Assembly: GCF_004353825.1 (NCBI RefSeq)
Contig: NZ_SMNA01000003.1
Coordinates: forward strand, 434,001 to 498,000
Direction of reading: 5' to 3'
Source of the DNA: Occultella glacieicola
Lineage (GTDB): Bacteria > Actinomycetota > Actinomycetes > Actinomycetales > Beutenbergiaceae
DNA: 64,000 bases
A program made the translations under genes and the position numbers. Numbering within the stretch: position 1 is the stretch's first letter; every line of letters starts with the position of its first letter. Shown piece by piece: positions 1-64,000 of this stretch. The notes below the pieces were generated by a model that saw only the letters and a list, made by a program, of their open reading frames with translations, did not search any database and was not told the origin of the DNA.

Positions 1-231
1 CGCGGCCGCGCGGATCGCACAGACCTCAGCGTGCGCCGTCGGGTCGTTGTCCCGGGTGACCCGGTTGACGCCCTTCCCGAGTACCTCCTCGCCCCGGACG
101 ATCAGCGCCCCGAACGGGCCTCCGCCGTCGGCCACGTTCTTGCGGGCGAGGGCGACGGCTTCGGCCAGCCAGTGCTCCTGCCGGGGATCATCGGTCACGC
201 TCGGTGCCTCCGCGAGGTAGAAGTTGCCCAT
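1..231 (-). CDS. Guanine deaminase / nucleoside deaminase, partial (C-terminus beyond left edge)
   Basis: The first 77 residues of a cytidine-deaminase-fold enzyme are present. They include a GPFGALIV strand and the zinc-binding, catalytic motif HAE at residues 67-69, in the context DPTAHAEVCAIR, which is typical of guanine deaminases and related tRNA/nucleoside deaminases. The second zinc motif (PCxxC) would lie outside the window. The ATG at 231 is 3 nt past the stop of the nucleobase permease-OHCU fusion on the same strand, so the two are probably one transcript. Guanine deaminase turns guanine into xanthine, the entry to urate catabolism, and the permease context supports that role. Substrate is inferred from family and context; another nucleoside deaminase remains possible. 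Confidence 0.82.
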   Translation of the reverse strand, partial: MGNFYLAEAPSVTDDPRQEHWLAEAVALARKNVADGGGPFGALIVRGEEVLGKGVNRVTRDNDPTAHAEVCAIRAAA

Positions 232-234
232 GGT

Positions 235-2157
235 TCAGCTCCCTGCCCGGTCCAGGCTACGCGTCCGCGCAGCGCTGATCGGGTTCGCATCGGCGACGAG
301 CGATTCGAACCGGTGGTTGGCGATCTTGGCGATCTCGATGATCGCCGCGGCGTGTTCCTGGGCGTCGGAGTTCGAGAGGCGTTCCCAGCCGGATGCGAGG
401 ACTCGTTCCCGGGCGCCGAGATCACGCACGCACGCGATCAGCGGGACCCCGAAGCGGTCCCGGTAGGCGGTCGTGAGCCGGGTGAACTCGTCCTGGGAGT
501 CCTCGTCGAGCCGGGTCAGGCCCACCTCGGACTGCTCCGCGGCCGAGCTCTGGCCGGCGTCCTCGCCGAGTCCACCGAGGTCCGGGTAGGCCTGCATGAG
601 CTCGCGCTGCTCCTCGGGCCGGCCGGCGAACAGGGCCTCCTGCAGCGCCATCCGTAGGGACTGGGTGTCGCGGAACGGGCGCCGGTCGTACGCGCGCTGC
701 GCCACCCAGTCCGCGCCCTGGACGAGCGGGGCGAACGTGGCGACGAAATCGGCGCGGCCCATGTCGTTGACCTGTCCGAGGCGGATCGAGTCGACCCCGG
801 GCCGGCCGGCGACGGCCGGACCACGGCCCCGGCCGAGGTGGTGGAACACCAGGTTCAACCCGATCGCGGTGATGCTGCCGAGGGTGATGCCGCTGCCGAA
901 GATGATCTCCGCCCAGGGCGGCACCGCCTGCGCGAGCGTGGGCTGGGCCGTGACCAGCATGGCCAGCCCGATGCTGGTCCCGACGATGACGATGTTGCGG
1001 TGGTCGTTGAAGTCCACCCTGGTGAGGGTCTGGATGCCCACCACCGCGACGGTCGCGAACATGGCCAGCGCGGCCCCGCCGAGCACCGGGTGCGGGATTC
1101 CGGCCACCACGGCACCCGCCTTCGGCAGCAGCCCGAGCCCGATCATGATCAGCCCGGCGGCCGCGACCACGTACCGGCTCTTCACCCGGGTCAACCGGAC
1201 CAGGCCGACGTTCTCGGCGAAGCACGTGTAGGGAAAGGAGTTCAGCACCCCACCGAGGGTCGTGGCCAGGCCGTCCGCGCGCAGGGCCCGGGCGATGTCA
1301 CCCTTCGCGATCCGCTTGTCCACGATCTCCCCGGTGGCGAACACGTCGCCGGTGGTCTCCACGGCCGTGATCAGCATGACGACGATCATCGAGATGATCG
1401 CGGCGGCACTGAACTGCGGCCACCCGAAGTAGAACGGGGTGGTCACCCCGACCCAGGCGGACTCGGCGACCCCGCCGAAGTGGGCGTCCCCGAACGCCCA
1501 GGCCACCAGGGTGCCGGCCACGAGTCCCACGAGCACGGCCACGGTCGCCATGAAGCCCTTGAAGATCCGCTGGATCGCCACGATCAGGGCGAGGGTGCCG
1601 AGCGCGTAGGCGAGGTTGCGCGGATCGGTGGGGTCACCGCCGGCGCCGCCGACCGCGTCCTGGGCCGCGACCGGCAGCAGCGCGATGCCGATGATCAGGA
1701 TCACGGTGCCGGTCACGACCGGCGGGAAGAACCGGATCAGGCGTGCGAAGAACGGAGCGATGAGGAACGTGAACAGCCCGGCCACGATGACGGCACCGTA
1801 GATCACCAGGAGGCCGTCGGTGCCGCCCCCCGCGGCGAGGCCGATCGCGATCATCGGGCTCACCGCCGTGAACGTCACCCCCTGGAGCAGCGGTAGCCGG
1901 ACGCCGATCTTCCAGAACCCGATCGACTGGATGATCGAGGCGATCCCGCAGGTGAACAGGTCCGCGTTGATGAGGTGGATCAGTTCACGCTCGTTCAGGC
2001 CGATGGCCCCGGCGAGCAGGATCGGGACGATGACGGCGCCCGCGTAGAAGGCCAGCACGTGTTGCAGTCCGTAGACGGCGAGCTTGCCCGTGGGCAGCCG
2101 CTCGTCGACCGGGTGGACGGAGCTGGCGCGGGTCGGAGTGGGTGGTGCCACAGACAT
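235..2157 (-). CDS. NCS2 purine/xanthine-uracil permease fused to C-terminal OHCU decarboxylase-like domain
   Basis: A 640-residue fusion. Residues about 25-455 are a multi-span nucleobase:cation symporter-2 (UraA/UapA family), with the signature stretches LPLLQGVTFTAVSPM and AVETTGDVFATGE, then NSFPYTCFAENVGLV. Residues about 460-640 match 2-oxo-4-hydroxy-4-carboxy-5-ureidoimidazoline (OHCU) decarboxylase, which acts after urate oxidase; visible features are the S..EQ segment, a YRDRFGVPLI strand and the EIAKIANHR helix. The family's catalytic His in HPDL is Tyr here (residue 524, QAYPDL). I chose ATG 2157, preceded by GAGG, over an upstream TTG at 2205 that has no ribosome site. It is probably an operon with the guanine deaminase. 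Substrate is likely xanthine, urate or uracil. Decarboxylase activity is doubtful given the missing His. Confidence 0.88.
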   Translation of the reverse strand: MSVAPPTPTRASSVHPVDERLPTGKLAVYGLQHVLAFYAGAVIVPILLAGAIGLNERELIHLINADLFTCGIASIIQSIGFWKIGVRLPLLQGVTFTAVSPMIAIGLAAGGGTDGLLVIYGAVIVAGLFTFLIAPFFARLIRFFPPVVTGTVILIIGIALLPVAAQDAVGGAGGDPTDPRNLAYALGTLALIVAIQRIFKGFMATVAVLVGLVAGTLVAWAFGDAHFGGVAESAWVGVTTPFYFGWPQFSAAAIISMIVVMLITAVETTGDVFATGEIVDKRIAKGDIARALRADGLATTLGGVLNSFPYTCFAENVGLVRLTRVKSRYVVAAAGLIMIGLGLLPKAGAVVAGIPHPVLGGAALAMFATVAVVGIQTLTRVDFNDHRNIVIVGTSIGLAMLVTAQPTLAQAVPPWAEIIFGSGITLGSITAIGLNLVFHHLGRGRGPAVAGRPGVDSIRLGQVNDMGRADFVATFAPLVQGADWVAQRAYDRRPFRDTQSLRMALQEALFAGRPEEQRELMQAYPDLGGLGEDAGQSSAAEQSEVGLTRLDEDSQDEFTRLTTAYRDRFGVPLIACVRDLGARERVLASGWERLSNSDAQEHAAAIIEIAKIANHRFESLVADANPISAARTRSLDRAGS

Positions 2158-2206
2158 GGGGACCTCGGGGAGTCGGGTCGATTCGTCGTTGAATGCGAGA
2201 ACCAAC

Positions 2207-2246
2207 GGATTTCGAATCCTGGAATGTAGTTTCCGCGTTGTAACGC
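2207..2246. promoter_or_regulatory. Dyad cluster upstream of the permease gene (candidate operators)
   Basis: The 5' region of the permease holds GGATT-TCG-AATCC (2207-2219), GGAA-TGTAGT-TTCC (2221-2234) and GCGTT-GT-AACGC (2235-2246) within 40 bp. On the minus strand TACATT (2228-2223) could be a -10 box. This looks like a promoter with overlapping operators, but no regulator is encoded beside it. Confidence 0.35.
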
Positions 2247-2324
2247 AGGTCCCTACGTTCCTCCGTCGACACCGGTCGTGCCAGACACCGATCCGCCAAC
2301 GTTCACCGGGCGACGCACGCCCGC

Positions 2325-2342
2325 CTTGGAGGATCCTCCAAG
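2325..2342. other. Perfect 18-bp palindrome CTTGGAGGATCCTCCAAG
   Basis: Perfectly self-complementary and only 3 bp downstream of the stop of the 2346-2852 gene. It sits between that gene and the permease promoter, both on the minus strand. It has no T-run and no loop, so an operator is as likely as a terminator hairpin. Confidence 0.4.
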
Positions 2343-2345
2343 CGG

Positions 2346-2852
2346 CTACTGGGAGTCGACGCTCAACAGCGCCGTCCAGGGCAGCACCAGTGCGGCGGTC
2401 CCGGTGGCGAGGTCGAGATGATCGGCGCCGACGCGCACGATCCGGCCCCGGTGCATCCCGCCGAGGGTGTGCACCACCACCGGCACGCCGTCCGCCGCGA
2501 GCGCGCGCAGCACGTGCCCGAGGCGCAGCCCCTGTTCGACCCGGCCCGGCGCCGGTGCCACGCCGGCCAGCGGCCAGGCGGCGACGACCGCGTCCAGCCG
2601 GACGAGTGAACGCCGCTCCCCCTCGGCCAGCACGAACCAGGTCGGCGCGGCGTCGGTCACCACGCCGCGGCGGTCGCTGCCGTCGAGCAGACGTACGGTG
2701 ACCGAACGTCCGGTCGCGGCCCGCATCCGGTCCCCGAACGTGGTGGTCGCCGCCTCGGCTTCGACGAGGTCGGCGACCACCTCGCCCTGCTCGGCCCGCT
2801 GATGCGCCAGGAACTGGGCCTGCAGGTCGGCAAAGAGGTCGTCCCAGCTCAT
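2346..2852 (-). CDS. Conserved actinobacterial hypothetical protein
   Basis: A soluble protein of 168 residues. Residues 1-55 form a charged helical segment (MSWDDLFADLQAQFLAHQRA) and the rest is beta-rich. Two similar blocks, 'VTVRLLDGSDRRGVVTDAAPTWFVL' and 'VHTLGGMHRGRIVRVGADHLDL' (partially quoted), look like small barrels resembling Sm or PRC folds. Homologues of this type commonly sit beside the LysM/Rv3235/SecA genes in Micrococcales, as here, but no biochemical role is known to me. ATG 2852 has no Shine-Dalgarno sequence and lies 7 nt after a TACTGT box, so it is probably leaderless. An in-frame upstream extension to 2915 is possible but less convincing. Confidence 0.6.
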   Translation of the reverse strand: MSWDDLFADLQAQFLAHQRAEQGEVVADLVEAEAATTTFGDRMRAATGRSVTVRLLDGSDRRGVVTDAAPTWFVLAEGERRSLVRLDAVVAAWPLAGVAPAPGRVEQGLRLGHVLRALAADGVPVVVHTLGGMHRGRIVRVGADHLDLATGTAALVLPWTALLSVDSQ

Positions 2853-2859
2853 GGAGCCA

Positions 2860-2887
2860 ACAGTAGGCAGGCGACCCGAGTTGTCCA
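2860..2887 (-). promoter_or_regulatory. Promoter TGGACA-16-TACTGT for leaderless gene at 2852
   Basis: On the minus strand TGGACA (2887-2882) and TACTGT (2865-2860) are separated by 16 bp. The box ends 7 nt before ATG 2852, placing the transcription start at or next to the start codon. The -35 is one arm of the inverted repeat TTGTCCA (2881-2887)/TGGACAA (2905-2911). The other arm gives a TGGACA for the divergent LysM gene, so the two promoters are mirror-arranged. Confidence 0.5.
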
Positions 2888-2971
2888 CACGCTCGGCCTC
2901 CCTCTGGACAAGCAACCGGTCATGGGGCTACACCTAACGTCATTGAAAGTCACGTACCGACACGAACTGAT

Positions 2972-3985
2972 ATGAAACGCGGTGGTCTCATGCGACGGGT
3001 TCTGCTCACCCTCGGTGTCGCCGGGACCACCGGCGGGGTCGCGGCCTGGCTCGCGACGGCGGCCCTCCCCGCGGCCGCGACCCCGAGGTCGGTCGACCAG
3101 GCGATCGCGCTCGGACTCGGCTGGTGCGCCCTGGGCGTCCTCGCCTGGTACTGCGTCAGCGCGTTGCTGGGCCTCGCCTGCCTGGCGGCACGCGCACTCG
3201 GGCGCGGCCGCGGCTGGCGCTCGGGTGAGCGGGCGCTAGGAGCGGGCGGGGCCCCGTTCATGGCGCGGATGGCGTCCGTGGGCGTGGGTGCGGCACTGGC
3301 CGCCGGGGCGCTCGTGGTGCCCGCGCAGGCGGTCCCGGAGCCCGACGGCGCCGCGATCGTGAGCGTCGACGTCACCTGGGGCGCCGGTTCCGACCCGGAC
3401 GACGGCGCGACGGACCCCGGCGAGGGCACGGTCGGCCCCGACCTCACCTGGGGCGCGAACGTCGATGCGAACCCGACCACCGAGCCCGCCCCGGCGCCGG
3501 TGCCTGCCCCCACGGGCGACCCCACCCCGACGCCGAGCAGCGCGTCGAGCCACGCCACCGAGACAGGTCCCGCCGCCGAGCCAGGTCCCGCCACCGAGCC
3601 GGGCTCCGCCACCGAGCCAGGTCCAGTCACCGAGCCGAACCCTCCCGCTGAACCAGCCCCGACCACCGAGCCCGACCCTGCCGCCGACGACGCCCCTGCC
3701 GCCGAGCCGATGCAGAGCCCCGACCCCGTCCCTGCCTCCCGGCAGCCTGCCGAGCCGCCAGGAGGGGATCCGGCCGAGCACCCGGACGCCGCACACGTGG
3801 TGGCTCCGGGCGAGTCGCTCTGGTCGATCGCGGCCGACGCGCTCGCCGGTGACCGACCGGACGTCACCGACGCGGACATCGCCGCCGCCTGGCCGCGCTG
3901 GTACTCCGCGAACGCCGAAACCATCGGCCCGGAGCCCGATCTCATCCACCCCGGGCAGGAACTGGTCCCGCCCGCCAACCCCTGA
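2972..3985 (+). CDS. LysM-domain membrane protein
   Basis: A 337-residue protein probably anchored at the cell surface. Hydrophobic segments lie at about residues 8-36, 38-70 and 95-118. A long low-complexity linker of TEP/AEP/PxP repeats (about 165-260) follows, then a C-terminal LysM module from about 270 (HVVAPGESLWSIAADAL ... IHPGQELVPP). LysM binds N-acetylglucosamine polymers, so peptidoglycan attachment is likely. It is divergent from the 2346-2852 gene and 10 bp upstream of the Rv3235-like gene, with which it probably forms an operon. ATG 2972 has no clear ribosome site. ATG 2990 (MRRVLL) has GGTGG 5 nt upstream and may be the true start. Confidence 0.78.
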   Translation: MKRGGLMRRVLLTLGVAGTTGGVAAWLATAALPAAATPRSVDQAIALGLGWCALGVLAWYCVSALLGLACLAARALGRGRGWRSGERALGAGGAPFMARMASVGVGAALAAGALVVPAQAVPEPDGAAIVSVDVTWGAGSDPDDGATDPGEGTVGPDLTWGANVDANPTTEPAPAPVPAPTGDPTPTPSSASSHATETGPAAEPGPATEPGSATEPGPVTEPNPPAEPAPTTEPDPAADDAPAAEPMQSPDPVPASRQPAEPPGGDPAEHPDAAHVVAPGESLWSIAADALAGDRPDVTDADIAAAWPRWYSANAETIGPEPDLIHPGQELVPPANP

Positions 3986-3995
3986 GGAGTCCACG

Positions 3996-4544
3996 ATGAG
4001 TGTCCAACCGCTCGCCCGGCCGCACCCGGCACCGGAGCCGGCTTGCCTGCCCGGCCGGGTGCCGAGGCTCCTGGTCCAGCCCGGCTCGCCCGGGGCCCGG
4101 ACCTGGGACCGGGTCCGGTTCACCGGCCCGCCCGCGTCGGCCGAGACCGCCGCGGATCAGGAGTCGTCCGACACCTGTCCGCGCCTGGTCTGGTCCCGGG
4201 GCGAGGTCCCCGAACTCCCGGACGCGGCCACCTGGAGCGGCACCCTGGTCCGGGCCTGTGTCGAGGCCCTCCTCGGGACCCGTCCGGCGGCCCAGCTCGC
4301 CCGTTGGTTGGACGCCGACCTCTGGACGGCGTTGAACCGCCGGGTCTGCCTCGGCATGGAGATCGCCGGGCGCCCCACTCGCCCACCGATGGTGACGATC
4401 CGACGGGTGCACTCGTGCGAGGTCGCCGAGGGCAGCTGGGAGTCGTCGGTCGTGATCCATGACGGCACCCGCGTCCGGGCGGCCGCGATCCGGCTCGAGA
4501 CCCGACGCGCCCGGTGGCGTGCCACTGCACTGGAGATCGGCTGA
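3996..4544 (+). CDS. Rv3235-family protein (DUF6459-like)
   Basis: A 182-residue protein with a disordered Pro/Arg-rich first 70 residues and a compact C-terminal domain: helix TLVRACVEALLGTRPAAQLARWL, then ALNRRV and a beta-rich end (VTIRRVHSCEVAEGSWESSVV). This matches the Rv3235 family that sits next to secA in actinobacteria; function unknown. GAGGAG at 3984-3989 fixes the ATG at 3996, just past the LysM stop. It converges on secA. Confidence 0.72.
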   Translation: MSVQPLARPHPAPEPACLPGRVPRLLVQPGSPGARTWDRVRFTGPPASAETAADQESSDTCPRLVWSRGEVPELPDAATWSGTLVRACVEALLGTRPAAQLARWLDADLWTALNRRVCLGMEIAGRPTRPPMVTIRRVHSCEVAEGSWESSVVIHDGTRVRAAAIRLETRRARWRATALEIG

Positions 4545-4561
4545 ACTCCGCAGTTCGGCCG
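4538..4561. terminator. Hairpin between convergent Rv3235-like gene and secA
   Basis: CGGCTGAACT-CCGC-AGTTCGGCCG: 10-bp arms with one wobble, overlapping the stop codon of the + strand gene. It lacks a T-run, as is usual in high-GC actinobacteria. Confidence 0.4.
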
Positions 4562-4605
4562 GTCCCCTCGCGTGACGTTCGGCCCGCGGTGCGTCCCGGT
4601 CGACC

Positions 4606-7575
4606 TCAGCGGCGCTTCTTGGCCTGCTTCGCGGCCCGTCGCCGCTGTTCCCGGTTCGCGCCACCACCGCCGGCGCCGTTCGCGTTCGCGCCGCCGGTGC
4701 CGGCGGCCTGCTGCGCCGGGGTCACGCCGGCCTGAGCCGCCCGCACGGTCGACCCCATCGAGCCGTCCTCGGTCGGCGCGGAGTAGCGCAGGTTGGTGGC
4801 GCGCTGGGGCGCTCCCAGGCCGAGCGGGTCGTCCGGGTCCGCCTCGGGGGCGGAAGCCTTCGCGGCCGGCTTGGCCGGGATCGCCTTACGCCCGGCCCGC
4901 TTGCCCGAGGTGCGGGGGCCGCTCGCAGCCGGCTGCGCGGCCGGTTCGGCGGCGCCCGCCGTGTCGCCGGCCGCGCCCCCGTTGCCGGATGCTCCTGCTC
5001 CGGCCGGGGCCGCGTCGAGCCCGGGTGTCTCCGAGCCCTCCACCACGGCGACACCGTCGGCCTCGGCGGGCTGCTCGGGCCTGCGCACCTCCACATTGAA
5101 CAGGAAGCCGACGGCTTCCTCCTTGATGGACTCGTTCATGGCCTGGAACAACTGGAACCCCTCGCGCTGGTACTCCACCAGCGGGTCGCGCTGGGCCATC
5201 GCGCGCAGCCCGATGCCCTCCTTGAGGTAGTCCATCTCGTAGAGGTGCTCACGCCACTTGCGGTCCAGCACGGACAGCACCACGCGGCGCTCCAGTTGGC
5301 GCATGAGGTCCGGGGTGATCTCGCTCTCCCGGTTCTCGTACGCGAGCTTGGCGTCCGATGTGAGTTCGGACACGAGCTGCTCGGTGGTCACCCGGGTCTC
5401 GTGACCGGCGTCCTCCACGACGTCCTCGACCGTGATCGAGACCGGGTAGACGGTCTTCAGGTCGGTCCACAACTGGTCGAGATCCCACTCCTCCGGCGGC
5501 CCGGCCGCGGTGGCCTCCGTGACCACCCCGGAGATCACGTCCTCGAGGAACGTCTGCACCTGGGCCTGGAGGTCCTCGCCCTCGAGCACCCGGCGCCGCT
5601 CGTCGTAGACGACGGTGCGCTGCCGGGACAGCACGTCGTCGTACTTCAGGACGTTCTTGCGGATCTCGAAGTTGCGTGCCTCGACCTGACCCTGCGCGCT
5701 GGCGATGCCGCGGGTGACCATCTTGGACTCGATGGGCAGGTCGTCGGGGAAGCCCGAGGAGTTCATGAACCGCTCGGCGAGGGCGGCGTTGAAGAGTCGC
5801 ATCAGGTCGTCGCCGAGGGAGAGGTAGAACCGGGACTCGCCGGGGTCGCCCTGACGTCCCGCCCGCCCACGCAGCTGGTTGTCGATCCGGCGGGACTCGT
5901 GCCGCTCCGTGCCCAGCACGTACAGCCCTCCGAGCTCGGTGACCTCGTCGTGCTCGGCGGCGACGAACTCCTGGGCGTCCTTGAGGGCCTCGGGCCACGC
6001 CTCCTCGTACTCGTCCGGGGTCTCGTGCGGGTCGAGTCCGCGGTCCTTGAGGTTCTTGATCGCGAGGTGCTCGGCGTTGCCGCCGAGCATGATGTCGGTA
6101 CCGCGGCCGGCCATGTTCGTGGCGACGGTGACGGCGCCCTTGCGCCCGGCCATCGCGACGATCTCCGCCTCACGCGCGTGCTGCTTGGCGTTCAGCACGT
6201 CGTGGGGCACCCCCTGCTTCTTCAGCATCTTGGAGAGCAGCTCGGACTTCTCGACGCTGGTGGTGCCGACCAACACGGGCTGTCCGGAGGCGTGCCGCTC
6301 GACGATGTCGGAGACCACGGCCTCGAACTTCGCCGTCTCGTTCTTGTACACGTAGTCGGACTGGTCGAGCCGCGCCAGTGGCCGGTTCGGCGGGATCGGC
6401 ACCACGCCGATCTTGTAGGTGTTCTGGAACTCCGCGGCCTCGGTCATCGCGGTACCGGTCATCCCGGCGAGCTTGTCGTACAGACGGAAGTAGTTCTGCA
6501 GGGTGATCGTGGCCAGGGTCTGGTTCTCGGCCTTGATGGCTACCCCCTCCTTGGCCTCGATCGCCTGGTGCATGCCCTCGTTGTACCGGCGCCCGGGCAG
6601 GATGCGCCCGGTGTGCTGGTCGACGATGAGTACCTCACCCTTGAGGACCACGTAGTCCTTGTCCCGGGTGAACAGTTCCTTGGCCTTGATCGCGTTGTTC
6701 AGGAATCCGATCAGCGGCGTGTTCAGGGACTCGTAGAGGTTGTCGATGCCGAGGTAGTCCTCGACCTTCTCGATGCCGGGTTCGAGCACGCCGACGTTCT
6801 TCTTCTTCTCGTCGACCTCGTAGTCGTTCTCGCGGCGCAGCCGCTTGGCGACCCGGGCGAACTCGGCGTACCACTTGTTCACGTCGCCGGAGGCCGGTCC
6901 GGAGATGATCAGCGGGGTTCGGGCCTCGTCGATCAGGATCGAGTCCACCTCGTCCACGATGGCCATGTTGTGGCCCCGCTGGACGAGTTCGGCCGAGGAC
7001 CAGGCCATGTTGTCGCGCAGGTAGTCGAACCCGAACTCGTTGTTCGTGCCGTAGGTGATGTCCGCGGCGTACATCTCCCGGCGCTCGTCCGGCTTCTGCC
7101 CGGACAGGATCACACCGGTGGTCAGTCCGAGGAACCGGAACACCCGGCCCATCAGGTCGCTCTGGTAGCTGGCCAGGTAGTCGTTCACCGTGACCACGTG
7201 CACGCCCTTGCCGGACAGCGCGTTCAGGTACGCGGGCAGGGTCGCGACCAGGGTCTTGCCCTCACCGGTCTTCATCTCGGCGATGTTGCCGTGGTGCAGC
7301 GCCGCGCCGCCCATGATCTGGACGTCGAAGTGCCGCTGACCGAGGGTGCGCTTGGCCGCCTCGCGGACCACCGCGAACGCCTCCGGGAGCAGATCCTCCA
7401 GGGACTCCCCGTCGGCGACCCGCTTCTTGAACGCGTCGGTCTCCTCCCGCAACTCCGCGTCCGTGAGGTCGCTCATGGAGTCCTCGAGTGCGTTGACCTG
7501 ATCCTTCTCCGCGTTGAGCTGCTTGAGGATCTTGCCCTCGCCCATGCGCAGGATCTTGTCGAGGATCGAAGGCAC
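4606..7575 (-). CDS. secA: Preprotein translocase ATPase SecA (SecA1)
   Basis: A 989-residue motor that drives preproteins through SecYEG at the inner face of the membrane. The Walker A motif [11 protein letters not shown] is at about residues 101-111, and the DEAD-type box [17 protein letters not shown] at about 205-221. The motif [19 protein letters not shown] and the arginine-rich stretch [13 protein letters not shown] follow. The last ~130 residues are Ala/Gly/Pro-rich and end in basic [16 protein letters not shown], with no Cys-containing zinc motif. I chose GTG 7575 (MPSILDKIL), which GGGAG precedes by 5 nt, over GTG 7581. Length and sequence fit the essential actinobacterial SecA1. Confidence 0.97.
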
Positions 7576-7684
7576 TGACACTCCCGGTGGATCGGATCAT
7601 CCGGCGTCGTTCGACACCGGTGCACCGTCCATCGTATGCGAGAGCGTCTACGGCGGTACCGCCGGGAGCGGGCTGGGTTCGCTC

Positions 7685-8923
7685 TCAGCGCACCCGCGGC
7701 AGGGCCCGGGCCACGTCGCCGACCAGGTCACCGGCCGCGTCGGCGTCCACGGTGACGTCCGGCAGGTCCAGCCAGTCCGCCATCACGCGCAGTTCCTGCG
7801 CGAGCTCAGGCCCGACGGCGGTGGGCGCCTCCGGCTGGGCGAAGGCGCTGCGTAGCCGCAGCACTCCGGCGGCCCGGTCGGCCTTGAGGTCGACGCGCGC
7901 CACGAGCTCGTCGCCGAGCAGGAACGGCAGCACGTAGTAACCGAACTGGCGCTGGGCCGCCGGGGTGTAGATCTCGATCCGGTAGTGCATGCCGAACAGC
8001 TCCAGGGTGCGCTCCCGTTCGAACACGAGCGGGTCGAACGGGGCGAGCAGGGCCCGGGCGTTCGTGGCTCGCGGCCGGCGGGCCTCTGGGTGCAGGTAGG
8101 CGGGCCGGCGCCATCCCGCCACCGCCACTTCCTCGAGTTCACCCGCCGCCACGAGGTCGGTGACCGCGGCCGATGCCTGCGCGATCGACAGCCGGAAGTA
8201 GTCCGCGAGCGCGCGGACGGTCGCCACCCCGTGGGCTCGGGCCGAGATGTCCACGAGTGCCCGGATCGCCTCCTCCGGCGGCAGCACGTCCTCGGCCAGG
8301 ACCTGCGCCGGCAGCACCCGCTCGGTGAGGTCGTAGGCCCGTTCGAAGGCTGAGTTCCGGTAGGCGGAGGCGACCTTCCCGACGGCGAGCATCGCCTCGA
8401 GGGCGTGCTTGGCGGCGGTCCAGTTCCAGCCCCAGTCCACCTTCTCCGGGCGCTCGTGGCCGAGCAGGTCATGCACCTGCGCGGCGGTGACGGGTCCGTG
8501 TTCGGCGACGATGTCCAGCACCGCGGCCACCGTCGCCGGGTCCTTCGACGCGACGCCGTCGTACCAGCGCAGGGCCCGCGGCCCCTCCATCCGCCAGCGG
8601 AGCAACTGGAACGTGCGCGGCGGCACGTAGGCGGCCTCATGGGCGCGGTACTCGACGAGCCGGCGCGGCCGGGCCGGCGTCCCGGTGGTGGCCCGGTGCA
8701 GCAGGCCGACGTCGTAGGGGCCGAGCCGGGCCACCACCGGCAGCAGGTGGGCCCGGGCCAGCACGTTCACGGAGTCGATCTGCAGCAGCCCGACGCGGTC
8801 GATCATCCGCTGCAGGTGCGCCATCGTGACGGCCGGCGGACGGGCCTGGGCGGGCGCCCCGGCGAGCCCCTGCGCGGAGACTGCGATCCGACGGGCCTGG
8901 GCGAGCGTGAGCGTGCGCGGCAT
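7685..8923 (-). CDS. YcaQ/AlkX-like DNA glycosylase (winged-helix HTH_42 family)
   Basis: A 412-residue member of the HTH_42/AlkZ-like superfamily. The N-terminal helix-turn-helix is followed by GLLQIDSVNVLARAH, in which Q48-I49-D50 fits the Q-Phi-D catalytic motif of the YcaQ-like branch. AlkZ enzymes have Q-Phi-Q. E. coli YcaQ excises alkylated bases and unhooks interstrand cross-links; the activity here is inferred from that motif. The C-terminal beta domain (LAPFDPLVFERERTLELFGMHYRIEIY) is also typical. It is transcribed towards secA, about 110 bp away. The repeat array at 9017-9067 lies upstream. Confidence 0.82.
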   Translation of the reverse strand: MPRTLTLAQARRIAVSAQGLAGAPAQARPPAVTMAHLQRMIDRVGLLQIDSVNVLARAHLLPVVARLGPYDVGLLHRATTGTPARPRRLVEYRAHEAAYVPPRTFQLLRWRMEGPRALRWYDGVASKDPATVAAVLDIVAEHGPVTAAQVHDLLGHERPEKVDWGWNWTAAKHALEAMLAVGKVASAYRNSAFERAYDLTERVLPAQVLAEDVLPPEEAIRALVDISARAHGVATVRALADYFRLSIAQASAAVTDLVAAGELEEVAVAGWRRPAYLHPEARRPRATNARALLAPFDPLVFERERTLELFGMHYRIEIYTPAAQRQFGYYVLPFLLGDELVARVDLKADRAAGVLRLRSAFAQPEAPTAVGPELAQELRVMADWLDLPDVTVDADAAGDLVGDVARALPRVR

Positions 8924-9016
8924 GGGTCAGACCCTAGAGCCCAGCACCGACACTCCGGATCCGAGGTCCCCGGGCGGTCTCGCCGGCCCGCCCGAGCCCG
9001 GCCACCGCCAGGCGCG

Positions 9017-9067
9017 CTGCCTCGCCGACGGACGCACTGCCTCACCGCAAGATGTGCTGCCTCACCG
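9017..9067. repeat. Three CTGCCTCRCCG motifs at exact 20-bp spacing
   Basis: CTGCCTCGCCG at 9017-9027, CTGCCTCACCG at 9037-9047 and 9057-9067. The phase is 20 bp, close to two helical turns. It lies upstream of the glycosylase gene and downstream of hpf. It could be a regulator array or part of a dispersed intergenic repeat. Confidence 0.5.
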
Positions 9068-9088
9068 CGCCGTGGATGGCGACGCACG

Positions 9089-9123
9089 CGCGGCGGGCCC
9101 GAGGGGTCCTCGGGCCCGCCGCG
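9089..9123. terminator. Strong terminator hairpin downstream of hpf
   Basis: A 16-bp perfect stem (9089-9104 with 9108-9123) closing a 3-nt loop, 19 bp beyond the hpf stop on the minus strand. It is by far the strongest short hairpin in this region. Confidence 0.75.
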
Positions 9124-9141
9124 GTCGGGAGTGGGCGCCGG

Positions 9142-9792
9142 TCAGGCGGTCGCCGCCGTCAGGGCCTGCGCCTCGTAGTTCAGGCGGATCACCCCGTAGG
9201 TCCAGCCGCGCCGGTTGTACACGACGCACGGTTGCTTCGTCTCGGCATCCACGAACAGGTAGAAGGGGTGCCCGACGAGTTCCATCTCGGCGAGGGCTTG
9301 GTCCACCGTCATCGGCTCGGTGTCATGCACCTTCTGCCGGATCACGACCGGGGAGTCGCCCAGTTGGGCCTCCACGGCCACACCGGTCTCGGTGGGCGGC
9401 GTGGGGGTCATCGAGATCTCGTCGTCCTCGACCGCGTCGGGGGCGGCCTCCACGGGCTCGGGCGCCGGTGGCGTGCCGTTGCGGCCGTGGTGGGACTTGC
9501 GCCGGTCACGGGCCCGGCGCAGTCGTTCGAAGAGCTTGCCGGCGGCGAGGTCGAGGGCGGCGTACCGGTCCGGTGCGCTCGCCTCGGCGCGGACAATGGG
9601 GCCCTTCGCGCGGACGGTCAGCTCGACCCGCTCGGCCCGGTCGGCCAGACGGGGGTTGTTCTCGTGCGTCACCTCGACGTCGACCCTCTGCGCGTAGGGC
9701 GAGAACTGCCCCACCTTCGAGAGCTTGTCCTCCACGTGCGACCTGAAGCGCTCGGGCACTTCGGTGTGGCGGCTCACAACAACGATCTCCAT
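9142..9792 (-). CDS. hpf: Ribosome hibernation promoting factor, long form (HPF/RaiA)
   Basis: 216 residues. The N-terminal S30AE domain (about 1-105) begins MEIVVVSRHTEVPERFRSHV and includes the basic LERLRRARDRRKSH region. An acidic Pro-rich linker (about 115-155) follows. The C-terminal dimerisation domain (about 160-215) has PFYLFVDAETKQPCVVYNRRGWTYGVIRL. Long-form HPF dimerises 70S ribosomes into 100S particles in stationary phase. ATG 9792 has GGAGG about 7 nt upstream. The gene has its own terminator at 9089-9123. The long 5' region carries a candidate leaderless small ORF and a hairpin. Confidence 0.95.
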   Translation of the reverse strand: MEIVVVSRHTEVPERFRSHVEDKLSKVGQFSPYAQRVDVEVTHENNPRLADRAERVELTVRAKGPIVRAEASAPDRYAALDLAAGKLFERLRRARDRRKSHHGRNGTPPAPEPVEAAPDAVEDDEISMTPTPPTETGVAVEAQLGDSPVVIRQKVHDTEPMTVDQALAEMELVGHPFYLFVDAETKQPCVVYNRRGWTYGVIRLNYEAQALTAATA

Positions 9793-9907
9793 GACGTCCT
9801 CCGGTTCGAGAGAGTGTGGCCGAGACCTCTTTCCTGGGGGTCCTGCGGCCAGGGCGGTGGCGCGTCCGACCCTTCTCAGCGGTCGGTGCGCAGTCTGGGA
9901 CTTGGCC

Positions 9908-9985
9908 TCACCTCCCCGCACTCCGGTCCGCGAACACAGAAGGCGAGGGTCGCGCCGTGCGCCCCTCGCCTGCGTTGTGCTCCAT
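9908..9985 (-). CDS. Candidate leaderless 25-codon small ORF in the hpf 5' region
   Basis: An ATG at 9985 starts exactly 6 nt after a TAGCGT box (9997-9992), the spacing seen at other leaderless starts in this window. It encodes MEHNAGEGRTARPSPSVFAD plus five residues, then TGA. A hairpin (9941-9971) lies inside it. It could be a leader peptide controlling hpf or simply chance; no conservation data are available. Confidence 0.25.
   Translation of the reverse strand: MEHNAGEGRTARPSPSVFADRSAGR
9941..9971. terminator. Hairpin between comF and hpf
   Basis: AGGCGAGGG pairs with CCCTCGCCT, and an inner GCGC/GCGC stem closes a 3-nt loop. It lies about 60 bp past the comF stop on the minus strand, so it may terminate comF. 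If the TAGCGT promoter at 9992-9997 is used, it would instead be a structure in the hpf leader. Confidence 0.45.
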
Positions 9986-10029
9986 GACCTGACGCTAGTC
10001 CACTGAGCCACGATCCGATAGGCGGAAGG

Positions 10030-10785
10030 TCATGGGTCGGCGCGCCAGGTGGTGCTACCGGGCCGTGGGGTCGCCAGCAGGGTGAAGGCGCCCAGCACCT
10101 GCGCACCGGCAGCGGTGAGCGCATCGCGGGCCGCGGCGAGGGTGGCGCCGGTGGTGACGACGTCGTCGACGAGCACGCACGAAGCCCCGTCCGGTAGGTC
10201 CGCGACCAGGTGGACCGCGCGCGCGGAGCGGCCGCGGGCCACCGCGCCGAGCCGGTGGGAACTGCCGCCACGTCGGCGCAGCACGTCGACCACCCAGACC
10301 GGGCGGGCCCGGCCCCGGTCGGCCAGGCCACTGCTCAGCCCGGCCGCGACCGCGTCGGCGAGGTCCCCGACGACGAACCTGCGCGCGAGCCGGCGCCGCC
10401 AGCCGGACGGCGCCGGGACCACGAGAACCGGTCCGTTTCCCAGCGCCCCGCCCAGGTACTCGGCCAGCCGGACCCCGCCCACGGTCCCGACGCCGGCCAG
10501 TTCGGTCGCGAGGTCGGGGCGGACCCCGGTCTTCCAGGCCAGCACGAGCCGCCGGGAGCCGGCGGCATACGGGGCGAGCGCCCAGGTCGGCAGTCCGAGT
10601 ACCGGCGGTCCGGTGCCGCCCACGTCCCGGGCCGAGAGGTGGACCGTGTCCTCCTCGCACCGTCGCGGCGCGGCGAGCAGCGGCGCCCGGCAGCGCGCGC
10701 ACAGGTTTGTGTCGTGCGCACCGCACCCCGGGCACTCGACGGGCAGCACGAGGGCGAGCACGTCGGTGAGTACCTGACCGAACAC
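10030..10785 (-). CDS. comF: ComF family protein (zinc-finger phosphoribosyltransferase-like)
   Basis: 251 residues. The N-terminal four-cysteine zinc knuckle is CPGCGAHDTNLCARC (Cys 18, 21, 28, 31). The C-terminal type I phosphoribosyltransferase fold ends with the PRPP loop VLVDDVVTTGATLAAA near residue 205. ComF proteins belong to the natural-competence DNA-uptake machinery and are kept in many actinobacteria not known to be competent. GTG 10785 is the first plausible start before the zinc finger. It is 106 bp downstream of lpqB on the same strand. No ComFA helicase is present. Confidence 0.85.
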   Translation of the reverse strand: MFGQVLTDVLALVLPVECPGCGAHDTNLCARCRAPLLAAPRRCEEDTVHLSARDVGGTGPPVLGLPTWALAPYAAGSRRLVLAWKTGVRPDLATELAGVGTVGGVRLAEYLGGALGNGPVLVVPAPSGWRRRLARRFVVGDLADAVAAGLSSGLADRGRARPVWVVDVLRRRGGSSHRLGAVARGRSARAVHLVADLPDGASCVLVDDVVTTGATLAAARDALTAAGAQVLGAFTLLATPRPGSTTWRADP

Positions 10786-10891
10786 CGGACCAGCAGAACC
10801 CGCCCGCCCGGGGCGGTTCCGCCGTCGGGCCCGGTCTGTGGACGCCCGCGCATCGGCGCGTCGAGGCGCGGGCTCGACGGCGTCGGCCGGG

Positions 10892-12598
10892 TCAGCCCGG
10901 GAACGTCGGGTCGCGCACCGGCTGCAGGTCCGGCACCAGCCGCCAGCCGTTGCCCGAGCGGGCGTACAGGTCGCCCCCCGTGGTGGCCAGGTACAGCTCG
11001 CGCTCGCCGCGCGCGGCCGCGATCGTGGCGGCGTCGGGCACGGTCGGCAGCGACCGCGTGGGCTCGCCGCCGAGGGTGACCAGATGCGCGCTGATGGTCC
11101 CGCCGCTGGCCCCGAGCACCGCGAGCGTGTACTCATCGACCCAGACCACCTCGGTGGCCGACGTCATCGCCGGCGCCAGCGTCACCGGTGGGCCGAGCCG
11201 GATCGGCAGCCCGTCGGCGTCCCGGGTGATCGCGACCGCCTCCACGCGCACGGCACCGCCGCCGGTGTACACCACGGCCAGCCGGGTCCCGTCCCGGCTG
11301 ACCCGGATCGAGGCGATCTGCGTGCCGGCGAGCATCGGGGTCTCCACCGTGGCCGTGGCGCCGTCGGGGCGGGCCAGGAGCAGTTCGCCGGCGTTGTCGC
11401 GCTCCCCGGTCCAGACCCAGCCGTGCCGGTCGAAGGAGGGGTCGAGCAGCGCGGTGCCCTCGAGCAGGGTCACCGAGCCGGCGTCCGCGGTCGGCACCGT
11501 GATCAGGAACCGGTCGGCCGCGAGGGCAACCGCGGTGTCACCGTTATAGGGCAGGGCCGGGTCGGACGCGTCGATCCCGGTCAGCGGCGCCGCGCCCTCG
11601 ACCGGCGTCAGGGAGGTCCCGTTGAACCGCACCAGCGCGTCGCCGGAGAGCATGGTCGGCGCGGTACCGACGCCCGGGTTCAGGATGAGACCGAGTTCCA
11701 CCTCCGGGATCCGGAACGGCCGCGAGTCGACGAGGATCTCGACGTCCTGGACCTGCGGCAGGGCAGTGAGGGTGGCCCGGATCTGGGCCTGGAGACGGGC
11801 CCGGTCGGTGGTCCCGGCGACGGAGATGTCCTCGGTGACATCCACCGTCGCGGTGCCGGCGGACACCGGCACGGTGTCGAGGGTGAGCGCGGTGCCGCTC
11901 GGGATCGCACTGATCACCCCGGTGCTGAGCCATTCCACCGGTCCGCCGAGCAACGCGTTCATGGCGTAGGTGGCGGTGTTGCGGGCCGGGAAGAACCGCA
12001 TGTCCGGCACCAGCATGGTCGCGTCCGGGGACAGGAAATACAGCGGCGTGCTGCGGTACTGCGAGCCGAAGTTGACGTCGGAGATGAGCACGCCGTCGGG
12101 CAGGGTCTCGATGCGCCACTGATCCTCGTCGTCCTGGACCAGGTGGAACTCCTGGGTGGTCTCGGTGCCCGGCCGGGCCTCGGTGTACACCCCGGTCGGG
12201 TCGACCGTGCCGGCGACCGTGGCCCGGACGGCCACCGAGCCGTCGTCCCCGTCGACGACATCCAGGGAGGCGCCGCCGGAGTAGATCACCACCCCACCGC
12301 TCGGGTCCCACTGGTCGACACCCTCCGTGGTGAGGAACTTGCGGGCCACGGTGAAGTTGTCGACCAGCCCGCCCGCACTGCCGGCCAGGAACCCACGGAC
12401 GATCTCGGTAGGCGGCGCATCCGGCCTCGGGTCCTCGGCGGACAGCACGATGCCGCTGGTGTCCGGGGCCGCCTCCACGCCCCGCTGCACGGCGCCCCGG
12501 GTCGGCAGGCTGGCACAGCCCGCCATGGCAAGGGCAAGGACGAGGAGGATGACGACGGCGGAACTCGCCCGCCGGGTCGTCGTCGCCTTCGGGTTCAT
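10892..12598 (-). CDS. lpqB: Lipoprotein LpqB, MtrAB accessory
   Basis: 568 residues beginning with a lipoprotein signal peptide: basic MNPKATTTRRAS, a hydrophobic stretch, then lipobox MAGC with the modified Cys near residue 29. A GerMN-like domain (about 180-330) and a C-terminal beta-propeller-like region (about 340-565) follow. LpqB sits outside the membrane and in mycobacteria modulates the sensor kinase MtrB. The ATG overlaps the mtrB stop by 4 bp (ATGA), so the two are translationally coupled. Confidence 0.93.
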   Translation of the reverse strand: MNPKATTTRRASSAVVILLVLALAMAGCASLPTRGAVQRGVEAAPDTSGIVLSAEDPRPDAPPTEIVRGFLAGSAGGLVDNFTVARKFLTTEGVDQWDPSGGVVIYSGGASLDVVDGDDGSVAVRATVAGTVDPTGVYTEARPGTETTQEFHLVQDDEDQWRIETLPDGVLISDVNFGSQYRSTPLYFLSPDATMLVPDMRFFPARNTATYAMNALLGGPVEWLSTGVISAIPSGTALTLDTVPVSAGTATVDVTEDISVAGTTDRARLQAQIRATLTALPQVQDVEILVDSRPFRIPEVELGLILNPGVGTAPTMLSGDALVRFNGTSLTPVEGAAPLTGIDASDPALPYNGDTAVALAADRFLITVPTADAGSVTLLEGTALLDPSFDRHGWVWTGERDNAGELLLARPDGATATVETPMLAGTQIASIRVSRDGTRLAVVYTGGGAVRVEAVAITRDADGLPIRLGPPVTLAPAMTSATEVVWVDEYTLAVLGASGGTISAHLVTLGGEPTRSLPTVPDAATIAAARGERELYLATTGGDLYARSGNGWRLVPDLQPVRDPTFPG

Positions 12599-14355
12599 CC
12601 CTTGGCCTCCTCGTGACTGGTGGAGGGCTCCGGGTGCAGGTCGGGCAGGGCCGCCGGGTTCGCGGCTGAGGAGTCCTCGGGTGGCTCGAGCTCCGGTTCG
12701 GACCGGACCTCGCGCAGGGGGATCGGTTTGGCGGCGATGTCCAGGCCGGCCCGGCGGGGCAGCGTGAGCCGGAACGCGGCCCCCTCCCCCGGGCTCCCCC
12801 ACGCCTCCAGGTCCCCGCCGTGCAGGCGCGCGTCCTCGAGGGAGATGGCCAGGCCGAGGCCGGTTCCGCCCAGGGTGCGTGCCCGGGCCGGGTCCGCCCG
12901 CCAGAACCGGTCGAACACGTGCTCGGCCTCCGGTGCCGTCATGCCGATGCCGTGGTCACGGACCACGACCGCCACGGCGCGGGCGTTCACACCCACGCGC
13001 ACGTCGATCGGCTCCCCTTCGCCGTGCTCGATGGCGTTCACGATGAGGTTGCGCAGGACCCGCTCGACGCGACGTTGATCGATATCGGCGGTGGCGGCGA
13101 TGGCGGGCAGGTCGAGGACGACCTCGGAGCCACGGTTCTGGGCGAGCGGGGCGGTCAGGTCCACGACCCGGCGGACCACCTCCCGCACGTCGACCCCCTC
13201 GGCCTCGAGGGTCGCGGCCCCGGCGTCGAAGCGGGAGATCTCCAGGAGGTCGGCGAGGAGTTCCTCGAACCGGTCCAGCTGGGCCTGCAGCAGTTCGGCC
13301 GAACGCGCCTGCCCGGGGGTGAAGTCACCGCGGGCCTGGTACAGCACCTCCGAGGCCATCCGCACGGTGGTCAGTGGGGTCCGCAACTCGTGGGAGACGT
13401 CGGAGACGAACCGCTGCTGCATGTGGGACAGGTTCGCCATCCGTTCGATCTGGTCCTGCAGGCTGGCGGCCATCTCGTTGAACGACCGCCCGAGCAGGGC
13501 CAGCTCGTCGTCGCCGCGCACCTGCATGCGCTCGGTGAGGTGGCCGTCGGCGAGCCGCCCCGCCGTGCGGGCCGCCTGCTCCACCGGGTCCAGGACCTGC
13601 CGGGTCAGGTACCAGGCCATCGCGAGCAGGAGCACCACCAGGCTGACCGCGCCGACGGCGAGCACCCCCTGGAGCAGGTCGAGGTTCTGTTGTTCGGCAC
13701 CGAGGCTGTAGATCAGGTACAGCTCGTAGTCACCGGCGAGCGGGAGCGTGACCGCCGAGCCCACCGCGATCCCCGGGGTGAGGCCACCGTCGGACCGCGG
13801 GATGCCGACGGACTGCCAGGCCTGGAAGTCCTCGGTCTGGACCCGCTCGCGCAGTTCCGGGGAGATCAGGGGTCGCAGCGAGTCGTTCGTCGAGGGGTCG
13901 AGGATCACCGCCGGGGATCCCGGGGAGCGCATCAGGAACACGCCGGAACTGCCCACGGAGGTCTCCTGCAGTCCCGAGACCATGTCGGTGGCCAGCTGCT
14001 GGACCTCCTGGGCCGAGGAGACCGTCGACGCGTCGAACTGGCCCTGGGCCAGTTCCGCCCGGGTCGCGGCGTCGGAGAGCACCTGGTCGCGGCGGTCGTC
14101 GAACAGCCCGTCGCGGATCTGCGCGGACAGCAGCAGGCCGAGCAGGGCCAGCGCGATCACGCCGACGGCCACCGTGGTGCTGGCCACGCGCAGGCGCAGC
14201 GAGCCGCGCCACACCCGCAACGCCAGCCGGACCCGGACCCGGAGCACCCGTCGCCACCGTTCGGCGTGGTGTCGCACCCTGGCGAACCAGTCATCCCGGC
14301 GGCCGGGCGTGGGGGCGTCGCCGGGCGGGTGCGCCCCGCGCGCCGCATCGGTCAT
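12595..14355 (-). CDS. mtrB: Two-component sensor histidine kinase MtrB
   Basis: 586 residues. Transmembrane helix 1 lies at about 53-77, an extracytoplasmic sensor domain at about 78-215, helix 2 at about 218-240, and HAMP at about 242-295. The HisKA motif SDVSHELRTPLTT has its phospho-His near residue 321. The HATPase_c region carries GIGM, then RFWRADPARARTLGGTGLGLAI, followed by a Pro/Glu-rich tail. MtrB phosphorylates MtrA, which coordinates cell-wall and DNA-replication genes. Four-bp overlaps with mtrA and lpqB mark one operon. Confidence 0.96.
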   Translation of the reverse strand: MTDAARGAHPPGDAPTPGRRDDWFARVRHHAERWRRVLRVRVRLALRVWRGSLRLRVASTTVAVGVIALALLGLLLSAQIRDGLFDDRRDQVLSDAATRAELAQGQFDASTVSSAQEVQQLATDMVSGLQETSVGSSGVFLMRSPGSPAVILDPSTNDSLRPLISPELRERVQTEDFQAWQSVGIPRSDGGLTPGIAVGSAVTLPLAGDYELYLIYSLGAEQQNLDLLQGVLAVGAVSLVVLLLAMAWYLTRQVLDPVEQAARTAGRLADGHLTERMQVRGDDELALLGRSFNEMAASLQDQIERMANLSHMQQRFVSDVSHELRTPLTTVRMASEVLYQARGDFTPGQARSAELLQAQLDRFEELLADLLEISRFDAGAATLEAEGVDVREVVRRVVDLTAPLAQNRGSEVVLDLPAIAATADIDQRRVERVLRNLIVNAIEHGEGEPIDVRVGVNARAVAVVVRDHGIGMTAPEAEHVFDRFWRADPARARTLGGTGLGLAISLEDARLHGGDLEAWGSPGEGAAFRLTLPRRAGLDIAAKPIPLREVRSEPELEPPEDSSAANPAALPDLHPEPSTSHEEAKG

Positions 14356-15035
14356 CGCACCGGGGTGCCGGCCCGGTATCCGACTCCGCGCACGGTCACC
14401 ACGACCTCCGGGTTCTCCGGGTCCTTCTCGACCTTGGCGCGCAGCCGCTGGACGTGCACGTTGACGAGCCGGGTGTCGGCCTGGTGCCGGTAGCCCCAGA
14501 CCTGCTCCAGCAGAACCTCACGGGAGAACACCTGCCACGGCTTGCGGGCCAGGGCCACGATCAGGTCGAACTCCAGCGGGGTCAGGTTGATGGTCTCCCC
14601 GTCCCGTGTGACCCGGTGCCCGGGCACGTCGATCGCCAGGTCCGCAATCAGCAACTGCTCGGTGCCCTGGGTCTCGCCGTGGCGCAGCCTCGCCCGGATC
14701 CGGGCGACCAGCTCGGTGGGCTTGAACGGCTTCGCGATGTAGTCGTCGGCGCCCGCCTCAAGCCCCTTGACCACGTCGGTGGTGTCGCTCTTGGCGGTGA
14801 GCATGACGATCGGCACCCCGGACTCGGCGCGGATCCGCCGGCAGATCTCGATGCCGTCCATGCCCGGCAGCATCAGGTCCAGCAGGACCAGATCGGGTTC
14901 GACGGAGCGGAACGCCTCCATCGCCTTCGCGCCGTCGGCGCAGAAGGATGCCTCGAAGTTCTCCGACTGCAGGACGATCCCGATCATCTCCGACAGGGCG
15001 GCGTCATCATCGACCACGAGCACGCGTGCATTCAT
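14352..15035 (-). CDS. mtrA: Response regulator MtrA
   Basis: 227 residues of OmpR/PhoB type. The receiver domain (about 1-115) has VVDDDAALSEM, the phosphorylation site LVLLDLMLPGMDG, the switch Thr in VIMLTAK-type VPIVMLTAKSD, and KPFKPTELVAR. The winged-helix DNA-binding domain (about 130-225) has LTPLEFDLIVALARKP and RLVNVHVQRLRAKVEKDP. ATG 15035 (MNARVLVVDDD) matches family length. MtrA controls resuscitation-factor and peptidoglycan hydrolase genes in mycobacteria. It is the first gene of mtrA-mtrB-lpqB. Confidence 0.97.
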   Translation of the reverse strand: MNARVLVVDDDAALSEMIGIVLQSENFEASFCADGAKAMEAFRSVEPDLVLLDLMLPGMDGIEICRRIRAESGVPIVMLTAKSDTTDVVKGLEAGADDYIAKPFKPTELVARIRARLRHGETQGTEQLLIADLAIDVPGHRVTRDGETINLTPLEFDLIVALARKPWQVFSREVLLEQVWGYRHQADTRLVNVHVQRLRAKVEKDPENPEVVVTVRGVGYRAGTPVR

Positions 15036-15132
15036 GCGCCCTATCGTGACACCTTCTGCCAGGAGTGGGTGTGAGGTGTGCACATGCAAAGATGATTGCG
15101 GCGCACCGGCGACGAAGGAGAAAGACCATCCC

Positions 15133-16323
15133 ATGACCGACCGTGAAGAGCCCACACCACCTCGACCCGACCCGGCCGGGTCCGGGCCGACGGGCTGGGG
15201 CGACGTCACCCCCGGCGGTTACGGGACGCCTCCGAACCAGCCGGCCGGACGGGGCCAGGCCGGCGGCTACGGCGCGCCGAACCAGCCGGGCCAGTACCCG
15301 ACGCCGCCACCCGGACCGGGAGCACCGCCGCCGTCGGGCTCCTACGGCCAGTACGGGCCCGTGGACCCGGGCGCGAACATGATGCCGCTCGGGCCCGCGC
15401 CACAACCCGGGATCATCCCGCTGCGACCGCTCACCCTCGGCGAGATCTACGACGGTGCGTTCCGCTCGATCCGGGCGAACCCGACCGTGATGTTCGTGCT
15501 CGCCGCCATCGTGGTCGCGGTCCTCGGCGTGATCCAGGCGATCGCCACCTGGGGCACGTTCGAGCAGTTGAACGAGATGCTCGGCAACTTCGATCCGACG
15601 GCCTCCGACGCCGAGGCCCTCGACGACCTCACCGCGACCCTGCAGTCGCAGCTGCTCGCCACCGGCGTCTCCGGGCTCCTCTCGTTCGTGGTCTCGACCG
15701 TCCTGACCGGGGTCCTGATCCACTCGGTGAGCCAGTCCGTGATCGGCCGGAAGATGAGTCTCGGCGACGTGTGGCAGGCGATCAAGCCGCAGATCGGACG
15801 CTTGCTGCTGCTCACCCTGGTCATCCTGCTGCTGGTGGCGCTCGTGACCTTCGTGTTCGTCGGCGTCATCGTGCTGGCGGCCACATCCGGTTCGCTCAGC
15901 GTGATCGCCGTGGTGGGGATCCTCGGGGTGCTGGCGCTCATCGCGGCCCTGGCGTTCGTGGTCACCGTCACGCTGCTGGCAACCCCGGTGCTGGTGCTCG
16001 AGCGGGCCGGCGTCATCGCCGCGCTGAAGCGGTCCTGGCGGCTCACCCTGCCGACGTTCTGGCGGGTGTTCGGCATCTACCTGCTGACCACGATCCTGAT
16101 CGGCATCCTGTCCCAGATCATCACCTACCCACTGCAACTGATCGGGCAGGCGGTCGGCGGCTTCGGCACGCTCACGACCGTCCTCACGCTCCTCGGCGGC
16201 GTGATCGCCTCAGCCCTGACGACGCCGTTCCTGGCCGCGGTCGTGGCCCTGCTGTATATCGACATCCGGATCCGCACCGAGGCCCTGGACGTGGACCTCG
16301 CCGCGGCCGCCGAGGCGCCATGA
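15133..16323 (+). CDS. Multi-pass membrane protein with Pro/Gly-rich N-terminus (GPDPase-membrane-domain-like)
   Basis: 396 residues. The first ~95 are disordered and rich in Pro, Gly, Gln and Tyr (GYGAPNQPGQYPTPPPGP). About six transmembrane helices follow, opening with PLRPLTLGEIYDGAFRSIRANP, the usual entry of the glycerophosphodiester phosphodiesterase membrane-domain family. AAGGAG (15116-15121) supports ATG 15133. It heads an operon with DUF4129, DUF4350, MoxR and DUF58 (ATGA overlap with the next gene). Related operons are thought to act in envelope or secretion-linked processes; the exact function is unknown. Confidence 0.75.
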   Translation: MTDREEPTPPRPDPAGSGPTGWGDVTPGGYGTPPNQPAGRGQAGGYGAPNQPGQYPTPPPGPGAPPPSGSYGQYGPVDPGANMMPLGPAPQPGIIPLRPLTLGEIYDGAFRSIRANPTVMFVLAAIVVAVLGVIQAIATWGTFEQLNEMLGNFDPTASDAEALDDLTATLQSQLLATGVSGLLSFVVSTVLTGVLIHSVSQSVIGRKMSLGDVWQAIKPQIGRLLLLTLVILLLVALVTFVFVGVIVLAATSGSLSVIAVVGILGVLALIAALAFVVTVTLLATPVLVLERAGVIAALKRSWRLTLPTFWRVFGIYLLTTILIGILSQIITYPLQLIGQAVGGFGTLTTVLTLLGGVIASALTTPFLAAVVALLYIDIRIRTEALDVDLAAAAEAP

Positions 16324-17021
16324 TCGCAGTGCCGGCGGCGGGGGCCCGGCTGGCGAACCTTCTACGTGAGGTCCCGCTCGACCCCTCGGCGGACGAGGCC
16401 CGGGAGTGGGCCGAGGCCGAGCTCGCCAAGGCCATCTACAACAATGAGCCGAGCCTGTGGGACCGGTTCCTGATGTGGCTGGGCGACCTGTGGGCGCGGA
16501 TCACCGAGGCGAACACGGCCCTCGGCCCGATCTTCCTGCCGCTGGTGATCCTGCTCGTGGTCGGTGTCATCGTCGCGGTCGTGCTGCTGGTCGGCGGTCC
16601 GGTCCGACGGCGTAGGTTGCGCGGATCGGAAGGGGGCAGTTTCGACGTGCTCGACGGGGACAGCCGGGACGCGCGGTCGCTGCGGGCGGCGGCGGACGCC
16701 GCTGCCGCCGCGGGCGACCACGCGCTGGCCGTCCTGGAACGGTTCCGCGCGATCGTCCGGTCCCTGGACGAGCGAGCGATCCTCGAGGACCGGCTCGGGC
16801 GGACGGCGCGCGAGGCCGCCGGCGCGGCCGGCGAACGCCTGCCCGCGTGCGCCGACGACCTGCACCGCGCCGCGGACCTGTTCGACCAGGTCTGCTACGG
16901 ACACGTGGACCCGACCGAACGCGAGGATGCCTGGCTGCGTGAGGTCGACCGGACGGTCGCGGCCACCAGGCCCACCCGGGTCCGGTCCACCCCCGCCGAC
17001 GACTGGGCGGCGGCCCGATGA
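16320..17021 (+). CDS. DUF4129 domain membrane protein
   Basis: 233 residues. A cytoplasmic or periplasmic helical N-terminus (AREWAEAELAKAIYNNEPSL) precedes a single transmembrane helix at about 72-97 (IFLPLVILLVVGVIVAVVLL). The DUF4129 core (about 125-210) follows, with ALAVLERFRAIVRSLDERAI and ADLFDQVCYGHVDPT. The domain is found next to MoxR ATPases and transglutaminase-like proteins. It is coupled by 4-bp overlaps at both ends. Confidence 0.82.
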   Translation: MIAVPAAGARLANLLREVPLDPSADEAREWAEAELAKAIYNNEPSLWDRFLMWLGDLWARITEANTALGPIFLPLVILLVVGVIVAVVLLVGGPVRRRRLRGSEGGSFDVLDGDSRDARSLRAAADAAAAAGDHALAVLERFRAIVRSLDERAILEDRLGRTAREAAGAAGERLPACADDLHRAADLFDQVCYGHVDPTEREDAWLREVDRTVAATRPTRVRSTPADDWAAAR

Positions 17022-18264
17022 GCGCCCCCGCCGCCGCGGCGGACCCGGCCGGCCGGCCGGCCCCGACGATCGAGGCGCGCGGGCGACGCGTCGACGCCGG
17101 CGGTCACGGCCCTGACGGCGCTGCCGGCACACCCGGCACGCCCCGGGCGCCCGAGCGCGAGAACCGCCGGACCGTGATCATCGTCGCGGCCGCCGTGGTG
17201 CTCCTGGTCCTCGCGGCGCTGGCCCTCGGGCGTGGCGGCCAGTCCCGCTCCGACCTCCCGCTGGCCCCGAACAATCCCGAACCCGGCGGCGCCCGGGCAG
17301 CCGCGCAGATCCTCGGCGAGCACGGCGTCGACGTGACCCTGGTCCGTCGGACCGCGGACGTGCTGGCCCAGGATCAGGCGGACACCACCCTCGTGATCGT
17401 CGGGGCGGACGAGCTGAGCTCCGACCAGCTGACCGCCCTCGCGGACACCCAGGCGGAGGTGGTTCTGCTCGGGCTCGGGTACGCCTCGATCACCGAGCTG
17501 ACGTCGACGGTCACGGTGACGGCCGGCGGCGCCCGGGCACCGCGCAGTTCCGACTGCGCGGACCCGGACGCCGAGGCCGCCGGGACCATCGACACCGCCG
17601 GACCGGGGATCACCGGGTCCGGCGCGGTCCAGACCTGCTTCGCGCTCGGTGAGGACGCCGGCGCCTACGCCGTCTGGGAGGAGTCCGGCCGCACCTGGCG
17701 CGCCCTGCCGAACGGGTTCCCGGCCACGAACGAAGGACTCGCCCTGGAGGGCAACGCCGCCCTCGTGCTGCGTGCCCTCGGCCAGCACGAGCAGCTCCTC
17801 TGGTACGTGCCGGACCCGAACGACCCGTTCACCCTCGACGACGATGCGTCCGCGCCGCAGACGTTCTTCCTTCCCGAGGCGGTCGTCTACCAGATCCTCG
17901 TGGTCGCCCTCGCCGTGGTGATCTGGCGCGGGCGCCGCCTCGGCCGGGTGGTCGTGGAGCCGTTGCCGGTCGTGGTGCGTGCCGCCGAGACCACGCGGGG
18001 GCGTGGCCGGCTGTACCGGCGCGCCGGCGCCCACGCCCATGCCGGCGCGGCGCTGCGGGCCGGGACCCTGGCCCGGGTCGGTTCCCGGATCGGGCTTCCC
18101 TCGGCGGCCGGGCCCGACCAGGTCATCGACGCGCTGGCCCGGGCGACCGGCCGCAGCCCAGGCGAACTCGAGCATCTCCTGTACGGACCACCCCCGACCG
18201 ACGACGACTCACTCGTCGCCCTCACCCAAGCCCTGGACACCATGGAAAGCGAGGTTCATCGCGC

Positions 18265-18268
<4 letters not shown>
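17018..18268 (+). CDS. DUF4350 domain membrane protein
   Basis: 416 residues. A transmembrane helix at about 48-66 (TVIIVAAAVVLLVLAALAL) is followed by an extracytoplasmic DUF4350 domain with GGARAAAQILGEHGVDVTLV and a loop with two Cys. A second transmembrane helix lies near 290-306 (ILVVALAVVIWRGRRL), then a cytoplasmic tail. This is the standard third gene of the operon and overlaps its neighbours by 4 bp each side. Molecular role unknown; it probably works with the MoxR ATPase. Confidence 0.82.
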
Positions 18269-20036
<1,768 letters not shown>

Positions 20037-20037
<1 letters not shown>

Positions 20038-21329
20038 TGGCGATCTCCGTCCGCACCGTCGCGTTGCTCGCGCTCGGCCTGATCCCGGTCCTGCTGCTGC
20101 CCGAGCCGGGCACGGTGCTGACCTGGCTGGGTCTGGTGCTCGTGCTCGTGGTCGTGGACCTGGTGGTCGCGGCCCCGCCGCGGTCGTTGGAGATCGAGCG
20201 TCGGCAACTCGGCTCGGTCCGGCTGACGGAACCTGCGGAGTCGGTGCTGACGGTGACGAACCCGTCCGGTCGGACGATGCGCGCGCTGATCCGCGACGCC
20301 TGGCAGCCGACCGCGGGCAACGGCCCGAACCGGCACCGGGTGACGATCCCGTCGGGTGAGTCCCGGCGGACCCGGACCGCTCTGCTGCCCACCCGTCGCG
20401 GCGACCTCCAGGCGGACCTGGTCACGGTCCGCTCCGCCGGGCCCCTCGGCCTCGCCGCCCGGCAGGCCTCGATCGCCGTGCCCGGCCACCTGCGGGTGCT
20501 GCCGGAGTTCCGGTCCCGGCGCCATCTGCCCTCGCGCCTCGCGCGGCTGCGGGAGATGGACGGACGTTCCGCGGTGAACGTGCGCGGACCCGGCACCGAG
20601 TTCGACTCGCTGCGTGAGTACGTGATCGGTGACGACGTCCGCGCCATCGACTGGCGTGCCACCGCGCGCCGGGCGGATGTGGTGGTGCGGACCTGGCGCC
20701 CGGAGCGGGACCGCCGGGTGTTCATGGTGCTGGACCTGTCCCGGCTGTCCGCGGTGCGGCTCGGCGAGGCACCGCGGCTGGACGCGAGCATCGAGGCCGC
20801 CCTCCTGCTCGCGGCCCTCGCGTCCAAGGCAGGCGACCGCGTGGAACTCGTGGCCATCGACCGACAGGTCCGGGCGCGGGTCAGCGGCACCCACGGACCG
20901 GCGATCATGGCGAAGATGGCCGACGCGCTCGCCCCGGTGCACCCGGCCCTGGTGGAACCGGACTGGACCGCGGTCACCCAGGTGATCCGGGACCGGCTCT
21001 CCCAGCGCGCGCTCGTGGTGCTCCTGACCGCGCTCGAACCCGGCGCGATCGACTCCGGGCTGGCCCCGGTGGTCGCCGCCCTGTCCAAGGACCACCAGGT
21101 GGTCCTCGCCTCCGCCACCGATCCGGACACCGACGTGCTTCGCCAGGCCCGGGAGTCCTCCGCGGACCTGTTCGACGCCGCTGCGGCCGAGCGTGGTGAG
21201 CTCGAGCGCCGCGCCGTGGCCACCCGGATGCGCCGCGTCGGCGCCGAGGTGGTCGAGCGGCTGCCCGACGACCTCGCGCCCGCCCTCGCGGACACCTACC
21301 TGGCGCTCAAGGCCGCCGGCCGGCTCTGA
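20037..21329 (+). CDS. DUF58 domain protein (vWA-like MoxR partner)
   Basis: 430 residues. Two N-terminal transmembrane helices (about 5-45) precede a beta-rich region and the DUF58 core with EFDSLREYVIGDDVRAIDWRATARRADVVV, then MVLDLSRLSAVRLG. The second resembles a von Willebrand A metal site, with D-x-S. The start overlaps the MoxR stop by 1 nt (TGATG). MoxR-DUF58 pairs are conserved; a role in assembling or remodelling envelope complexes is inferred. It is the last gene before the insertion described at 21338-23518. Confidence 0.88.
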
Positions 21330-21337
21330 CCCCTCAC

Positions 21338-21439
21338 CGAGAGTGCTGAAGCGGCGACCACTTCCGCACTCTCACCGGCTGCCGCAACCGCACCCTGCGC
21401 GCGAGAGTGCTGAAGCGGCGACCACTTCCGCACTCTCAC
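21338..21439. repeat. Duplicated 38-bp palindromic element
   Basis: Identical 38-bp copies at 21338-21375 and 21402-21439, separated by 26 bp. Each starts CGAGAGTGCTGAAG and ends CTTCCGCACTCTCAC, so its ends are inverted (13-nt arms, one mismatch, 9-nt loop). This is the architecture of REP-type elements. It lies directly between the MoxR operon and the sugar-acid island and could also act as a terminator. Confidence 0.85.
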
Positions 21440-21480
21440 GGCCGGGATCGAGTCCTGCCAGCGCCGTGTCGCGGAAGGAC

Positions 21481-21497
21481 CGGACCAGATTGGTCCG
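21481..21497. promoter_or_regulatory. Inverted repeat CGGACCA-GAT-TGGTCCG
   Basis: Perfect 7-bp arms with a 3-bp spacer, about 95 bp upstream of the dehydratase start. It contains ACCA/TGGT half-sites but in the order opposite to the FadR-type operator, so which regulator would bind is unclear. Confidence 0.4.
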
Positions 21498-21512
21498 CTG
21501 CCACCGCGAAGA

Positions 21513-21546
21513 CTTGTACGATGAGTTCGCGATTTGTAGGACGATA
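21513..21546. promoter_or_regulatory. Candidate GntR operator upstream of the dehydratase
   Basis: TTGTAGGACGA (21534-21544) fits TNGTNNNACNA, the FadR-subfamily operator pattern. A related TTGTACGATGA begins about 20 bp upstream. The GntR/FadR-type gene is immediately downstream of the dehydratase, making autoregulated control by a sugar acid the simplest reading. Confidence 0.45.
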
Positions 21547-21590
21547 AGGGATGTTCGCCCCCCACCACGTAGACGAGGAATACCATCGCC

Positions 21591-22796
21591 ATGGATCAGA
21601 GGCTGCGCTCGAGCGCAGAGGGGGTCGCAGTCGTGACCCCAGCCGCCGTGCCGGAACGGACCGGAGCGAACGAGCCGGGTGAGCGTATCGAATGGATCGG
21701 GCTCTCCTCCGTCCGACTTCCGCTGGCGCAGGCCATCAGCGACGCGAAGGTGTTCACGGGCCGTCAGCGGCCGATGACCGAGGTCATGATGCTGTTCGCG
21801 CAGATCCGCAGCAGTTCGGGCCTTGAAGGCGTGGGCTTCAGTTACTCCAAGCGCGCCGGCGGCCCCGCGCAGTACGCACACGCCCGGGAGGTCGCCGGCG
21901 GGTTGCTCGGTGAGGACCCCAGCGACATCGGCCGCTTGTACGACGCCTTGCTCTGGGCCGGCGCCTCGGTGGGACGGAGCGGGATCGCCACGCAGGCAAT
22001 CGCCGCCCTCGACGTCGCGTTGTGGGATCTCAAGGCCAAGCGCGCGACCTTGCCCCTGGCCAAACTCCTGGGCTCCTACCGCAACTCCGTGCGCACCTAC
22101 AACACCTCGGGGGGATTCCTGCACAGTTCCCTGGCCGAGGTCCAGGAGAACGCGGCACGCTCGCTCGGTGAGGGCATCGGCGGCATCAAGCTGAAGGTGG
22201 GCCTGCCGGACACCCACGAAGATCTACGTCGGGTGCGGGCGATCCGTGAGTACCTCCCGGACACGCCCCTGATGGTCGACGCGAACCAGCAGTGGGACCG
22301 GACCACGGCGCTGCGGATGGGGCGGGCGTTGGAGGAGTTCTCGCTCACCTGGATCGAGGAGCCGTTGGATGCCTACGACGCGGAGGGACACGCGGCCCTC
22401 GCGGCGGCGCTGGACACCCCCATCGCCACCGGGGAGATGCTCTCCAGCGTTGCAGAGCACCGCGCACTGATCGATGCCCGCGCCTGCGACATCCTCCAGC
22501 CGGATGCACCGCGCGTCGGTGGGATCACCCCATTCCTGCGCCTGGCCACACTCGCGGACGTCAGCGCGCTCGACCTGGCACCCCACTTCGCCATGGAGAT
22601 CCACCTCCACCTCGCCGCCGCCTACCCGCGCGAACCCTGGGTCGAGCACTTCGAGTGGCTGGACCCGCTGTTCAACGAGCGGCTCGAGATCCGCGACGGA
22701 CGCATGCTCGTGCCGGATCGACCCGGTCTCGGCATCACCCTCAGCGACCAGGCTCGCGCCTGGACCGTCGAGGCCACCGAGCTCGGCGGTCGGTAG
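21591..22796 (+). CDS. L-talarate/galactarate dehydratase (mandelate racemase/enolase superfamily)
   Basis: 401 residues. The barrel has KxK (K200, K202; K202 is the likely base), Mg ligands D230 (VDANQQWD), E256 (IEEPLDAYDAEG) and E282 (ATGEM), and general acid/base H332 in LAPHFAMEIHLHLAAAYP. The C-terminal stretch EHFEWLDPLFNERLEIRDGR closely recalls Salmonella TalrD/GalrD, which dehydrates L-talarate and galactarate. The first ~30 residues are extra, and a start a little downstream is possible. The GntR regulator follows 11 bp later. No transporter or further catabolic gene is nearby. Confidence 0.85.
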   Translation: MDQRLRSSAEGVAVVTPAAVPERTGANEPGERIEWIGLSSVRLPLAQAISDAKVFTGRQRPMTEVMMLFAQIRSSSGLEGVGFSYSKRAGGPAQYAHAREVAGGLLGEDPSDIGRLYDALLWAGASVGRSGIATQAIAALDVALWDLKAKRATLPLAKLLGSYRNSVRTYNTSGGFLHSSLAEVQENAARSLGEGIGGIKLKVGLPDTHEDLRRVRAIREYLPDTPLMVDANQQWDRTTALRMGRALEEFSLTWIEEPLDAYDAEGHAALAAALDTPIATGEMLSSVAEHRALIDARACDILQPDAPRVGGITPFLRLATLADVSALDLAPHFAMEIHLHLAAAYPREPWVEHFEWLDPLFNERLEIRDGRMLVPDRPGLGITLSDQARAWTVEATELGGR

Positions 22797-22807
22797 GGTC
22801 CGGCTGC

Positions 22808-23518
22808 ATGGAGCCGCAACCCCTCAACCGGGAGAGCCCGCGTGGGCTGAGCCACGAACTGGTACTGCGGCTGACCGAACTGATCCAGGACGGCACGATT
22901 CGCCGCGGTGAGAAGCTGCCCACCGAGAGCGCGATGATGGAGACCTACAAGGTCAGCCGGACCGTCGTGCGTGAGGCGATGTCGCAACTACAGGCGGCCG
23001 GTCTGGTGGAGACCCAGCAGGGCCGTGGCTCGTTCGTCCTGAACGTGCCGAGCCAGGGACAGTTCGCGATCGACGCCCCGGGAGTCCGCACGTTCGATGA
23101 CGTCTGGGACATGCTCGACTTCCGGCTCGGCGTCGAGTCCGAGGCGGCCGCCCTCGCGGCGACCCGTCGCACCGATCAACAACTGGCCGAGTTGGAGCGC
23201 CTGACCCGCACGTTCCTGGAGTGCGAGGCCCGCCCGAGCGAGGCGGTCGAGGCCGATTTCGCACTCCACATGGCCATCGCCCGCGCCGCACAGAACCGGC
23301 ACTACATCGCCCTGCTGAAGTCGATGGGCCCGATGATGATCGTGATGCCGAAGTTCCGGCTCCTGACCGGTGCGCAAGCCCACCGCACGAACAACGTGCG
23401 TCTGGCCGCCGTCGAGCATGACTCGATCGTCCAGGCGATCGCCCGCCAGGAACCGGAGACGGCGCGGGCCGCCATCCGGCTGCACCTGTCCAACTCGCGC
23501 GCCCGGCTCCAGGGCTGA
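22808..23518 (+). CDS. GntR-family (FadR subfamily) transcriptional regulator
   Basis: 236 residues. An N-terminal winged helix (about 13-80) shows GEKLPTESAMMETYKVSRTVVREAMSQLQAAGLVETQQGRGSFV features (quoted parts: LPTESAMMETYKVSRTVVRE). A C-terminal all-helical FCD ligand domain (about 95-230) has the metal-site His residues in FALHMAIARAAQN, EHDSI and AIRLHLSNSR. Such regulators control sugar-acid use (UxuR, ExuR, LgoR types). Likely autoregulated through sites at 21513-21546. It forms a two-gene unit with the dehydratase. Confidence 0.9.
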   Translation: MEPQPLNRESPRGLSHELVLRLTELIQDGTIRRGEKLPTESAMMETYKVSRTVVREAMSQLQAAGLVETQQGRGSFVLNVPSQGQFAIDAPGVRTFDDVWDMLDFRLGVESEAAALAATRRTDQQLAELERLTRTFLECEARPSEAVEADFALHMAIARAAQNRHYIALLKSMGPMMIVMPKFRLLTGAQAHRTNNVRLAAVEHDSIVQAIARQEPETARAAIRLHLSNSRARLQG

Positions 23519-23664
23519 GCGGACCCGGAGGCGGGCACGCTCACCCCACGCGATGACCCGCCCGATGCAGCAGGAGGCAGCCGACTCCACGCGCTCGCGG
23601 CCGCGGCCGGCGTCCGCTCTTCACCGACGCCCTCCCCTACGCCGCGGGAGACCGGCCGGCCCCC

Positions 23665-24660
23665 TCAGGCGGCCATCGCGACGGTGTCCTCGGCGTGCTC
23701 GGCCCGCACGTCACCGGTCTCGCCGTCCCGCACGGCGATCCGGCCGAGGAGGATCGTGTACGCCCAGTAGGCGGCGAGCACGAGCGCCCCGATCGTGATC
23801 TTGACGCCCGTGGGCAGGGTCGACGGCGTCACGAACCCCTCGACGACGCCGCTCACCGCGAGCACGAACACCAGGCCGATGGCCACCGTGAACAGGGCCC
23901 GGCCCTCCTCCGCGAGCGCCCGGGTCCGGGTCCGCTGCCCCGGCGCGACCAGAGTCCAGAAGAGCTTGAAGCCGGCCCCGCAGGCGATGAAGATCGCGGT
24001 CAGCTCCATGAGCCCGTGCGGCAGGATCAGCGCGAAGAACAGGTCGAGCAGGCCGAACTCGGCCATCACGGCGGCCGCGGAGCCGATGGCGGCCGCGTTC
24101 GAGACGAGGATCTGGACCGGGAAGTACCCGGTGATGCCCAGCCCGATGGCCCTGGCCGCGATCCAGGCGTTGTTCGTCCACACCTGTGCGGCGAAGTCGG
24201 GGGCGGGGTTGTTGGAGTAGTAGGCCTCGAAGAGCTGCTCGGCATAGATCTGACGCTGGCTCGGGCTCCCGAACGCGGCCAGGGCCTCCGGGCTGTTGTA
24301 GGTGAAGATCCCGTTGCCCACCGCGACCAGGATGAACAGCACCATCATCGCGACCGTCCACCAGCGAACCCGGTAGAACGCGGCCGGAACGGAGATCAGG
24401 ACGAACCGTTGCAGGTCCGCCAGGGCCGGCTCGTGCGCGCCGGCGATGTGCCCGCGGGCGCGGGCGAGGGTCCCGGAGAGCCGTGACACCAGGCTCGGAT
24501 CCGGCGCCGACGTGCGTACCTGGGACAGGTGCGTGGCGGTGCTCTGGTACAGGTTGACGAGTTCGTCGCTCTCGGCTCCGGTGAGCCGGCGCTGCCTGAC
24601 GAGCGCGTCGAGCCGCTCCCACCGGGGTGAGTTCACCGCGACGAACGCATCCACATCCAC
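23665..24660 (-). CDS. Stage II sporulation protein M-like (SpoIIM/DUF95) membrane protein
   Basis: 331 residues. A soluble helical N-terminus (about 1-95: VNSPRWERLDALVRQRRLTG) is followed by about six transmembrane helices (from 103 onward), with the family motif around IFTYNSPEALAAFG and ILPHGLMELTAIF. Actinobacterial SpoIIM proteins are not tied to sporulation; they usually sit at the end of the MoxR-DUF58 operon beside an RDD protein. I chose GTG 24660 (VDVDAFVAVN); ATG 24681 is the longest alternative and would overlap the RDD start codon. Confidence 0.85.
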   Translation of the reverse strand: MDVDAFVAVNSPRWERLDALVRQRRLTGAESDELVNLYQSTATHLSQVRTSAPDPSLVSRLSGTLARARGHIAGAHEPALADLQRFVLISVPAAFYRVRWWTVAMMVLFILVAVGNGIFTYNSPEALAAFGSPSQRQIYAEQLFEAYYSNNPAPDFAAQVWTNNAWIAARAIGLGITGYFPVQILVSNAAAIGSAAAVMAEFGLLDLFFALILPHGLMELTAIFIACGAGFKLFWTLVAPGQRTRTRALAEEGRALFTVAIGLVFVLAVSGVVEGFVTPSTLPTGVKITIGALVLAAYWAYTILLGRIAVRDGETGDVRAEHAEDTVAMAA

Positions 24661-24666
24661 GACCGA

Positions 24667-24672
24667 TACCCT
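24667..24672 (+). promoter_or_regulatory. TACCCT -10 box for leaderless RDD gene
   Basis: TACCCT ends 7 nt before ATG 24680, and there is no purine-rich ribosome site in between. No clear -35 is seen. Confidence 0.35.
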
Positions 24673-24679
24673 GCCATAC

Positions 24680-25714
24680 ATGTCCTCCGTCGCGCCCAGC
24701 CCGTACGCGCCACCGCCGTCGGACGGTCAGGGGCGACCGGGTGGCGGGCGTACGGCCGGCCGGCCGGACCCGTACGCGACACCACTCCAGCGCGGCAACC
24801 ACCCGCCCAAGCAGGTGCCACCGCCGCGGCGCGGCGGCGCCCCCGCCCCGAGCACCCCGGTACCGCAGCCGTCGTCGTCGAACCCGGCGACGCCGTCGGG
24901 CAATCCTGCCGACCTGATCATCACCGGCGAGGCGGTCGCTCTCGACCTGCGGCCCGCCGGGCTGATGTCCCGGATCGGCTCCGGCGTCATCGACCTGGCC
25001 GTCTACGGGATCATCGGCGTCGCCATCGTCCTGCTCAGCCTGCGGTTCATCGTGAACGACTCCCAGGCGGGTGTGCTGATCGTCTCCACCATGGCCGTGA
25101 TGATGGTCATCGTGCCGACGGCGGTGGAGACCGTGACGCGCGGCCTGTCCGCGGGCAAGGTGGCCATGGGGACCCGCGTCGTGCGTGAGGACGGCGGGCC
25201 GGTCCGGTTCCGGCAGTCGTTCGTGCGGGCACTGACCGGGGTCGGCGAGATCTGGTTCTGTTTCGGCAGCATCGCGGTGCTGGTGGCGATCTTCAACAAC
25301 CGCAGCAAGCGCCTCGGCGACTTCCTGGCCGGCACCTACGCGGTCCGCGAGCGCGGCACCGAGCTGGCCGTGGCGCCGCTGCTGATGCCACCTGACCTGG
25401 GCGCGTGGGCCGAGCGCGCGGACCTGCGCCGGCTCCCGGACAACTTGGCCCTGCACGCTCGGGTGTTCCTGTCCCGCACCGGCACCCTCGCCCCGCAGAC
25501 CCGGTTCCAGCTCGGCCGCGCGCTGGCCGCCGCGATCGAGCCGTATGTCTCGCCGCCGCCGCCGTGGGGCACGAACCCGGAGCGGTTCATCGCCGCCGTG
25601 CTCGTGGAGCGTCGCGACCGTGAGTACGCCGCCGGGCTCGAGGGCCAGGCTCGCCGGGCGGACGAGAGCGAGCACATCCGCCGGTTGCCGTACGGCGTCA
25701 CCGACTACGCCTGA
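24680..25714 (+). CDS. RDD family membrane protein
   Basis: 344 residues. The first ~80 are disordered and Pro-rich. The RDD domain (about 85-230) opens with ALDLRPAGLMSRIGSGVIDLAVYG and has three or four transmembrane helices; GLSAGKVAMGTRVVREDGG and RSKRLGDFLAGTYAVRERG are characteristic. A soluble C-terminal tail (about 235-344) follows. RDD proteins are a diverse membrane family, some with Na+/H+ transport activity. It is divergent from SpoIIM with start codons within 20 bp, the usual pairing in actinobacteria. Confidence 0.88.
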   Translation: MSSVAPSPYAPPPSDGQGRPGGGRTAGRPDPYATPLQRGNHPPKQVPPPRRGGAPAPSTPVPQPSSSNPATPSGNPADLIITGEAVALDLRPAGLMSRIGSGVIDLAVYGIIGVAIVLLSLRFIVNDSQAGVLIVSTMAVMMVIVPTAVETVTRGLSAGKVAMGTRVVREDGGPVRFRQSFVRALTGVGEIWFCFGSIAVLVAIFNNRSKRLGDFLAGTYAVRERGTELAVAPLLMPPDLGAWAERADLRRLPDNLALHARVFLSRTGTLAPQTRFQLGRALAAAIEPYVSPPPPWGTNPERFIAAVLVERRDREYAAGLEGQARRADESEHIRRLPYGVTDYA

Positions 25715-25743
25715 AGCCTTCGCGGCAGGGCGGGTCCGGTGCC

Positions 25744-27033
25744 TCAGTCCTGCTCGGGTGCCGGCTCGCCTCGCGCCTCATGCACCCGGCCACGCCAGAG
25801 GAGCAGCATGGCGCCGAGGACGGCCGCGACGAGGGACGCCGCCAGGACCGCGATCTTCGCGTGCTCGTCCTCCGGGGCCCCGACCCCGAACGCGAGTTCG
25901 GCGACCAGCAGGGACACCGTGAACCCGATGCCGGCGAGCACGCCGACACCGAGCACGTCCGCCCAGCCGAGCCCGGGTGCGAGGTTCACATGCCGGAACC
26001 GGGAGATCAGCCAGGTGGCCGCGGTGATCCCGATCGGCTTGCCGAGCACGAGCCCGAGCGCGACACCCTGTGCCACCGGGTCCCGCAGGGCCTCGCCGAG
26101 CGACGTGGGGTCGACGGCAACACCGGCGGTGAAGAGCGCGAAGACGGGCACCGCGAACCCGGCCGAGAACGGCCGCCAGCGGTACTCGAAGACCTCCGCC
26201 ATCGAGGCACCCTCGCGCAGGTTCGCCGGCCGGCGCGCGGAGGCCTTGCCCTTCAGGGGCAGCGCCGGCACCACCATGCCGAGCGCGACCCCGGCGATCG
26301 TGGCGTGGATCCCGGAGGAGTGCATGAACACCCAGGTGGCCACGCCCAGCGGGATCAGCAGGTACCAGGACGTGATCCCACGGCGCAGCAGCAGCGCGAA
26401 GACGAGCACACAGGCGGCCGCGGCAGCGAGCCAGGCCAGGGTCAGCCCGTCGGTGTAGGCGACGGCGATGATCAGGATGGCGAGGAGGTCGTCGACCACG
26501 GCGAGCGTGAGCAGGAAGGCGCGCAACGCCGTCGGGAGCCTGCGGCCGACGATCGAGAGGATGGCGACGGCGAACGCGATGTCGGTCGCGGTCGGGATCG
26601 CCCAGCCGTGGGGAGACCCAGCCTCGGAGGTCAGGTTGATGGCCAGGTAGATCGCGGCGGGTACGGCCATGCCGCCCACGGCGGCCGCCACCGGCACGAT
26701 CGCGGTGGACAGGCGCCGCAGCTCGCCGGTCACGATCTCGCGCTTGAGCTCCAGCCCGACCACGAAGAAGAAGAACGCGAGCAACCCGTCGGCGGCCCAT
26801 TGGCCCACCGTCAGATCCAGGTGCCAGGCGTCGATGCCGAACCGGAAGTCGCGGATCATCTCGTAGCTCGCGCTCCACGGCGAGTTCGCCCAGATCAGCG
26901 CGATCACGGCGCCGACGATCAGCAGGATCCCGCCGATCGCCTCCCCGCGCAGGGTGTCGAGGTAGTTGCGCAGCCCACCCTCGGTCAGTCCGCTGAACAA
27001 CGGCTGAGACGGTTCGTTATGGCTCACGGGCAT
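25744..27033 (-). CDS. nhaA: Na+/H+ antiporter NhaA
   Basis: 429 residues with about twelve transmembrane helices. The ion-binding aspartate pair is D181-D182 in LTLAVVDDLLAILI, matching D163/D164 of E. coli NhaA. LAFFFFVVGLELKREIVTGEL and ATDIAFAVAIL are further signatures. It exchanges internal Na+ for H+ for pH and sodium homeostasis. AGGAG lies just before ATG 27033 (MPVSHNEP). It is downstream of ahcY on the same strand, but a strong hairpin lies between them, so it is probably a separate transcript. Confidence 0.95.
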   Translation of the reverse strand: MPVSHNEPSQPLFSGLTEGGLRNYLDTLRGEAIGGILLIVGAVIALIWANSPWSASYEMIRDFRFGIDAWHLDLTVGQWAADGLLAFFFFVVGLELKREIVTGELRRLSTAIVPVAAAVGGMAVPAAIYLAINLTSEAGSPHGWAIPTATDIAFAVAILSIVGRRLPTALRAFLLTLAVVDDLLAILIIAVAYTDGLTLAWLAAAAACVLVFALLLRRGITSWYLLIPLGVATWVFMHSSGIHATIAGVALGMVVPALPLKGKASARRPANLREGASMAEVFEYRWRPFSAGFAVPVFALFTAGVAVDPTSLGEALRDPVAQGVALGLVLGKPIGITAATWLISRFRHVNLAPGLGWADVLGVGVLAGIGFTVSLLVAELAFGVGAPEDEHAKIAVLAASLVAAVLGAMLLLWRGRVHEARGEPAPEQD

Positions 27034-27084
27034 GCTCCTGAGGGGTCGGTGATAGGGGCCGCCGACCAGACTTCCCGGCACACC

Positions 27085-27112
27085 GTGGCAGCCCGGAGGT
27101 CCGGGCTGCCAC
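27085..27112. terminator. Terminator hairpin after ahcY
   Basis: GTGGCAGCCCGGA (27085-27097) pairs perfectly with TCCGGGCTGCCAC (27100-27112). It lies 27 bp beyond the ahcY stop and upstream of nhaA. Confidence 0.7.
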
Positions 27113-27138
27113 ACACCCTACTGGTGGAACGGTGAGGC

Positions 27139-28614
<1,476 letters not shown>

Positions 28615-28621
28615 GATCGGC

Positions 28622-28627
28622 ATGCTA
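28622..28627 (-). promoter_or_regulatory. TAGCAT -10 box for leaderless ahcY
   Basis: TAGCAT (28627-28622) ends 7 nt before ATG 28614. No Shine-Dalgarno sequence is present. The longer ATG at 28623 would overlap the box, which argues against it. Confidence 0.4.
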
Positions 28628-28706
28628 TCCGCGCCCGCGGCCCGCCCGTGATCGAATCGGCCCGGTTCTCTCCCGCGGGCCGGCCGAGTAGGCAAGACTG
28701 GCGTCC

Positions 28707-29597
28707 ATGCGTGGCATCATCCTCGCCGGTGGGTCCGGCACCCGCTTGCACCCGATCACCCTCGGGTCGAGCAAGCAGCTCCTGCCGGTCTATGACAAGC
28801 CGATGATTTACTACCCGCTGTCCACGCTGATGCTGGCCGGGATCCGGGACGTGCTGGTGATCACCACCCCGCACGATGCCGAGCAGTTCCATCGCCTCCT
28901 CGGCGACGGCTCGCAGTTCGGGATCTCGATCTCCTACGCGGTCCAGGAAGTCCCGAACGGGCTCGCCCAGGCGTTCGTGCTCGGTGCGGACTTCGTCGGC
29001 ACCGACTCGGTGGCGCTGGTGCTCGGGGACAACATCTTCTACGGTCCGGGCCTCGGCATCACCCTGGGCCGGTTCCGTCAGATCGACGGCGGCGCCGTCT
29101 TCGCGTATCGCGTCTCGGACCCGACGGCGTACGGCGTCGTCGAGTTCGACGGAGACGGTCGTGCGCTCTCTCTGCAGGAGAAGCCCGAGCGGCCGCGGTC
29201 GAACTACGCGGTCCCGGGCCTGTACTTCTACGACAACGACGTCCTCGAGATCGCCGCCGACCTGGAACCTTCCGCGCGTGGTGAGTATGAGATCACGGAC
29301 GTGAACCGGACGTACCTCGACCAGGGCCGCCTCCAGGTGGAGGTCCTGCCGCGGGGCACGGCCTGGCTGGACACCGGCACGTTCGACTCCCTCCTGGAGG
29401 CATCGGACTTCGTTCGCACGATCGAGCGCCGGCAGGGCTTGAAGATCGGGGCCCCGGAGGAGATCGCCTGGCGCATGGGTTTCCTCGGCGACGACGACCT
29501 GCGTAAACGTGCGGACCCGCTACGGAAGTCCGGCTACGGCGACTATCTCCTCAGCCTCCTCGACATCGCAACCGAGGAGCGCCGCTTGGAGGGGTGA
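28707..29597 (+). CDS. rmlA: Glucose-1-phosphate thymidylyltransferase
   Basis: 296 residues. The nucleotidyltransferase signature [20 protein letters not shown] opens the protein at residues 6-25, followed by [31 protein letters not shown] and [19 protein letters not shown] follow. RmlA makes dTDP-glucose from glucose-1-phosphate and dTTP, the first step to dTDP-L-rhamnose. It is the first gene of the polysaccharide locus, with rmlC directly downstream and rmlB about 14 kb away. Confidence 0.97.
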
Positions 29598-29683
29598 CCG
29601 CCGTCGACCCGGGCGGGCTGGCGCGGTCTCGATAGCATGGCGTGCCGCACCAGCAGCCACCCTCGAACGAGTTGGAGACACCG

Positions 29684-30301
29684 GTGAACCTTCGCGAGTT
29701 GTCCGTGCCCGGAGCGTGGGAGATCACACCGACGCTGATGGGTGACCCGCGTGGTGTCTTCCTGGAGTGGTTCAAGGACGAGCGGTTCGTCGAGACCGTC
29801 GGGCACTCCCTCGACCTCAAACAGGCCAACTGCTCGGTCTCGGCCGCCGGCGTCCTGCGCGGGATCCACTTCGCGGATGTACCACCGTCTCAGGCCAAGT
29901 ACGTCACCTGTGCCCGCGGAGCCGTTCTGGACGTCGTCGTCGACATCCGGGTCGGCTCGCCGACCTTCGGACAATGGGACTCGGTCCTTCTCGACGATGT
30001 GGATCGTCGCGCCATCTACCTAAGCGAGGGCCTCGGCCACGCGTTCCTGTCCCTTGAGGACGACTCCACCGTGCTGTACCTGTGTTCGGCCGGCTATGCA
30101 CCGGGACGCGAACACGGCGTCCATCCGCTCGATCCGGCGATCGGGATCGAGTGGCCCACGACGAGCCGGACCGGCGCGCCACTGACCCCGCTGCTGTCGG
30201 AGAAGGACGCCGCCGCCCCCAGCCTGGCGCAGGCGCAGGCGCGGGGACTCCTGCCCGCCGCTGCGGTCGTCCAGGAGTTCCTCGCGTCCCTGACCACCTG
30301 A
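29684..30301 (+). CDS. rmlC: dTDP-4-dehydrorhamnose 3,5-epimerase
   Basis: 205 residues, cupin fold. The catalytic base is His62 in LRGIHF, the same number as in characterised RmlC enzymes. GLGHAFLSLEDDSTVLYLCS and DPAIGIEWP are family stretches. RmlC inverts C3 and C5 of the 4-keto sugar made by RmlB. GTG 29684 (MNLRELSVPG) is preceded by GGAG, so I prefer it over GTG 29642. The rhamnosyltransferase begins 1 nt after the stop. Confidence 0.93.
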   Translation: MNLRELSVPGAWEITPTLMGDPRGVFLEWFKDERFVETVGHSLDLKQANCSVSAAGVLRGIHFADVPPSQAKYVTCARGAVLDVVVDIRVGSPTFGQWDSVLLDDVDRRAIYLSEGLGHAFLSLEDDSTVLYLCSAGYAPGREHGVHPLDPAIGIEWPTTSRTGAPLTPLLSEKDAAAPSLAQAQARGLLPAAAVVQEFLASLTT

Positions 30302-30302
30302 C

Positions 30303-31211
30303 ATGACGGCGCCGCGGGTGGTGGCGGTCGTCGTCACGTACGAGCCGGAGGCCCGGACGCTGGCCGCCCTGCTCGAACGACTCGAGGAGCAGTGCACCGC
30401 TGTCGTCGTAGTGGACAACGGCTCCGCGATCCAGCCGGCCGACGCCTGCGAGCGGGTCGGTGCCGAGTTGATCGCGCTCCCCACGAACGAGGGGATCGCA
30501 GCCGCCCAGAACCGTGGCATCGCTCGTGCGATCGAACTCGCGGCGGACCATGTCCTCCTCTCGGACCAGGACTCGTTGCCGGCTGACGACATGGTCGGCC
30601 GACTGCTCGACGGCTATGCGAGGGCGGCCGCCGCCGGTCGACCGGTCGCCGGTGTGGGCCCGGTCTCCTCCGACAGTCGCACCACCTCAGGTGAGATGGT
30701 CTACGTCGCCCGCCGATGGGGGCCGAGGCGGGCCGGTCCGGAGGATGTCCGCCCCGACGGGCTCGTCGAGGTGGCGTTCCTGATCGCATCTGGATGCCTC
30801 ATCCCGGCCGCCGCCCTGGAACGCGTCGGCACCATGAACGCCGACTGGTTCATCGACCACATCGACCTCGAGTGGGGGCTGCGGGCAGGTCGGGCCGGGG
30901 ATCGGCTGTTCGCGGTGGCGGCGGCGCGCCTGAGCCACCAGCTCGGCGAGCGGGTGACAAAGATCCCGGGTCGATCGCAACCCGTCCACGTCCAGTCGGC
31001 GCCGCGTACCTACTACATGGCCAGGAACACGGTCCTGCTCCTACGCTCGGGCCTGCTGCGTCCAGCCTGGCGGCTGGGCTACCTCGTCTGGCTAGCGAAG
31101 TACCTCGCGTTCAACGCTGTGTTCGTCGCGCCCCGATGGGAACGGATCCGGCTGATGGCGCACGGGCTCGGCGATGGCTTGCGTGGTGTGACCGGTCCGC
31201 GGCGCGGGTGA
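30303..31211 (+). CDS. GT2 rhamnosyltransferase-like protein
   Basis: 302 residues. A GT-A fold with VVAVVVTYEPEARTL, NGS, NEGIAAAQNRGI and the metal-binding LLSDQDSLP, then WFIDHIDLEWGLRAGRAGDR, a pattern of RfbN-type rhamnosyltransferases (TIGR01556-like). The C-terminus has TYYMARNTVLLLRSG. The donor is probably dTDP-L-rhamnose, supported by rmlA and rmlC directly upstream in the same operon. Its last 40 codons overlap antisense with the tail of the frameshifted GT2 gene. Confidence 0.88.
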   Translation: MTAPRVVAVVVTYEPEARTLAALLERLEEQCTAVVVVDNGSAIQPADACERVGAELIALPTNEGIAAAQNRGIARAIELAADHVLLSDQDSLPADDMVGRLLDGYARAAAAGRPVAGVGPVSSDSRTTSGEMVYVARRWGPRRAGPEDVRPDGLVEVAFLIASGCLIPAAALERVGTMNADWFIDHIDLEWGLRAGRAGDRLFAVAAARLSHQLGERVTKIPGRSQPVHVQSAPRTYYMARNTVLLLRSGLLRPAWRLGYLVWLAKYLAFNAVFVAPRWERIRLMAHGLGDGLRGVTGPRRG

Positions 31212-32187
31212 GGCGAGGGAGTCAGGGGTCGAGAGGTCCTCCGGCGGGCGCCCGTATTGGATGACCTTGAGCCGCTCCAGTGTCTCCTCGAGGAGAACCC
31301 GATTCGTCCGCTGCAGGTCCGCGATGACCAGCAGCGCGAAGCAGAGCAGGCCGCCGACCAGCATCGCCGAGCCGAAGATCAGCGACTGGACGTGCCCGCC
31401 GCCCTCGCCCTGGATCAGGAACACGAGATAGCGGGCGAACGGGATGATTGCCGCCAGCAGCAGGATCGCGCCGAGCGTTCCGAGGACGACATACGGCTTG
31501 AACATAAGGTACGAGCGAATGATCGCCGTCGCGGACTTGACCATGTGCTGACCGATGTTCTTGAACAGCCGGGACTCGCGCGTCTTCGGGTTCGTCGTGA
31601 TCGGCAGGCTCTCGATCCGCAGGCGCTTGTTGCCGGCCTGGATGATGGTCTCCATGCAATAACTGAACTGGGTGACGATGTTCAGCCGGAGCAGCGCGCC
31701 CTTCGAGTAGGCCCGGAACCCGCTCGCCGCATCGGGCAGCTCGGTGCCCGCTGCATAGTTCACCGCCCTCGAACCGACCCGTTGCATCAACTTCTTGAAC
31801 GGCGAGAAGTGGGCGATCTTCGAGGTCTGTCGGTCGGCTATGACGACGTCCGCCGAACCTCGGACGATCGGCTCGACCAGGTCGGCGATCCTCTCCTGCG
31901 GGTACTGGTTGTCGCCGTCGGTGTTCACCACGATGTCCGCGCCGTGCGCGAGCGCGTAGTCGACGCCATCCCGGAACGAGCGGGCCAGCCCCATGGTGCG
32001 CGGGTGCCGGACGACATGCACGACGCCCGTGTGCCCGAGCCACCTCGACCGTCCGGTCGGTCGAGCCGTCGTCGATGATGAGGATCTCGATGCTCTCGAC
32101 CCCGGGGATCTGCCGCGGGATCGACGAAAGCACGAGCGGCAGGGTCTCCTCCTCGTTGAGGCAGGGCACCTGGACGAACAGCTTCAT
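31092..32187 (-). pseudogene. GT2 polyprenyl-phosphate-type glycosyltransferase with a +1 frameshift
   Basis: The reading frame from ATG 32187 (MKLFVQVPCLNEEETLP, IDDGSTDRTVEVARAHG) breaks after about 54 codons. The expected continuation (HVVRHPRTMGLARSF, NTDGDNQYP, two C-terminal transmembrane helices) lies in the next frame to 31092. Removing one base from the CCC run at 32026-32028 restores a single 364-residue protein, and the total length, 1096 nt, is one base over a multiple of three. The intact family resembles GtrB/DPM-type enzymes that load sugars on polyprenyl phosphate. The ribosome site AGAGGTGG is intact. This could be a recent mutation, an assembly error or a phase-variable run, though the run is short. 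Confidence 0.85.
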
Positions 32188-32288
32188 GATCCACCTCTGG
32201 GCGCGGGCTCGCTCAGTCTACAAGCGGCTACACCCGATTGGTGCTTGAGGCGCGGCGGCGGTCGCTCAGCGCGGATGGGCCGGGGCTG

Positions 32289-32294
32289 TAACCT
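32289..32294 (+). promoter_or_regulatory. TAACCT -10 box for leaderless gene at 32301
   Basis: TAACCT ends 6 nt before GTG 32301. No ribosome site is present. Confidence 0.4.
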
Positions 32295-32300
32295 CGGGCC

Positions 32301-33911
32301 GTGAGCTTACGAATGTACCGGCTGGTGGTCGTCATCATCTCGGTGCTCTTCGGGGCGATCCTGGCGCTCTGGGCCGTGTTGACGCCCGGATTCCGCGCGC
32401 CGGACGAACCGCAGCACTTCAACAGTGTGATGCGGGTGGCCACCGGCGGTGGCTGGCCGAGCCCGGGCGCCGCCACCATGAGCGACGCCACCCTGATCGC
32501 CGCGCACGAGGCGGGTCTGACCGGAGCGGACAAGTCGCTCTCGATCTTCACGTTCTCGGTGCTTCCCAGGGGAACATTGGAGGGTTGGGGACAGCAGTTC
32601 GTCGACGTCAGCCCACTGACCGCCGAGGAACGAGCGGTGCTCGACCACACCGATGACCTGCTGGACGTCCCACCGACGCTCGACCAGATGGCGCAACATC
32701 CGCCACTGTTCTATGTTCTCGGCGCGGGCCTCGTCCGCGCCGTCGGCGCGCTCGACTGGCGCTGGGATCAGCAGCTGCTCCTGCTGCGGCTGTTCTCTGC
32801 GGGACTCACCGTCTGGGTCGTGCCCCTGACCGCCGTGACCACCCGGCTCCTGACCGGGAACCGCACCGCGGCCGTTGCCGCAGCCGTCTCGGTCATCGCG
32901 GTCCCTCAGTTCGCGCACATCGGAGCCTCTGTCTCGAACGACTCACTGACGAACCTGCTCGGAGCCGGGATCGTCGCGGGGTCGGCCACCGTGATGGCGG
33001 CCAGACCGACCTGGCCCCGCGTCGTCGCACTCGGCGTGATCCTCGGGCTCGGGCTGCTGACCAAGGGGTTCCTTCTCGCCGCGATCCCGGTGGTCGCGTT
33101 CGCCGTCATCGTCGGCGCACGCGAGGACCGGCCAAGAGTTCGGCTCTCGAAGGCCTTCGTGGCCCTTGCGGTCGCCTTCGTGGTCGGAGGCTGGTGGTGG
33201 CTCCGGAATCTCCTGGTCCACCACACCCTGCAACCGAGCGGGATGCCGCTCTTCGCGCCGGACTGGGGGGATGACACGCCTACCCTCGGCGAGTTCCTCC
33301 CCGAGGCGCTCGGTCGTTCGTCCACGTCCTTCTGGGGAAACTTCGGCTGGCTCGAGGTCCCGTTGCCGCAGCCGCTCTGGCTCACTCTGACCGTGATGTG
33401 CTTTGCCGCGGTGGCCCTCGGCGTCATCGTCAGCCGGCGCCGGCTGCGGCTCGCGGTCCTGCTGATCCTCCCGCTCGGCACCCTCGCCGTCGTTTTCGGT
33501 GGCGCGTTCGCCTCCTACCAGATCAACGGGTTGTTCGGACAGTTGCAGGGTCGCTACCTGTTCTCCTCGATCGCTGTGCTTGCGGCCGCCACCTGGCTCG
33601 GGATCGACGCGATCGCACGCCGCCTCGGGCGTCGTTGGGCGCACTGGCTACCCCTGGTCGCCTCGGTGGCCTCCGTGGCGTTGGCGGCCGTGGGCCTGAT
33701 CACCTTCTTCCAGGCCTGCTACCAACTCCCCACCGAGTCCGTGATCGTCGGCCTGAACCGCTGGGCGCTGTGGTCGATCGCCGGCCGGGCCGGCGTGGTC
33801 GTCACGACCCTCGTACCGGCTCTCGCGTCCATCATCCTGGTCGGGGTCCTCGTCGTCGCGCTCAGGCGCGGCCGGAGCCTTCGCCGGGCACCGTCGGCGG
33901 TGAGCGCGTGA
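32301..33911 (+). CDS. DUF2142-like polytopic membrane protein
   Basis: 536 residues with about eleven transmembrane helices. The N-terminal helix is followed by TPGFRAPDEPQHFNSVMRVA, the acidic loop typical of DUF2142 and GT-C-like proteins (PDEPxHF). An extracytoplasmic loop carries DVPPTLDQMAQHPPLFYVLG, a pattern seen in polyprenyl-phosphate-sugar glycosyltransferases. Activity is inferred: addition of a lipid-linked sugar at the outer face, consistent with the adjacent GtrB-like gene. The next gene encodes a related protein and overlaps by 4 bp (GTGA). Confidence 0.72.
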   Translation: MSLRMYRLVVVIISVLFGAILALWAVLTPGFRAPDEPQHFNSVMRVATGGGWPSPGAATMSDATLIAAHEAGLTGADKSLSIFTFSVLPRGTLEGWGQQFVDVSPLTAEERAVLDHTDDLLDVPPTLDQMAQHPPLFYVLGAGLVRAVGALDWRWDQQLLLLRLFSAGLTVWVVPLTAVTTRLLTGNRTAAVAAAVSVIAVPQFAHIGASVSNDSLTNLLGAGIVAGSATVMAARPTWPRVVALGVILGLGLLTKGFLLAAIPVVAFAVIVGAREDRPRVRLSKAFVALAVAFVVGGWWWLRNLLVHHTLQPSGMPLFAPDWGDDTPTLGEFLPEALGRSSTSFWGNFGWLEVPLPQPLWLTLTVMCFAAVALGVIVSRRRLRLAVLLILPLGTLAVVFGGAFASYQINGLFGQLQGRYLFSSIAVLAAATWLGIDAIARRLGRRWAHWLPLVASVASVALAAVGLITFFQACYQLPTESVIVGLNRWALWSIAGRAGVVVTTLVPALASIILVGVLVVALRRGRSLRRAPSAVSA

Positions 33912-35356
33912 GCGACGCGCACCTCGCGCCTGTCCGGTCCCGGTTCGGCTGGGAGCGCGTCGGCGTCCTGGCAGTCCTGGTGGCAACTGCCGGCTTCTCG
34001 GCGTCCGTGGCGCTGGCCGTGCCGATGTTCGGAACCGCGGACGAGTCGGCCCACTTCGACTACGCCTACCAGGTCTGGCGCGGGATGCTGCCGACGTTCG
34101 AGGGCGGCCTGGTGATCCGGCCACCGTTCGGCTCGGTGCCCCCGGTGCAGTGGGTGTCGCAGCATCCTCCGCTGTTCTACCTGATCCTCGCGCCCGTGAT
34201 CGGGCCGCTGACCGACGCCGACCACATGCTGCGCGCAGGGTTCGCGGCGCGTGCCGTCAACATCGCGATCACCGTCGCGTTCGTGGCCGCGGTGATGTGG
34301 GCGTCGCGGAAACTGGCACCCGGGCGTCCACGGCTCGCGCTCACGACAGGGATCGTGGCCGGCTCGTCCGCCTGGGTCACCGGTGTCGGCGGCGCGGTCT
34401 ACAACGACATCCTCGCCGCACTCCTGTGCGCGCTGCTCCTCGGCGTCACGGCGCGATCGCTCCGTTCGGAGGCGCTCACGTGGCGGGACACGGCCCTGAT
34501 CGCCGCTCTCGGCTCGCTCGGGATGTTGAGCCGTGCCTCCGTTGCGATCGTGCTGGCGCTGTGTCTGGCGGCACTGGTCGTTCGGAGTGCCCTCGGCCCG
34601 GCGCCGGGGCGGGTGCGGCGCGTCGGTCGCGGGCTGCTGCAGGCGACGATCGCCGGGTGCGTCGTGCTCGCATCCGCACTCTGGTTCTACCTTCACCTCC
34701 TCGAGACCACGGGCACGCTGACCGGTGGCAATATCGAGTGGTTCCGGGCCCGCCTGGGCCGAGTGGAGCGCCCGATCCCTGAACTCGTCGCCGACCCGGA
34801 CGCCTGGTGGCAGTTGCTGCGCTTCTTCGGTCACGGCCGATTCGGCACCTTCCCGGTCGAGCTCATGACGACGGCGTGCCTGCTCCTGCCTGTGGCTGTC
34901 GGCCTGATCTTCCTCCGGCGGCTCCGAACCACGATGCCGGCCGATGCCGTGGTTGGCGCGCTGGCGGCGGCCTTGGTCCTGGCGTCCCTTGCCCAACAGT
35001 TCGGCTACGCCTCTGGCGGGGGCCAGCTCAGCCCGAGGTACCTCCTGCCGGTCGCGACCGTGGTGTTCGTGCTCATCGCCCATGGGCTCACCGCTGTCGC
35101 ACGCGCTCGGTGGCTCCCCACGGCGGTGTGGCTCGTCGTCGTGAACGTCCAATACCTCGACTGGCTCCGCGAGTACGTCACGGCGGTTCCCCAGGCCCGC
35201 GTCGCCCCGATCCTCCCTGGCGCCGCTGTGGCGGCCACGGCGCTCGCCATTGCCGCGATCGTCGTCGCAGTGATCGCCTGTGACCGACTCCCTGCCCCAC
35301 GCCACCGCCCCGCCGCTGCCAACCACGGTGACCTCACCGGACGCGTTGACCGGTGA
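33908..35356 (+). CDS. Second DUF2142-like polytopic membrane protein
   Basis: 482 residues, about eleven transmembrane helices. The acidic loop is FGTADESAHFDYAYQVWRGM, followed by QWVSQHPPLFYLILAPVIG, parallel to DVPPTLDQMAQHPPLFYVLG in the preceding protein. The two are therefore diverged paralogues. A GT-C-type glycosyltransferase or membrane scaffold role is inferred. The GTG start overlaps the previous stop. The next gene starts about 100 bp later, probably from its own leaderless promoter. Confidence 0.7.
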   Translation: MSDAHLAPVRSRFGWERVGVLAVLVATAGFSASVALAVPMFGTADESAHFDYAYQVWRGMLPTFEGGLVIRPPFGSVPPVQWVSQHPPLFYLILAPVIGPLTDADHMLRAGFAARAVNIAITVAFVAAVMWASRKLAPGRPRLALTTGIVAGSSAWVTGVGGAVYNDILAALLCALLLGVTARSLRSEALTWRDTALIAALGSLGMLSRASVAIVLALCLAALVVRSALGPAPGRVRRVGRGLLQATIAGCVVLASALWFYLHLLETTGTLTGGNIEWFRARLGRVERPIPELVADPDAWWQLLRFFGHGRFGTFPVELMTTACLLLPVAVGLIFLRRLRTTMPADAVVGALAAALVLASLAQQFGYASGGGQLSPRYLLPVATVVFVLIAHGLTAVARARWLPTAVWLVVVNVQYLDWLREYVTAVPQARVAPILPGAAVAATALAIAAIVVAVIACDRLPAPRHRPAAANHGDLTGRVDR

Positions 35357-35438
35357 AGGCGGCTCATGCGGCTGCTCCGGCCGCCGACGACAGCTTCCGT
35401 TCGTCACCGGACCGCTGCAGCGCGCAGGGCTGCGCGGC

Positions 35439-35444
35439 TAGAGT
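35439..35444 (+). promoter_or_regulatory. TAGAGT -10 box for leaderless gene at 35453
   Basis: TAGAGT ends 8 nt before ATG 35453. There is no ribosome site and no clear -35. Confidence 0.35.
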
Positions 35445-35452
35445 ACGTGCCA

Positions 35453-36457
35453 ATGACGCCATCCTCGCCTGACGCCGAACCGGCGGTACCGCAGGAAGCA
35501 GGCCAGGACAACCACCCTCGGCTCAGGGTCGCGGTGCGGGTCGTGGGAATCGTGGCCGCAGTGGCGGCGCTGACCCTGTGCACCATCGCGCTGGTCGACT
35601 CCTGGTCCACCGTCTCGACGGCGGTTGCCTCCGCCGATCCGCGATGGCTCGCGCTCGCCCTCCTCGCGAGTGCGGCGTCGATGGTCGGTCTGGCCGTGTT
35701 GTGGAAGCGCACGTTGACGACGTTCGGTGCCGTACACCCGATCCGCGAGGTCTCGAGCTGGTACTTCGTGGGCGAACTTGGCAAGTACATCCCCGGCGGC
35801 ATCTGGCCCGTGGTCGGTCGGGGGGAACTGGCCGCTCGGGCCGGCGTGTCGCGGGGCCTCGCCTACACCAGCACCCTGCTCTCACTCGCCCTGATGTGCG
35901 TGGGCGCCGCTCTGGCGTCCGGACTGTTGGCGCCTTTCCTCGCCGCCGACGGGGGTCGGGTCGGGCCGGAGATGGCGCTGCTGGTTCTGGTGCCCATCGG
36001 AGTGATCTGTGCCCATCCGTCAGTGTCAGGACGGATGCTGGCCCTACTCGATCGGTTCACGAAGGGGCGCGTCCGGGTCGCCGCACCACCGTTCCGGACG
36101 ATGCTCTCGCTGATCCTGGGTGCCGTTCCCACCTGGCTGCTCGTCGGCGCGGCCTCGGTGGCGGTAACGCAGGCCCTGGGATACGAGCAACTCCCGGCTC
36201 GGATCGCGTTCGCAGCGATCGCTGCCTGGATCGTCGGATTCCTCGCAGTTCCGGTCCCCGCCGGCGCGGGTATCCGCGAGATCCTGTTCGTGGCGATCTC
36301 GGGTCTGGAACCCGGACCCGCGGTCGCCGTGGCCGCGATCGCGCGCCTCCTGCTGATGGTCGTCGACGCCGGAGGCGGTATTCTGGGCCTGCTCTGGCTC
36401 CGAGCAGCGCGCGGACCGCAGACCCCCACTCCCCCGGAAGGCGGCTCGGTTGAGTAA
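35453..36457 (+). CDS. LPG_synthase_TM/UPF0104 family membrane protein
   Basis: 334 residues with eight or so transmembrane helices. WYFVGELGKYIPGGIWPVVGRGELAARAGVSR is the family signature (quoted part: ELGKYIPGGIWPVVGRGEL). FLAVPVPAGAGIREILFVAI is the second conserved block. The family includes the flippase/transmembrane part of lysylphosphatidylglycerol synthase and AglD-like glycan proteins, here without a soluble domain. In this locus it may help lipid-linked intermediates cross the membrane. It overlaps the next gene's TTG start by 8 nt. Confidence 0.78.
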   Translation: MTPSSPDAEPAVPQEAGQDNHPRLRVAVRVVGIVAAVAALTLCTIALVDSWSTVSTAVASADPRWLALALLASAASMVGLAVLWKRTLTTFGAVHPIREVSSWYFVGELGKYIPGGIWPVVGRGELAARAGVSRGLAYTSTLLSLALMCVGAALASGLLAPFLAADGGRVGPEMALLVLVPIGVICAHPSVSGRMLALLDRFTKGRVRVAAPPFRTMLSLILGAVPTWLLVGAASVAVTQALGYEQLPARIAFAAIAAWIVGFLAVPVPAGAGIREILFVAISGLEPGPAVAVAAIARLLLMVVDAGGGILGLLWLRAARGPQTPTPPEGGSVE

Positions 36458-37175
36458 CCTGCCCTACCTGGTCAAGAGCACCTATGCGAAGGCCATGCGC
36501 GCCTCGGGGCGGTTGTTGACGAGAGCGAAGATCCTTGACGCCGAGCCGCCGGAACGCAGCAGACGCCTGCAGCACTGGGCGTACAGCCTCACTCGGGTCC
36601 ATGACTCGCTGGCCATCGTCGACCTCGGGGTGCCGTGGTGGACCTATGACGCGATCGACCACATCGAACAGGTTCTGACGTCGCGCGATGGCGATGTTCG
36701 GGTCTTCGAGTACGGCTCCGGCGCCAGCACGTTCTGGTTGGCCGAGCGAGCCCGGGAGGTTCACTCCGTGGAGCACCACGTGGGGTTCGCCGCGAGGATC
36801 GGTCCCGAACTGGCCACGCTCGACGACGTCACTTTCCATGTCGTCGAGCCTGAGCCGTCGAAGCAGCCGGCGATCGGTTCGTCGAAGTCCGGAAACGCCG
36901 GTCTGGACTTCCGGGCGTACGTGGCGACCATCGACGCGGTCGGGGGCCTCTTCGACGTGGTGGTGATCGACGGCCGCGCGCGTGCTGCCTGCCTGGAAGC
37001 CGCCATTCCTCACCTGGTGGATGACGGCATCATCATTTTCGACAATTCTCGGCGTCGCAGGTATCGCACGGCCATTGAACAGTCTGGATTGCGAGAGGCC
37101 CGGTTCACGGGCCTCACCCCGACGTTGCCCTATCCGGAGCAGACGTCGGTATTGACGAAGCCTGCCCGGCGCTAG
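36450..37175 (+). CDS. Class I SAM-dependent methyltransferase-like protein
   Basis: 241 residues. Motif I is VRVFEYGSGASTFWLAERA (residues about 88-106), followed by VHSVEHH (acidic loop) and LFDVVVIDGRARAACLEAAI, then DDGIIIFDNS. This is the Methyltransf_24-like arrangement found in glycan loci. TTG 36450 has GGAAGG about 9 nt upstream and overlaps the preceding gene. The acceptor is unknown. It ends in a 4-bp convergent overlap with the RgpF-GH99 gene (37172-37175). Confidence 0.75.
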   Translation: MSNLPYLVKSTYAKAMRASGRLLTRAKILDAEPPERSRRLQHWAYSLTRVHDSLAIVDLGVPWWTYDAIDHIEQVLTSRDGDVRVFEYGSGASTFWLAERAREVHSVEHHVGFAARIGPELATLDDVTFHVVEPEPSKQPAIGSSKSGNAGLDFRAYVATIDAVGGLFDVVVIDGRARAACLEAAIPHLVDDGIIIFDNSRRRRYRTAIEQSGLREARFTGLTPTLPYPEQTSVLTKPARR

Positions 37176-39232
37176 GACCGGGCGACGTCCCGGACGGCTT
37201 GGAGGTAGGTGCGCCCGAACCGGTCGGTTGGCTCCAGGATGGCACCCTCGGCCCACTCGTTCCATGCGTTGATGAACACGATCCGTTCCTGTGCGGGTCG
37301 GTGCGCGACGGCGTGGACGCACTCCGCGAGCCAGCGGCGGAACGTGAAGGGGTTGGATCCGTACCAGATATCCGGCCGCCACTGTCGGCGCGCGGTGTTG
37401 TCGAACGTGACCATGACTCCGGGATAGAAGTCGTCCGGCATGGTTCGCAGCTTCTTGATCGCCTCCGTCACGAGGGCGCCATAGCTCATCAGGTTTCCAC
37501 GGAACGCCGGGTCCAGGGACAGACGCTCCGCGGGGCCCGCCACCCAGGACAGGTTGTGCGGGGGAAAGCCGAGTGTTCCGTCCAGTCCATAGTCCGACGG
37601 TTGTGAGGCCAACCCGTCGAACTCCTCCGCCACGTTCACCGAGAGCAGGAGGAGCTCACCGATGCCGGCTGCGCGCGCACGCTCGCGCCAGGTCGCGGCC
37701 ACAGCGGGGAAGTCCGGAATCTGGCCGGGCCGGTAGATGGCCAGCACCGCCCTGCCACTCACACGCAAGTACCGGTGGTCACTCAACAGCGGCGCGACGT
37801 CGTCGATGAACTGCTCGGCCGGGACCTCGTCATAGTTCTGACCGATCAGGACGTCACTGGAGCGGCCGTCCCAGCGTCGGGTCCAGTTCTCGTTCGCCCA
37901 CATCAGGCAGAAGGGTTGTTCGACGTCACCTGCCACGAGCTTGTTCACCGGCAGCTCGAGGAGCTGCCGCCCGGCGAACCAGTAGTGGTAGTACATGAAG
38001 CCGGCGATCTCGTGTTCGGTGGCCAGTTCGCGCTGCTGCTCCCGGACCGCGTCGAGCCGCAGGTCGTAGAAGCCGAGCTCGGTCGGGAACCGGGGCTGGT
38101 GCTGCCCGCGATACACGGGTCTGGCCGCCGTGACGTTCGTCCACTCGGTGAAGCCCTTGCCCCACCAGATGTCGTTCTCCACGGTGGGATGGAATTGGGG
38201 CAGGTAGAACGGCACGAACCGGGCGGCCGGGGTGCGTGTGGTGGCGAGGGCGAATCGTGCCCACGCGTCCTCCGGTGCCTGTTGCGCGTGGAGCCGACCG
38301 GAGTCCTCGACGGTCAGGCCGGCCTCTCGGGTGAGGATCCCGATCGAGCGTTCCAGTGCATGCGCCGTGGTGCCGTCGATGTGGGAGGCGTGCTCGTCCT
38401 CGAAGTCGACGGCGGTCAGGTTCAAGGCCCTGAGGCCCTGCAGCACGAATGCCTTCACCCAGTACATCGAGCCGGCAGCGAACCGAAGGTCGTCGTGGAC
38501 CACGTCGAACTCGAGCCGACGCAGCAGCTCACGAGTGAGTGGCTCGTCCGCGCCCCAATGCTCCGGCCCCATGACGTTTCCCTCGGCCGTCATCAGACCG
38601 AGGTTCGGATCGTCCGCGAACGCGCTCAGGATCGCCCTGATCCGGTCGCCGTCGCCCACGAGCTCCTCGACGAAACCCGCCCGCCAGGCGTCCCCCGAGC
38701 CCTCGAGATCCGTCCGCGCGGTCCGCCAGGCGCTCTTCTTGGTATGGAGTTTCAGCACGAGTTCGTACGGGTCGAGGATGCCGGCGTTGACGACCTGCAC
38801 GAGAGGAAAGATGTCCCGGCCGCGGTTCTCGGTGTCGAACGAGACGGTGTTGCGCAGCATCGGGGCACTGCACGCATCGAGGTCCAGCGGTCGACCCGAA
38901 CTGTTGGTCACGATCAGGTCGAACTCGACGGGCATGGCCTCCAGCTTGCGCAGGAGTTCGGGCAGCAGTTCGGGGTAGAAGACATGGAGGAGGACCGCGA
39001 CCCGGGATGGCACCTCGAGCGGGAGTTGCGAGTCGACCCGCCAGCTGTCCGGATGTCCCGAGGCCTTGCGGCCGGCGCCCCGACGCAGCCATGCCCCGAA
39101 GTCGACTGCGGCTCGCGCCCCCTCCCCGCCGGGCAGGGTGCCGTCCTGCAGGTAGGTGACCACCACCCCCTTCGCGATCCCGCGGTAGCGCGCCAGCCTC
39201 CGGCGCACGCCGGCGACCGTGATCCGCCTCAT
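37172..39232 (-). CDS. Rhamnan-synthesis-F (RgpF) domain fused to GH99-like WbsX domain
   Basis: 686 residues. Residues about 70-330 match rhamnan synthesis F (VAVLLHVFYPELLPELLRKL, YELVLKLHTKKSAWR, PNLGLMTAEG). Residues about 336-686 match the GH99-like WbsX domain (VPFYLPQFHPTVENDIWWGK, GFTEWTNVTAARP, FINAWNEWAEGAILEP). RgpF-type domains occur in rhamnose polysaccharide assembly in streptococci and others; WbsX domains in many O-antigen and cell-wall loci, where catalytic identity is mostly unproved. Here it follows an RgpF protein and the Wzm/Wzt exporter in the same direction, so roles in building or decorating the exported rhamnan are likely. Confidence 0.88.
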   Translation of the reverse strand: MRRITVAGVRRRLARYRGIAKGVVVTYLQDGTLPGGEGARAAVDFGAWLRRGAGRKASGHPDSWRVDSQLPLEVPSRVAVLLHVFYPELLPELLRKLEAMPVEFDLIVTNSSGRPLDLDACSAPMLRNTVSFDTENRGRDIFPLVQVVNAGILDPYELVLKLHTKKSAWRTARTDLEGSGDAWRAGFVEELVGDGDRIRAILSAFADDPNLGLMTAEGNVMGPEHWGADEPLTRELLRRLEFDVVHDDLRFAAGSMYWVKAFVLQGLRALNLTAVDFEDEHASHIDGTTAHALERSIGILTREAGLTVEDSGRLHAQQAPEDAWARFALATTRTPAARFVPFYLPQFHPTVENDIWWGKGFTEWTNVTAARPVYRGQHQPRFPTELGFYDLRLDAVREQQRELATEHEIAGFMYYHYWFAGRQLLELPVNKLVAGDVEQPFCLMWANENWTRRWDGRSSDVLIGQNYDEVPAEQFIDDVAPLLSDHRYLRVSGRAVLAIYRPGQIPDFPAVAATWRERARAAGIGELLLLSVNVAEEFDGLASQPSDYGLDGTLGFPPHNLSWVAGPAERLSLDPAFRGNLMSYGALVTEAIKKLRTMPDDFYPGVMVTFDNTARRQWRPDIWYGSNPFTFRRWLAECVHAVAHRPAQERIVFINAWNEWAEGAILEPTDRFGRTYLQAVRDVARS

Positions 39233-39242
39233 CTGTCCTCAC

Positions 39243-40073
39243 CTACAGCCACTCGTCGATCTCCTCCCCGTAGGTCGCCCGGACGACGTCGACGATCGTG
39301 TCCGTGTCCGGACCGGTCGAGGGATCCGTGATCAGGGTTCGCTTGACGAAGGGGAGACCGCTCAGTAGCAGGGGGCGCCACGCCGCGAGGGTCGGGTTGA
39401 CCGCGTCCGGCGTGAGGTCGTGGGAGCGGAACCGGCAGGTGAGCGCATAGCCGGCGGAGACACAGGCACGGCTCAGGCCGAGTTCGTAGCGCCGAACGAC
39501 GTCCATCTTGGTCGCTTCCACCCGGATTCCGCGGAAGAAGTCGCGCAGGGGCGCCTCGGCCAAGATGCCGCGCCGGAAGCCGACGAAGTAGCTCTGGAAG
39601 TGGTGGCCGATCTGCCAGGAGTCGGTCATCGTCCACACGTCCGCGCCCGTGGCCTCGTAGTCCGCAATCAGTGGGCCGATCGAGGCGAAGGGACCGACCA
39701 TCGAGTCGTTCGTCAGGACCACGTGGTCGAGGCCGGCTAGGTGGGGAAAGGTGTCAAGCCCAACGGACCAGGACCCGAAGTCGTAGCCGAGGTTTCGCCG
39801 CCGCGCGACCGCGACACCGACCGGCGGGGGCATGGACCAGAAGAGTTCCGCGTCGTGCGGCGCAGTCGAGATCACGAGGCACGTGTATCCGTGCTCGACG
39901 AACTCGCGCAAGTACTCGGTCAGGGATCGACACACCCGGCCGTCCGGACTGTACTGCGCGACGATCGCGACCTTCTTCGCCGCTGCGAGGACCTCGGACG
40001 CCCCCGGATCCAGGCGAACCTCGCCACCGGGGCCGGCGAGGACCCGTGGCCGCTTTGCGCTGAACAGTCCCAC
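39243..40073 (-). CDS. Rhamnan synthesis F family protein
   Basis: 276 residues. VAIVAQYSPDGRVCRSLTEY, RRNLGYDFGSWSVGLDTFP and VVLTNDSMVGPFASIGPLI are RgpF family blocks, and KMDVVRRYELGLSRACVSAGY closes the domain. It is a single-domain counterpart of the N-terminal half of the next protein, so the locus has two RgpF modules. GTG 40073 follows the methyltransferase stop by 2 nt, and the RgpF-GH99 gene starts 10 nt after its stop: one operon. Confidence 0.87.
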   Translation of the reverse strand: MGLFSAKRPRVLAGPGGEVRLDPGASEVLAAAKKVAIVAQYSPDGRVCRSLTEYLREFVEHGYTCLVISTAPHDAELFWSMPPPVGVAVARRRNLGYDFGSWSVGLDTFPHLAGLDHVVLTNDSMVGPFASIGPLIADYEATGADVWTMTDSWQIGHHFQSYFVGFRRGILAEAPLRDFFRGIRVEATKMDVVRRYELGLSRACVSAGYALTCRFRSHDLTPDAVNPTLAAWRPLLLSGLPFVKRTLITDPSTGPDTDTIVDVVRATYGEEIDEWL

Positions 40074-40075
40074 GA

Positions 40076-41365
40076 TCAGCGGCTCATCCGCCGTCGGACG
40101 GCACGGATCGGTGCCGTCAAGCGCCAGGACACCGATCCGCGCATCAGACGGATCTGTTCCCAGCTCTCCAGTACTCGACCGTTGGCCGAGGACAGTTCCG
40201 ACTGCAGCCGCTCCAGCTCGGCGTTGGTCTGGACGGACTCCTGCCGCATGCGCTGTAGGGCCAGCCTCGCGCTGCGGTCGTTCTCGATGGCCTCGGTCGC
40301 CGACCGTTCAGTGGCCCGTCCCATCTCGTCTCGGAGCGCGGCGACCTCGCCGCGGATCGCTTCCAGTTCCGCCTGGAGTTGGTCGCGTGACGCAAGCGCG
40401 TCGGCAAGGTAGGACTCAGCGAGCCGGTCCGAGCGAAGGTAGGACGAACTTCCCGCCACCTCGCTGAACGGACGGAAACGCTCCGCCTTGTCGAGCACCA
40501 CCACGGAGTCGTAGACGTGCAGACCGTCGAGGTGCGTCGCCCAGATCGACCTACGGTCGATCGCCGCGTCGTATCGGGCGTGCTCGTCGTCGACGCGGTC
40601 CTTGACCCACTCGATGAACGTGCCCGCACGCTTCCGGCCGCCTTGGTAGTAGTCCCAGTACGAAGTGTGGCAGTCCTCGACGATGAAGGTGCCGCCATCC
40701 AACATGAGCGGGAACATCGTCTCGGCTGTGACGATCTGCTGTGCCATGGTGTGACCACCGTCGTCGATGACGATGTCGAACGGCCCGTGCTCGGCGTTGA
40801 CACGGCGCAGCACCTCCGGGTCCTCCTGGTCACCGAGCTCGACCAGGTAGCGGCCGTTGACGGCGCGGACGGCAGCCTCGTCGACGTCGAGGCCGACCAC
40901 GGTCGCCTCAGGTCCGAAGTACTGCTGCCACATATCGAGGCCGCCCCCCCGATAGACACCGATCTCAAGGACACGGACCGGCGTACCCCGATGGCGTTCG
41001 AGGTGGCGGTGGTACACCGGGAAGTAGTGGATCCACTTGTCGAGGATGGCGCCCGAGCGGTGCGCGAGGTAGTGCGCATACAAAGGGTTCGATGCCAGCG
41101 CCTCGGCGCGGCCGGAGAAATAGAACGCGGCTCGGTAGCACTCGTTCGCGTGGTCATGGGGCAACGCATGATCCCGGAACACGTCACCGAGTGCTCGGGC
41201 CCTGTCGGCCGCCGTCGCCGTGACGAGGGCCGCAGCCAGGTCCGCCCTGATCTCGTCTGCCGGCGCCCAGTTCGCGGTCAGCGCCGCCATCGCCCCGTCG
41301 GCGTCGTCCATCGAGAGCAGGAACAACGCCCGCGAGACGTCAGCCAGTTCAACGTGACCCGTCAT
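40076..41365 (-). CDS. SAM methyltransferase with C-terminal coiled coil, WbdD-like organisation
   Basis: 429 residues. Residues about 75-290 are a class I methyltransferase (motif I VRVLEIGVYRGGGLDMW, then VVGLDVDE, IVIDDGGHTMAQQI, FIVEDCHTSYWDYY). Residues about 318-410 form a long coiled coil (ELEAIRGEVAALRDEMG, LERLQSELSSANGRVLE). The C-terminus is a basic amphipathic end SWRLTAPIRAVRRRM, a tail common in glycan enzymes. AAGGACG precedes ATG 41365, which overlaps the wzt stop by 4 bp. A chain-terminating methyltransferase acting as a length ruler is inferred from the coupling to Wzt; no kinase domain is visible, unlike E. coli WbdD. Confidence 0.8.
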   Translation of the reverse strand: MTGHVELADVSRALFLLSMDDADGAMAALTANWAPADEIRADLAAALVTATAADRARALGDVFRDHALPHDHANECYRAAFYFSGRAEALASNPLYAHYLAHRSGAILDKWIHYFPVYHRHLERHRGTPVRVLEIGVYRGGGLDMWQQYFGPEATVVGLDVDEAAVRAVNGRYLVELGDQEDPEVLRRVNAEHGPFDIVIDDGGHTMAQQIVTAETMFPLMLDGGTFIVEDCHTSYWDYYQGGRKRAGTFIEWVKDRVDDEHARYDAAIDRRSIWATHLDGLHVYDSVVVLDKAERFRPFSEVAGSSSYLRSDRLAESYLADALASRDQLQAELEAIRGEVAALRDEMGRATERSATEAIENDRSARLALQRMRQESVQTNAELERLQSELSSANGRVLESWEQIRLMRGSVSWRLTAPIRAVRRRMSR

Positions 41366-42624
41366 GCTCGTCCTTCCACCGGTGCCGACGGTTCGGCACT
41401 CCACCGTCCGATCATCCGGGTGAGGCCGGGCTCCCGCACTGCGTGGTCGGCGCGCACCCGCAGTTCGGTCTCGCGGTCCGAGTAGTCGTAGGTGTGGCCC
41501 TTGTCCACGATCGCCGTGCTGATGCTGAAGGCTCCGGGCTGGAGAGGGAATGCGGCACTGTGGAAGTCGATGAAGCCCTCTCCGGGCTCGACGTCATAGG
41601 TGCGGTCGTTCTGCATCGAGTTCGGACCCGCAACCGTGATGCCGGACTCGTGGATGAAGGCCAGCCCGAAGGTCAGTTCGCGTAGAGATCGGGTACTCCG
41701 GTAGTGCACGCGCACGGTGCACGTCTCGCCAGGGGTGACGAATGCGGTCTCGACTCCGGATGCGTCATGGAGCGTCACCTTCGTCATCCGGATCTCGCCC
41801 GAACCCGCGCGCGGCACGGACGGTGCCACGGTAGCCCCGCCATCCGGGTGCGAACCGGCCGCCTCCGCCTCGGCCCGAGACGCCGACTCCTTCGCGTTCA
41901 CGTCGAGCAGGTATCCGTTGATCACTTCACTGACGTCGCCGAGTTCCCGCGGCCGCCCGTGGTCGAGCCAGATGCCCTGGTCGCAGAGTTCGGCCGCGAG
42001 GGTGAGCGAGTGTGTCACGAGGACGATCGTCGTTCCACGACGCCGGAGCTCGAACAGGTGGTCGAAGCATTTGCGCTGGAACTCCTCGTCGCCGACGGCG
42101 ATGATCTCGTCGACGATGAGGATCTCGGGATCCAAGGTCACCGCCACACTGAACCCGAGCCGGACGTACATGCCGGAGGAGTAGACCTTCACCGGCGAGT
42201 CGATGAACTCGCCGATCCCGGCGAAGTCGATGATCTGGTCGATCGACCGGTCGATCTGCTTCTTGGAGAGTCCGAGGATGGCGCCGTTCAGATAGACGTT
42301 CTCGCGTCCGGTCAGTTCACCGTGGAATCCCGCGCCGAGTTCGAGCAGGGCCGAGACCCGGCCGTCGACGAGGACCTGTCCGGCCGACGGTCGGTAGACG
42401 CCGGCGAGGATCTTCAACAGGGTCGATTTCCCCGACCCGTTGTGTCCGATCAGACCGAAGGTGGAGCCCCGGGGCACTTCGAACGAGACGTCCCGGAGTG
42501 CGTGGAAGTCATGGACTCCCGGGGCCTTGCCGCGGACGAAGATCTCCTTGATCGAGTTCCGCCGCTCGGTGTGGAGCCGGAACGTCTTGCTGAGGTGATC
42601 GACCTTGATGGCGACGTCGGTCAC
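41362..42624 (-). CDS. wzt: Polysaccharide ABC transporter ATP-binding protein with C-terminal glycan-binding domain (Wzt)
   Basis: 420 residues. Walker A GHNGSGKST (residues 60-68), signature YSSGMYVRLGFSVA, Walker B ILIVDEIIAVGDEEF and switch His in VTHSLTLA. Residues about 275-405 are a beta-sandwich of the Wzt-C type (RMTKVTLHDASGVETAFVTP, VHYRSTRSLRELTFGLAFI). In E. coli O9a this domain recognises the terminal cap of the O-chain before export. It overlaps wzm and the methyltransferase by 4 bp each, a tightly coupled unit. Confidence 0.94.
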   Translation of the reverse strand: MTDVAIKVDHLSKTFRLHTERRNSIKEIFVRGKAPGVHDFHALRDVSFEVPRGSTFGLIGHNGSGKSTLLKILAGVYRPSAGQVLVDGRVSALLELGAGFHGELTGRENVYLNGAILGLSKKQIDRSIDQIIDFAGIGEFIDSPVKVYSSGMYVRLGFSVAVTLDPEILIVDEIIAVGDEEFQRKCFDHLFELRRRGTTIVLVTHSLTLAAELCDQGIWLDHGRPRELGDVSEVINGYLLDVNAKESASRAEAEAAGSHPDGGATVAPSVPRAGSGEIRMTKVTLHDASGVETAFVTPGETCTVRVHYRSTRSLRELTFGLAFIHESGITVAGPNSMQNDRTYDVEPGEGFIDFHSAAFPLQPGAFSISTAIVDKGHTYDYSDRETELRVRADHAVREPGLTRMIGRWSAEPSAPVEGRA

Positions 42625-43454
42625 AGCGCCTCGCTCAGGTCGCCGCCACGACGCTTCATCACGAACATGGCTCCGCCGAGCGCCGCGATCGTCCAGAGGG
42701 TGACGGCGACCCAGGTGCCGAGGTCACCGGCGGTGAGGTCGTAGATGACGGCACGGAACAGGCCCACGAACTGCGACAGCGGACTGAATTCGACGATCGC
42801 TCGCAGGGGAATGCCGTTCCACGACTCGGGCACGATGTCGGGGTTATAGATGATCGGCGTCAGGTAGAAGAGAAGTTGCAATGCGACCGAAACGAGATGG
42901 GCGAGATCACGATAGTAGACGTTCATCACGGCGACAATGGTCGCAACGGAGCCCGTGAATATGACGAAGAGGGCAAGGACGAACGGCACGAACAACCAGG
43001 TCCAGGACACGTTCCACAGGATGATGAGCACGATGGCGAGGATGCCGAGTTCGATGAGACTCTGGATTCCGACCGCGAGTCCGGCGCCGAGCACCGGCGC
43101 GTACGCCGGGAAGTAGATCTTCTGCAGGAGTGGGCCGCTGCCGAGGAGTGCACCCATGCCGCCGTTCACGCACGAGGCGAAGTAGGACCACAGCACCAGC
43201 CCGCAGAACAACCACACGACGAATACCCCGTCATTGCCGTTTCCCATCGGCGGCGGGACCATCCGGAATACGACAGAGAAGACCAGCGTATAGATCGCCA
43301 GCGTTGCGAGCGGGACCACCAACGACCACGCCCAGCCCAGCAGGGTGCCGTTGAACTTGGCCTTCAGGTCGCGGCGGCTGAAGTTGCTGATGAGATTCCA
43401 TTGTCGCCAGATCGGCACGGACGGCCGGATCTCACGAACGGACTCAGATGTCAC
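42621..43454 (-). CDS. wzm: Polysaccharide ABC transporter permease (Wzm)
   Basis: 277 residues with six transmembrane helices, ABC2-type: FSRRDLKAKFNGTLLGWAWS opens the first conserved block and YLTPIIYNPDIVPESW the second. It is the membrane channel partner of Wzt for moving lipid-linked polysaccharide to the outside. GTG 43454 starts 6 nt after TAGTGT and is probably leaderless. It is the first gene of a five-gene unit running wzm, wzt, methyltransferase, RgpF, RgpF-GH99. Confidence 0.93.
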   Translation of the reverse strand: MTSESVREIRPSVPIWRQWNLISNFSRRDLKAKFNGTLLGWAWSLVVPLATLAIYTLVFSVVFRMVPPPMGNGNDGVFVVWLFCGLVLWSYFASCVNGGMGALLGSGPLLQKIYFPAYAPVLGAGLAVGIQSLIELGILAIVLIILWNVSWTWLFVPFVLALFVIFTGSVATIVAVMNVYYRDLAHLVSVALQLLFYLTPIIYNPDIVPESWNGIPLRAIVEFSPLSQFVGLFRAVIYDLTAGDLGTWVAVTLWTIAALGGAMFVMKRRGGDLSEAL

Positions 43455-43460
43455 CGGGGC

Positions 43461-43466
43461 ACACTA
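43461..43466 (-). promoter_or_regulatory. TAGTGT -10 box for leaderless wzm
   Basis: TAGTGT (43466-43461) ends 6 nt before GTG 43454. The promoter would drive the whole exporter operon and is divergent from rmlB. Confidence 0.4.
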
Positions 43467-43497
43467 CCAGCCCGACCATGGGCTCCCGGGGCCGTGA

Positions 43498-44607
<1,110 letters not shown>

Positions 44608-44612
44608 CGCAG

Positions 44613-44639
44613 CGGCCCGCCCACGCGTGGGCCCGGCCG
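44613..44639. terminator. Bidirectional hairpin between rmlB and the WbbL-like gene
   Basis: A perfect 14-bp palindrome GCCCACGCGTGGGC (44619-44632) with outer CGGCC/GGCCG arms. It sits between two convergent genes. Confidence 0.6.
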
Positions 44640-44640
44640 T

Positions 44641-45498
44641 TCAACGGGTCGCGCGGATCTGGATCCAGGACCGCGCACGCAGGCCGGTGGCGATCGCCCA
44701 CCTGAGCGGGAAGAGATACCACGCCGCGTACTTGCGACGCAGGTACTGTTCAGCACTGCGGTGGTGGGCCCGGATCATCGCGGCCGGCCGCTCCCGCCAG
44801 GACGAGCCCTGGTCGTGAACCACCCGGGCGGTCGGCACATAGACGTTCGACCACCCGGCCCGGGCGAGCCGGTCGCCGAGGTCGACGTCCTCGAAGAACA
44901 TGAAGTAGGACTCGTCGAACCCGCCGACCTCCACGAACGCCTCGCGCCGCAGCAGCAGACAGGCTCCCGACAACCAGCCGGTCTCGTGCTCGACCCCTTG
45001 GTTGTTCTCCTGGGTCTTGAGATAGGCCTTCGTCCACGGGTTGCGGGGCCAGACGTGTACCAGCAACGCATGGCCTGCGCCGGTCCGCAGGGACGGGAGG
45101 GCTCGCGCCGAGGGATACACGGTTCCGTCCAGATTGAGCATTGCCGGACCTAACGCGCCTGCCCGGGGGTGACGCCGCGCCGCCCGGACGAGTTCATCGA
45201 GGGAGCCCGCGACCCACTGGACGTCCGGGTTGGCCAGCACCAACCACTCACCGGACGCACCCGCTGCTCCGCGGTTCGCGGCAGTCCCATAGCCGAGGTT
45301 CGCACCGGTTTCCACCACCGTTGCCCCATGATCGTCGGCCACCCGCCGGGCGATGGCCGGGTCCGCCCCGTTCTCGACGAACACGATCTCCACCGGCACG
45401 GTGCTCGCCGCGGCGAGTGTTTCCATGAAGTCCTCGAGTTCCGCGCCGGGATGGTACGTCACGCAGACGACGCGGATCTCGGGGACGTCGGCGTTCAT
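44641..45498 (-). CDS. wbbL: GT2 rhamnosyltransferase, WbbL-like
   Basis: 285 residues. VVCVTYHPGAELEDFM, VENGADP, NLGYGTAANRGAA and the DxD-type LVLANPDVQW are followed by GWLSGACLLLRREAFVEVGG and SYFMFFEDVDLGDRLARAGW. This closely fits WbbL-type enzymes, which transfer L-rhamnose from dTDP-rhamnose to GlcNAc-pyrophosphoryl-polyprenol and so start linker or polymer assembly. The ATG overlaps the stop of the upstream CDF transporter by 4 bp. The symbol rests on similarity and context. Confidence 0.82.
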   Translation of the reverse strand: MNADVPEIRVVCVTYHPGAELEDFMETLAAASTVPVEIVFVENGADPAIARRVADDHGATVVETGANLGYGTAANRGAAGASGEWLVLANPDVQWVAGSLDELVRAARRHPRAGALGPAMLNLDGTVYPSARALPSLRTGAGHALLVHVWPRNPWTKAYLKTQENNQGVEHETGWLSGACLLLRREAFVEVGGFDESYFMFFEDVDLGDRLARAGWSNVYVPTARVVHDQGSSWRERPAAMIRAHHRSAEQYLRRKYAAWYLFPLRWAIATGLRARSWIQIRATR

Positions 45499-46454
45499 GC
45501 GACGGTCGGGCCACCCGACGGGTCGGACGCGGCGGACGCCGTCGCCGGACGCCGCAGGTCCGGCTCGATGTAGATCGTCAGTTTCAGCGGCACCGACTGG
45601 CGCACGCGCACCTCGGCTGCGTCGATCGCTCGCGCGACCTCCTCGGCGTCATCGTCGCGATCCACCTCGACCTTCGCGGCCACGAGGACCTCGTCCGGCC
45701 CGAGGTGCAGGGTCCGCATGTGGATCACCGAGGTGATGCCGTCCCCCACCACGGCGGCCTCGATGGCGTCCTGGTGCTCGGGCAGGGCCGACTCACCCAC
45801 GAGCATCGACTTCATCTCCAGGGCGAGGAAGACCGCGATCACCACGAGCAGCAGGCCGATCGCGGCGGACCCGATCGCGTCCCAGCGGCCATCGCCGGTG
45901 ATCAGGGTCATCGAGACCCCGAACAGCCCGAACACCAGTCCGAGCAGGGCGCCGGTGTCCTCGAGCAGGATCACCGGGATCTCCGGCGACCGGGACGTCT
46001 TGACGAACTTGAAGATCGGCGTGCGCCCACGCACATGGTTGGCCTCGATCACGGCCGTGCGCAGGGCGAACGCCTCCAGGACGACCGCGATCAGCAGCAC
46101 CACGATCGGCACCCACTGCCACGCGGTGATGGGATGCGGGTCGGAGAACTTGTGCCAGGCCTCGTAGAGGGCGAACAGCCCACCGAGGGAGAACAGGATG
46201 ATCGAGACGATGAACGCATAGACGTACCGGACCCGGCCGTAGCCGAACTGGTGTACCTCGGAGGCCTTGCGCTTCGCACGCTGGCCGCCGATCAACAGCA
46301 GCGCCTGGTTGCTGGTGTCCGCCACCGAGTGGACGGACTCGGCCAACATCGAACTCGAGCCCGTCAGCAGCCAACCGACGAACTTCGCGATCGCGATCCC
46401 GAGGTTCGCGAAGAGTGCGGTGATGACTGCCTTGGTGCCCCCGCTTGCGGCCAT
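45495..46454 (-). CDS. CDF (cation diffusion facilitator) transporter, copy 1
   Basis: 319 residues with about six transmembrane helices and a cytoplasmic C-terminal domain. LAESVHSVADTSNQALLLIG carries the metal-binding H-x3-D of helix 2, and VILLEDTGALLGL the helix-5 Asp. The sequence KASEVHQFGYGRVRYVYAFI is typical of the ZnT9-like branch. Likely exports Zn or a related divalent cation against H+. It is a close paralogue of the next gene, and overlaps the downstream WbbL-like gene by 4 bp. Confidence 0.87.
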   Translation of the reverse strand: MAASGGTKAVITALFANLGIAIAKFVGWLLTGSSSMLAESVHSVADTSNQALLLIGGQRAKRKASEVHQFGYGRVRYVYAFIVSIILFSLGGLFALYEAWHKFSDPHPITAWQWVPIVVLLIAVVLEAFALRTAVIEANHVRGRTPIFKFVKTSRSPEIPVILLEDTGALLGLVFGLFGVSMTLITGDGRWDAIGSAAIGLLLVVIAVFLALEMKSMLVGESALPEHQDAIEAAVVGDGITSVIHMRTLHLGPDEVLVAAKVEVDRDDDAEEVARAIDAAEVRVRQSVPLKLTIYIEPDLRRPATASAASDPSGGPTVA

Positions 46455-46549
46455 GTGTGTCCGTCCCGATCGTTCGTCGTGCACTGCCGCGACGAATGCT
46501 ACCCAATGCCGCAGGTCCCCCAGCGTGGCTGCGTCGGCCGGTCGGGGTC

Positions 46550-47476
46550 TCAGTCGTCGGCGGCGAGACGATGCCGCAGGTCCGCCTCGAGGTAGATCTG
46601 CACCTCGAGCGGCACGGTTGCCCGAATCCGTGCCTCCGCCCCATCGATGGCGGTGGCCACGGCACGGGCATCCGCGTCGGGCGCCACCTCGACCTTCGCG
46701 GCCACCAGGAGCTCCTCGGGTCCCAGGTGCAGCGTGCGCATGTGGATGACCGAGAGCACCCCGGGCCCGGGAATGGCCGCCTCGATCGCGGCCTGGTGCT
46801 CCGGCAACGCGGACTCGCCCAGGAGCAGCGAGCTCATCTCGATCGCGAGGAACACCGCGATGGACACCAGGAGCAGGCCGATCGCCGCGGACCCGATCGC
46901 GTCCCAGCGCCCGTCTCCGGTTGCCAGGGTCATGCCCACCCCGAACAGCGCGAAGACCAGCCCGATCAGCGCACCGAAGTCCTCCAGCAGGATCACCGGT
47001 AGTTCGGGCGCGCGTGACTGGCGCACGAACGCGGTCAGGCCCGTGCTGCCCCTGGCATGGTTGGCCTCGCGGACCGCGGTACGGAAGGAGAGTCCCTCCA
47101 TGACGAGGCCCAGCACCAGGACCGCCACGGGCACCCACCGCCACTCCTCGATCGGGTGCGGGTCGGAGAACTTGTGCCACGCCTCGTACAACGCGAAGCA
47201 CCCACCGAGGCTGAACAGGACGATCGAGACGAGGAACGCGTAGACGTAGCGGACCCGGCCGTAGCCGAACTGATGCACGGCCGAGGCTGCCCGCCGGGAC
47301 CGTCGGCCGCCGATCAGCAGGAGCGCCTGGTTGCCCGAGTCGGCCACCGAGTGCACGCCCTCGGCGAGCATCGAACTCGAACCGGTCAGCGCGTACGCCA
47401 CGAACTTGGTGACGGCGATCCCGAGGTTCGCCGACAGTGCGGCCACGACGGCCTTCGTGCCACTACCCGTGGACAT
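46550..47476 (-). CDS. CDF transporter, copy 2
   Basis: 308 residues. Same layout as the downstream copy: LAEGVHSVADSGNQALLLIG and VILLEDFGALIGLVFALFG, and nearly identical VHQFGYGRVRYVYAF, with the same final beta domain (VIHMRTLHLGPEELLVAAKV). The helix-5 aspartate context differs by Thr to Phe. Tandem duplication with divergence is the simplest explanation. GAGG is 6 nt before ATG 47476. The gap to copy 1 is 95 bp and contains a TAGCAT box on the minus strand. Confidence 0.87.
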   Translation of the reverse strand: MSTGSGTKAVVAALSANLGIAVTKFVAYALTGSSSMLAEGVHSVADSGNQALLLIGGRRSRRAASAVHQFGYGRVRYVYAFLVSIVLFSLGGCFALYEAWHKFSDPHPIEEWRWVPVAVLVLGLVMEGLSFRTAVREANHARGSTGLTAFVRQSRAPELPVILLEDFGALIGLVFALFGVGMTLATGDGRWDAIGSAAIGLLLVSIAVFLAIEMSSLLLGESALPEHQAAIEAAIPGPGVLSVIHMRTLHLGPEELLVAAKVEVAPDADARAVATAIDGAEARIRATVPLEVQIYLEADLRHRLAADD

Positions 47477-47515
47477 CTTCGCCTCTTCCCGCCCACCCGC
47501 CGCGGTGGAACGTCC

Positions 47516-47725
47516 TCAGACCTTCCGGGCCTCGTGGACCAACAGCACGGGCACGCCGCCGCGGACCGGGTAGGCCAGCCGGGGCGACCCACCGGTGTTG
47601 ACCAGCTCCGGCTCGCCGTCGGGGCCGACACCGTCCACCAGTTCGGTCCCGGTGAGCGGGCAGCGCACGATCGCCCGCAGCCATTCCTCGATCGGCACCG
47701 TGACGCCGGGTCGGGGCTCAGTCAT
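47516..47725 (-). CDS. Trm112-like/UPF0434 small protein
   Basis: 69 residues. The core VPIEEWLRAIVRCPLTGTELV, then SPRLAYPVRGGVPVLLVHEAR, matches the Trm112/YcaR fold. Only one Cys remains (RCP), so the zinc knuckle of Trm112 is degenerate. Trm112-like proteins can activate methyltransferases. It overlaps the manB stop by 8 nt, which is the usual position in actinobacteria. Confidence 0.8.
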   Translation of the reverse strand: MTEPRPGVTVPIEEWLRAIVRCPLTGTELVDGVGPDGEPELVNTGGSPRLAYPVRGGVPVLLVHEARKV

Positions 47726-49193
47726 GGGTGACCTCCTCTCCCTCGCGGACGAGTGCGAGCACGCCGTCACGGATCTTGATCATGATGTCCGAGTCCTGGG
47801 CCTCGACGTTCAGCCGCAGCAGCGGTTCGGTGTTGGAGCTGCGCAGGTTGAACCACCACCGTGGGGTCTGGTCCCAGTGGGTGAAGGTGAGCCCGTCGAA
47901 CTCCTCCACGGTGACGACACCGGCGTCGATGTCGTCGGAGAACGCCTGCCGCACCCGCTCGCGGGCCGCGTCCACGTCGGCCACGCGCGAGTTGATCTCC
48001 CCCGAGGCGGAGTACGGGGTGTAGATCTCGGAGAGCGCGGAGAGCGGGATATCGGCCGTGCCGAGGGCCTGGAGCACGTGCATGGCGGCGAGCATGCCGG
48101 TGTCGGCGAACCAGAAGTCCCGGAAGTAGTAGTGGGCGCTGTGCTCGCCGCCGAACACGGCATCCTCGGCGGCCATCTGCGCCTTGATGAAGGAGTGCCC
48201 CACCCGGGTCCGCACGGCACGGCCGCCTGATCCCTCCACGAGCTCGGGTACCGCTCGGGAGGTGATCAGGTTGTGGATGATGGTGGCGGTCCGGCCGGCC
48301 GCCTTCTCCTTCTCCAGTTCCCGCAGGCCCACCAGGGCCGTGATCGCGGACGGGTTCACGGCCACGCCACGTTCGTCGACCACGAAGCACCGGTCCGCGT
48401 CGCCGTCGAACGCCAACCCGATGTCCGCCTCCTCGGCGACGACGGCGGTCTGCAGGTCGATCAGGTTCTTCGGCTCGAGCGGGTTCGCCTCGTGGTTGGG
48501 GAACGTACCGTCGAGCTCGAAGTACATCGGCACCAGGGTCAGTCCGAGGTCCGCAAGGCCGGCATCGGTGCCGAGCACGGCGCCCGCGGTGAGTCCGGCC
48601 ATGCCGTTGCCGGCGTCGATGACGACCTTCATCGGGCGCACCCCGTCCAGCGACACCAGCGAGCGCAGGTGGCCGGCGTAGTCGGGTAGCAGGTCCCGCT
48701 CGGACAGCGTGCCCGCCGGCTCGGCGGCGGGAATGCCTTCGGCGAGGTAGGCGGCGGCGAGCGCATGCACGTCGGCCAGCCCCGTATCACGCCCGACCGG
48801 CCGGGCACCCGCGTGGCACATCTTGATGCCGTTGTACTGGGCCGGATTGTGGCTGGCGGTGAACATCGCACCGGGCAGGTCGAGGCTGCCGGAGGCGAAG
48901 TAGAGTCCGTCGGTGGACGCGAGACCGATGTCGGTGACGTCCACGCCACGCCAGGTGACGCCGTCGGCGAAGGCGACCACCAACTCCGGTGAGGACGCCC
49001 GCATGTCGTGGCCGATCACGACGGCGGACTTGTGCGCCGGGGTGGCGACCACGTCCGCGAAGGCGGCGCCGAGGGCGCGAGCGACGTCCGCGTCGAGTTC
49101 GCCGGGAACGAGGCCGCGAATGTCATAGGCCTTGACGATGGCGTCGAGACGCTCGGAGTCGCGAGGATCACGCGGCTCGGGAAGATCATTCAC
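47718..49193 (-). CDS. manB: Phosphomannomutase/phosphoglucomutase
   Basis: 491 residues, four-domain alpha-D-phosphohexomutase. The phosphoserine loop is TASHNPAQYNGIK, the metal loop FDGDADRCFV, the sugar loop GEHSAHYYFRDF, and the phosphate-binding end RSSNTEPLLRLNVE. It converts mannose-6-phosphate to mannose-1-phosphate for GDP-mannose. manA lies at 56789-57976, giving both steps from fructose-6-phosphate. GTG 49193 is 8 nt after TAGGCT with no ribosome site, so it is probably leaderless. The place of manB next to DUF3499 matches the mycobacterial Rv3257c-Rv3258c order. Confidence 0.95.
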   Translation of the reverse strand: MNDLPEPRDPRDSERLDAIVKAYDIRGLVPGELDADVARALGAAFADVVATPAHKSAVVIGHDMRASSPELVVAFADGVTWRGVDVTDIGLASTDGLYFASGSLDLPGAMFTASHNPAQYNGIKMCHAGARPVGRDTGLADVHALAAAYLAEGIPAAEPAGTLSERDLLPDYAGHLRSLVSLDGVRPMKVVIDAGNGMAGLTAGAVLGTDAGLADLGLTLVPMYFELDGTFPNHEANPLEPKNLIDLQTAVVAEEADIGLAFDGDADRCFVVDERGVAVNPSAITALVGLRELEKEKAAGRTATIIHNLITSRAVPELVEGSGGRAVRTRVGHSFIKAQMAAEDAVFGGEHSAHYYFRDFWFADTGMLAAMHVLQALGTADIPLSALSEIYTPYSASGEINSRVADVDAARERVRQAFSDDIDAGVVTVEEFDGLTFTHWDQTPRWWFNLRSSNTEPLLRLNVEAQDSDIMIKIRDGVLALVREGEEVTHD

Positions 49194-49201
49194 GAGAGGG
49201 G

Positions 49202-49207
49202 AGCCTA
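49202..49207 (-). promoter_or_regulatory. TAGGCT -10 box for leaderless manB
   Basis: TAGGCT (49207-49202) ends 8 nt before GTG 49193. It is nearly the same as the DUF3499 box (TAGCCT, also 8 nt from GTG) 425 bp upstream. Confidence 0.45.
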
Positions 49208-49216
49208 CCCGCCGGC

Positions 49217-49618
49217 TCACTCGCCGTCGTCGCGGACGACGCGCAGGTGGCCGCGGCGGCCCGCCTGCGGGGTCGGGCGGACCTGCGTCACCGGCGCCGG
49301 CGCGGCGAACTGTCCGCGGGCCGCCGGCACGGAGGGGGGTGGCGTGGCGCGGGATGCCTCCCGGACGGCGTCGGCGAGCGCGAGGAGGTCGTCCGAGCTC
49401 GGCGGTGCCGGCTCGAACTCGGTCGCCAGTCGCACCACATCCCAGCCACGCGGCACGGTCAACCGCTCGGCGTGCGCGGCGCACAGGTCATAGGTGTGCG
49501 GTTCGGCGTGGGTGGCGAGCGGGCCGAGCACGGCCGTGGAGTCGGAGTACACGTACGTGAGCGTCGCCACGGCGGGCGCCGTGCACGCGGAACGGGTGCA
49601 GCCTCGGGTCGCTCTCAC
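49217..49618 (-). CDS. DUF3499 family protein
   Basis: 133 residues. CTRSACTAPAVATLTYVYSD near the N-terminus, with conserved Cys, then STAVLGPLATHAEPHTYDLC and HAERLTVPRGWDVVRL, are the DUF3499 pattern (Rv3258c). The C-terminal half is disordered and Pro/Ala-rich. Cys residues may bind a metal. Function unknown. GTG 49618 is 8 nt after TAGCCT with no ribosome site. It is transcribed away from the degenerate zincin gene. Confidence 0.85.
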   Translation of the reverse strand: MRATRGCTRSACTAPAVATLTYVYSDSTAVLGPLATHAEPHTYDLCAAHAERLTVPRGWDVVRLATEFEPAPPSSDDLLALADAVREASRATPPPSVPAARGQFAAPAPVTQVRPTPQAGRRGHLRVVRDDGE

Positions 49619-49626
49619 GAGATGAG

Positions 49627-49632
49627 AGGCTA
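49627..49632 (-). promoter_or_regulatory. TAGCCT -10 box for leaderless DUF3499 gene
   Basis: TAGCCT (49632-49627) ends 8 nt before GTG 49618. Confidence 0.45.
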
Positions 49633-49691
49633 CCCCCTCCCCCCGGTGTCCTCGACGATCCCACGCCGCCCGGGTCTGGCACCCTGGGGAC

Positions 49692-50171
49692 ATGAGCCAG
49701 GAACCGTCCACTCCGCCGGCGAGCGACCTCAGTCGTGTGGTGTTGCCGTCCCGTCGTGGCTCCACCCGCCGGGACCGGCGTGGCCGCGGGCTCCGGGGGC
49801 CGGTGCTGCCGCCGACGCTGCCCGGCTGGCGCACACGCGCCGAGCGGTTCGACGAGACCCTGCTCGCCACCGTCGAACGGTTGGAGAAGCATCTGGGCTC
49901 CGAACTCGACGGCGTCGAGTTCGCCGTCGAGGAGGTGCCCCCGTCCGCCCCGGCGCCGTGGGAGACCGGCGCCGTCCCCTTGGGGCGGTACTTCCCGGCC
50001 GACCCCGCGGCCGGCCTCAGCCACCGGATCGTCGTCTACCGGCGGCCGGTGGTCGGTCGGTCAGCGGACGCCGACGACGTCACGGCCCTGGTCCGCGACG
50101 TCCTGGTGGAGCAACTCGCACAGATGCTCGGGCGCGACCCCGAGGACATCGATCCGACCTACCGGGACTGA
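49692..50171 (+). CDS. Metallopeptidase-family (zincin-like) protein with degenerate active site
   Basis: 159 residues. The protein fits the small metallopeptidase family next to DUF3499 (Rv3259 type): basic linker, then WRTRAERFDETLLATVERLEKHL, FAVEEVPP, RIVVYRRPV and VRDVLVEQLAQMLGRDPEDID. The helix that should carry HExxH reads VEQLAQML, so both His ligands are absent. Catalysis is therefore unlikely, and a binding role is more probable. CTGGGGAC is upstream of the ATG. Convergent with the DUF5719 gene. Confidence 0.8.
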   Translation: MSQEPSTPPASDLSRVVLPSRRGSTRRDRRGRGLRGPVLPPTLPGWRTRAERFDETLLATVERLEKHLGSELDGVEFAVEEVPPSAPAPWETGAVPLGRYFPADPAAGLSHRIVVYRRPVVGRSADADDVTALVRDVLVEQLAQMLGRDPEDIDPTYRD

Positions 50172-50189
50172 GGTTCCGCGCGTTCCGGC

Positions 50190-51743
50190 TCAGGGACCGA
50201 GCCGCACCGCGACGCTCTGCTCCTCGTCGGCATCCGGGGTGAGGGGGATCATGGTGAGGAGTTCACCGTCGGCGGCCTGCGCGGTCAGCGCGGCGGTGGC
50301 GAGGACCGCGGTGCCGCTCACTTCGACGGCGACGGCGTCGGCCAGGTCGATCCGGTCGGTGACGCCCGTGCTGGTCCCGGCCTCGAGGTCGATCTCGACG
50401 GGGTCGCCGGTCCGGCCGGCGGCGTTCACGGTGCGCAGCGTGACCGTCTGGGGCTCGTCCAGCGGGTTCGTGAGGGCCACGCCGGCCTCATCCACCACCG
50501 AACCGAGCCCGGGAAGGGTGAGCATCCCGTGGTCGACCGCGGTCCGCGCCGGCACCCAGGCCCGGTCCAGCACCGGCTGGTCCGGGTCGAGCTCGCCGGC
50601 AACACCGAGCCGGGTGATCATGGCGGCGCCCGTGACCGGCTGGTCGGCGCGCACCCGCACCGTCCAGGACCCGGCGGGTATCCCCGCCAGCGACACGTCG
50701 ACGACCGATCCCGCCTCGAGGATCATGTCCTCGGTGCCGGCGAGGACCTCCTCGCCGTCGGCCCCGAGCAGGGACACCGTGGCCGTGGTGGGCGACTCAT
50801 TGGGATTCGCGAGCCGGACCACGGACGGCTCCGGTGCCGTGGGGTCCGCCTCCGGCAGTGGCACCGGGCCGATGGTCAGGTCCGGGCCGGGGTCGGCCGA
50901 GGCCGTCACCACATCGGTACCCGCGGGCACCACGCCGTTGAGCGCGCTGTCCTGGATCTCGGCGGTCAGCCGCCCGCCGTCGGCGGTGACCCGGACCGCC
51001 ATCCGCGGTTCGAGGGACAGGGACTCGAGCAGGATCGACTCGGCGGCGCCGGGCCCCACGAGGATGGGGTTGCCCGCGCTGACCTGACCGGCCGCCCCCC
51101 AGATGTCCACGCTCGCAGCGACCGGGGTGTCTCCTGGGTTCGTCAGCGTCAGCCGGGCGCTCGAGCCGAGTTCGGTCGCCCCGCCCACCAGCCAGATGCT
51201 GGAGGAGGGCGCCTGGCACTCGGATGCCGTCAGGCCGCGCAGGTCGCCGCTGTCGAGCCTGGCCGCCGATGCGCCGGCCGCGAGCGCGGTGGCGGTCCCA
51301 TCCGGTTCGGCGCGGAGCACGGCCGGCCCGCTCGGGTCGCTCTGGCTCAGGTAGCGGACGTCCCCGGTGGCCGGCACCTCGATCGGGTCGGCGCCGATGG
51401 CCGACCAGGTCGCGGCAGGCGCCTCACGGCCGTCACGACCCAGCACCACGGCCTCCGCCACGGCGGCGAGCTCCACGCCACCGGAGCCGAACTCGTCGTC
51501 GTAGTCGATGTCCGCGCCGTCATCGGTGGCCAGGCGTGGGGGGCCGGAGCAGACCAGCGACAGCGGGCCGGCGCCGACGTCGATCTCCGGAGGCGGGACG
51601 GTCGTGACCTCCGGCGGTGGGGAGAGAGTCGCCGCGCCGACCACCACCCCGGTGAGGCCGAGCACGATCAGGCCGGTGGTCGCGGCGCCCACCCCACGGG
51701 CCACGGCCCGAAGGCGCGGGTTGAGACGAGGCGTCGACGGCAT
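50190..51743 (-). CDS. DUF5719 family secreted/membrane-anchored protein
   Basis: 517 residues. A single N-terminal transmembrane segment (about 18-41: GAATTGLIVLGLTGVVVGAA) anchors an extracytoplasmic beta-rich protein with repeated segments such as SVVRLANPNESPTTATVSLLG and EAGVALTNPLDEPQTVTLRT. These look like repeated immunoglobulin-like beta units. DUF5719 is always next to the large GT2 protein. Start ATG 51743 overlaps its stop by 1 nt (TGATG), so the pair is coupled. Function unknown; an envelope glycosylation partner is inferred. Confidence 0.82.
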   Translation of the reverse strand: MPSTPRLNPRLRAVARGVGAATTGLIVLGLTGVVVGAATLSPPPEVTTVPPPEIDVGAGPLSLVCSGPPRLATDDGADIDYDDEFGSGGVELAAVAEAVVLGRDGREAPAATWSAIGADPIEVPATGDVRYLSQSDPSGPAVLRAEPDGTATALAAGASAARLDSGDLRGLTASECQAPSSSIWLVGGATELGSSARLTLTNPGDTPVAASVDIWGAAGQVSAGNPILVGPGAAESILLESLSLEPRMAVRVTADGGRLTAEIQDSALNGVVPAGTDVVTASADPGPDLTIGPVPLPEADPTAPEPSVVRLANPNESPTTATVSLLGADGEEVLAGTEDMILEAGSVVDVSLAGIPAGSWTVRVRADQPVTGAAMITRLGVAGELDPDQPVLDRAWVPARTAVDHGMLTLPGLGSVVDEAGVALTNPLDEPQTVTLRTVNAAGRTGDPVEIDLEAGTSTGVTDRIDLADAVAVEVSGTAVLATAALTAQAADGELLTMIPLTPDADEEQSVAVRLGP

Positions 51744-54700
51744 CAGGTGTCCTCCAGCCGGCGGCGCCGGGTCGGCAGCGCGAGCAGCACGGTGAGCGTG
51801 AGGATCACGATGGTGACCACCCGCCAGGGCGCGTGCAGCGCGGGTTCGTAGCGTGCCTCGATGGTCCCGACGGCGCCGTCCGGGATGCTGAACGCCTGCC
51901 GCCAGTCCACCTCGACGGACCGCAGCGGTTGTCCGCCGATCCAGGCCCGCCAGGCCGGGTCGGCCCGTTCCGCGAGGATGAGGGTCCGGCCCGTCCCGGT
52001 CACCGGGATCCGTCCCTCTGCGGTGACGCCGGAGGAGGGCACGGTGACCGGCGCCGTCCCGGCGTCGTCGACCACCTGGGCCCGGCCGACCGAGGTGTCG
52101 GTGCTGCCCTCGCCGAGATTGACGCGCCAGATCACGCCGCTGTCGTTCTCGGTCACCCGGTCCAGACCGAGAACCGAGTCCAGCAACGCCACCAGCCGGC
52201 CGCGTTCGGTGGGGTCGGCGAGGACGCCGCTGGCGTTCGCCTCCGCGGACGGCACGACCACGACCGCGACGGCGTGGGTCGCCAGGGCGGCGGCTGCGTC
52301 CGTCGCGGAGCCGGATGCGAGAGCGGCGACGAGCTCGGCCAGGTCGGCGTCCGCGGCGTCCAGGACCTCCGGGTCGGCCGGGTCGGTGGCCGACTCGACC
52401 CGCACCAGGCCCGCGAGCGCGACGGCGCTCGCGGTCTCGGTCAGTTGTGGGCCGTCGCCGCGCCACAACTGGGTGTCCAGGCCGTCCGCCGTGGGGGTCA
52501 GCGCCAGGACCCGGGCGCCCTGTGGCGGCTGCTGCACCTCGATGCCGAGTGCGGGGACCGGTTCGGCGGTCCGTGCGGTGATCCGGATCAGGGCAGCGGG
52601 CTCGGTGCCGTTGCGTTCGGCCAACACCCGGGACGTCCACAGGGTCGCCGAGCACACCAGCCCGACCACCACGACGATGGTGGCCACGACCGCGGCCGGC
52701 TGGCGCCAGCCGAAGCTCACCTGCCGGAGGCTGCCCTTGAGCCCGTCGACGGCGCCGAGCGTTGCGGCGAGCAGCCCGAGCAGCACCAGGGACGTGCCCG
52801 GCCCGGCCCAGCCGTGGACCACCACGTCCCCGTCGGTGCCGGCGCCCTGGCCGATGCCGACCGGGACCCGTACCGCGACCGCCGCGGTGAGCACCCCGAC
52901 CGCCACCAGGAGCCAGGCGATCCGGATCGCCCGGGCCCGACCGGCGCCTCGGAACAGGGCGAGCACGGCCGCGGCGAGGACCGTTCCGGAGGCGATCAGC
53001 GGCACCACGGTCGCTGCCGTGCCACCCAGGAACTGCACCGCGGTCGGGGCCGCCGGCCAGCCGAGGAGCGCGAGCCACCCGGGCCCGGGATCGGAGCCGA
53101 ACGGTACCCCGGGGTCGGCGAAGATCAGGCGCCATCCCCCGTCGTCGGCGGTGGCCAGTGCGTGCGACAACAGCGGGCCGAACACCACCAGCGCGGGTAG
53201 TGCCACCAGCACGAGACGCTTCCGTCCGACGGCGAGGTTGCGCCGGCGCCCGAGTGCGAGGGCGAGCACGATGAGCGCGAGGACGCCCGCGGGCAGCAGT
53301 GCCGGTGCGCCGGCGCAGGCGATCGTGAAGGCGAGGCCGGCCGCGGCGGCCGCGCCCAGGGACCCGATGTTGGAGGTCCGGGTGACCACGGTGGCGGCCT
53401 CGGGCTCATCCTCGGCCAGGTAGCCGTCGGCGGTGTTCGAGGCGATCACGGGTGGCTCGTCAGAGTCCCAGGCACCGAGGTGGGCGCGTGCGGGTACCGG
53501 CCGTCGGACCGCGGCCGTGGACTCCTCGCTCGTCGGGTCCTCGCTGCCGTCGCCGCCGGCGTCCGAGAGCTCCGTCGGCTCCTCGGCGGATACCTCCGCG
53601 GGGTCGGCCGCCTCGGGGTCCGCCAGGGCGGCCAGCCGAGCCCGTTTCGCCTCGCCGGACATGACGCCGTCCCGGGCGCTCGAGCGTGGTGAGACCCGCT
53701 GCGCCCCGACCATCCCGGAGACGATCACGTCCCGGCGGTCCAGGCCGAGCGCCCGCATGACACCGAGGGCGACGAACGGCAGGGCGAGGTGGGCGATGAC
53801 CGCGCCCAGGCGGCCCTCACCGAGGCCCAGCAGCAGCGGCGGGCCGAGCGCCCACGCGAGCGCGGCCCAGGCCCGCAACAGCACGGCGCGGGTGGCGACG
53901 CCGGCGGCGAACCAGCCACCGAGTGCGGCGAGCGGCATGGCCGCCACGAGCAGTACCGCGATGCTGATGCGCATCGGCGTGCCGAGGGGGCCACCCGTGA
54001 GCAGCGAGAGCACACCGAGGATCCCGAGGAAGGGGTCCGGCGGGCCCGCGTGACCGTCTCCGGTGCCGATCCAGGGGGCGAGCGCCGCGTCCCAGATCTG
54101 CGCGAACGTCCCGTCCACCGGTGCCAGCGCTCCGCCGAGCAACGCGCCGGAGAAGGCCACCGGCGCCATGGTCAGCAGGCTGAGGGCGGTGACGAGCAGG
54201 AGAACCACCCCGAGGGTGAGTCGGCGGCGCAGCGCCACGGCGGCCCGCTCGGCCATCTCCAGTTCACTGGGGGCCCGGCTGGCCCGGCGCTCCGTCGCGG
54301 CCTGCAGTCGGCGGTCCCAGCGCAGCCGCACCACGTCCCACCAGGAGGCTTGCAGTGGGCGTAACCGTCGGTAGGGCAGCTTCCGGGTGGCGGAGCCACG
54401 ACGGCGGGCCGCGGAGATCGCCCGCGGGTGTGCCAGCACCCCCAGTGGCGCCAGGAATTCCTCGCCGGCCAGTTCGAGTTCCTTGGTGGCGACCCGCCAG
54501 AGCGCCCGGACCGGTGCCGCGACGATCGCGGCGAGCGCCACCAGGGGGGCCAGCACCACCGGGACCTGGGTGAGCCGCACGTGCAGGATCGCCTGCCGTC
54601 GCGCACGGTACGAGTGACGGGGCTCGGGAGCGCGTGGCTCCAGGGTGCGGGAGCCGTCCGCCTCCCGCAGGCCGAAGTATCCCGAGCGGGCGTGGCGAAC

Positions 54701-55444
54701 GACCGCGCCGGGGACCACGACCACCCGATGTCCCGCGAGCCGGGCCCGACGGGAGAGGTCCCGTCCGTCCAGGAATGGTCCGAGAGCCGGGTCCGGACCA
54801 CGCAGTTGCCGCCACACGGCCGCATCGATCAGCATGCCGGCCGTGCCGACGGCGTAGATGTCCTCGCGGCCGTCGTGCTGCCCCTGATCGACCTCGCCGT
54901 CCTCGATGCCGGTGAAACGCTGGCCGTCGAACGTTGCGCTGACACCCACGGAGATCAGCCGGTCGGGCTCGTCCCAGTCCACCTGCTTGGCGCCGGCGAT
55001 CGCGATCGCCCGGCTCCCCTCGACGGCACCGAGGAGCTCGGCCAGGGCCCCGGGCTCCGGTGCCGAGTCGTCGTGGAGCAGCCACAGCCACCGGCGTGCG
55101 CGGGCGGCCGCCACGGTCGGATCGCCCTCGGCCGGGCCGAGCCCTCCCTCGGCCAGGGCGCGCCGCACGGCCGCGCCGAAGGTCCGCGCACCCGCCGTCG
55201 GAACGATCGTGAAACCTTCCGGCGCCAGGCCCGCCTCGCTCGCGGCGTCGCGCATTGCGGTGGAGTCGGCAGCGGCCCTCGACCCGAGCGCCGCGATCAG
55301 GATGTGGTCGGGTTGCGTGCGCTGGGCCGCCAGAGCGGCCAGCGTGGTCGGCAGGTACGGGGAGTCCGCCGCGCCCACCACGACGGCGAGCGTGTTCCAG
55401 GCTGGAGTGGTGGTGGTGTGATCGTCCGCGGCGTCGGCCTTCAT
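51743..55444 (-). CDS. Giant GT2 glycosyltransferase with polytopic membrane domain
   Basis: 1233 residues. Residues about 15-270 form a GT2 domain (LAVVVGAADSPYLPTTLAAL, LLHDDSAPEPGALAEL, FLDGRDLSRRARLAGH). About twelve transmembrane helices follow, interrupted by an acidic disordered region (about 600-700). The last part has a beta-rich extracytoplasmic domain (VNLGEGSTDTSVGRAQVVDD) and a final helix. This whole layout is conserved in actinobacteria next to DUF5719 and whiB2 (Rv3267/Rv3268 surroundings). Substrate unknown; polymer or protein glycosylation at the outer face is inferred. Start: ATG 55444; a TTG 12 codons upstream is less likely. Confidence 0.8.
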   Translation of the reverse strand: MKADAADDHTTTTPAWNTLAVVVGAADSPYLPTTLAALAAQRTQPDHILIAALGSRAAADSTAMRDAASEAGLAPEGFTIVPTAGARTFGAAVRRALAEGGLGPAEGDPTVAAARARRWLWLLHDDSAPEPGALAELLGAVEGSRAIAIAGAKQVDWDEPDRLISVGVSATFDGQRFTGIEDGEVDQGQHDGREDIYAVGTAGMLIDAAVWRQLRGPDPALGPFLDGRDLSRRARLAGHRVVVVPGAVVRHARSGYFGLREADGSRTLEPRAPEPRHSYRARRQAILHVRLTQVPVVLAPLVALAAIVAAPVRALWRVATKELELAGEEFLAPLGVLAHPRAISAARRRGSATRKLPYRRLRPLQASWWDVVRLRWDRRLQAATERRASRAPSELEMAERAAVALRRRLTLGVVLLLVTALSLLTMAPVAFSGALLGGALAPVDGTFAQIWDAALAPWIGTGDGHAGPPDPFLGILGVLSLLTGGPLGTPMRISIAVLLVAAMPLAALGGWFAAGVATRAVLLRAWAALAWALGPPLLLGLGEGRLGAVIAHLALPFVALGVMRALGLDRRDVIVSGMVGAQRVSPRSSARDGVMSGEAKRARLAALADPEAADPAEVSAEEPTELSDAGGDGSEDPTSEESTAAVRRPVPARAHLGAWDSDEPPVIASNTADGYLAEDEPEAATVVTRTSNIGSLGAAAAAGLAFTIACAGAPALLPAGVLALIVLALALGRRRNLAVGRKRLVLVALPALVVFGPLLSHALATADDGGWRLIFADPGVPFGSDPGPGWLALLGWPAAPTAVQFLGGTAATVVPLIASGTVLAAAVLALFRGAGRARAIRIAWLLVAVGVLTAAVAVRVPVGIGQGAGTDGDVVVHGWAGPGTSLVLLGLLAATLGAVDGLKGSLRQVSFGWRQPAAVVATIVVVVGLVCSATLWTSRVLAERNGTEPAALIRITARTAEPVPALGIEVQQPPQGARVLALTPTADGLDTQLWRGDGPQLTETASAVALAGLVRVESATDPADPEVLDAADADLAELVAALASGSATDAAAALATHAVAVVVVPSAEANASGVLADPTERGRLVALLDSVLGLDRVTENDSGVIWRVNLGEGSTDTSVGRAQVVDDAGTAPVTVPSSGVTAEGRIPVTGTGRTLILAERADPAWRAWIGGQPLRSVEVDWRQAFSIPDGAVGTIEARYEPALHAPWRVVTIVILTLTVLLALPTRRRRLEDT

Positions 55445-55476
55445 ACTGCTTTCACTCGGCGAACGCCGAGACCCGC

Positions 55477-55806
55477 TCAAATCGCTCGGCGCTTGAGCTT
55501 GCGACGCTCACGCTCGGACAGACCGCCCCAGATCCCGAACCGCTCGTCGTGCTCGAGCGCGTACTCCAGGCACTCGACCCGGACCTCGCATGAGACGCAG
55601 ACCCGCTTGGCCTCCCGGGTCGACCCGCCCTTCTCGGGAAAGAAGGCCTCGGGATCGGTCTGCGCGCAGAGCGCCCGCTCCTGCCAGGACAGCGCGCCGT
55701 CATCGTCGACGTAGCCGTCCACCGGGAAAGCGAGTTCCATGCGTGGGGCCGGGACCGGCTGCGGAATACCGTTGGTGAGCGGACCCTCTCCCAGAATGTT
55801 CCACAC
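55477..55806 (-). CDS. whiB: WhiB2/WhmD-type Fe-S transcriptional regulator
   Basis: 109 residues. Four [4Fe-4S] cluster cysteines: C in RALCAQTD, then CVSC and C in VRVEC. AFFPEKGGSTREAKR and the turn GIWGGLSERERRKLKRR are WhiB hallmarks. The body is nearly the same as mycobacterial WhiB2 (WhmD), a septation and division regulator. GTG 55806 has GGGG upstream. An internal ATG at 55740 (MELAFPVD) would give 87 residues, closer to the usual length, so the start is uncertain. Divergent from the TIGR03089 gene, which shares an upstream region. Confidence 0.93.
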   Translation of the reverse strand: MWNILGEGPLTNGIPQPVPAPRMELAFPVDGYVDDDGALSWQERALCAQTDPEAFFPEKGGSTREAKRVCVSCEVRVECLEYALEHDERFGIWGGLSERERRKLKRRAI

Positions 55807-55868
55807 GGCTTACCCCAATCGTCGTACATGCCCCTGCTGCCGCGCCCAGTACGGGCGCTTGCATTGAA

Positions 55869-55882
55869 TTACAACCGTGTAA
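55869..55882. promoter_or_regulatory. Inverted repeat TTACA-ACCG-TGTAA in the whiB/TIGR03089 divergent region
   Basis: Perfect 5-bp arms with a 4-bp spacer, in the only AT-rich patch of this intergenic region, about 63 bp upstream of whiB and 75 bp upstream of the TIGR03089 ATG. The position suits an operator for either or both genes. Confidence 0.45.
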
Positions 55883-55943
55883 CACGCCCGAGTCAAGCCG
55901 AGAGGTCGGATCGGTGCCACTCTCCGGCGTGTCGTACACGGCC

Positions 55944-55949
55944 TACGCT
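55944..55949 (+). promoter_or_regulatory. TACGCT -10 box for leaderless TIGR03089 gene
   Basis: TACGCT ends 7 nt before ATG 55957. No ribosome site is seen; ATG 55951 would be only 1 nt after the box. Confidence 0.4.
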
Positions 55950-55956
55950 CATGGGT

Positions 55957-56766
55957 ATGGCTCACGATACGTCCCTCGAATCGGTCGGCGACCTGGTCGA
56001 GTTCTGGCAGCGCGTCGACTCGGCCTCGCCGCGGCTGACCTGGTACGGGGCCGACGGCGAACGCGTTGAACTCTCCGGACGTGTGCTGGCGAACTGGGTC
56101 GTCAAGGCGACCAACCTGCTCACCGAGGAGGCGGTCGCCGGCCCGGGTGTGGTGGTCGGGGTGGATCTGCCGGTGCACTGGCGCGCGCTCGTCTGGTCGC
56201 TGGCCACCCTGCAGGCCGGGGCCGCGGTGAACCTTGCCGGCGAGGGCGGCGCGGATCCGGTCCCGAGAGCCGAGGCCGGCGGCCCGGAGGCGGACACCGT
56301 CGTCACGGACCGCCCGGTGGGCGCGCACCAGCGCGTTCGTGCAGGTGGGAGCGTCATCGCGGTCGCCCTGCCGGCGCTCGCGAGGGCGTTCGAGGGCACC
56401 CTCGATCGTGGAGTGATCGACGGCGCCGCGGACCTGATGACCTACCCCGACGTGCTCGCCCTGCCTCCGGACGTCGATCCTGACGCGCCTGCGGTCGAGG
56501 ACGCCACGCACGCCGGTCTGCTCGCCTGGGCGCGGAGGGTGGCGGCTAGCGCTCCGGTCCCCGGTGCCGGCCGGCCAGCGTCGGAGGATCTCCCCGGCTC
56601 GCCGACATCCGGACCTCGCGCCCTGGTGACCGCGACCGATCAACGTGTGGTCCTGGCCACGGCGCTTGCGGTGTGGGCCGAGGGTGGCTCGGTCGTGCTC
56701 GTAGCCGGAGAGCGCTCCGACGCCGAACTCGCCCGGCTCGCCGACGTCGAGACGGCCACCCGGTGA
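55957..56766 (+). CDS. TIGR03089 family protein (acyl-adenylate-forming fold relative)
   Basis: 269 residues, starting MAHDTSLESVGDLVEFWQRV. PRLTWYGADGERVELSGRVL, GVVVGVDLPVHWRALVWSLA and LATLQAGAAVNL are its conserved blocks. They recall the N-terminal subdomain of AMP-dependent ligases (adenylate-forming enzymes), but the P-loop TSGTTG-type motif and C-terminal domain are missing. Activity as a ligase is therefore unlikely. Homologues are fixed beside whiB2/manA in actinobacteria (Rv3268). Function unknown. Probably leaderless. Confidence 0.78.
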   Translation: MAHDTSLESVGDLVEFWQRVDSASPRLTWYGADGERVELSGRVLANWVVKATNLLTEEAVAGPGVVVGVDLPVHWRALVWSLATLQAGAAVNLAGEGGADPVPRAEAGGPEADTVVTDRPVGAHQRVRAGGSVIAVALPALARAFEGTLDRGVIDGAADLMTYPDVLALPPDVDPDAPAVEDATHAGLLAWARRVAASAPVPGAGRPASEDLPGSPTSGPRALVTATDQRVVLATALAVWAEGGSVVLVAGERSDAELARLADVETATR

Positions 56767-56788
56767 CGATGCAGGCCGGGCGTGTCGC

Positions 56789-57976
56789 TCAGGGCACCCC
56801 GGCCTGAGCCAGGCGCCCCGTTCCCGAGAGCCGCACCGCACCCTCGTCCGCGGCCACGAACACACACTGTCCGCGGGTCACGGTCAGACCCGCCGGGTCG
56901 ACGTCGGAGGTCACGGCAACCTCGCCGTCCAGGCACAACAGCAGGCGCGGCCCGCGGCCGGGGATCCGGCGACGGTGCTCGCCGTCCAGGGTCGCGACCG
57001 AGAGCTCGAAGTCGTCGACCGGGGCGTAGTAGACACCGGTGCACTCGTCGAACATCTCGGGGGCGATCCGGATCGGCGGGGCGGCGACCCAGTCGATGGT
57101 CGCCAGGACCTCGGGGATGTCGACACGCTTGGGCGTCAGGCCGGCGCGCAGCACGTTGTCGGAGTTCGCCATGAGTTCGACGGCGAAGCCGCTCAGGTAG
57201 GCGTGGACGCCGCCGGCCGGCACGAACATCGCCTCGCCGGGGTGCAGCGTCACCGGGTTGAGCAGGAGCGCAGCCACCGACCCCGGGTCCCCGGGGTAGG
57301 CGGCGGAGAGGTTGGCCACGATCGTGTCCGTGCGCTCCGAAGGGGAGCGCCCGTCTCCCAACCGGGCCACGCACGCGGCCGCCGTCTCCTCGACGGCGGA
57401 GGTTGCGCCGTCGGATCCATGGACGAGGAGGTGCGTGAACGCCTCGCGCACGCCGGACGCCGTCGGGCTGGCCTGCAGGTGCCCGCGCATCACCTCGGCG
57501 AGCGGGGTGTCCAGTCCCTTCAGGAGCTCCGCGGCGCGGCGCGGCGCCCGGAACCCGCTGACGGCCTCGAAGTCCGTGAGCGCGTAGACGAGTTCGGGCT
57601 TGTGGTTCGCGTCGGCGTAGGTGCGCAGCAGGGGGTCGACGCCGGCGGCCTGCTCCCGCGCGTGCCCGGCCTGTGCCTGGTTCAGGTCCGGGTGCACCTG
57701 CAGCGAGAGCGGCCGCACCGGGGCGATGACCTTGAGCAGATAGGGCAGCGTCGGCCCGAAGCGGGCGACGATGTCGAGGCCGAGGATCCGGCTCGGGTCG
57801 CCGGCCAGGTGGGTGCGCAGCTCGCCGTCGTCGGCGAGCACCGAGGGCGCGGACGGGTGCGCCCCGAACCAGAGTTCGGCGACCGGTCGGTCGGTCGCCG
57901 ACGCACCGAGGAACTCCGGGATGACGGTGGGCGAGCCCCAGGCGTAGTCGCGGGGCGAGCCGGTGAGGGCCCTCAC
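56789..57976 (-). CDS. manA: Mannose-6-phosphate isomerase, class I
   Basis: 395 residues. The zinc-site motif LSLQVHPDLNQAQAG (Gln, His) near residue 95, then HKPELVYAL (Glu) and VPAGGVHAYLSGFAVELMANSDNV (His) give the type I PMI zinc ligands. The opening NTRDYAWG-type sequence reads GSPRDYAWGSP. It interconverts fructose-6-phosphate and mannose-6-phosphate, feeding manB. GTG 57976 overlaps the upstream epimerase stop by 4 bp. Confidence 0.94.
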   Translation of the reverse strand: MRALTGSPRDYAWGSPTVIPEFLGASATDRPVAELWFGAHPSAPSVLADDGELRTHLAGDPSRILGLDIVARFGPTLPYLLKVIAPVRPLSLQVHPDLNQAQAGHAREQAAGVDPLLRTYADANHKPELVYALTDFEAVSGFRAPRRAAELLKGLDTPLAEVMRGHLQASPTASGVREAFTHLLVHGSDGATSAVEETAAACVARLGDGRSPSERTDTIVANLSAAYPGDPGSVAALLLNPVTLHPGEAMFVPAGGVHAYLSGFAVELMANSDNVLRAGLTPKRVDIPEVLATIDWVAAPPIRIAPEMFDECTGVYYAPVDDFELSVATLDGEHRRRIPGRGPRLLLCLDGEVAVTSDVDPAGLTVTRGQCVFVAADEGAVRLSGTGRLAQAGVP

Positions 57977-59037
57977 CTGGTCCCGCTCGGACGCCGGGCC
58001 ACCTGCGCCGGCGGCAGATGCACCACCGGTGCGGTTTCCCGCCCGCCGTCGAGATACCACCGCACCATCGCCTCGAGCCCGTCCGGCAGGGTCACGCTCG
58101 GTTCGAATCCGGTCCCCGCCACGCGGTCGGCCAGGAAGGACGTCTCGGAATCGGAGAGCTTGCGGATCCGAGCGGACGTCACGGGTAGGTTGCGCCCCGT
58201 CGCGGCGGCGATCAGATCGAACGGCTTGGCGGCCAGGAGCGCCGGGGTCAGCGGGATCCGTAGGCCGGGCTGACGGCGCCCGAGGCCGGCGTAGACGGCG
58301 GAGACGACCTCCCGCGACATGAGGTCGGGCTTGTCGACGTAGTTGTAGACCTCGTCCTGACCGTCCGCCACCCTCGACGGTGCAGCCCACAGATGACCGA
58401 TCGCGTCGACGACGTTCGTGACGTAGCACATGCTCTTGCGGTTGGTCCCGGGCCCGACCGGCAGGAACCGGCGCCGGTCGATCTGCTGGATCAGCCGGTA
58501 CACGTTCGCGAAGTTGCGGGGACCGAACACGACGGCGGGCCGGATGATCAGGGCGCGCCGCCCGGGCCCGGACCGCTGCCAGTCCCGGTACGCGCCCTCC
58601 GCGGCGAGCTTGGACCGGCCGTAGTCGTTGACGGGGGTCGGGGTGCTGGTCTCCGACGGCGGGGTGTCCTGTTCGCCGTAGACGGCCACCGAGGAGTAGA
58701 AGCACAGGTTGGTGATCCCGTGATGATCCATCGCGGCGCAGACGGCGCGGGCGCCGCCGACGTTCACGGACTCGAAGGTCGAGGTGGTGATCCCGAAGTC
58801 GTGGTGTGCGGCCGCCAGATTCAGCACGGCGGTGCAATCCGTCATCGCCTCGATGAGCGCGTCGACGTCCCGCACGTCCCCGATCTGGGTCGGCGCGTCG
58901 GCGTGCGGGTCCTCGTACAGGTCGAACCGCACGAACTCGACGCCGAGCCGGTCGAACATCGGCGCGAGGTGCGATCCGACGAAGCCCGAGGCCCCCAGCA
59001 CGAGTACGCGGTCGGCAGAGGTGAGGACGTTCTCCAC
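57973..59037 (-). CDS. NAD-dependent epimerase/dehydratase (extended SDR)
   Basis: 354 residues. The NAD-binding motif VLVLGASGFVGSHLA is at 11-25. The active-site segment has SSVAVYGEQ and the catalytic YGRSK (Tyr and Lys), and RPAVVFGPRNFANVYRLI follows. Substrate unknown; nucleotide-sugar or 3-beta-hydroxysteroid-type, but the setting beside manA and glycosyltransferases suggests a sugar. GTG 59037 has AAGGATC about 12 nt upstream. Divergent from the GT2 at 59210. Confidence 0.85.
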   Translation of the reverse strand: MENVLTSADRVLVLGASGFVGSHLAPMFDRLGVEFVRFDLYEDPHADAPTQIGDVRDVDALIEAMTDCTAVLNLAAAHHDFGITTSTFESVNVGGARAVCAAMDHHGITNLCFYSSVAVYGEQDTPPSETSTPTPVNDYGRSKLAAEGAYRDWQRSGPGRRALIIRPAVVFGPRNFANVYRLIQQIDRRRFLPVGPGTNRKSMCYVTNVVDAIGHLWAAPSRVADGQDEVYNYVDKPDLMSREVVSAVYAGLGRRQPGLRIPLTPALLAAKPFDLIAAATGRNLPVTSARIRKLSDSETSFLADRVAGTGFEPSVTLPDGLEAMVRWYLDGGRETAPVVHLPPAQVARRPSGTR

Positions 59038-59199
59038 GCGGGCGGGATCCTTCCGGTCGGTCGACAGTCCCCCACCATTATGGGGCCGAACCCGCTCCCG
59101 TTCGGCCCGCCCGGCGGTCGGCACCGGACCACAGCAGATCTGCGGCTATCGTGAGGGGCGCCGTACTCCCGCACACTCCCCCTGAGGACTCGAATCCCC

Positions 59200-59205
59200 G
59201 GAGGT
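59200..59205 (+). promoter_or_regulatory. GGAGGT ribosome binding site that points to an ATT start codon
   Basis: A perfect GGAGGT ends 4 nt before the ATT at 59210, while the nearest standard start, GTG 59225, is 20 nt away. There is an in-frame TGA at 59183 and no ATG, GTG, TTG or CTG between it and the ATT. The placement therefore decides the start. Confidence 0.6.
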
Positions 59206-59209
59206 CCCG

Positions 59210-59980
59210 ATTCTCGTCTCGGTCGTGATGCCCGCGCGCAACGCCTCGGCCACCGTGGGCGCTGCCATCGGCTCCGTGCTCGCCCAGACCCACACGGACT
59301 GGGAACTCCTGGTCACCGACGACGGTTCGAGCGACGCCACCGCTGCAATCCTGGCCGAGGCCGCGGCCGCGGACGAGCGCATCCGGCCGGGTCGCACCGC
59401 CGGCCGCAGCGGTGCCGCCGCGGCACGCAACGAGGCGATCGGGCGCGCGACGGGTGACTACATCGCATTCCTCGACAGCGACGACCTGTGGCTGCCCACG
59501 AAACTGGAGCGACAGCTCGCCTTCGCCGAGTCCGGCGACGCACCGCTGACGTTCAGCTCGTACTACAAGGTGGCCGCGGACTTCGACGCCGACCCGGCCC
59601 GCTGGACACCGAACGACCGGATCGTCCGCGCCCGGGAGCGACTGGACTACCGGGACATGCTGCAGCAGAACCACATCGGCTGCCTCACCGCCATGTACGA
59701 CCGGCGTGTCCTGGGCACCAGGTACATGCCGGACCTGCGCAAGCGGCAGGACTACGCCCTATGGCTCTCGATCCTGCGTGACGGCGGCGAGGCCCGCGGG
59801 CTCACCGAACCGCTCGCGCTGTACCGGGACGCCCGGGCCGGGTCGCTCTCGGCGAACAAGCTCTCGCTGGTGCGCTACAACTGGCAGCTCTACCGGGACG
59901 TCGAGCGCCTCTCGCTACCGCGATCGGTGTGGGCACTGGCCCAGACCACGGTGCGATCGGTGCGCAAGGGCCGGATCTGA
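59210..59980 (+). CDS. GT2 glycosyltransferase, probably with ATT start
   Basis: 256 residues from ATT 59210. The usual first beta-strand and loop, ILVSVVMPARNASATVGAAI, are complete only with this start. WELLVTDDGSSDAT, AARNEAIGRATGDYIAFLDS and DLWLPTKLERQLAF follow. Starting at GTG 59225 would delete half of strand 1. The C-terminal part has QDYALWLSILRDG. Acceptor unknown; possibly transfers a mannuronic-type sugar made by the neighbouring genes. Convergent with the UDP-sugar dehydrogenase, with a hairpin between. Confidence 0.82.
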   Translation: MLVSVVMPARNASATVGAAIGSVLAQTHTDWELLVTDDGSSDATAAILAEAAAADERIRPGRTAGRSGAAAARNEAIGRATGDYIAFLDSDDLWLPTKLERQLAFAESGDAPLTFSSYYKVAADFDADPARWTPNDRIVRARERLDYRDMLQQNHIGCLTAMYDRRVLGTRYMPDLRKRQDYALWLSILRDGGEARGLTEPLALYRDARAGSLSANKLSLVRYNWQLYRDVERLSLPRSVWALAQTTVRSVRKGRI

Positions 59981-59985
59981 CCGAT

Positions 59986-60008
59986 CGGCTCGCGGGAGAC
60001 CCGAGCCG
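59986..60008. terminator. Hairpin between GT2 and UDP-sugar dehydrogenase genes
   Basis: CGGCTCG (59986-59992) and CGAGCCG (60002-60008) close a 9-nt loop between two convergent genes. Confidence 0.5.
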
Positions 60009-60022
60009 GCGCCGCGATGGGA

Positions 60023-61315
60023 TCAGGACGTGCCGACGACGATCCGCCGGACGCCGTCCCAGGCCGCCGGGTCGGTCACGTTCCGGCCGTCCACGAGCAC
60101 CTGGATGCCGGGGAGGTCCGCAGGGCTGAGACCGGCGTACTCGGGGTGGTCGGCCTGCACGATCGCGGCATCCACGTCGCCCCCGATCTCATAGGCGTCG
60201 AAGCCGTAGCCCGCGAGTTCCTCGGCGGTGTACATCGGGTCGTGCACGAGCACGGTGGCCCCGGCCTCGCGCAGCGCGGCGACGGTCGGGAAGACGCCGG
60301 AGAAGGCGGTCTCCTTGACCTTGCCCCGGTAGGAGGCACCGAGGACCACGACAGTCTTGCCGGACAGCCCGCCCAGGGCACCGCCGGCCAGCCCGACCGT
60401 GTAGGCGGGCATGTCCATGTTGGCCTCGCGGGCGGCGCGCACCACGGTGGCCTGGGGGTCGGTCCACAGGTACAGGCGCGGGTAGACCGGGATGCAGTGC
60501 CCTCCGACTGCGATGCCGGGCCGGTGGATGTGCGAGTACGGCTGCGAGTTCGAGGCCTCGATCACCTGGTAGACGTCGATGCCGTTCTCGGCGGCGAACC
60601 GGCCGAACTGGTTCGCGAGGCCGATGTTCACGTCGCGGTAGGTGGTCTCGGCGAGCTTCGCCATCTCGGCCGCCTCGGCGCTGCCGAGGTCCCAGACGCC
60701 GTTGCCGCGGGGCAGGTCCGGCCGCTCGTCGAAGTCCAGGACGGCCCGGTAGAACTCGGTCGCCTCCGCGGCGCCGGCTTCGGAGAGGCCACCGACGAGC
60801 TTGGGGTACTTGCGCAGATCCTCGAAGACCCGGCCGGTGAGGACGCGCTCCGGGGAGAACACGAGATGGAAGTCCTTGCCCTCGGAGAGGCCGGAGATCT
60901 CCTCGATGAGCGGCTTCCACCTGGTGCGCGTCGTGCCCACCGGCAGCGTGGTCTCGTAGGAGATCAGGGTGCCCGGCGTCAGATGCTCGGCCAGTGAGCG
61001 GGTGGCGGAGTCCATCCACCCGAAGTCCGGCTCCCAGGTCTCGTCGTTGACGAACAACGGCACGACGATGACGACGGCGTCGCTCCCGGGCACCGCGTCG
61101 GCGTAGTCGGCCGTGGCGCGCAGGGTGCCGTCCGCGGTGGTCTCGGCGATCTTATGCGCGAGGTGCGCCTCACCCGGGAACGGCTCGGTGCCGGCGTTCA
61201 CGAGATCCACGACGTTCTGATTGACGTCGACCCCGACGACCTCGTGACCCTTGCTGGCGAACTGCACGGCCAGCGGGAGTCCGATCTTGCCCAGCGCAAC
61301 GACGGTGATCTTCAC
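60023..61315 (-). CDS. UDP-N-acetylmannosamine/glucosamine dehydrogenase (nucleotide-sugar dehydrogenase)
   Basis: 430 residues. N-terminal Rossmann LGKIGLPLAVQFASKGHEVV, central domain, then the catalytic cysteine in AVGGHCIPVYPRLYLW and C-terminal Rossmann VVVLGASYRGKVKETAFSG. ETTLPVGTTRTRWKPLIEE is the WecC-type sequence. It oxidises UDP-ManNAc or UDP-GlcNAc C6 to the uronic acid using two NAD+. WecB is encoded divergently and WlbA/WbpB-like and DegT genes follow. GTG 61315 (MKITVVALG) has GAGG about 8 nt upstream, so I prefer it over ATG 61327. Confidence 0.9.
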   Translation of the reverse strand: MKITVVALGKIGLPLAVQFASKGHEVVGVDVNQNVVDLVNAGTEPFPGEAHLAHKIAETTADGTLRATADYADAVPGSDAVVIVVPLFVNDETWEPDFGWMDSATRSLAEHLTPGTLISYETTLPVGTTRTRWKPLIEEISGLSEGKDFHLVFSPERVLTGRVFEDLRKYPKLVGGLSEAGAAEATEFYRAVLDFDERPDLPRGNGVWDLGSAEAAEMAKLAETTYRDVNIGLANQFGRFAAENGIDVYQVIEASNSQPYSHIHRPGIAVGGHCIPVYPRLYLWTDPQATVVRAAREANMDMPAYTVGLAGGALGGLSGKTVVVLGASYRGKVKETAFSGVFPTVAALREAGATVLVHDPMYTAEELAGYGFDAYEIGGDVDAAIVQADHPEYAGLSPADLPGIQVLVDGRNVTDPAAWDGVRRIVVGTS

Positions 61316-61358
61316 GTGTGTCCTCATCCGGTAGGGAAGGCGACTGAATTGCCCGCTG

Positions 61359-61366
61359 TATAGGCT
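61359..61366 (+). promoter_or_regulatory. TATAGGCT promoter-like element upstream of wecB
   Basis: TATAGG/TAGGCT lies 50 bp upstream of the wecB ATG in the 101-bp divergent region. No clear -35 element. Confidence 0.35.
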
Positions 61367-61416
61367 ACCGGTGCCGTCCGGTGCGGACGGCTCCCCACAC
61401 GTGAGGTCGCGATCAC

Positions 61417-62481
61417 ATGAAGGTCCTGTCCGTCGTCGGCGCCCGGCCGCAGTTCGTCAAGCTCGCCCCGATCGCGGAAGCGTTCGCCGGCTCGGACGAC
61501 CAGCACGTGATCGTGCACACCGGACAGCACTACGACGCGGCCATGTCCGACGTGTTCTTCGCCGACCTGGCGATCCCGTCGCCGGACGTGCATCTGGGGG
61601 TCGGCTCGGGCAGCCACGGGGTGCAGACCGGCACCATGCTGGCGGCGATGGACGCGGTCCTCGACGAGCACCGGCCCGACTGGGTCCTCGTCTACGGCGA
61701 CACCAACTCCACGCTCGCCGGAGCGGTCTCAGCCGTCAAGATGCACCTGCCGGTCGCCCACCTGGAGGCCGGCCTGCGCTCGTTCAACCGGGCGATGCCC
61801 GAGGAGCACAACCGGGTCCTCACCGACCACGCGGCCGACCTGCTGCTCGCCCCGACCGAGGTCGCCATGGGGCACCTCACCGACGAGGGACTGGCCGCGC
61901 GCAGCGTGCTCGTGGGTGACGTGATGACCGACGTGTGCTTCCGGGTGCGCGACGCCGTCGCGGGCACGCCGCCGGACCTGCCCGACGGCGTCCGTCCTGG
62001 CGGGTACGTCGTGTCCACCATCCACCGGGCCGAGAACACCGACGACCCCGATCGCCTGCGGGCGATCGTCGACGCGCTCGCCGGTGCGGGCACTCCGGTG
62101 CTGCTCCTCGCGCACCCCCGTCTGGTGGCGCGTTGCGCCGAGTTCGGAATCGACCTCGGGGCCGCGGAGACGTTGCACACGGCCGCCCCGCTGCCCTACC
62201 CGCAGATGGTCCAGGCCGTCGCCCACAGCGCCGGGGTTGTCACCGACTCCGGTGGGCTGCAGAAGGAGGCGTTCCTGCTCGGCCGGCCCTGCACCACGCT
62301 GCGCACCGAGACCGAGTGGGTGGAGACGCTCGCCGACGGGTGGAACGTGCTGCTGCCGGGCCTCGAGGGCCTCGCCGACCTCGCCGCGCGGCAAGCACCG
62401 TCGGCCCCTCAGGAGTCGCCGTACGGTGACGGGCGGGCGGCCTCTGCCGTGTTGGCCGCTCTGCGGGCTGCGCACCCTTAA
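61417..62481 (+). CDS. wecB: UDP-N-acetylglucosamine 2-epimerase (non-hydrolysing)
   Basis: 354 residues. Opening VGARPQFVKLAPIAEAF, then VHTGQHYDAAMSDVFFADLA, YGDTNSTLAGAVSA and HLEAGLRSFNRAMPEEHNR carry the catalytic Asp and Glu residues. VTDSGGLQKEAFLLGRPC is the UDP-binding C-terminal block. It interconverts UDP-GlcNAc and UDP-ManNAc (or the 2,3-diacetamido analogue, as in WbpI). GAGGT lies 10 nt upstream of ATG 61417. Divergent from the dehydrogenase gene. Confidence 0.93.
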   Translation: MKVLSVVGARPQFVKLAPIAEAFAGSDDQHVIVHTGQHYDAAMSDVFFADLAIPSPDVHLGVGSGSHGVQTGTMLAAMDAVLDEHRPDWVLVYGDTNSTLAGAVSAVKMHLPVAHLEAGLRSFNRAMPEEHNRVLTDHAADLLLAPTEVAMGHLTDEGLAARSVLVGDVMTDVCFRVRDAVAGTPPDLPDGVRPGGYVVSTIHRAENTDDPDRLRAIVDALAGAGTPVLLLAHPRLVARCAEFGIDLGAAETLHTAAPLPYPQMVQAVAHSAGVVTDSGGLQKEAFLLGRPCTTLRTETEWVETLADGWNVLLPGLEGLADLAARQAPSAPQESPYGDGRAASAVLAALRAAHP

Positions 62482-62491
62482 GGAGACGACG

Positions 62492-62528
62492 GCGGCCCGG
62501 CACCCACCGTAGGTAGGTGCCGGGCCGC
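62492..62528. terminator. Bidirectional terminator between wecB and the oxidoreductase gene
   Basis: A perfect 13-bp GC stem (62492-62504 with 62516-62528), 11 bp past the wecB stop. The converging oxidoreductase stop is at 62547. Confidence 0.7.
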
Positions 62529-62546
62529 TCTCGTCGGCTTCGGTGC

Positions 62547-63539
62547 TCAGGCCTCGAGCTGGATGGTCTGGCCGGTACGGGCCGACTCGATGGCGGCCTC
62601 GGCCACGGCCACCGTGGCCGAGCCCTGCTTCATCGTGACGATGTCGGCCGGCTTGCCCAGTACCGCGTCCCGGAACGCCTCGTGCTCGGTCTTCAGCGGC
62701 TCCGGCTTGCTGATCGCGAACCTCACCACGTCCCCTTCGGACACGCCGCGGAACTGGGCGACGTCGTCCCACTGGGTCTGGATCAGGCCGTTCGCGTAGA
62801 ACGTCAGGTCCGCGAGCAGCGTGTCCGCCAGGAACGTCCCCTTCTCCCCCGTCACCACGGTGAGCCGTTCCTTCATCGGGGACAGCCAGTTCACCAGGTG
62901 GTTGGTGACGATGCCGCCGGACAACATGCCGGTGATCGCGACCAGGTCCTCGAACTCGCGACCACTCTTGAACGCCGTCCGCGCTGCGACCGAGGTGTAG
63001 GACTGCTGCGCCACCCAGGCGGTGAGGTCGATGTCGTGGGTGCCGAGATCCTTGACGACGCCCACATCGGCGATCCTGGCCGGGAACGGGCCCTGGCGTC
63101 GGGTCGCGATCTGGTAGACGTCGCCGAGCTCTCCGGCCTCGAGGCGTGCGCGCAGGGACTGCAGCGCCGGGTTGTACCGCTCGATGTGTCCGACGGCGCC
63201 GACGAGTCCCCTGCTCTCGAACGCCTCCGCGAGCGCACGGGAGCCCTCGGTGTCCTTCGCGAGCGGCTTCTCGATGAGTGCGTGCACCCCGGCCTCAGCC
63301 AGGGCGAGCCCGGTCTCGGTGTGGAACTGCGTCGGCACCGCGACCATCGCGTAGTCGATGCCCGCCGCGATCAGCGCATGGACGTCCGGGAGCACGTCGA
63401 GGTCACCGGCCACGCCGTGCGGGTCGCCGCCGGGGTCGGCGACGGCCACGAGGTCGACGCCGTCGAGCGATCGGAGCACACGGGCGTGGTGACGCCCCAT
63501 CATGCCGAGACCGATGAGGCCGGCGCGCAGGTTCGCCAT
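62547..63539 (-). CDS. Gfo/Idh/MocA oxidoreductase, WlbA/WbpB-like
   Basis: 330 residues. The NAD-binding motif LIGLGMMGRHHARVL is at 8-22 and the conserved EKPLAKD at about 93-99. GHIERYNPALQSLRARLEAG is the WlbA-type sequence, and DLGTHDIDLTAWV contains the catalytic region. WlbA/WbpB oxidise C3 of UDP-GlcNAcA so that an aminotransferase can add an amine. The ATG overlaps the aminotransferase stop by 1 nt (TGATG). Predicted role in UDP-GlcNAc(3NAc)A synthesis. Confidence 0.87.
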   Translation of the reverse strand: MANLRAGLIGLGMMGRHHARVLRSLDGVDLVAVADPGGDPHGVAGDLDVLPDVHALIAAGIDYAMVAVPTQFHTETGLALAEAGVHALIEKPLAKDTEGSRALAEAFESRGLVGAVGHIERYNPALQSLRARLEAGELGDVYQIATRRQGPFPARIADVGVVKDLGTHDIDLTAWVAQQSYTSVAARTAFKSGREFEDLVAITGMLSGGIVTNHLVNWLSPMKERLTVVTGEKGTFLADTLLADLTFYANGLIQTQWDDVAQFRGVSEGDVVRFAISKPEPLKTEHEAFRDAVLGKPADIVTMKQGSATVAVAEAAIESARTGQTIQLEA

Positions 63540-64000
63540 CACGCACCCGCCTTCGCGACCGTGTTCACCGCGGTGACGATGCGGTCGAGGTCCTCCTGCG
63601 AGAGCGAGGGGTGGACCGGCAGCGAGATGACCTCGCGGGCCGCCTTCTCGGTCTCCGGGAGGTCCAGGCCCGGGGCGTATGCCTTGAGGGACTCGAGCCG
63701 GTGGTTGGGGATCGGGTAATAGACGCCGCAGCCGACCGCGTGCTCCTCACGCAAAGCGGTCGCGAAGGCGTCCCGGTCACCGGAGACGCGGATCGTGTAT
63801 TGGTGGTAGACGTGGGTAGCGCCCTCCGCCACAGCCGGGGTGAGCACGCCCTCGAGGTTCGCGTCCAAGAACGCGGCGTTGTCCTGGCGGCTCCGGGTCC
63901 AGGCGGCGACCTTGGTCAGCTGCACCCGTCCGATGGCGGCGTGGATGTCCGTCATCCGGGCGTTGAAGCCGATCAGTTCGTTCGCGTACTGCTTCTCCAT
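63539..64000 (-). CDS. DegT/DnrJ/EryC1/StrS aminotransferase, partial (N-terminus beyond right edge)
   Basis: The last 153 residues of a PLP-dependent sugar aminotransferase: LIGFNARMTDIHAAIGRVQL, GATHVYHQYTIRV and VYYPIPNHRLESLKAYAPG are typical. The PLP lysine lies outside the window. Its one-nucleotide overlap with the WlbA/WbpB-like gene suggests it adds the 3-amino group (WlbC/WbpE role). A WbpD-like acetyltransferase would be expected next, beyond the edge. Confidence 0.9.
   Translation of the reverse strand: MEKQYANELIGFNARMTDIHAAIGRVQLTKVAAWTRSRQDNAAFLDANLEGVLTPAVAEGATHVYHQYTIRVSGDRDAFATALREEHAVGCGVYYPIPNHRLESLKAYAPGLDLPETEKAAREVISLPVHPSLSQEDLDRIVTAVNTVAKAGA

Follow-up and report, generated by a model that had tools for sequence, protein, structure and literature searches.

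A wzm-wzt-methyltransferase cluster in Occultella glacieicola with the architecture of a WbdD-type chain terminator and a putative capping ruler

Does an actinobacterium in which wzm, wzt and a methyltransferase gene follow one another carry a WbdD-like machinery for ending and exporting a surface glycan? The question is raised by a locus of Occultella glacieicola within a window of 64,000 nucleotides (contig NZ_SMNA01000003.1, positions 434,001 to 498,000), the whole stretch of DNA analysed here, for which a preliminary description had proposed a WbdD/Wzt-like module making a methyl-capped, ABC-exported glycan of controlled length. We consider it moderately probable that the three genes together terminate and export the chain in an ABC-dependent surface glycan pathway, with a capping ruler for a probably rhamnose-rich wall polysaccharide. 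This reading is based on domains, gene order, conservation, a shared tail motif and catalytic residues, from which we infer the polymer, its cap, polymerase docking, ruler action, the oligomer, export dependence and length control.

The three genes lie on the minus strand. The first, wzm (42621..43454), has a GTG start and encodes an ABC-2 type permease of 277 amino acids (PF01061, ABC2_membrane, 4e-12), for which the top NCBIfam match, well under its cut-off, is the galactan exporter Wzm. The second, wzt (41362..42624), encodes an ATPase of 420 amino acids with a C-terminal carbohydrate-binding domain (PF00005, ABC_tran, 2.8e-21, and PF14524, Wzt_C), and the third (40076..41365), delimited by its open reading frame (ORF), Pfam and AlphaFold, encodes a methyltransferase (MT)-coil-tail protein of 429 amino acids. 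As described earlier, the genes overlap by 4 bp each, wzm and wzt at 42621-42624, and wzt and the MT gene at 41362-41365, provided that the MT gene starts at the ATG at 41365; the mechanically called ORF has a GTG start 39 bases upstream of it. Directly downstream of the MT gene, on the same strand, is a gene for an RgpF-like glycosyltransferase of 276 amino acids (39243..40073; PF05045, 8.1e-17), followed by one for an RgpF-WbsX two-domain glycosyltransferase of 686 amino acids (37172..39232; PF05045, 1e-34, and PF14307, 1.8e-117). On the plus strand, the window holds rmlB, encoding dTDP-glucose 4,6-dehydratase (43612..44607; TIGR01181, 5.8e-137, above cut-off), a putative rmlA-like nucleotidyltransferase gene of sugar donor supply (28707..29597; PF00483, 3.3e-75) and an rmlC-like dTDP-4-dehydrorhamnose 3,5-epimerase gene (29642..30301; PF00908, 7e-60). 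A scan of promoters and terminators found 0 and 3, against 0.5 and 2.4 in shuffles, and PHROGs matches were to methyltransferase, ABC-transporter or unnamed families and nothing else.

The MT protein opens with an N-terminal helical domain (41060..41365, minus strand; residues 1-102 approximately) that has seven helices in the AlphaFold model and no Pfam match, followed by the MT domain (40484..41044, minus strand; residues 108-294), delimited by phmmer, Foldseek and invariant residues and assigned by Pfam to Methyltransf_24 (1.8e-6). Its nearest solved enzymes are SpnK and MycE, both by phmmer (8ia9, 5.8e-26; 3ssm, 3.3e-25), which aligns residues 108-294 only, and by Foldseek (4e-18 to MycE/SpnK-type enzymes), which spans 250-277 columns in the ten best rows. 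As the alignment begins only at residue 108, the N-terminal helical domain bears no likeness to theirs in sequence. Residues D202, H205, E230 and D231 are invariant in alignment A2, and D202, H205 and D231 align by phmmer with MycE chain residues 295, 298 and 324, which, at a 20-residue offset, would be Asp275, His278 and Asp304, named in PMC9275233 as metal-binding and catalytic residues. The fold and the probable equivalents of these three residues are common to the window MT, MycE/SpnK and the rhamnose 2-O-methyltransferase ThnM1 (PMC9275233), enzymes whose substrates are small molecules; the MycE/SpnK chains end soon after the MT domain, whereas the window MT goes on into coil and tail. 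By sequence and fold, the domain is a MycE/SpnK-type metal-dependent sugar O-methyltransferase and not of WbdD's kind. WbdD was rejected as the true family of the domain (the Pfam families differ and the SAM fold is generic) and retained for the architecture, and Pfam finds no kinase in the MT protein, in agreement with the earlier remark that the WbdD kinase domain is apparently absent. Because the rml and RgpF/WbsX genes are nearby, a methylated rhamnose end is plausible, with rhamnose a likelier sugar than mannose.

In the AlphaFold model of the MT protein (mean pLDDT 90; 32-row alignment), residues 314-410 form one 97-residue helix (40136..40426, minus strand), followed by a break and a second helix at 412-427, with pLDDT 56-71 at the end, and the long coiled coil earlier placed at about residues 318-410 is thereby borne out. 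Heptad periodicity is weak in the single MT sequence (z 1.5, 34/500 shuffles as high) and clear once 23 aligned rows are averaged column by column (z 3.1, 3/500), compared with z 4.2 (0/500) for the E. coli O9 WbdD coil, z 3.2 (1/500) for the O8 coil, and z 0.3 and 0.06 for two other stretches of the MT protein. The tail (40079..40135, minus strand; residues 411-429), delimited by AlphaFold and a profile match to WbdDs, consists of SVSWRLTAPIR and a basic end. It had been called basic and amphipathic, of which the sequence bears out the first (net charge +6) and lends no support to the second, its helical moment being nothing unusual against shuffles (z 1.1, not significant). The helix-end motif reads S-x-S-W-[RK]-x-T-x-P-[LI]-R, and the pattern is found once in the genome, at the MT tail.

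The same motif ends the coil of both E. coli WbdDs, more weakly in O9. A profile of 17 MT tails, E. coli left out, ranked the O8 WbdD best of 588 ORFs (2.3e-5; next 0.51) and the O9 WbdD, a modest match, best of 571 (0.008; next 2.1), with a best value of 0.35 in reversed DNA (1203 ORFs). A membrane-associated helix and a polymerase recruitment site are reported C-terminal of the coil (PMC11231755). Coil and tail together may well be a polymerase/membrane dock whose passengers can be exchanged. The O8 WbdD (ECIAI1_RS10615, strain IAI1), which PMC3482155 terms a simple methyltransferase, has the architecture of the window MT at nearly the same length (425 versus 429 amino acids), with an MT head without kinase match, a coil and then SRSWRITQPLR. 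It differs in its Pfam families (Methyltransf_11/25 versus Methyltransf_24), aligns by hhalign over 91 columns only, the common SAM fold, runs on for about 105 residues beyond the motif, and acts on polymannose in a Gram-negative bacterium. The O9/O9a WbdD (ECHS_RS10775, strain HS) likewise has an MT, a long coil and an SWRMT motif, but also a kinase domain and a long C-terminal region past the motif. The order wzm-wzt-MT/coil-polymerase is common to the window, E. coli HS (O9) and IAI1 (O8), so that the MT gene sits between wzt and polymerase genes, as a WbdD-type chain terminator does. The proposed WbdD/Wzt-like module is supported by the gene order, Wzt_C, the long helix, the lack of a kinase match as in O8 and a tail motif that the preliminary description had not recognised, and falls as regards the MT domain. 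The locus represents a WbdD-type terminator architecture with an MT of another family in an actinobacterium, in which a cap and a ruler would be expected.

A scan that used two peptides as keys, one of them from the N-terminal domain, sorted the relatives of the MT into 22 full-length and 15 MT-domain-only loci, which are related, so the counts are not independent. In the full-length group (Actinomycetota and Chloroflexi), wzt is directly upstream of the MT in 18/22 and RgpF directly downstream in 13/22, while among the MT-domain-only relatives the tail is absent (0/15) and no fetched stretch contains a match to Wzm/Wzt (0/15). Five of the 22 (L033, L036, L037, L039 and L040, from Blastococcus, Modestobacter and Klenkia) keep wzt-MT and have no tail, L033 having RgpF/WbsX, and in L146 an MT, the tail and two GT2 domains are fused in one chain in the order MT-tail-GT2-GT2. 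Three loci with close Wzt (G041, G342 and G297) carry the coil-tail of about 80 residues as a separate protein, and wzt and rgpF lie too near each other there for an MT gene to fit between them; a scan of 16 further ORFs from these loci revealed no MT domain, and seven MT queries run by tblastn matched the tail region only, although other MT families, or MT genes elsewhere, may be present. In 4/4 genomes found outside the class of Occultella, the coil-tail precedes RgpF-WbsX; the Wzt ORFs nearby do not have the length to include a C-terminal domain, seven MT-domain queries gave no relative at 1e-3 except a tail match, and 14 ORFs scanned in three of the four loci held no MT domain. Among 20 scanned tail-bearing proteins, eight have a methyltransferase domain and 12 a glycosyltransferase-like one (two have both, and one glycosyltransferase match is under cut-off), one has a sulfotransferase domain and one has none of these. 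ORFs were called with a GC-based caller for the window and as plain ORFs for moderate-GC loci. Where Wzt is more distant (1e-82 to 1e-101), 25/26 fetched loci are without the tail pattern, L079 and L088 being discounted as chance, as short matches without the P-x-R part. The MT gene is patchy in its distribution, and 0/20 genomes sampled from the other genera of Ruaniaceae, the family of Occultella, have it. In Actinomycetota, coil-plus-tail occurs behind MTs, alone, and ahead of or within glycosyltransferases. It is a more constant piece than the MT, because in three related loci it is present as a small separate protein without MT.

The Wzt_C domain (41416..41811, minus strand; Wzt residues 272-403; PF14524, 1.3e-21) is the only match to this family in the genome. 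The C-terminal beta-sandwich earlier assigned to Wzt is confirmed by this match, by strands beginning at residue 278 of a middling AlphaFold model (mean pLDDT 75) and by Foldseek, in which the Aquifex aeolicus WzmWzt chains are the top matches over about 390 columns at about 30% identity, with a global TM of about 0.5, an rmsd of 13-15 and a different domain placement. The A. aeolicus domain binds a 3-O-methyl sugar cap (PMC9445017); the phmmer alignment to it ends at chain residue 350, short of most of the cap pocket, and the C-terminal domain alone gave a chance match only against PDB sequences. The loci G041, G342 and G297 retain Wzt_C without an MT between wzt and rgpF, and Wzt_C by itself therefore does not imply a methyl cap and was rejected as proof of one. 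A Wzt_C signature of the MT-less loci was also dropped, as only position S327 passed (S in 17/18 MT-bearing rows, G in 3/3 MT-less rows), in three genomes of one family; the domain/ATPase identity ratios of these loci (0.60-0.64) fall in the lowest part of the range covered by the 15 MT-bearing loci, Occultella and Cellulomonas left out (0.60-0.88).

We propose that RgpF and RgpF-WbsX, the putative polymerase, would lengthen a lipid-linked chain on the inner side of the membrane, while the coiled coil would make the MT protein oligomerise and the tail would lie on the membrane, holding the polymerase. The methyltransferase head would then stand at most about 145 angstrom off (97 residues at 1.5 each), and a free chain end that meets it would be methylated on its terminal sugar, most likely rhamnose at 2-O or 3-O. 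Methylation would stop growth, and the Wzt C-terminal domain would recognise the capped end for export via Wzm. Several observations count against this reading, namely the five full-length loci that keep wzt-MT without the tail, the three MT-less loci that retain Wzt_C, the distant-Wzt loci without the tail pattern, the patchy distribution of the gene, the weak heptad signal of the single sequence, the modest O9 match, the middling Wzt model and the in vitro behaviour of WsaE described below.

The MT could instead decorate sugars within the chain, or the adaptor, without capping the end, with coil and tail just holding it near the membrane and the glycosyltransferases. MycE-type enzymes do methylate sugars on finished molecules (PMC9275233), and RgpF/WbsX loci with coil-tail and no MT relative exist, so methylation is optional; we nevertheless regard internal decoration as unlikely, given the tight wzt linkage, the gene order shared with the E. 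coli capping systems, and the four coil-tail-polymerase loci in which neither a Wzt C-terminal domain nor a relative of the MT queries was found, as if these two served each other, a rule that the three stand-alone coil-tail loci break. Less likely still is a coil-plus-tail that serves as a general scaffold, bringing passengers to the membrane complex without measuring, chain length being set elsewhere. The mixed passengers of the tail-bearing proteins would suit such a scaffold, as would the stand-alone coil-tail proteins, at whose far end there is nothing to position. Against it, in E. coli O9a it is the length of the coil that determines how long the chains grow (PMC5082667, reporting Hagelueken and co-workers). 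The motif lies 128 residues from a conserved YDS near the MT end in the window, in O. aeris and in O. gossypii, and 109-143 residues from it in the other tailed loci, a spread that is compatible with species-specific rulers. That the gene encodes a natural-product sugar methyltransferase behind wzt by chance, as the macrolide and spinosyn enzymes among its nearest solved relatives had suggested, is very improbable and was rejected on a neighbourhood conserved over two phyla, the 4-bp overlap, the tail-less MT-domain-only relatives and the lack of natural-product genes among the scanned neighbours.

Similar systems are known outside E. coli. In Geobacillus stearothermophilus, a Gram-positive, the S-layer rhamnan ends in 2-O-methyl rhamnose, wzm, wzt and wsaE overlap and Wzm/Wzt export is predicted (PMC2943079). 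WsaE, compared here by description, combines an MT and two rhamnosyltransferases in one chain, whereas MT and glycosyltransferases are separate in the window, and it methylates in vitro independently of chain length (PMC2943079). In Klebsiella pneumoniae O4, O7 and O12, again compared by published description, terminators of other activities stand at the far coil end, with glycosyltransferases fused or separate (PMC11231755). The strings 'SWR' and 'actinobacter' are absent from the text of PMC11231755, and searches of the open-licence PMC literature listed no actinobacterial case, nor does any paper there contain one of five tail strings.

More tentatively, at a little under even chances, coil and S-x-SW[RK]-x-T-x-P-[LI]-R tail may together be a docking module, widespread and so far without a name, that serves the synthesis of ABC-exported glycans and whose passengers are swapped in evolution. 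Such a module would be common to Pseudomonadota WbdD, Actinomycetota and Chloroflexi, and would carry unrelated methyltransferases, sulfotransferases, glycosyltransferases or nothing; the terminator-less form of about 80 residues would, by itself, be an anchor for the polymerase or a ruler, and in the Occultella protein the capping enzyme of the WbdD kind would have been re-invented independently on a shared dock. The natural variants, with an MT, a bare coil-tail, a coil-tail on the polymerase or no tail, offer a way to tell apart what cap, ruler and dock each do, by comparison of relatives. If our reading is right, the short motif would make it possible to detect such systems in genomes and to sort them into types, and length control by capping and a coiled-coil ruler would extend to actinobacterial wall glycans, by way of another methyltransferase family.

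In Occultella, a member of the Ruaniaceae (Micrococcales) in the NCBI taxonomy, wzm (42621-43454), wzt (41362-42624) and the gene of a 429-aa methyltransferase (MT) protein (40076-41365) are arranged in a row on the reverse strand, and the coordinates of these three open reading frames (ORFs) bear out the preliminary description, in which each gene shares 4 bp with the next. The MT gene is followed on the same strand by two glycosyltransferase genes, one RgpF-like (39243-40073) and one of RgpF-WbsX type (37172-39232); rmlB (43612-44607) is divergent from wzm, and rmlA- and rmlC-like genes are located at 28707-30301. The order from wzm to RgpF-WbsX is identical in the three other Occultella genomes, and a genome-wide search of the source genome gave one match to MT and one to Wzt_C (PF14524), the C-terminal carbohydrate-binding domain of Wzt, both at this locus.

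The window has no genes between wzm and rmlB, unlike Occultella genome G001, where a 705-aa Amidase_2 protein gene and a 257-aa ORF separate the two (L012:12396-15288); the gap in G002 is of similar size. A second Methyltransf_24 protein (241 aa, 36450-37175) converges on the RgpF-WbsX gene and is kept in the three other Occultella loci. Additionally, 45495-47476 holds a tandem pair of paralogous membrane-transporter-like ORFs (about 73% identity, measured through relatives), presumably cation-efflux proteins.

By sequence, MT residues 108-294 aligned best with two solved proteins, MycE (3.3e-25) and, ahead of it, 8ia9 (5.8e-26), which the sequence library labels demethylmacrocin O-methyltransferase and the structure library SpnK. 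Foldseek likewise placed SpnK and MycE chains first (4e-18 to 6e-13), and no other protein scored better than 7e-7. This family is described as metal dependent with Asp275, His278 and Asp304 as key residues, and its member ThnM1 as methylating rhamnose at O-2 (PMC9275233). D202, H205 and D231 of MT align with the probable counterparts of the named residues and, together with E230, are invariant across the 32 rows of alignment A2. Based on this similarity, the ThnM1 activity and the retained residues, there is good reason to regard MT as a putative sugar O-methyltransferase acting on a rhamnose-like sugar. In contrast, the methyltransferase domain of WbdD, the E. coli O8/O9 chain terminator, belongs to other Pfam families, and its similarity to MT in hhalign is confined to 91 columns of the SAM fold.

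The AlphaFold model (mean pLDDT 90) comprises seven N-terminal helices, the MT domain, a helix at 314-410 and a last helix at 412-427. The long coiled coil described earlier thus persists as a single modelled helix, but its heptad signal is weak on the single sequence (z 1.5; 34 of 500 shuffles as high). Alignment column means gave z 3.1 (3 of 500 shuffles), the WbdD coils 4.2 (O9) and 3.2 (O8), two control stretches 0.3 and 0.06, and 15 single homologues -1.1 to 3.0. Given these values, the coiled coil is predicted, not certain; a straight coil would measure about 145 angstrom (97 x 1.5, by our arithmetic). The helix is closed by a tail with the motif S-x-S-W-[RK]-x-T-x-P-[LI]-R and a basic end, and a degenerate tail pattern occurs once in the source genome, at this locus.

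Matches to the MT protein were found in 9 of 99 relatives, namely the source and three other Occultella, G035 from another family (with the gene order of the window), three genomes matching solely in the MT domain, and G041, where the match is limited to the tail; the 20 genomes from other genera of the family gave none. A scan with the MT alignment, taking one genome per species and keyed on the peptides DKW[IV]HYF and NE[CA][YF]RAAF, yielded 37 loci, which are kin by descent, such that counts are not independent events. In 22 (L020-L041) most of the protein matched, including the N-terminal domain, and in 15 (L042-L056) the MT domain matched with little or nothing beyond. Among the 22 full-length loci, wzt lies directly upstream of MT in 18, after it in two Cellulomonas loci, and further off with wzm on the opposite strand in a third; in L041 the contig starts at the MT gene. 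RgpF adjoins MT in 13. Sixteen carry the tail, five (Blastococcus, Modestobacter and Klenkia) have none, and in L024, which looks like a G035 contig, the contig end cuts it off; the tail was found on another G035 contig. Within 8 kb downstream of the gene, four tail-less loci (L036, L037, L039, L040) had no RgpF or WbsX match, and the fifth (L033) had both. These five loci show that the tail is dispensable for MT staying behind wzt. Neither tail nor Wzm/Wzt matches occurred in any of the 15 MT-domain-only relatives. In L034, RgpF and WbsX-like matches flank the wzm-wzt-MT set on both sides.

The coil and tail are the more constant piece of the system. Searching 396 genomes of the order with Wzt gave 34 at 1e-80 or lower, eight of which reach 2e-140; five of these eight carry the MT protein (four Occultella and G035) and three, from one family (G041, G342, G297), a small coil-tail ORF between wzt and rgpF (L018:7697-7936, L066:10048-10317 and L067:8251-8526; 79 codons long in G041, and 90 and 92 between stops in the other two). 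Their wzt-rgpF interval has no room for MT, 16 other ORFs scanned in these loci lacked any methyltransferase domain, and all three retain Wzt_C; LicD genes occur in two of the three and choline-binding-repeat proteins in one. The 26 further Wzt loci contained one tail-bearing protein (L093), not adjoining wzt, with short pattern matches in L079 and L088, devoid of the P-x-R part, set aside as chance. Searching 394 genomes of the class with RgpF-WbsX gave four besides the source at 1e-100, and in all four (L151-L154) the RgpF-WbsX protein itself begins with coil and tail. Nearby Wzt ORFs there measure 256-328 codons between stops, which leaves no space for the C-terminal domain, and the gene directly behind wzt, scanned in L151 and L154, encodes a sulfotransferase domain in both.

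Further, when 396 genomes from the phylum were searched for the tail, 24 matched at 0.001, the source included. Of the 29 listed places outside the source, 22 fell within twenty regions that reach about 8 kb to either side unless a contig ends sooner; nine of these regions contained a Wzt-profile match, eight of the nine also with Wzm. Twenty tail-bearing proteins (one each from 17 regions plus L093, L151 and L153) had methyltransferase domains in eight, glycosyltransferase-like domains in 12 (two had both; one of the 12 was below its cut-off), a sulfotransferase in one and none of these in one. L146:7410-10220 joins Methyltransf_24, tail and two GT2 domains in a single chain, an arrangement also described for Klebsiella O7 (PMC11231755) and, coil aside, for WsaE (PMC2943079); wzm/wzt-like genes lie nearby on the other strand.

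The motif extends to E. coli. The O-antigen loci of HS and IAI1, annotated with O9- and O8-family transporters, respectively, both have the order wzm-wzt-WbdD-glycosyltransferase. Seventeen tails (from 16 loci and the window, no E. coli sequence included) were combined in a profile, which ranked O8 WbdD first among 588 six-frame ORFs (2.3e-5, runner-up 0.51; SRSWRITQPLR) and O9 WbdD first among 571 (0.008, runner-up 2.1; SRSWRMTKGYR), and the best score on reversed DNA of both loci (1203 ORFs) was 0.35. The motif is placed at the coil end in both. In a distant actinobacterium (L145:8352-11255), wzm and wzt are followed by a tail-bearing methyltransferase (Methyltransf_11), and the stretch ahead of the tail resembles O8 WbdD by eye.

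Coil-bearing terminators are an established kind, and the strategy has been termed widespread (PMC11231755). As far as could be seen, three features are new, namely a head of the MycE type, the occurrence in actinobacteria and a tail motif that serves as a common signature; five tail strings had no occurrence in the open-licence PMC texts searched. Among Gram-positive bacteria, Geobacillus sets a precedent with a methyl-capped rhamnan whose export by Wzm/Wzt is predicted, and activity of its enzyme was reported as independent of chain length in vitro (PMC2943079), which advises caution over assuming a ruler. Beyond the observed anatomy and conservation, we infer a polymer with a methyl end, docking and length control. 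The simplest account is that coil and tail would form a dock holding the polymerase at the membrane, with a passenger at the far end. In Occultella, the passenger would be a sugar methyltransferase, which may cap the chain for recognition by Wzt-C, as in E. coli O8.
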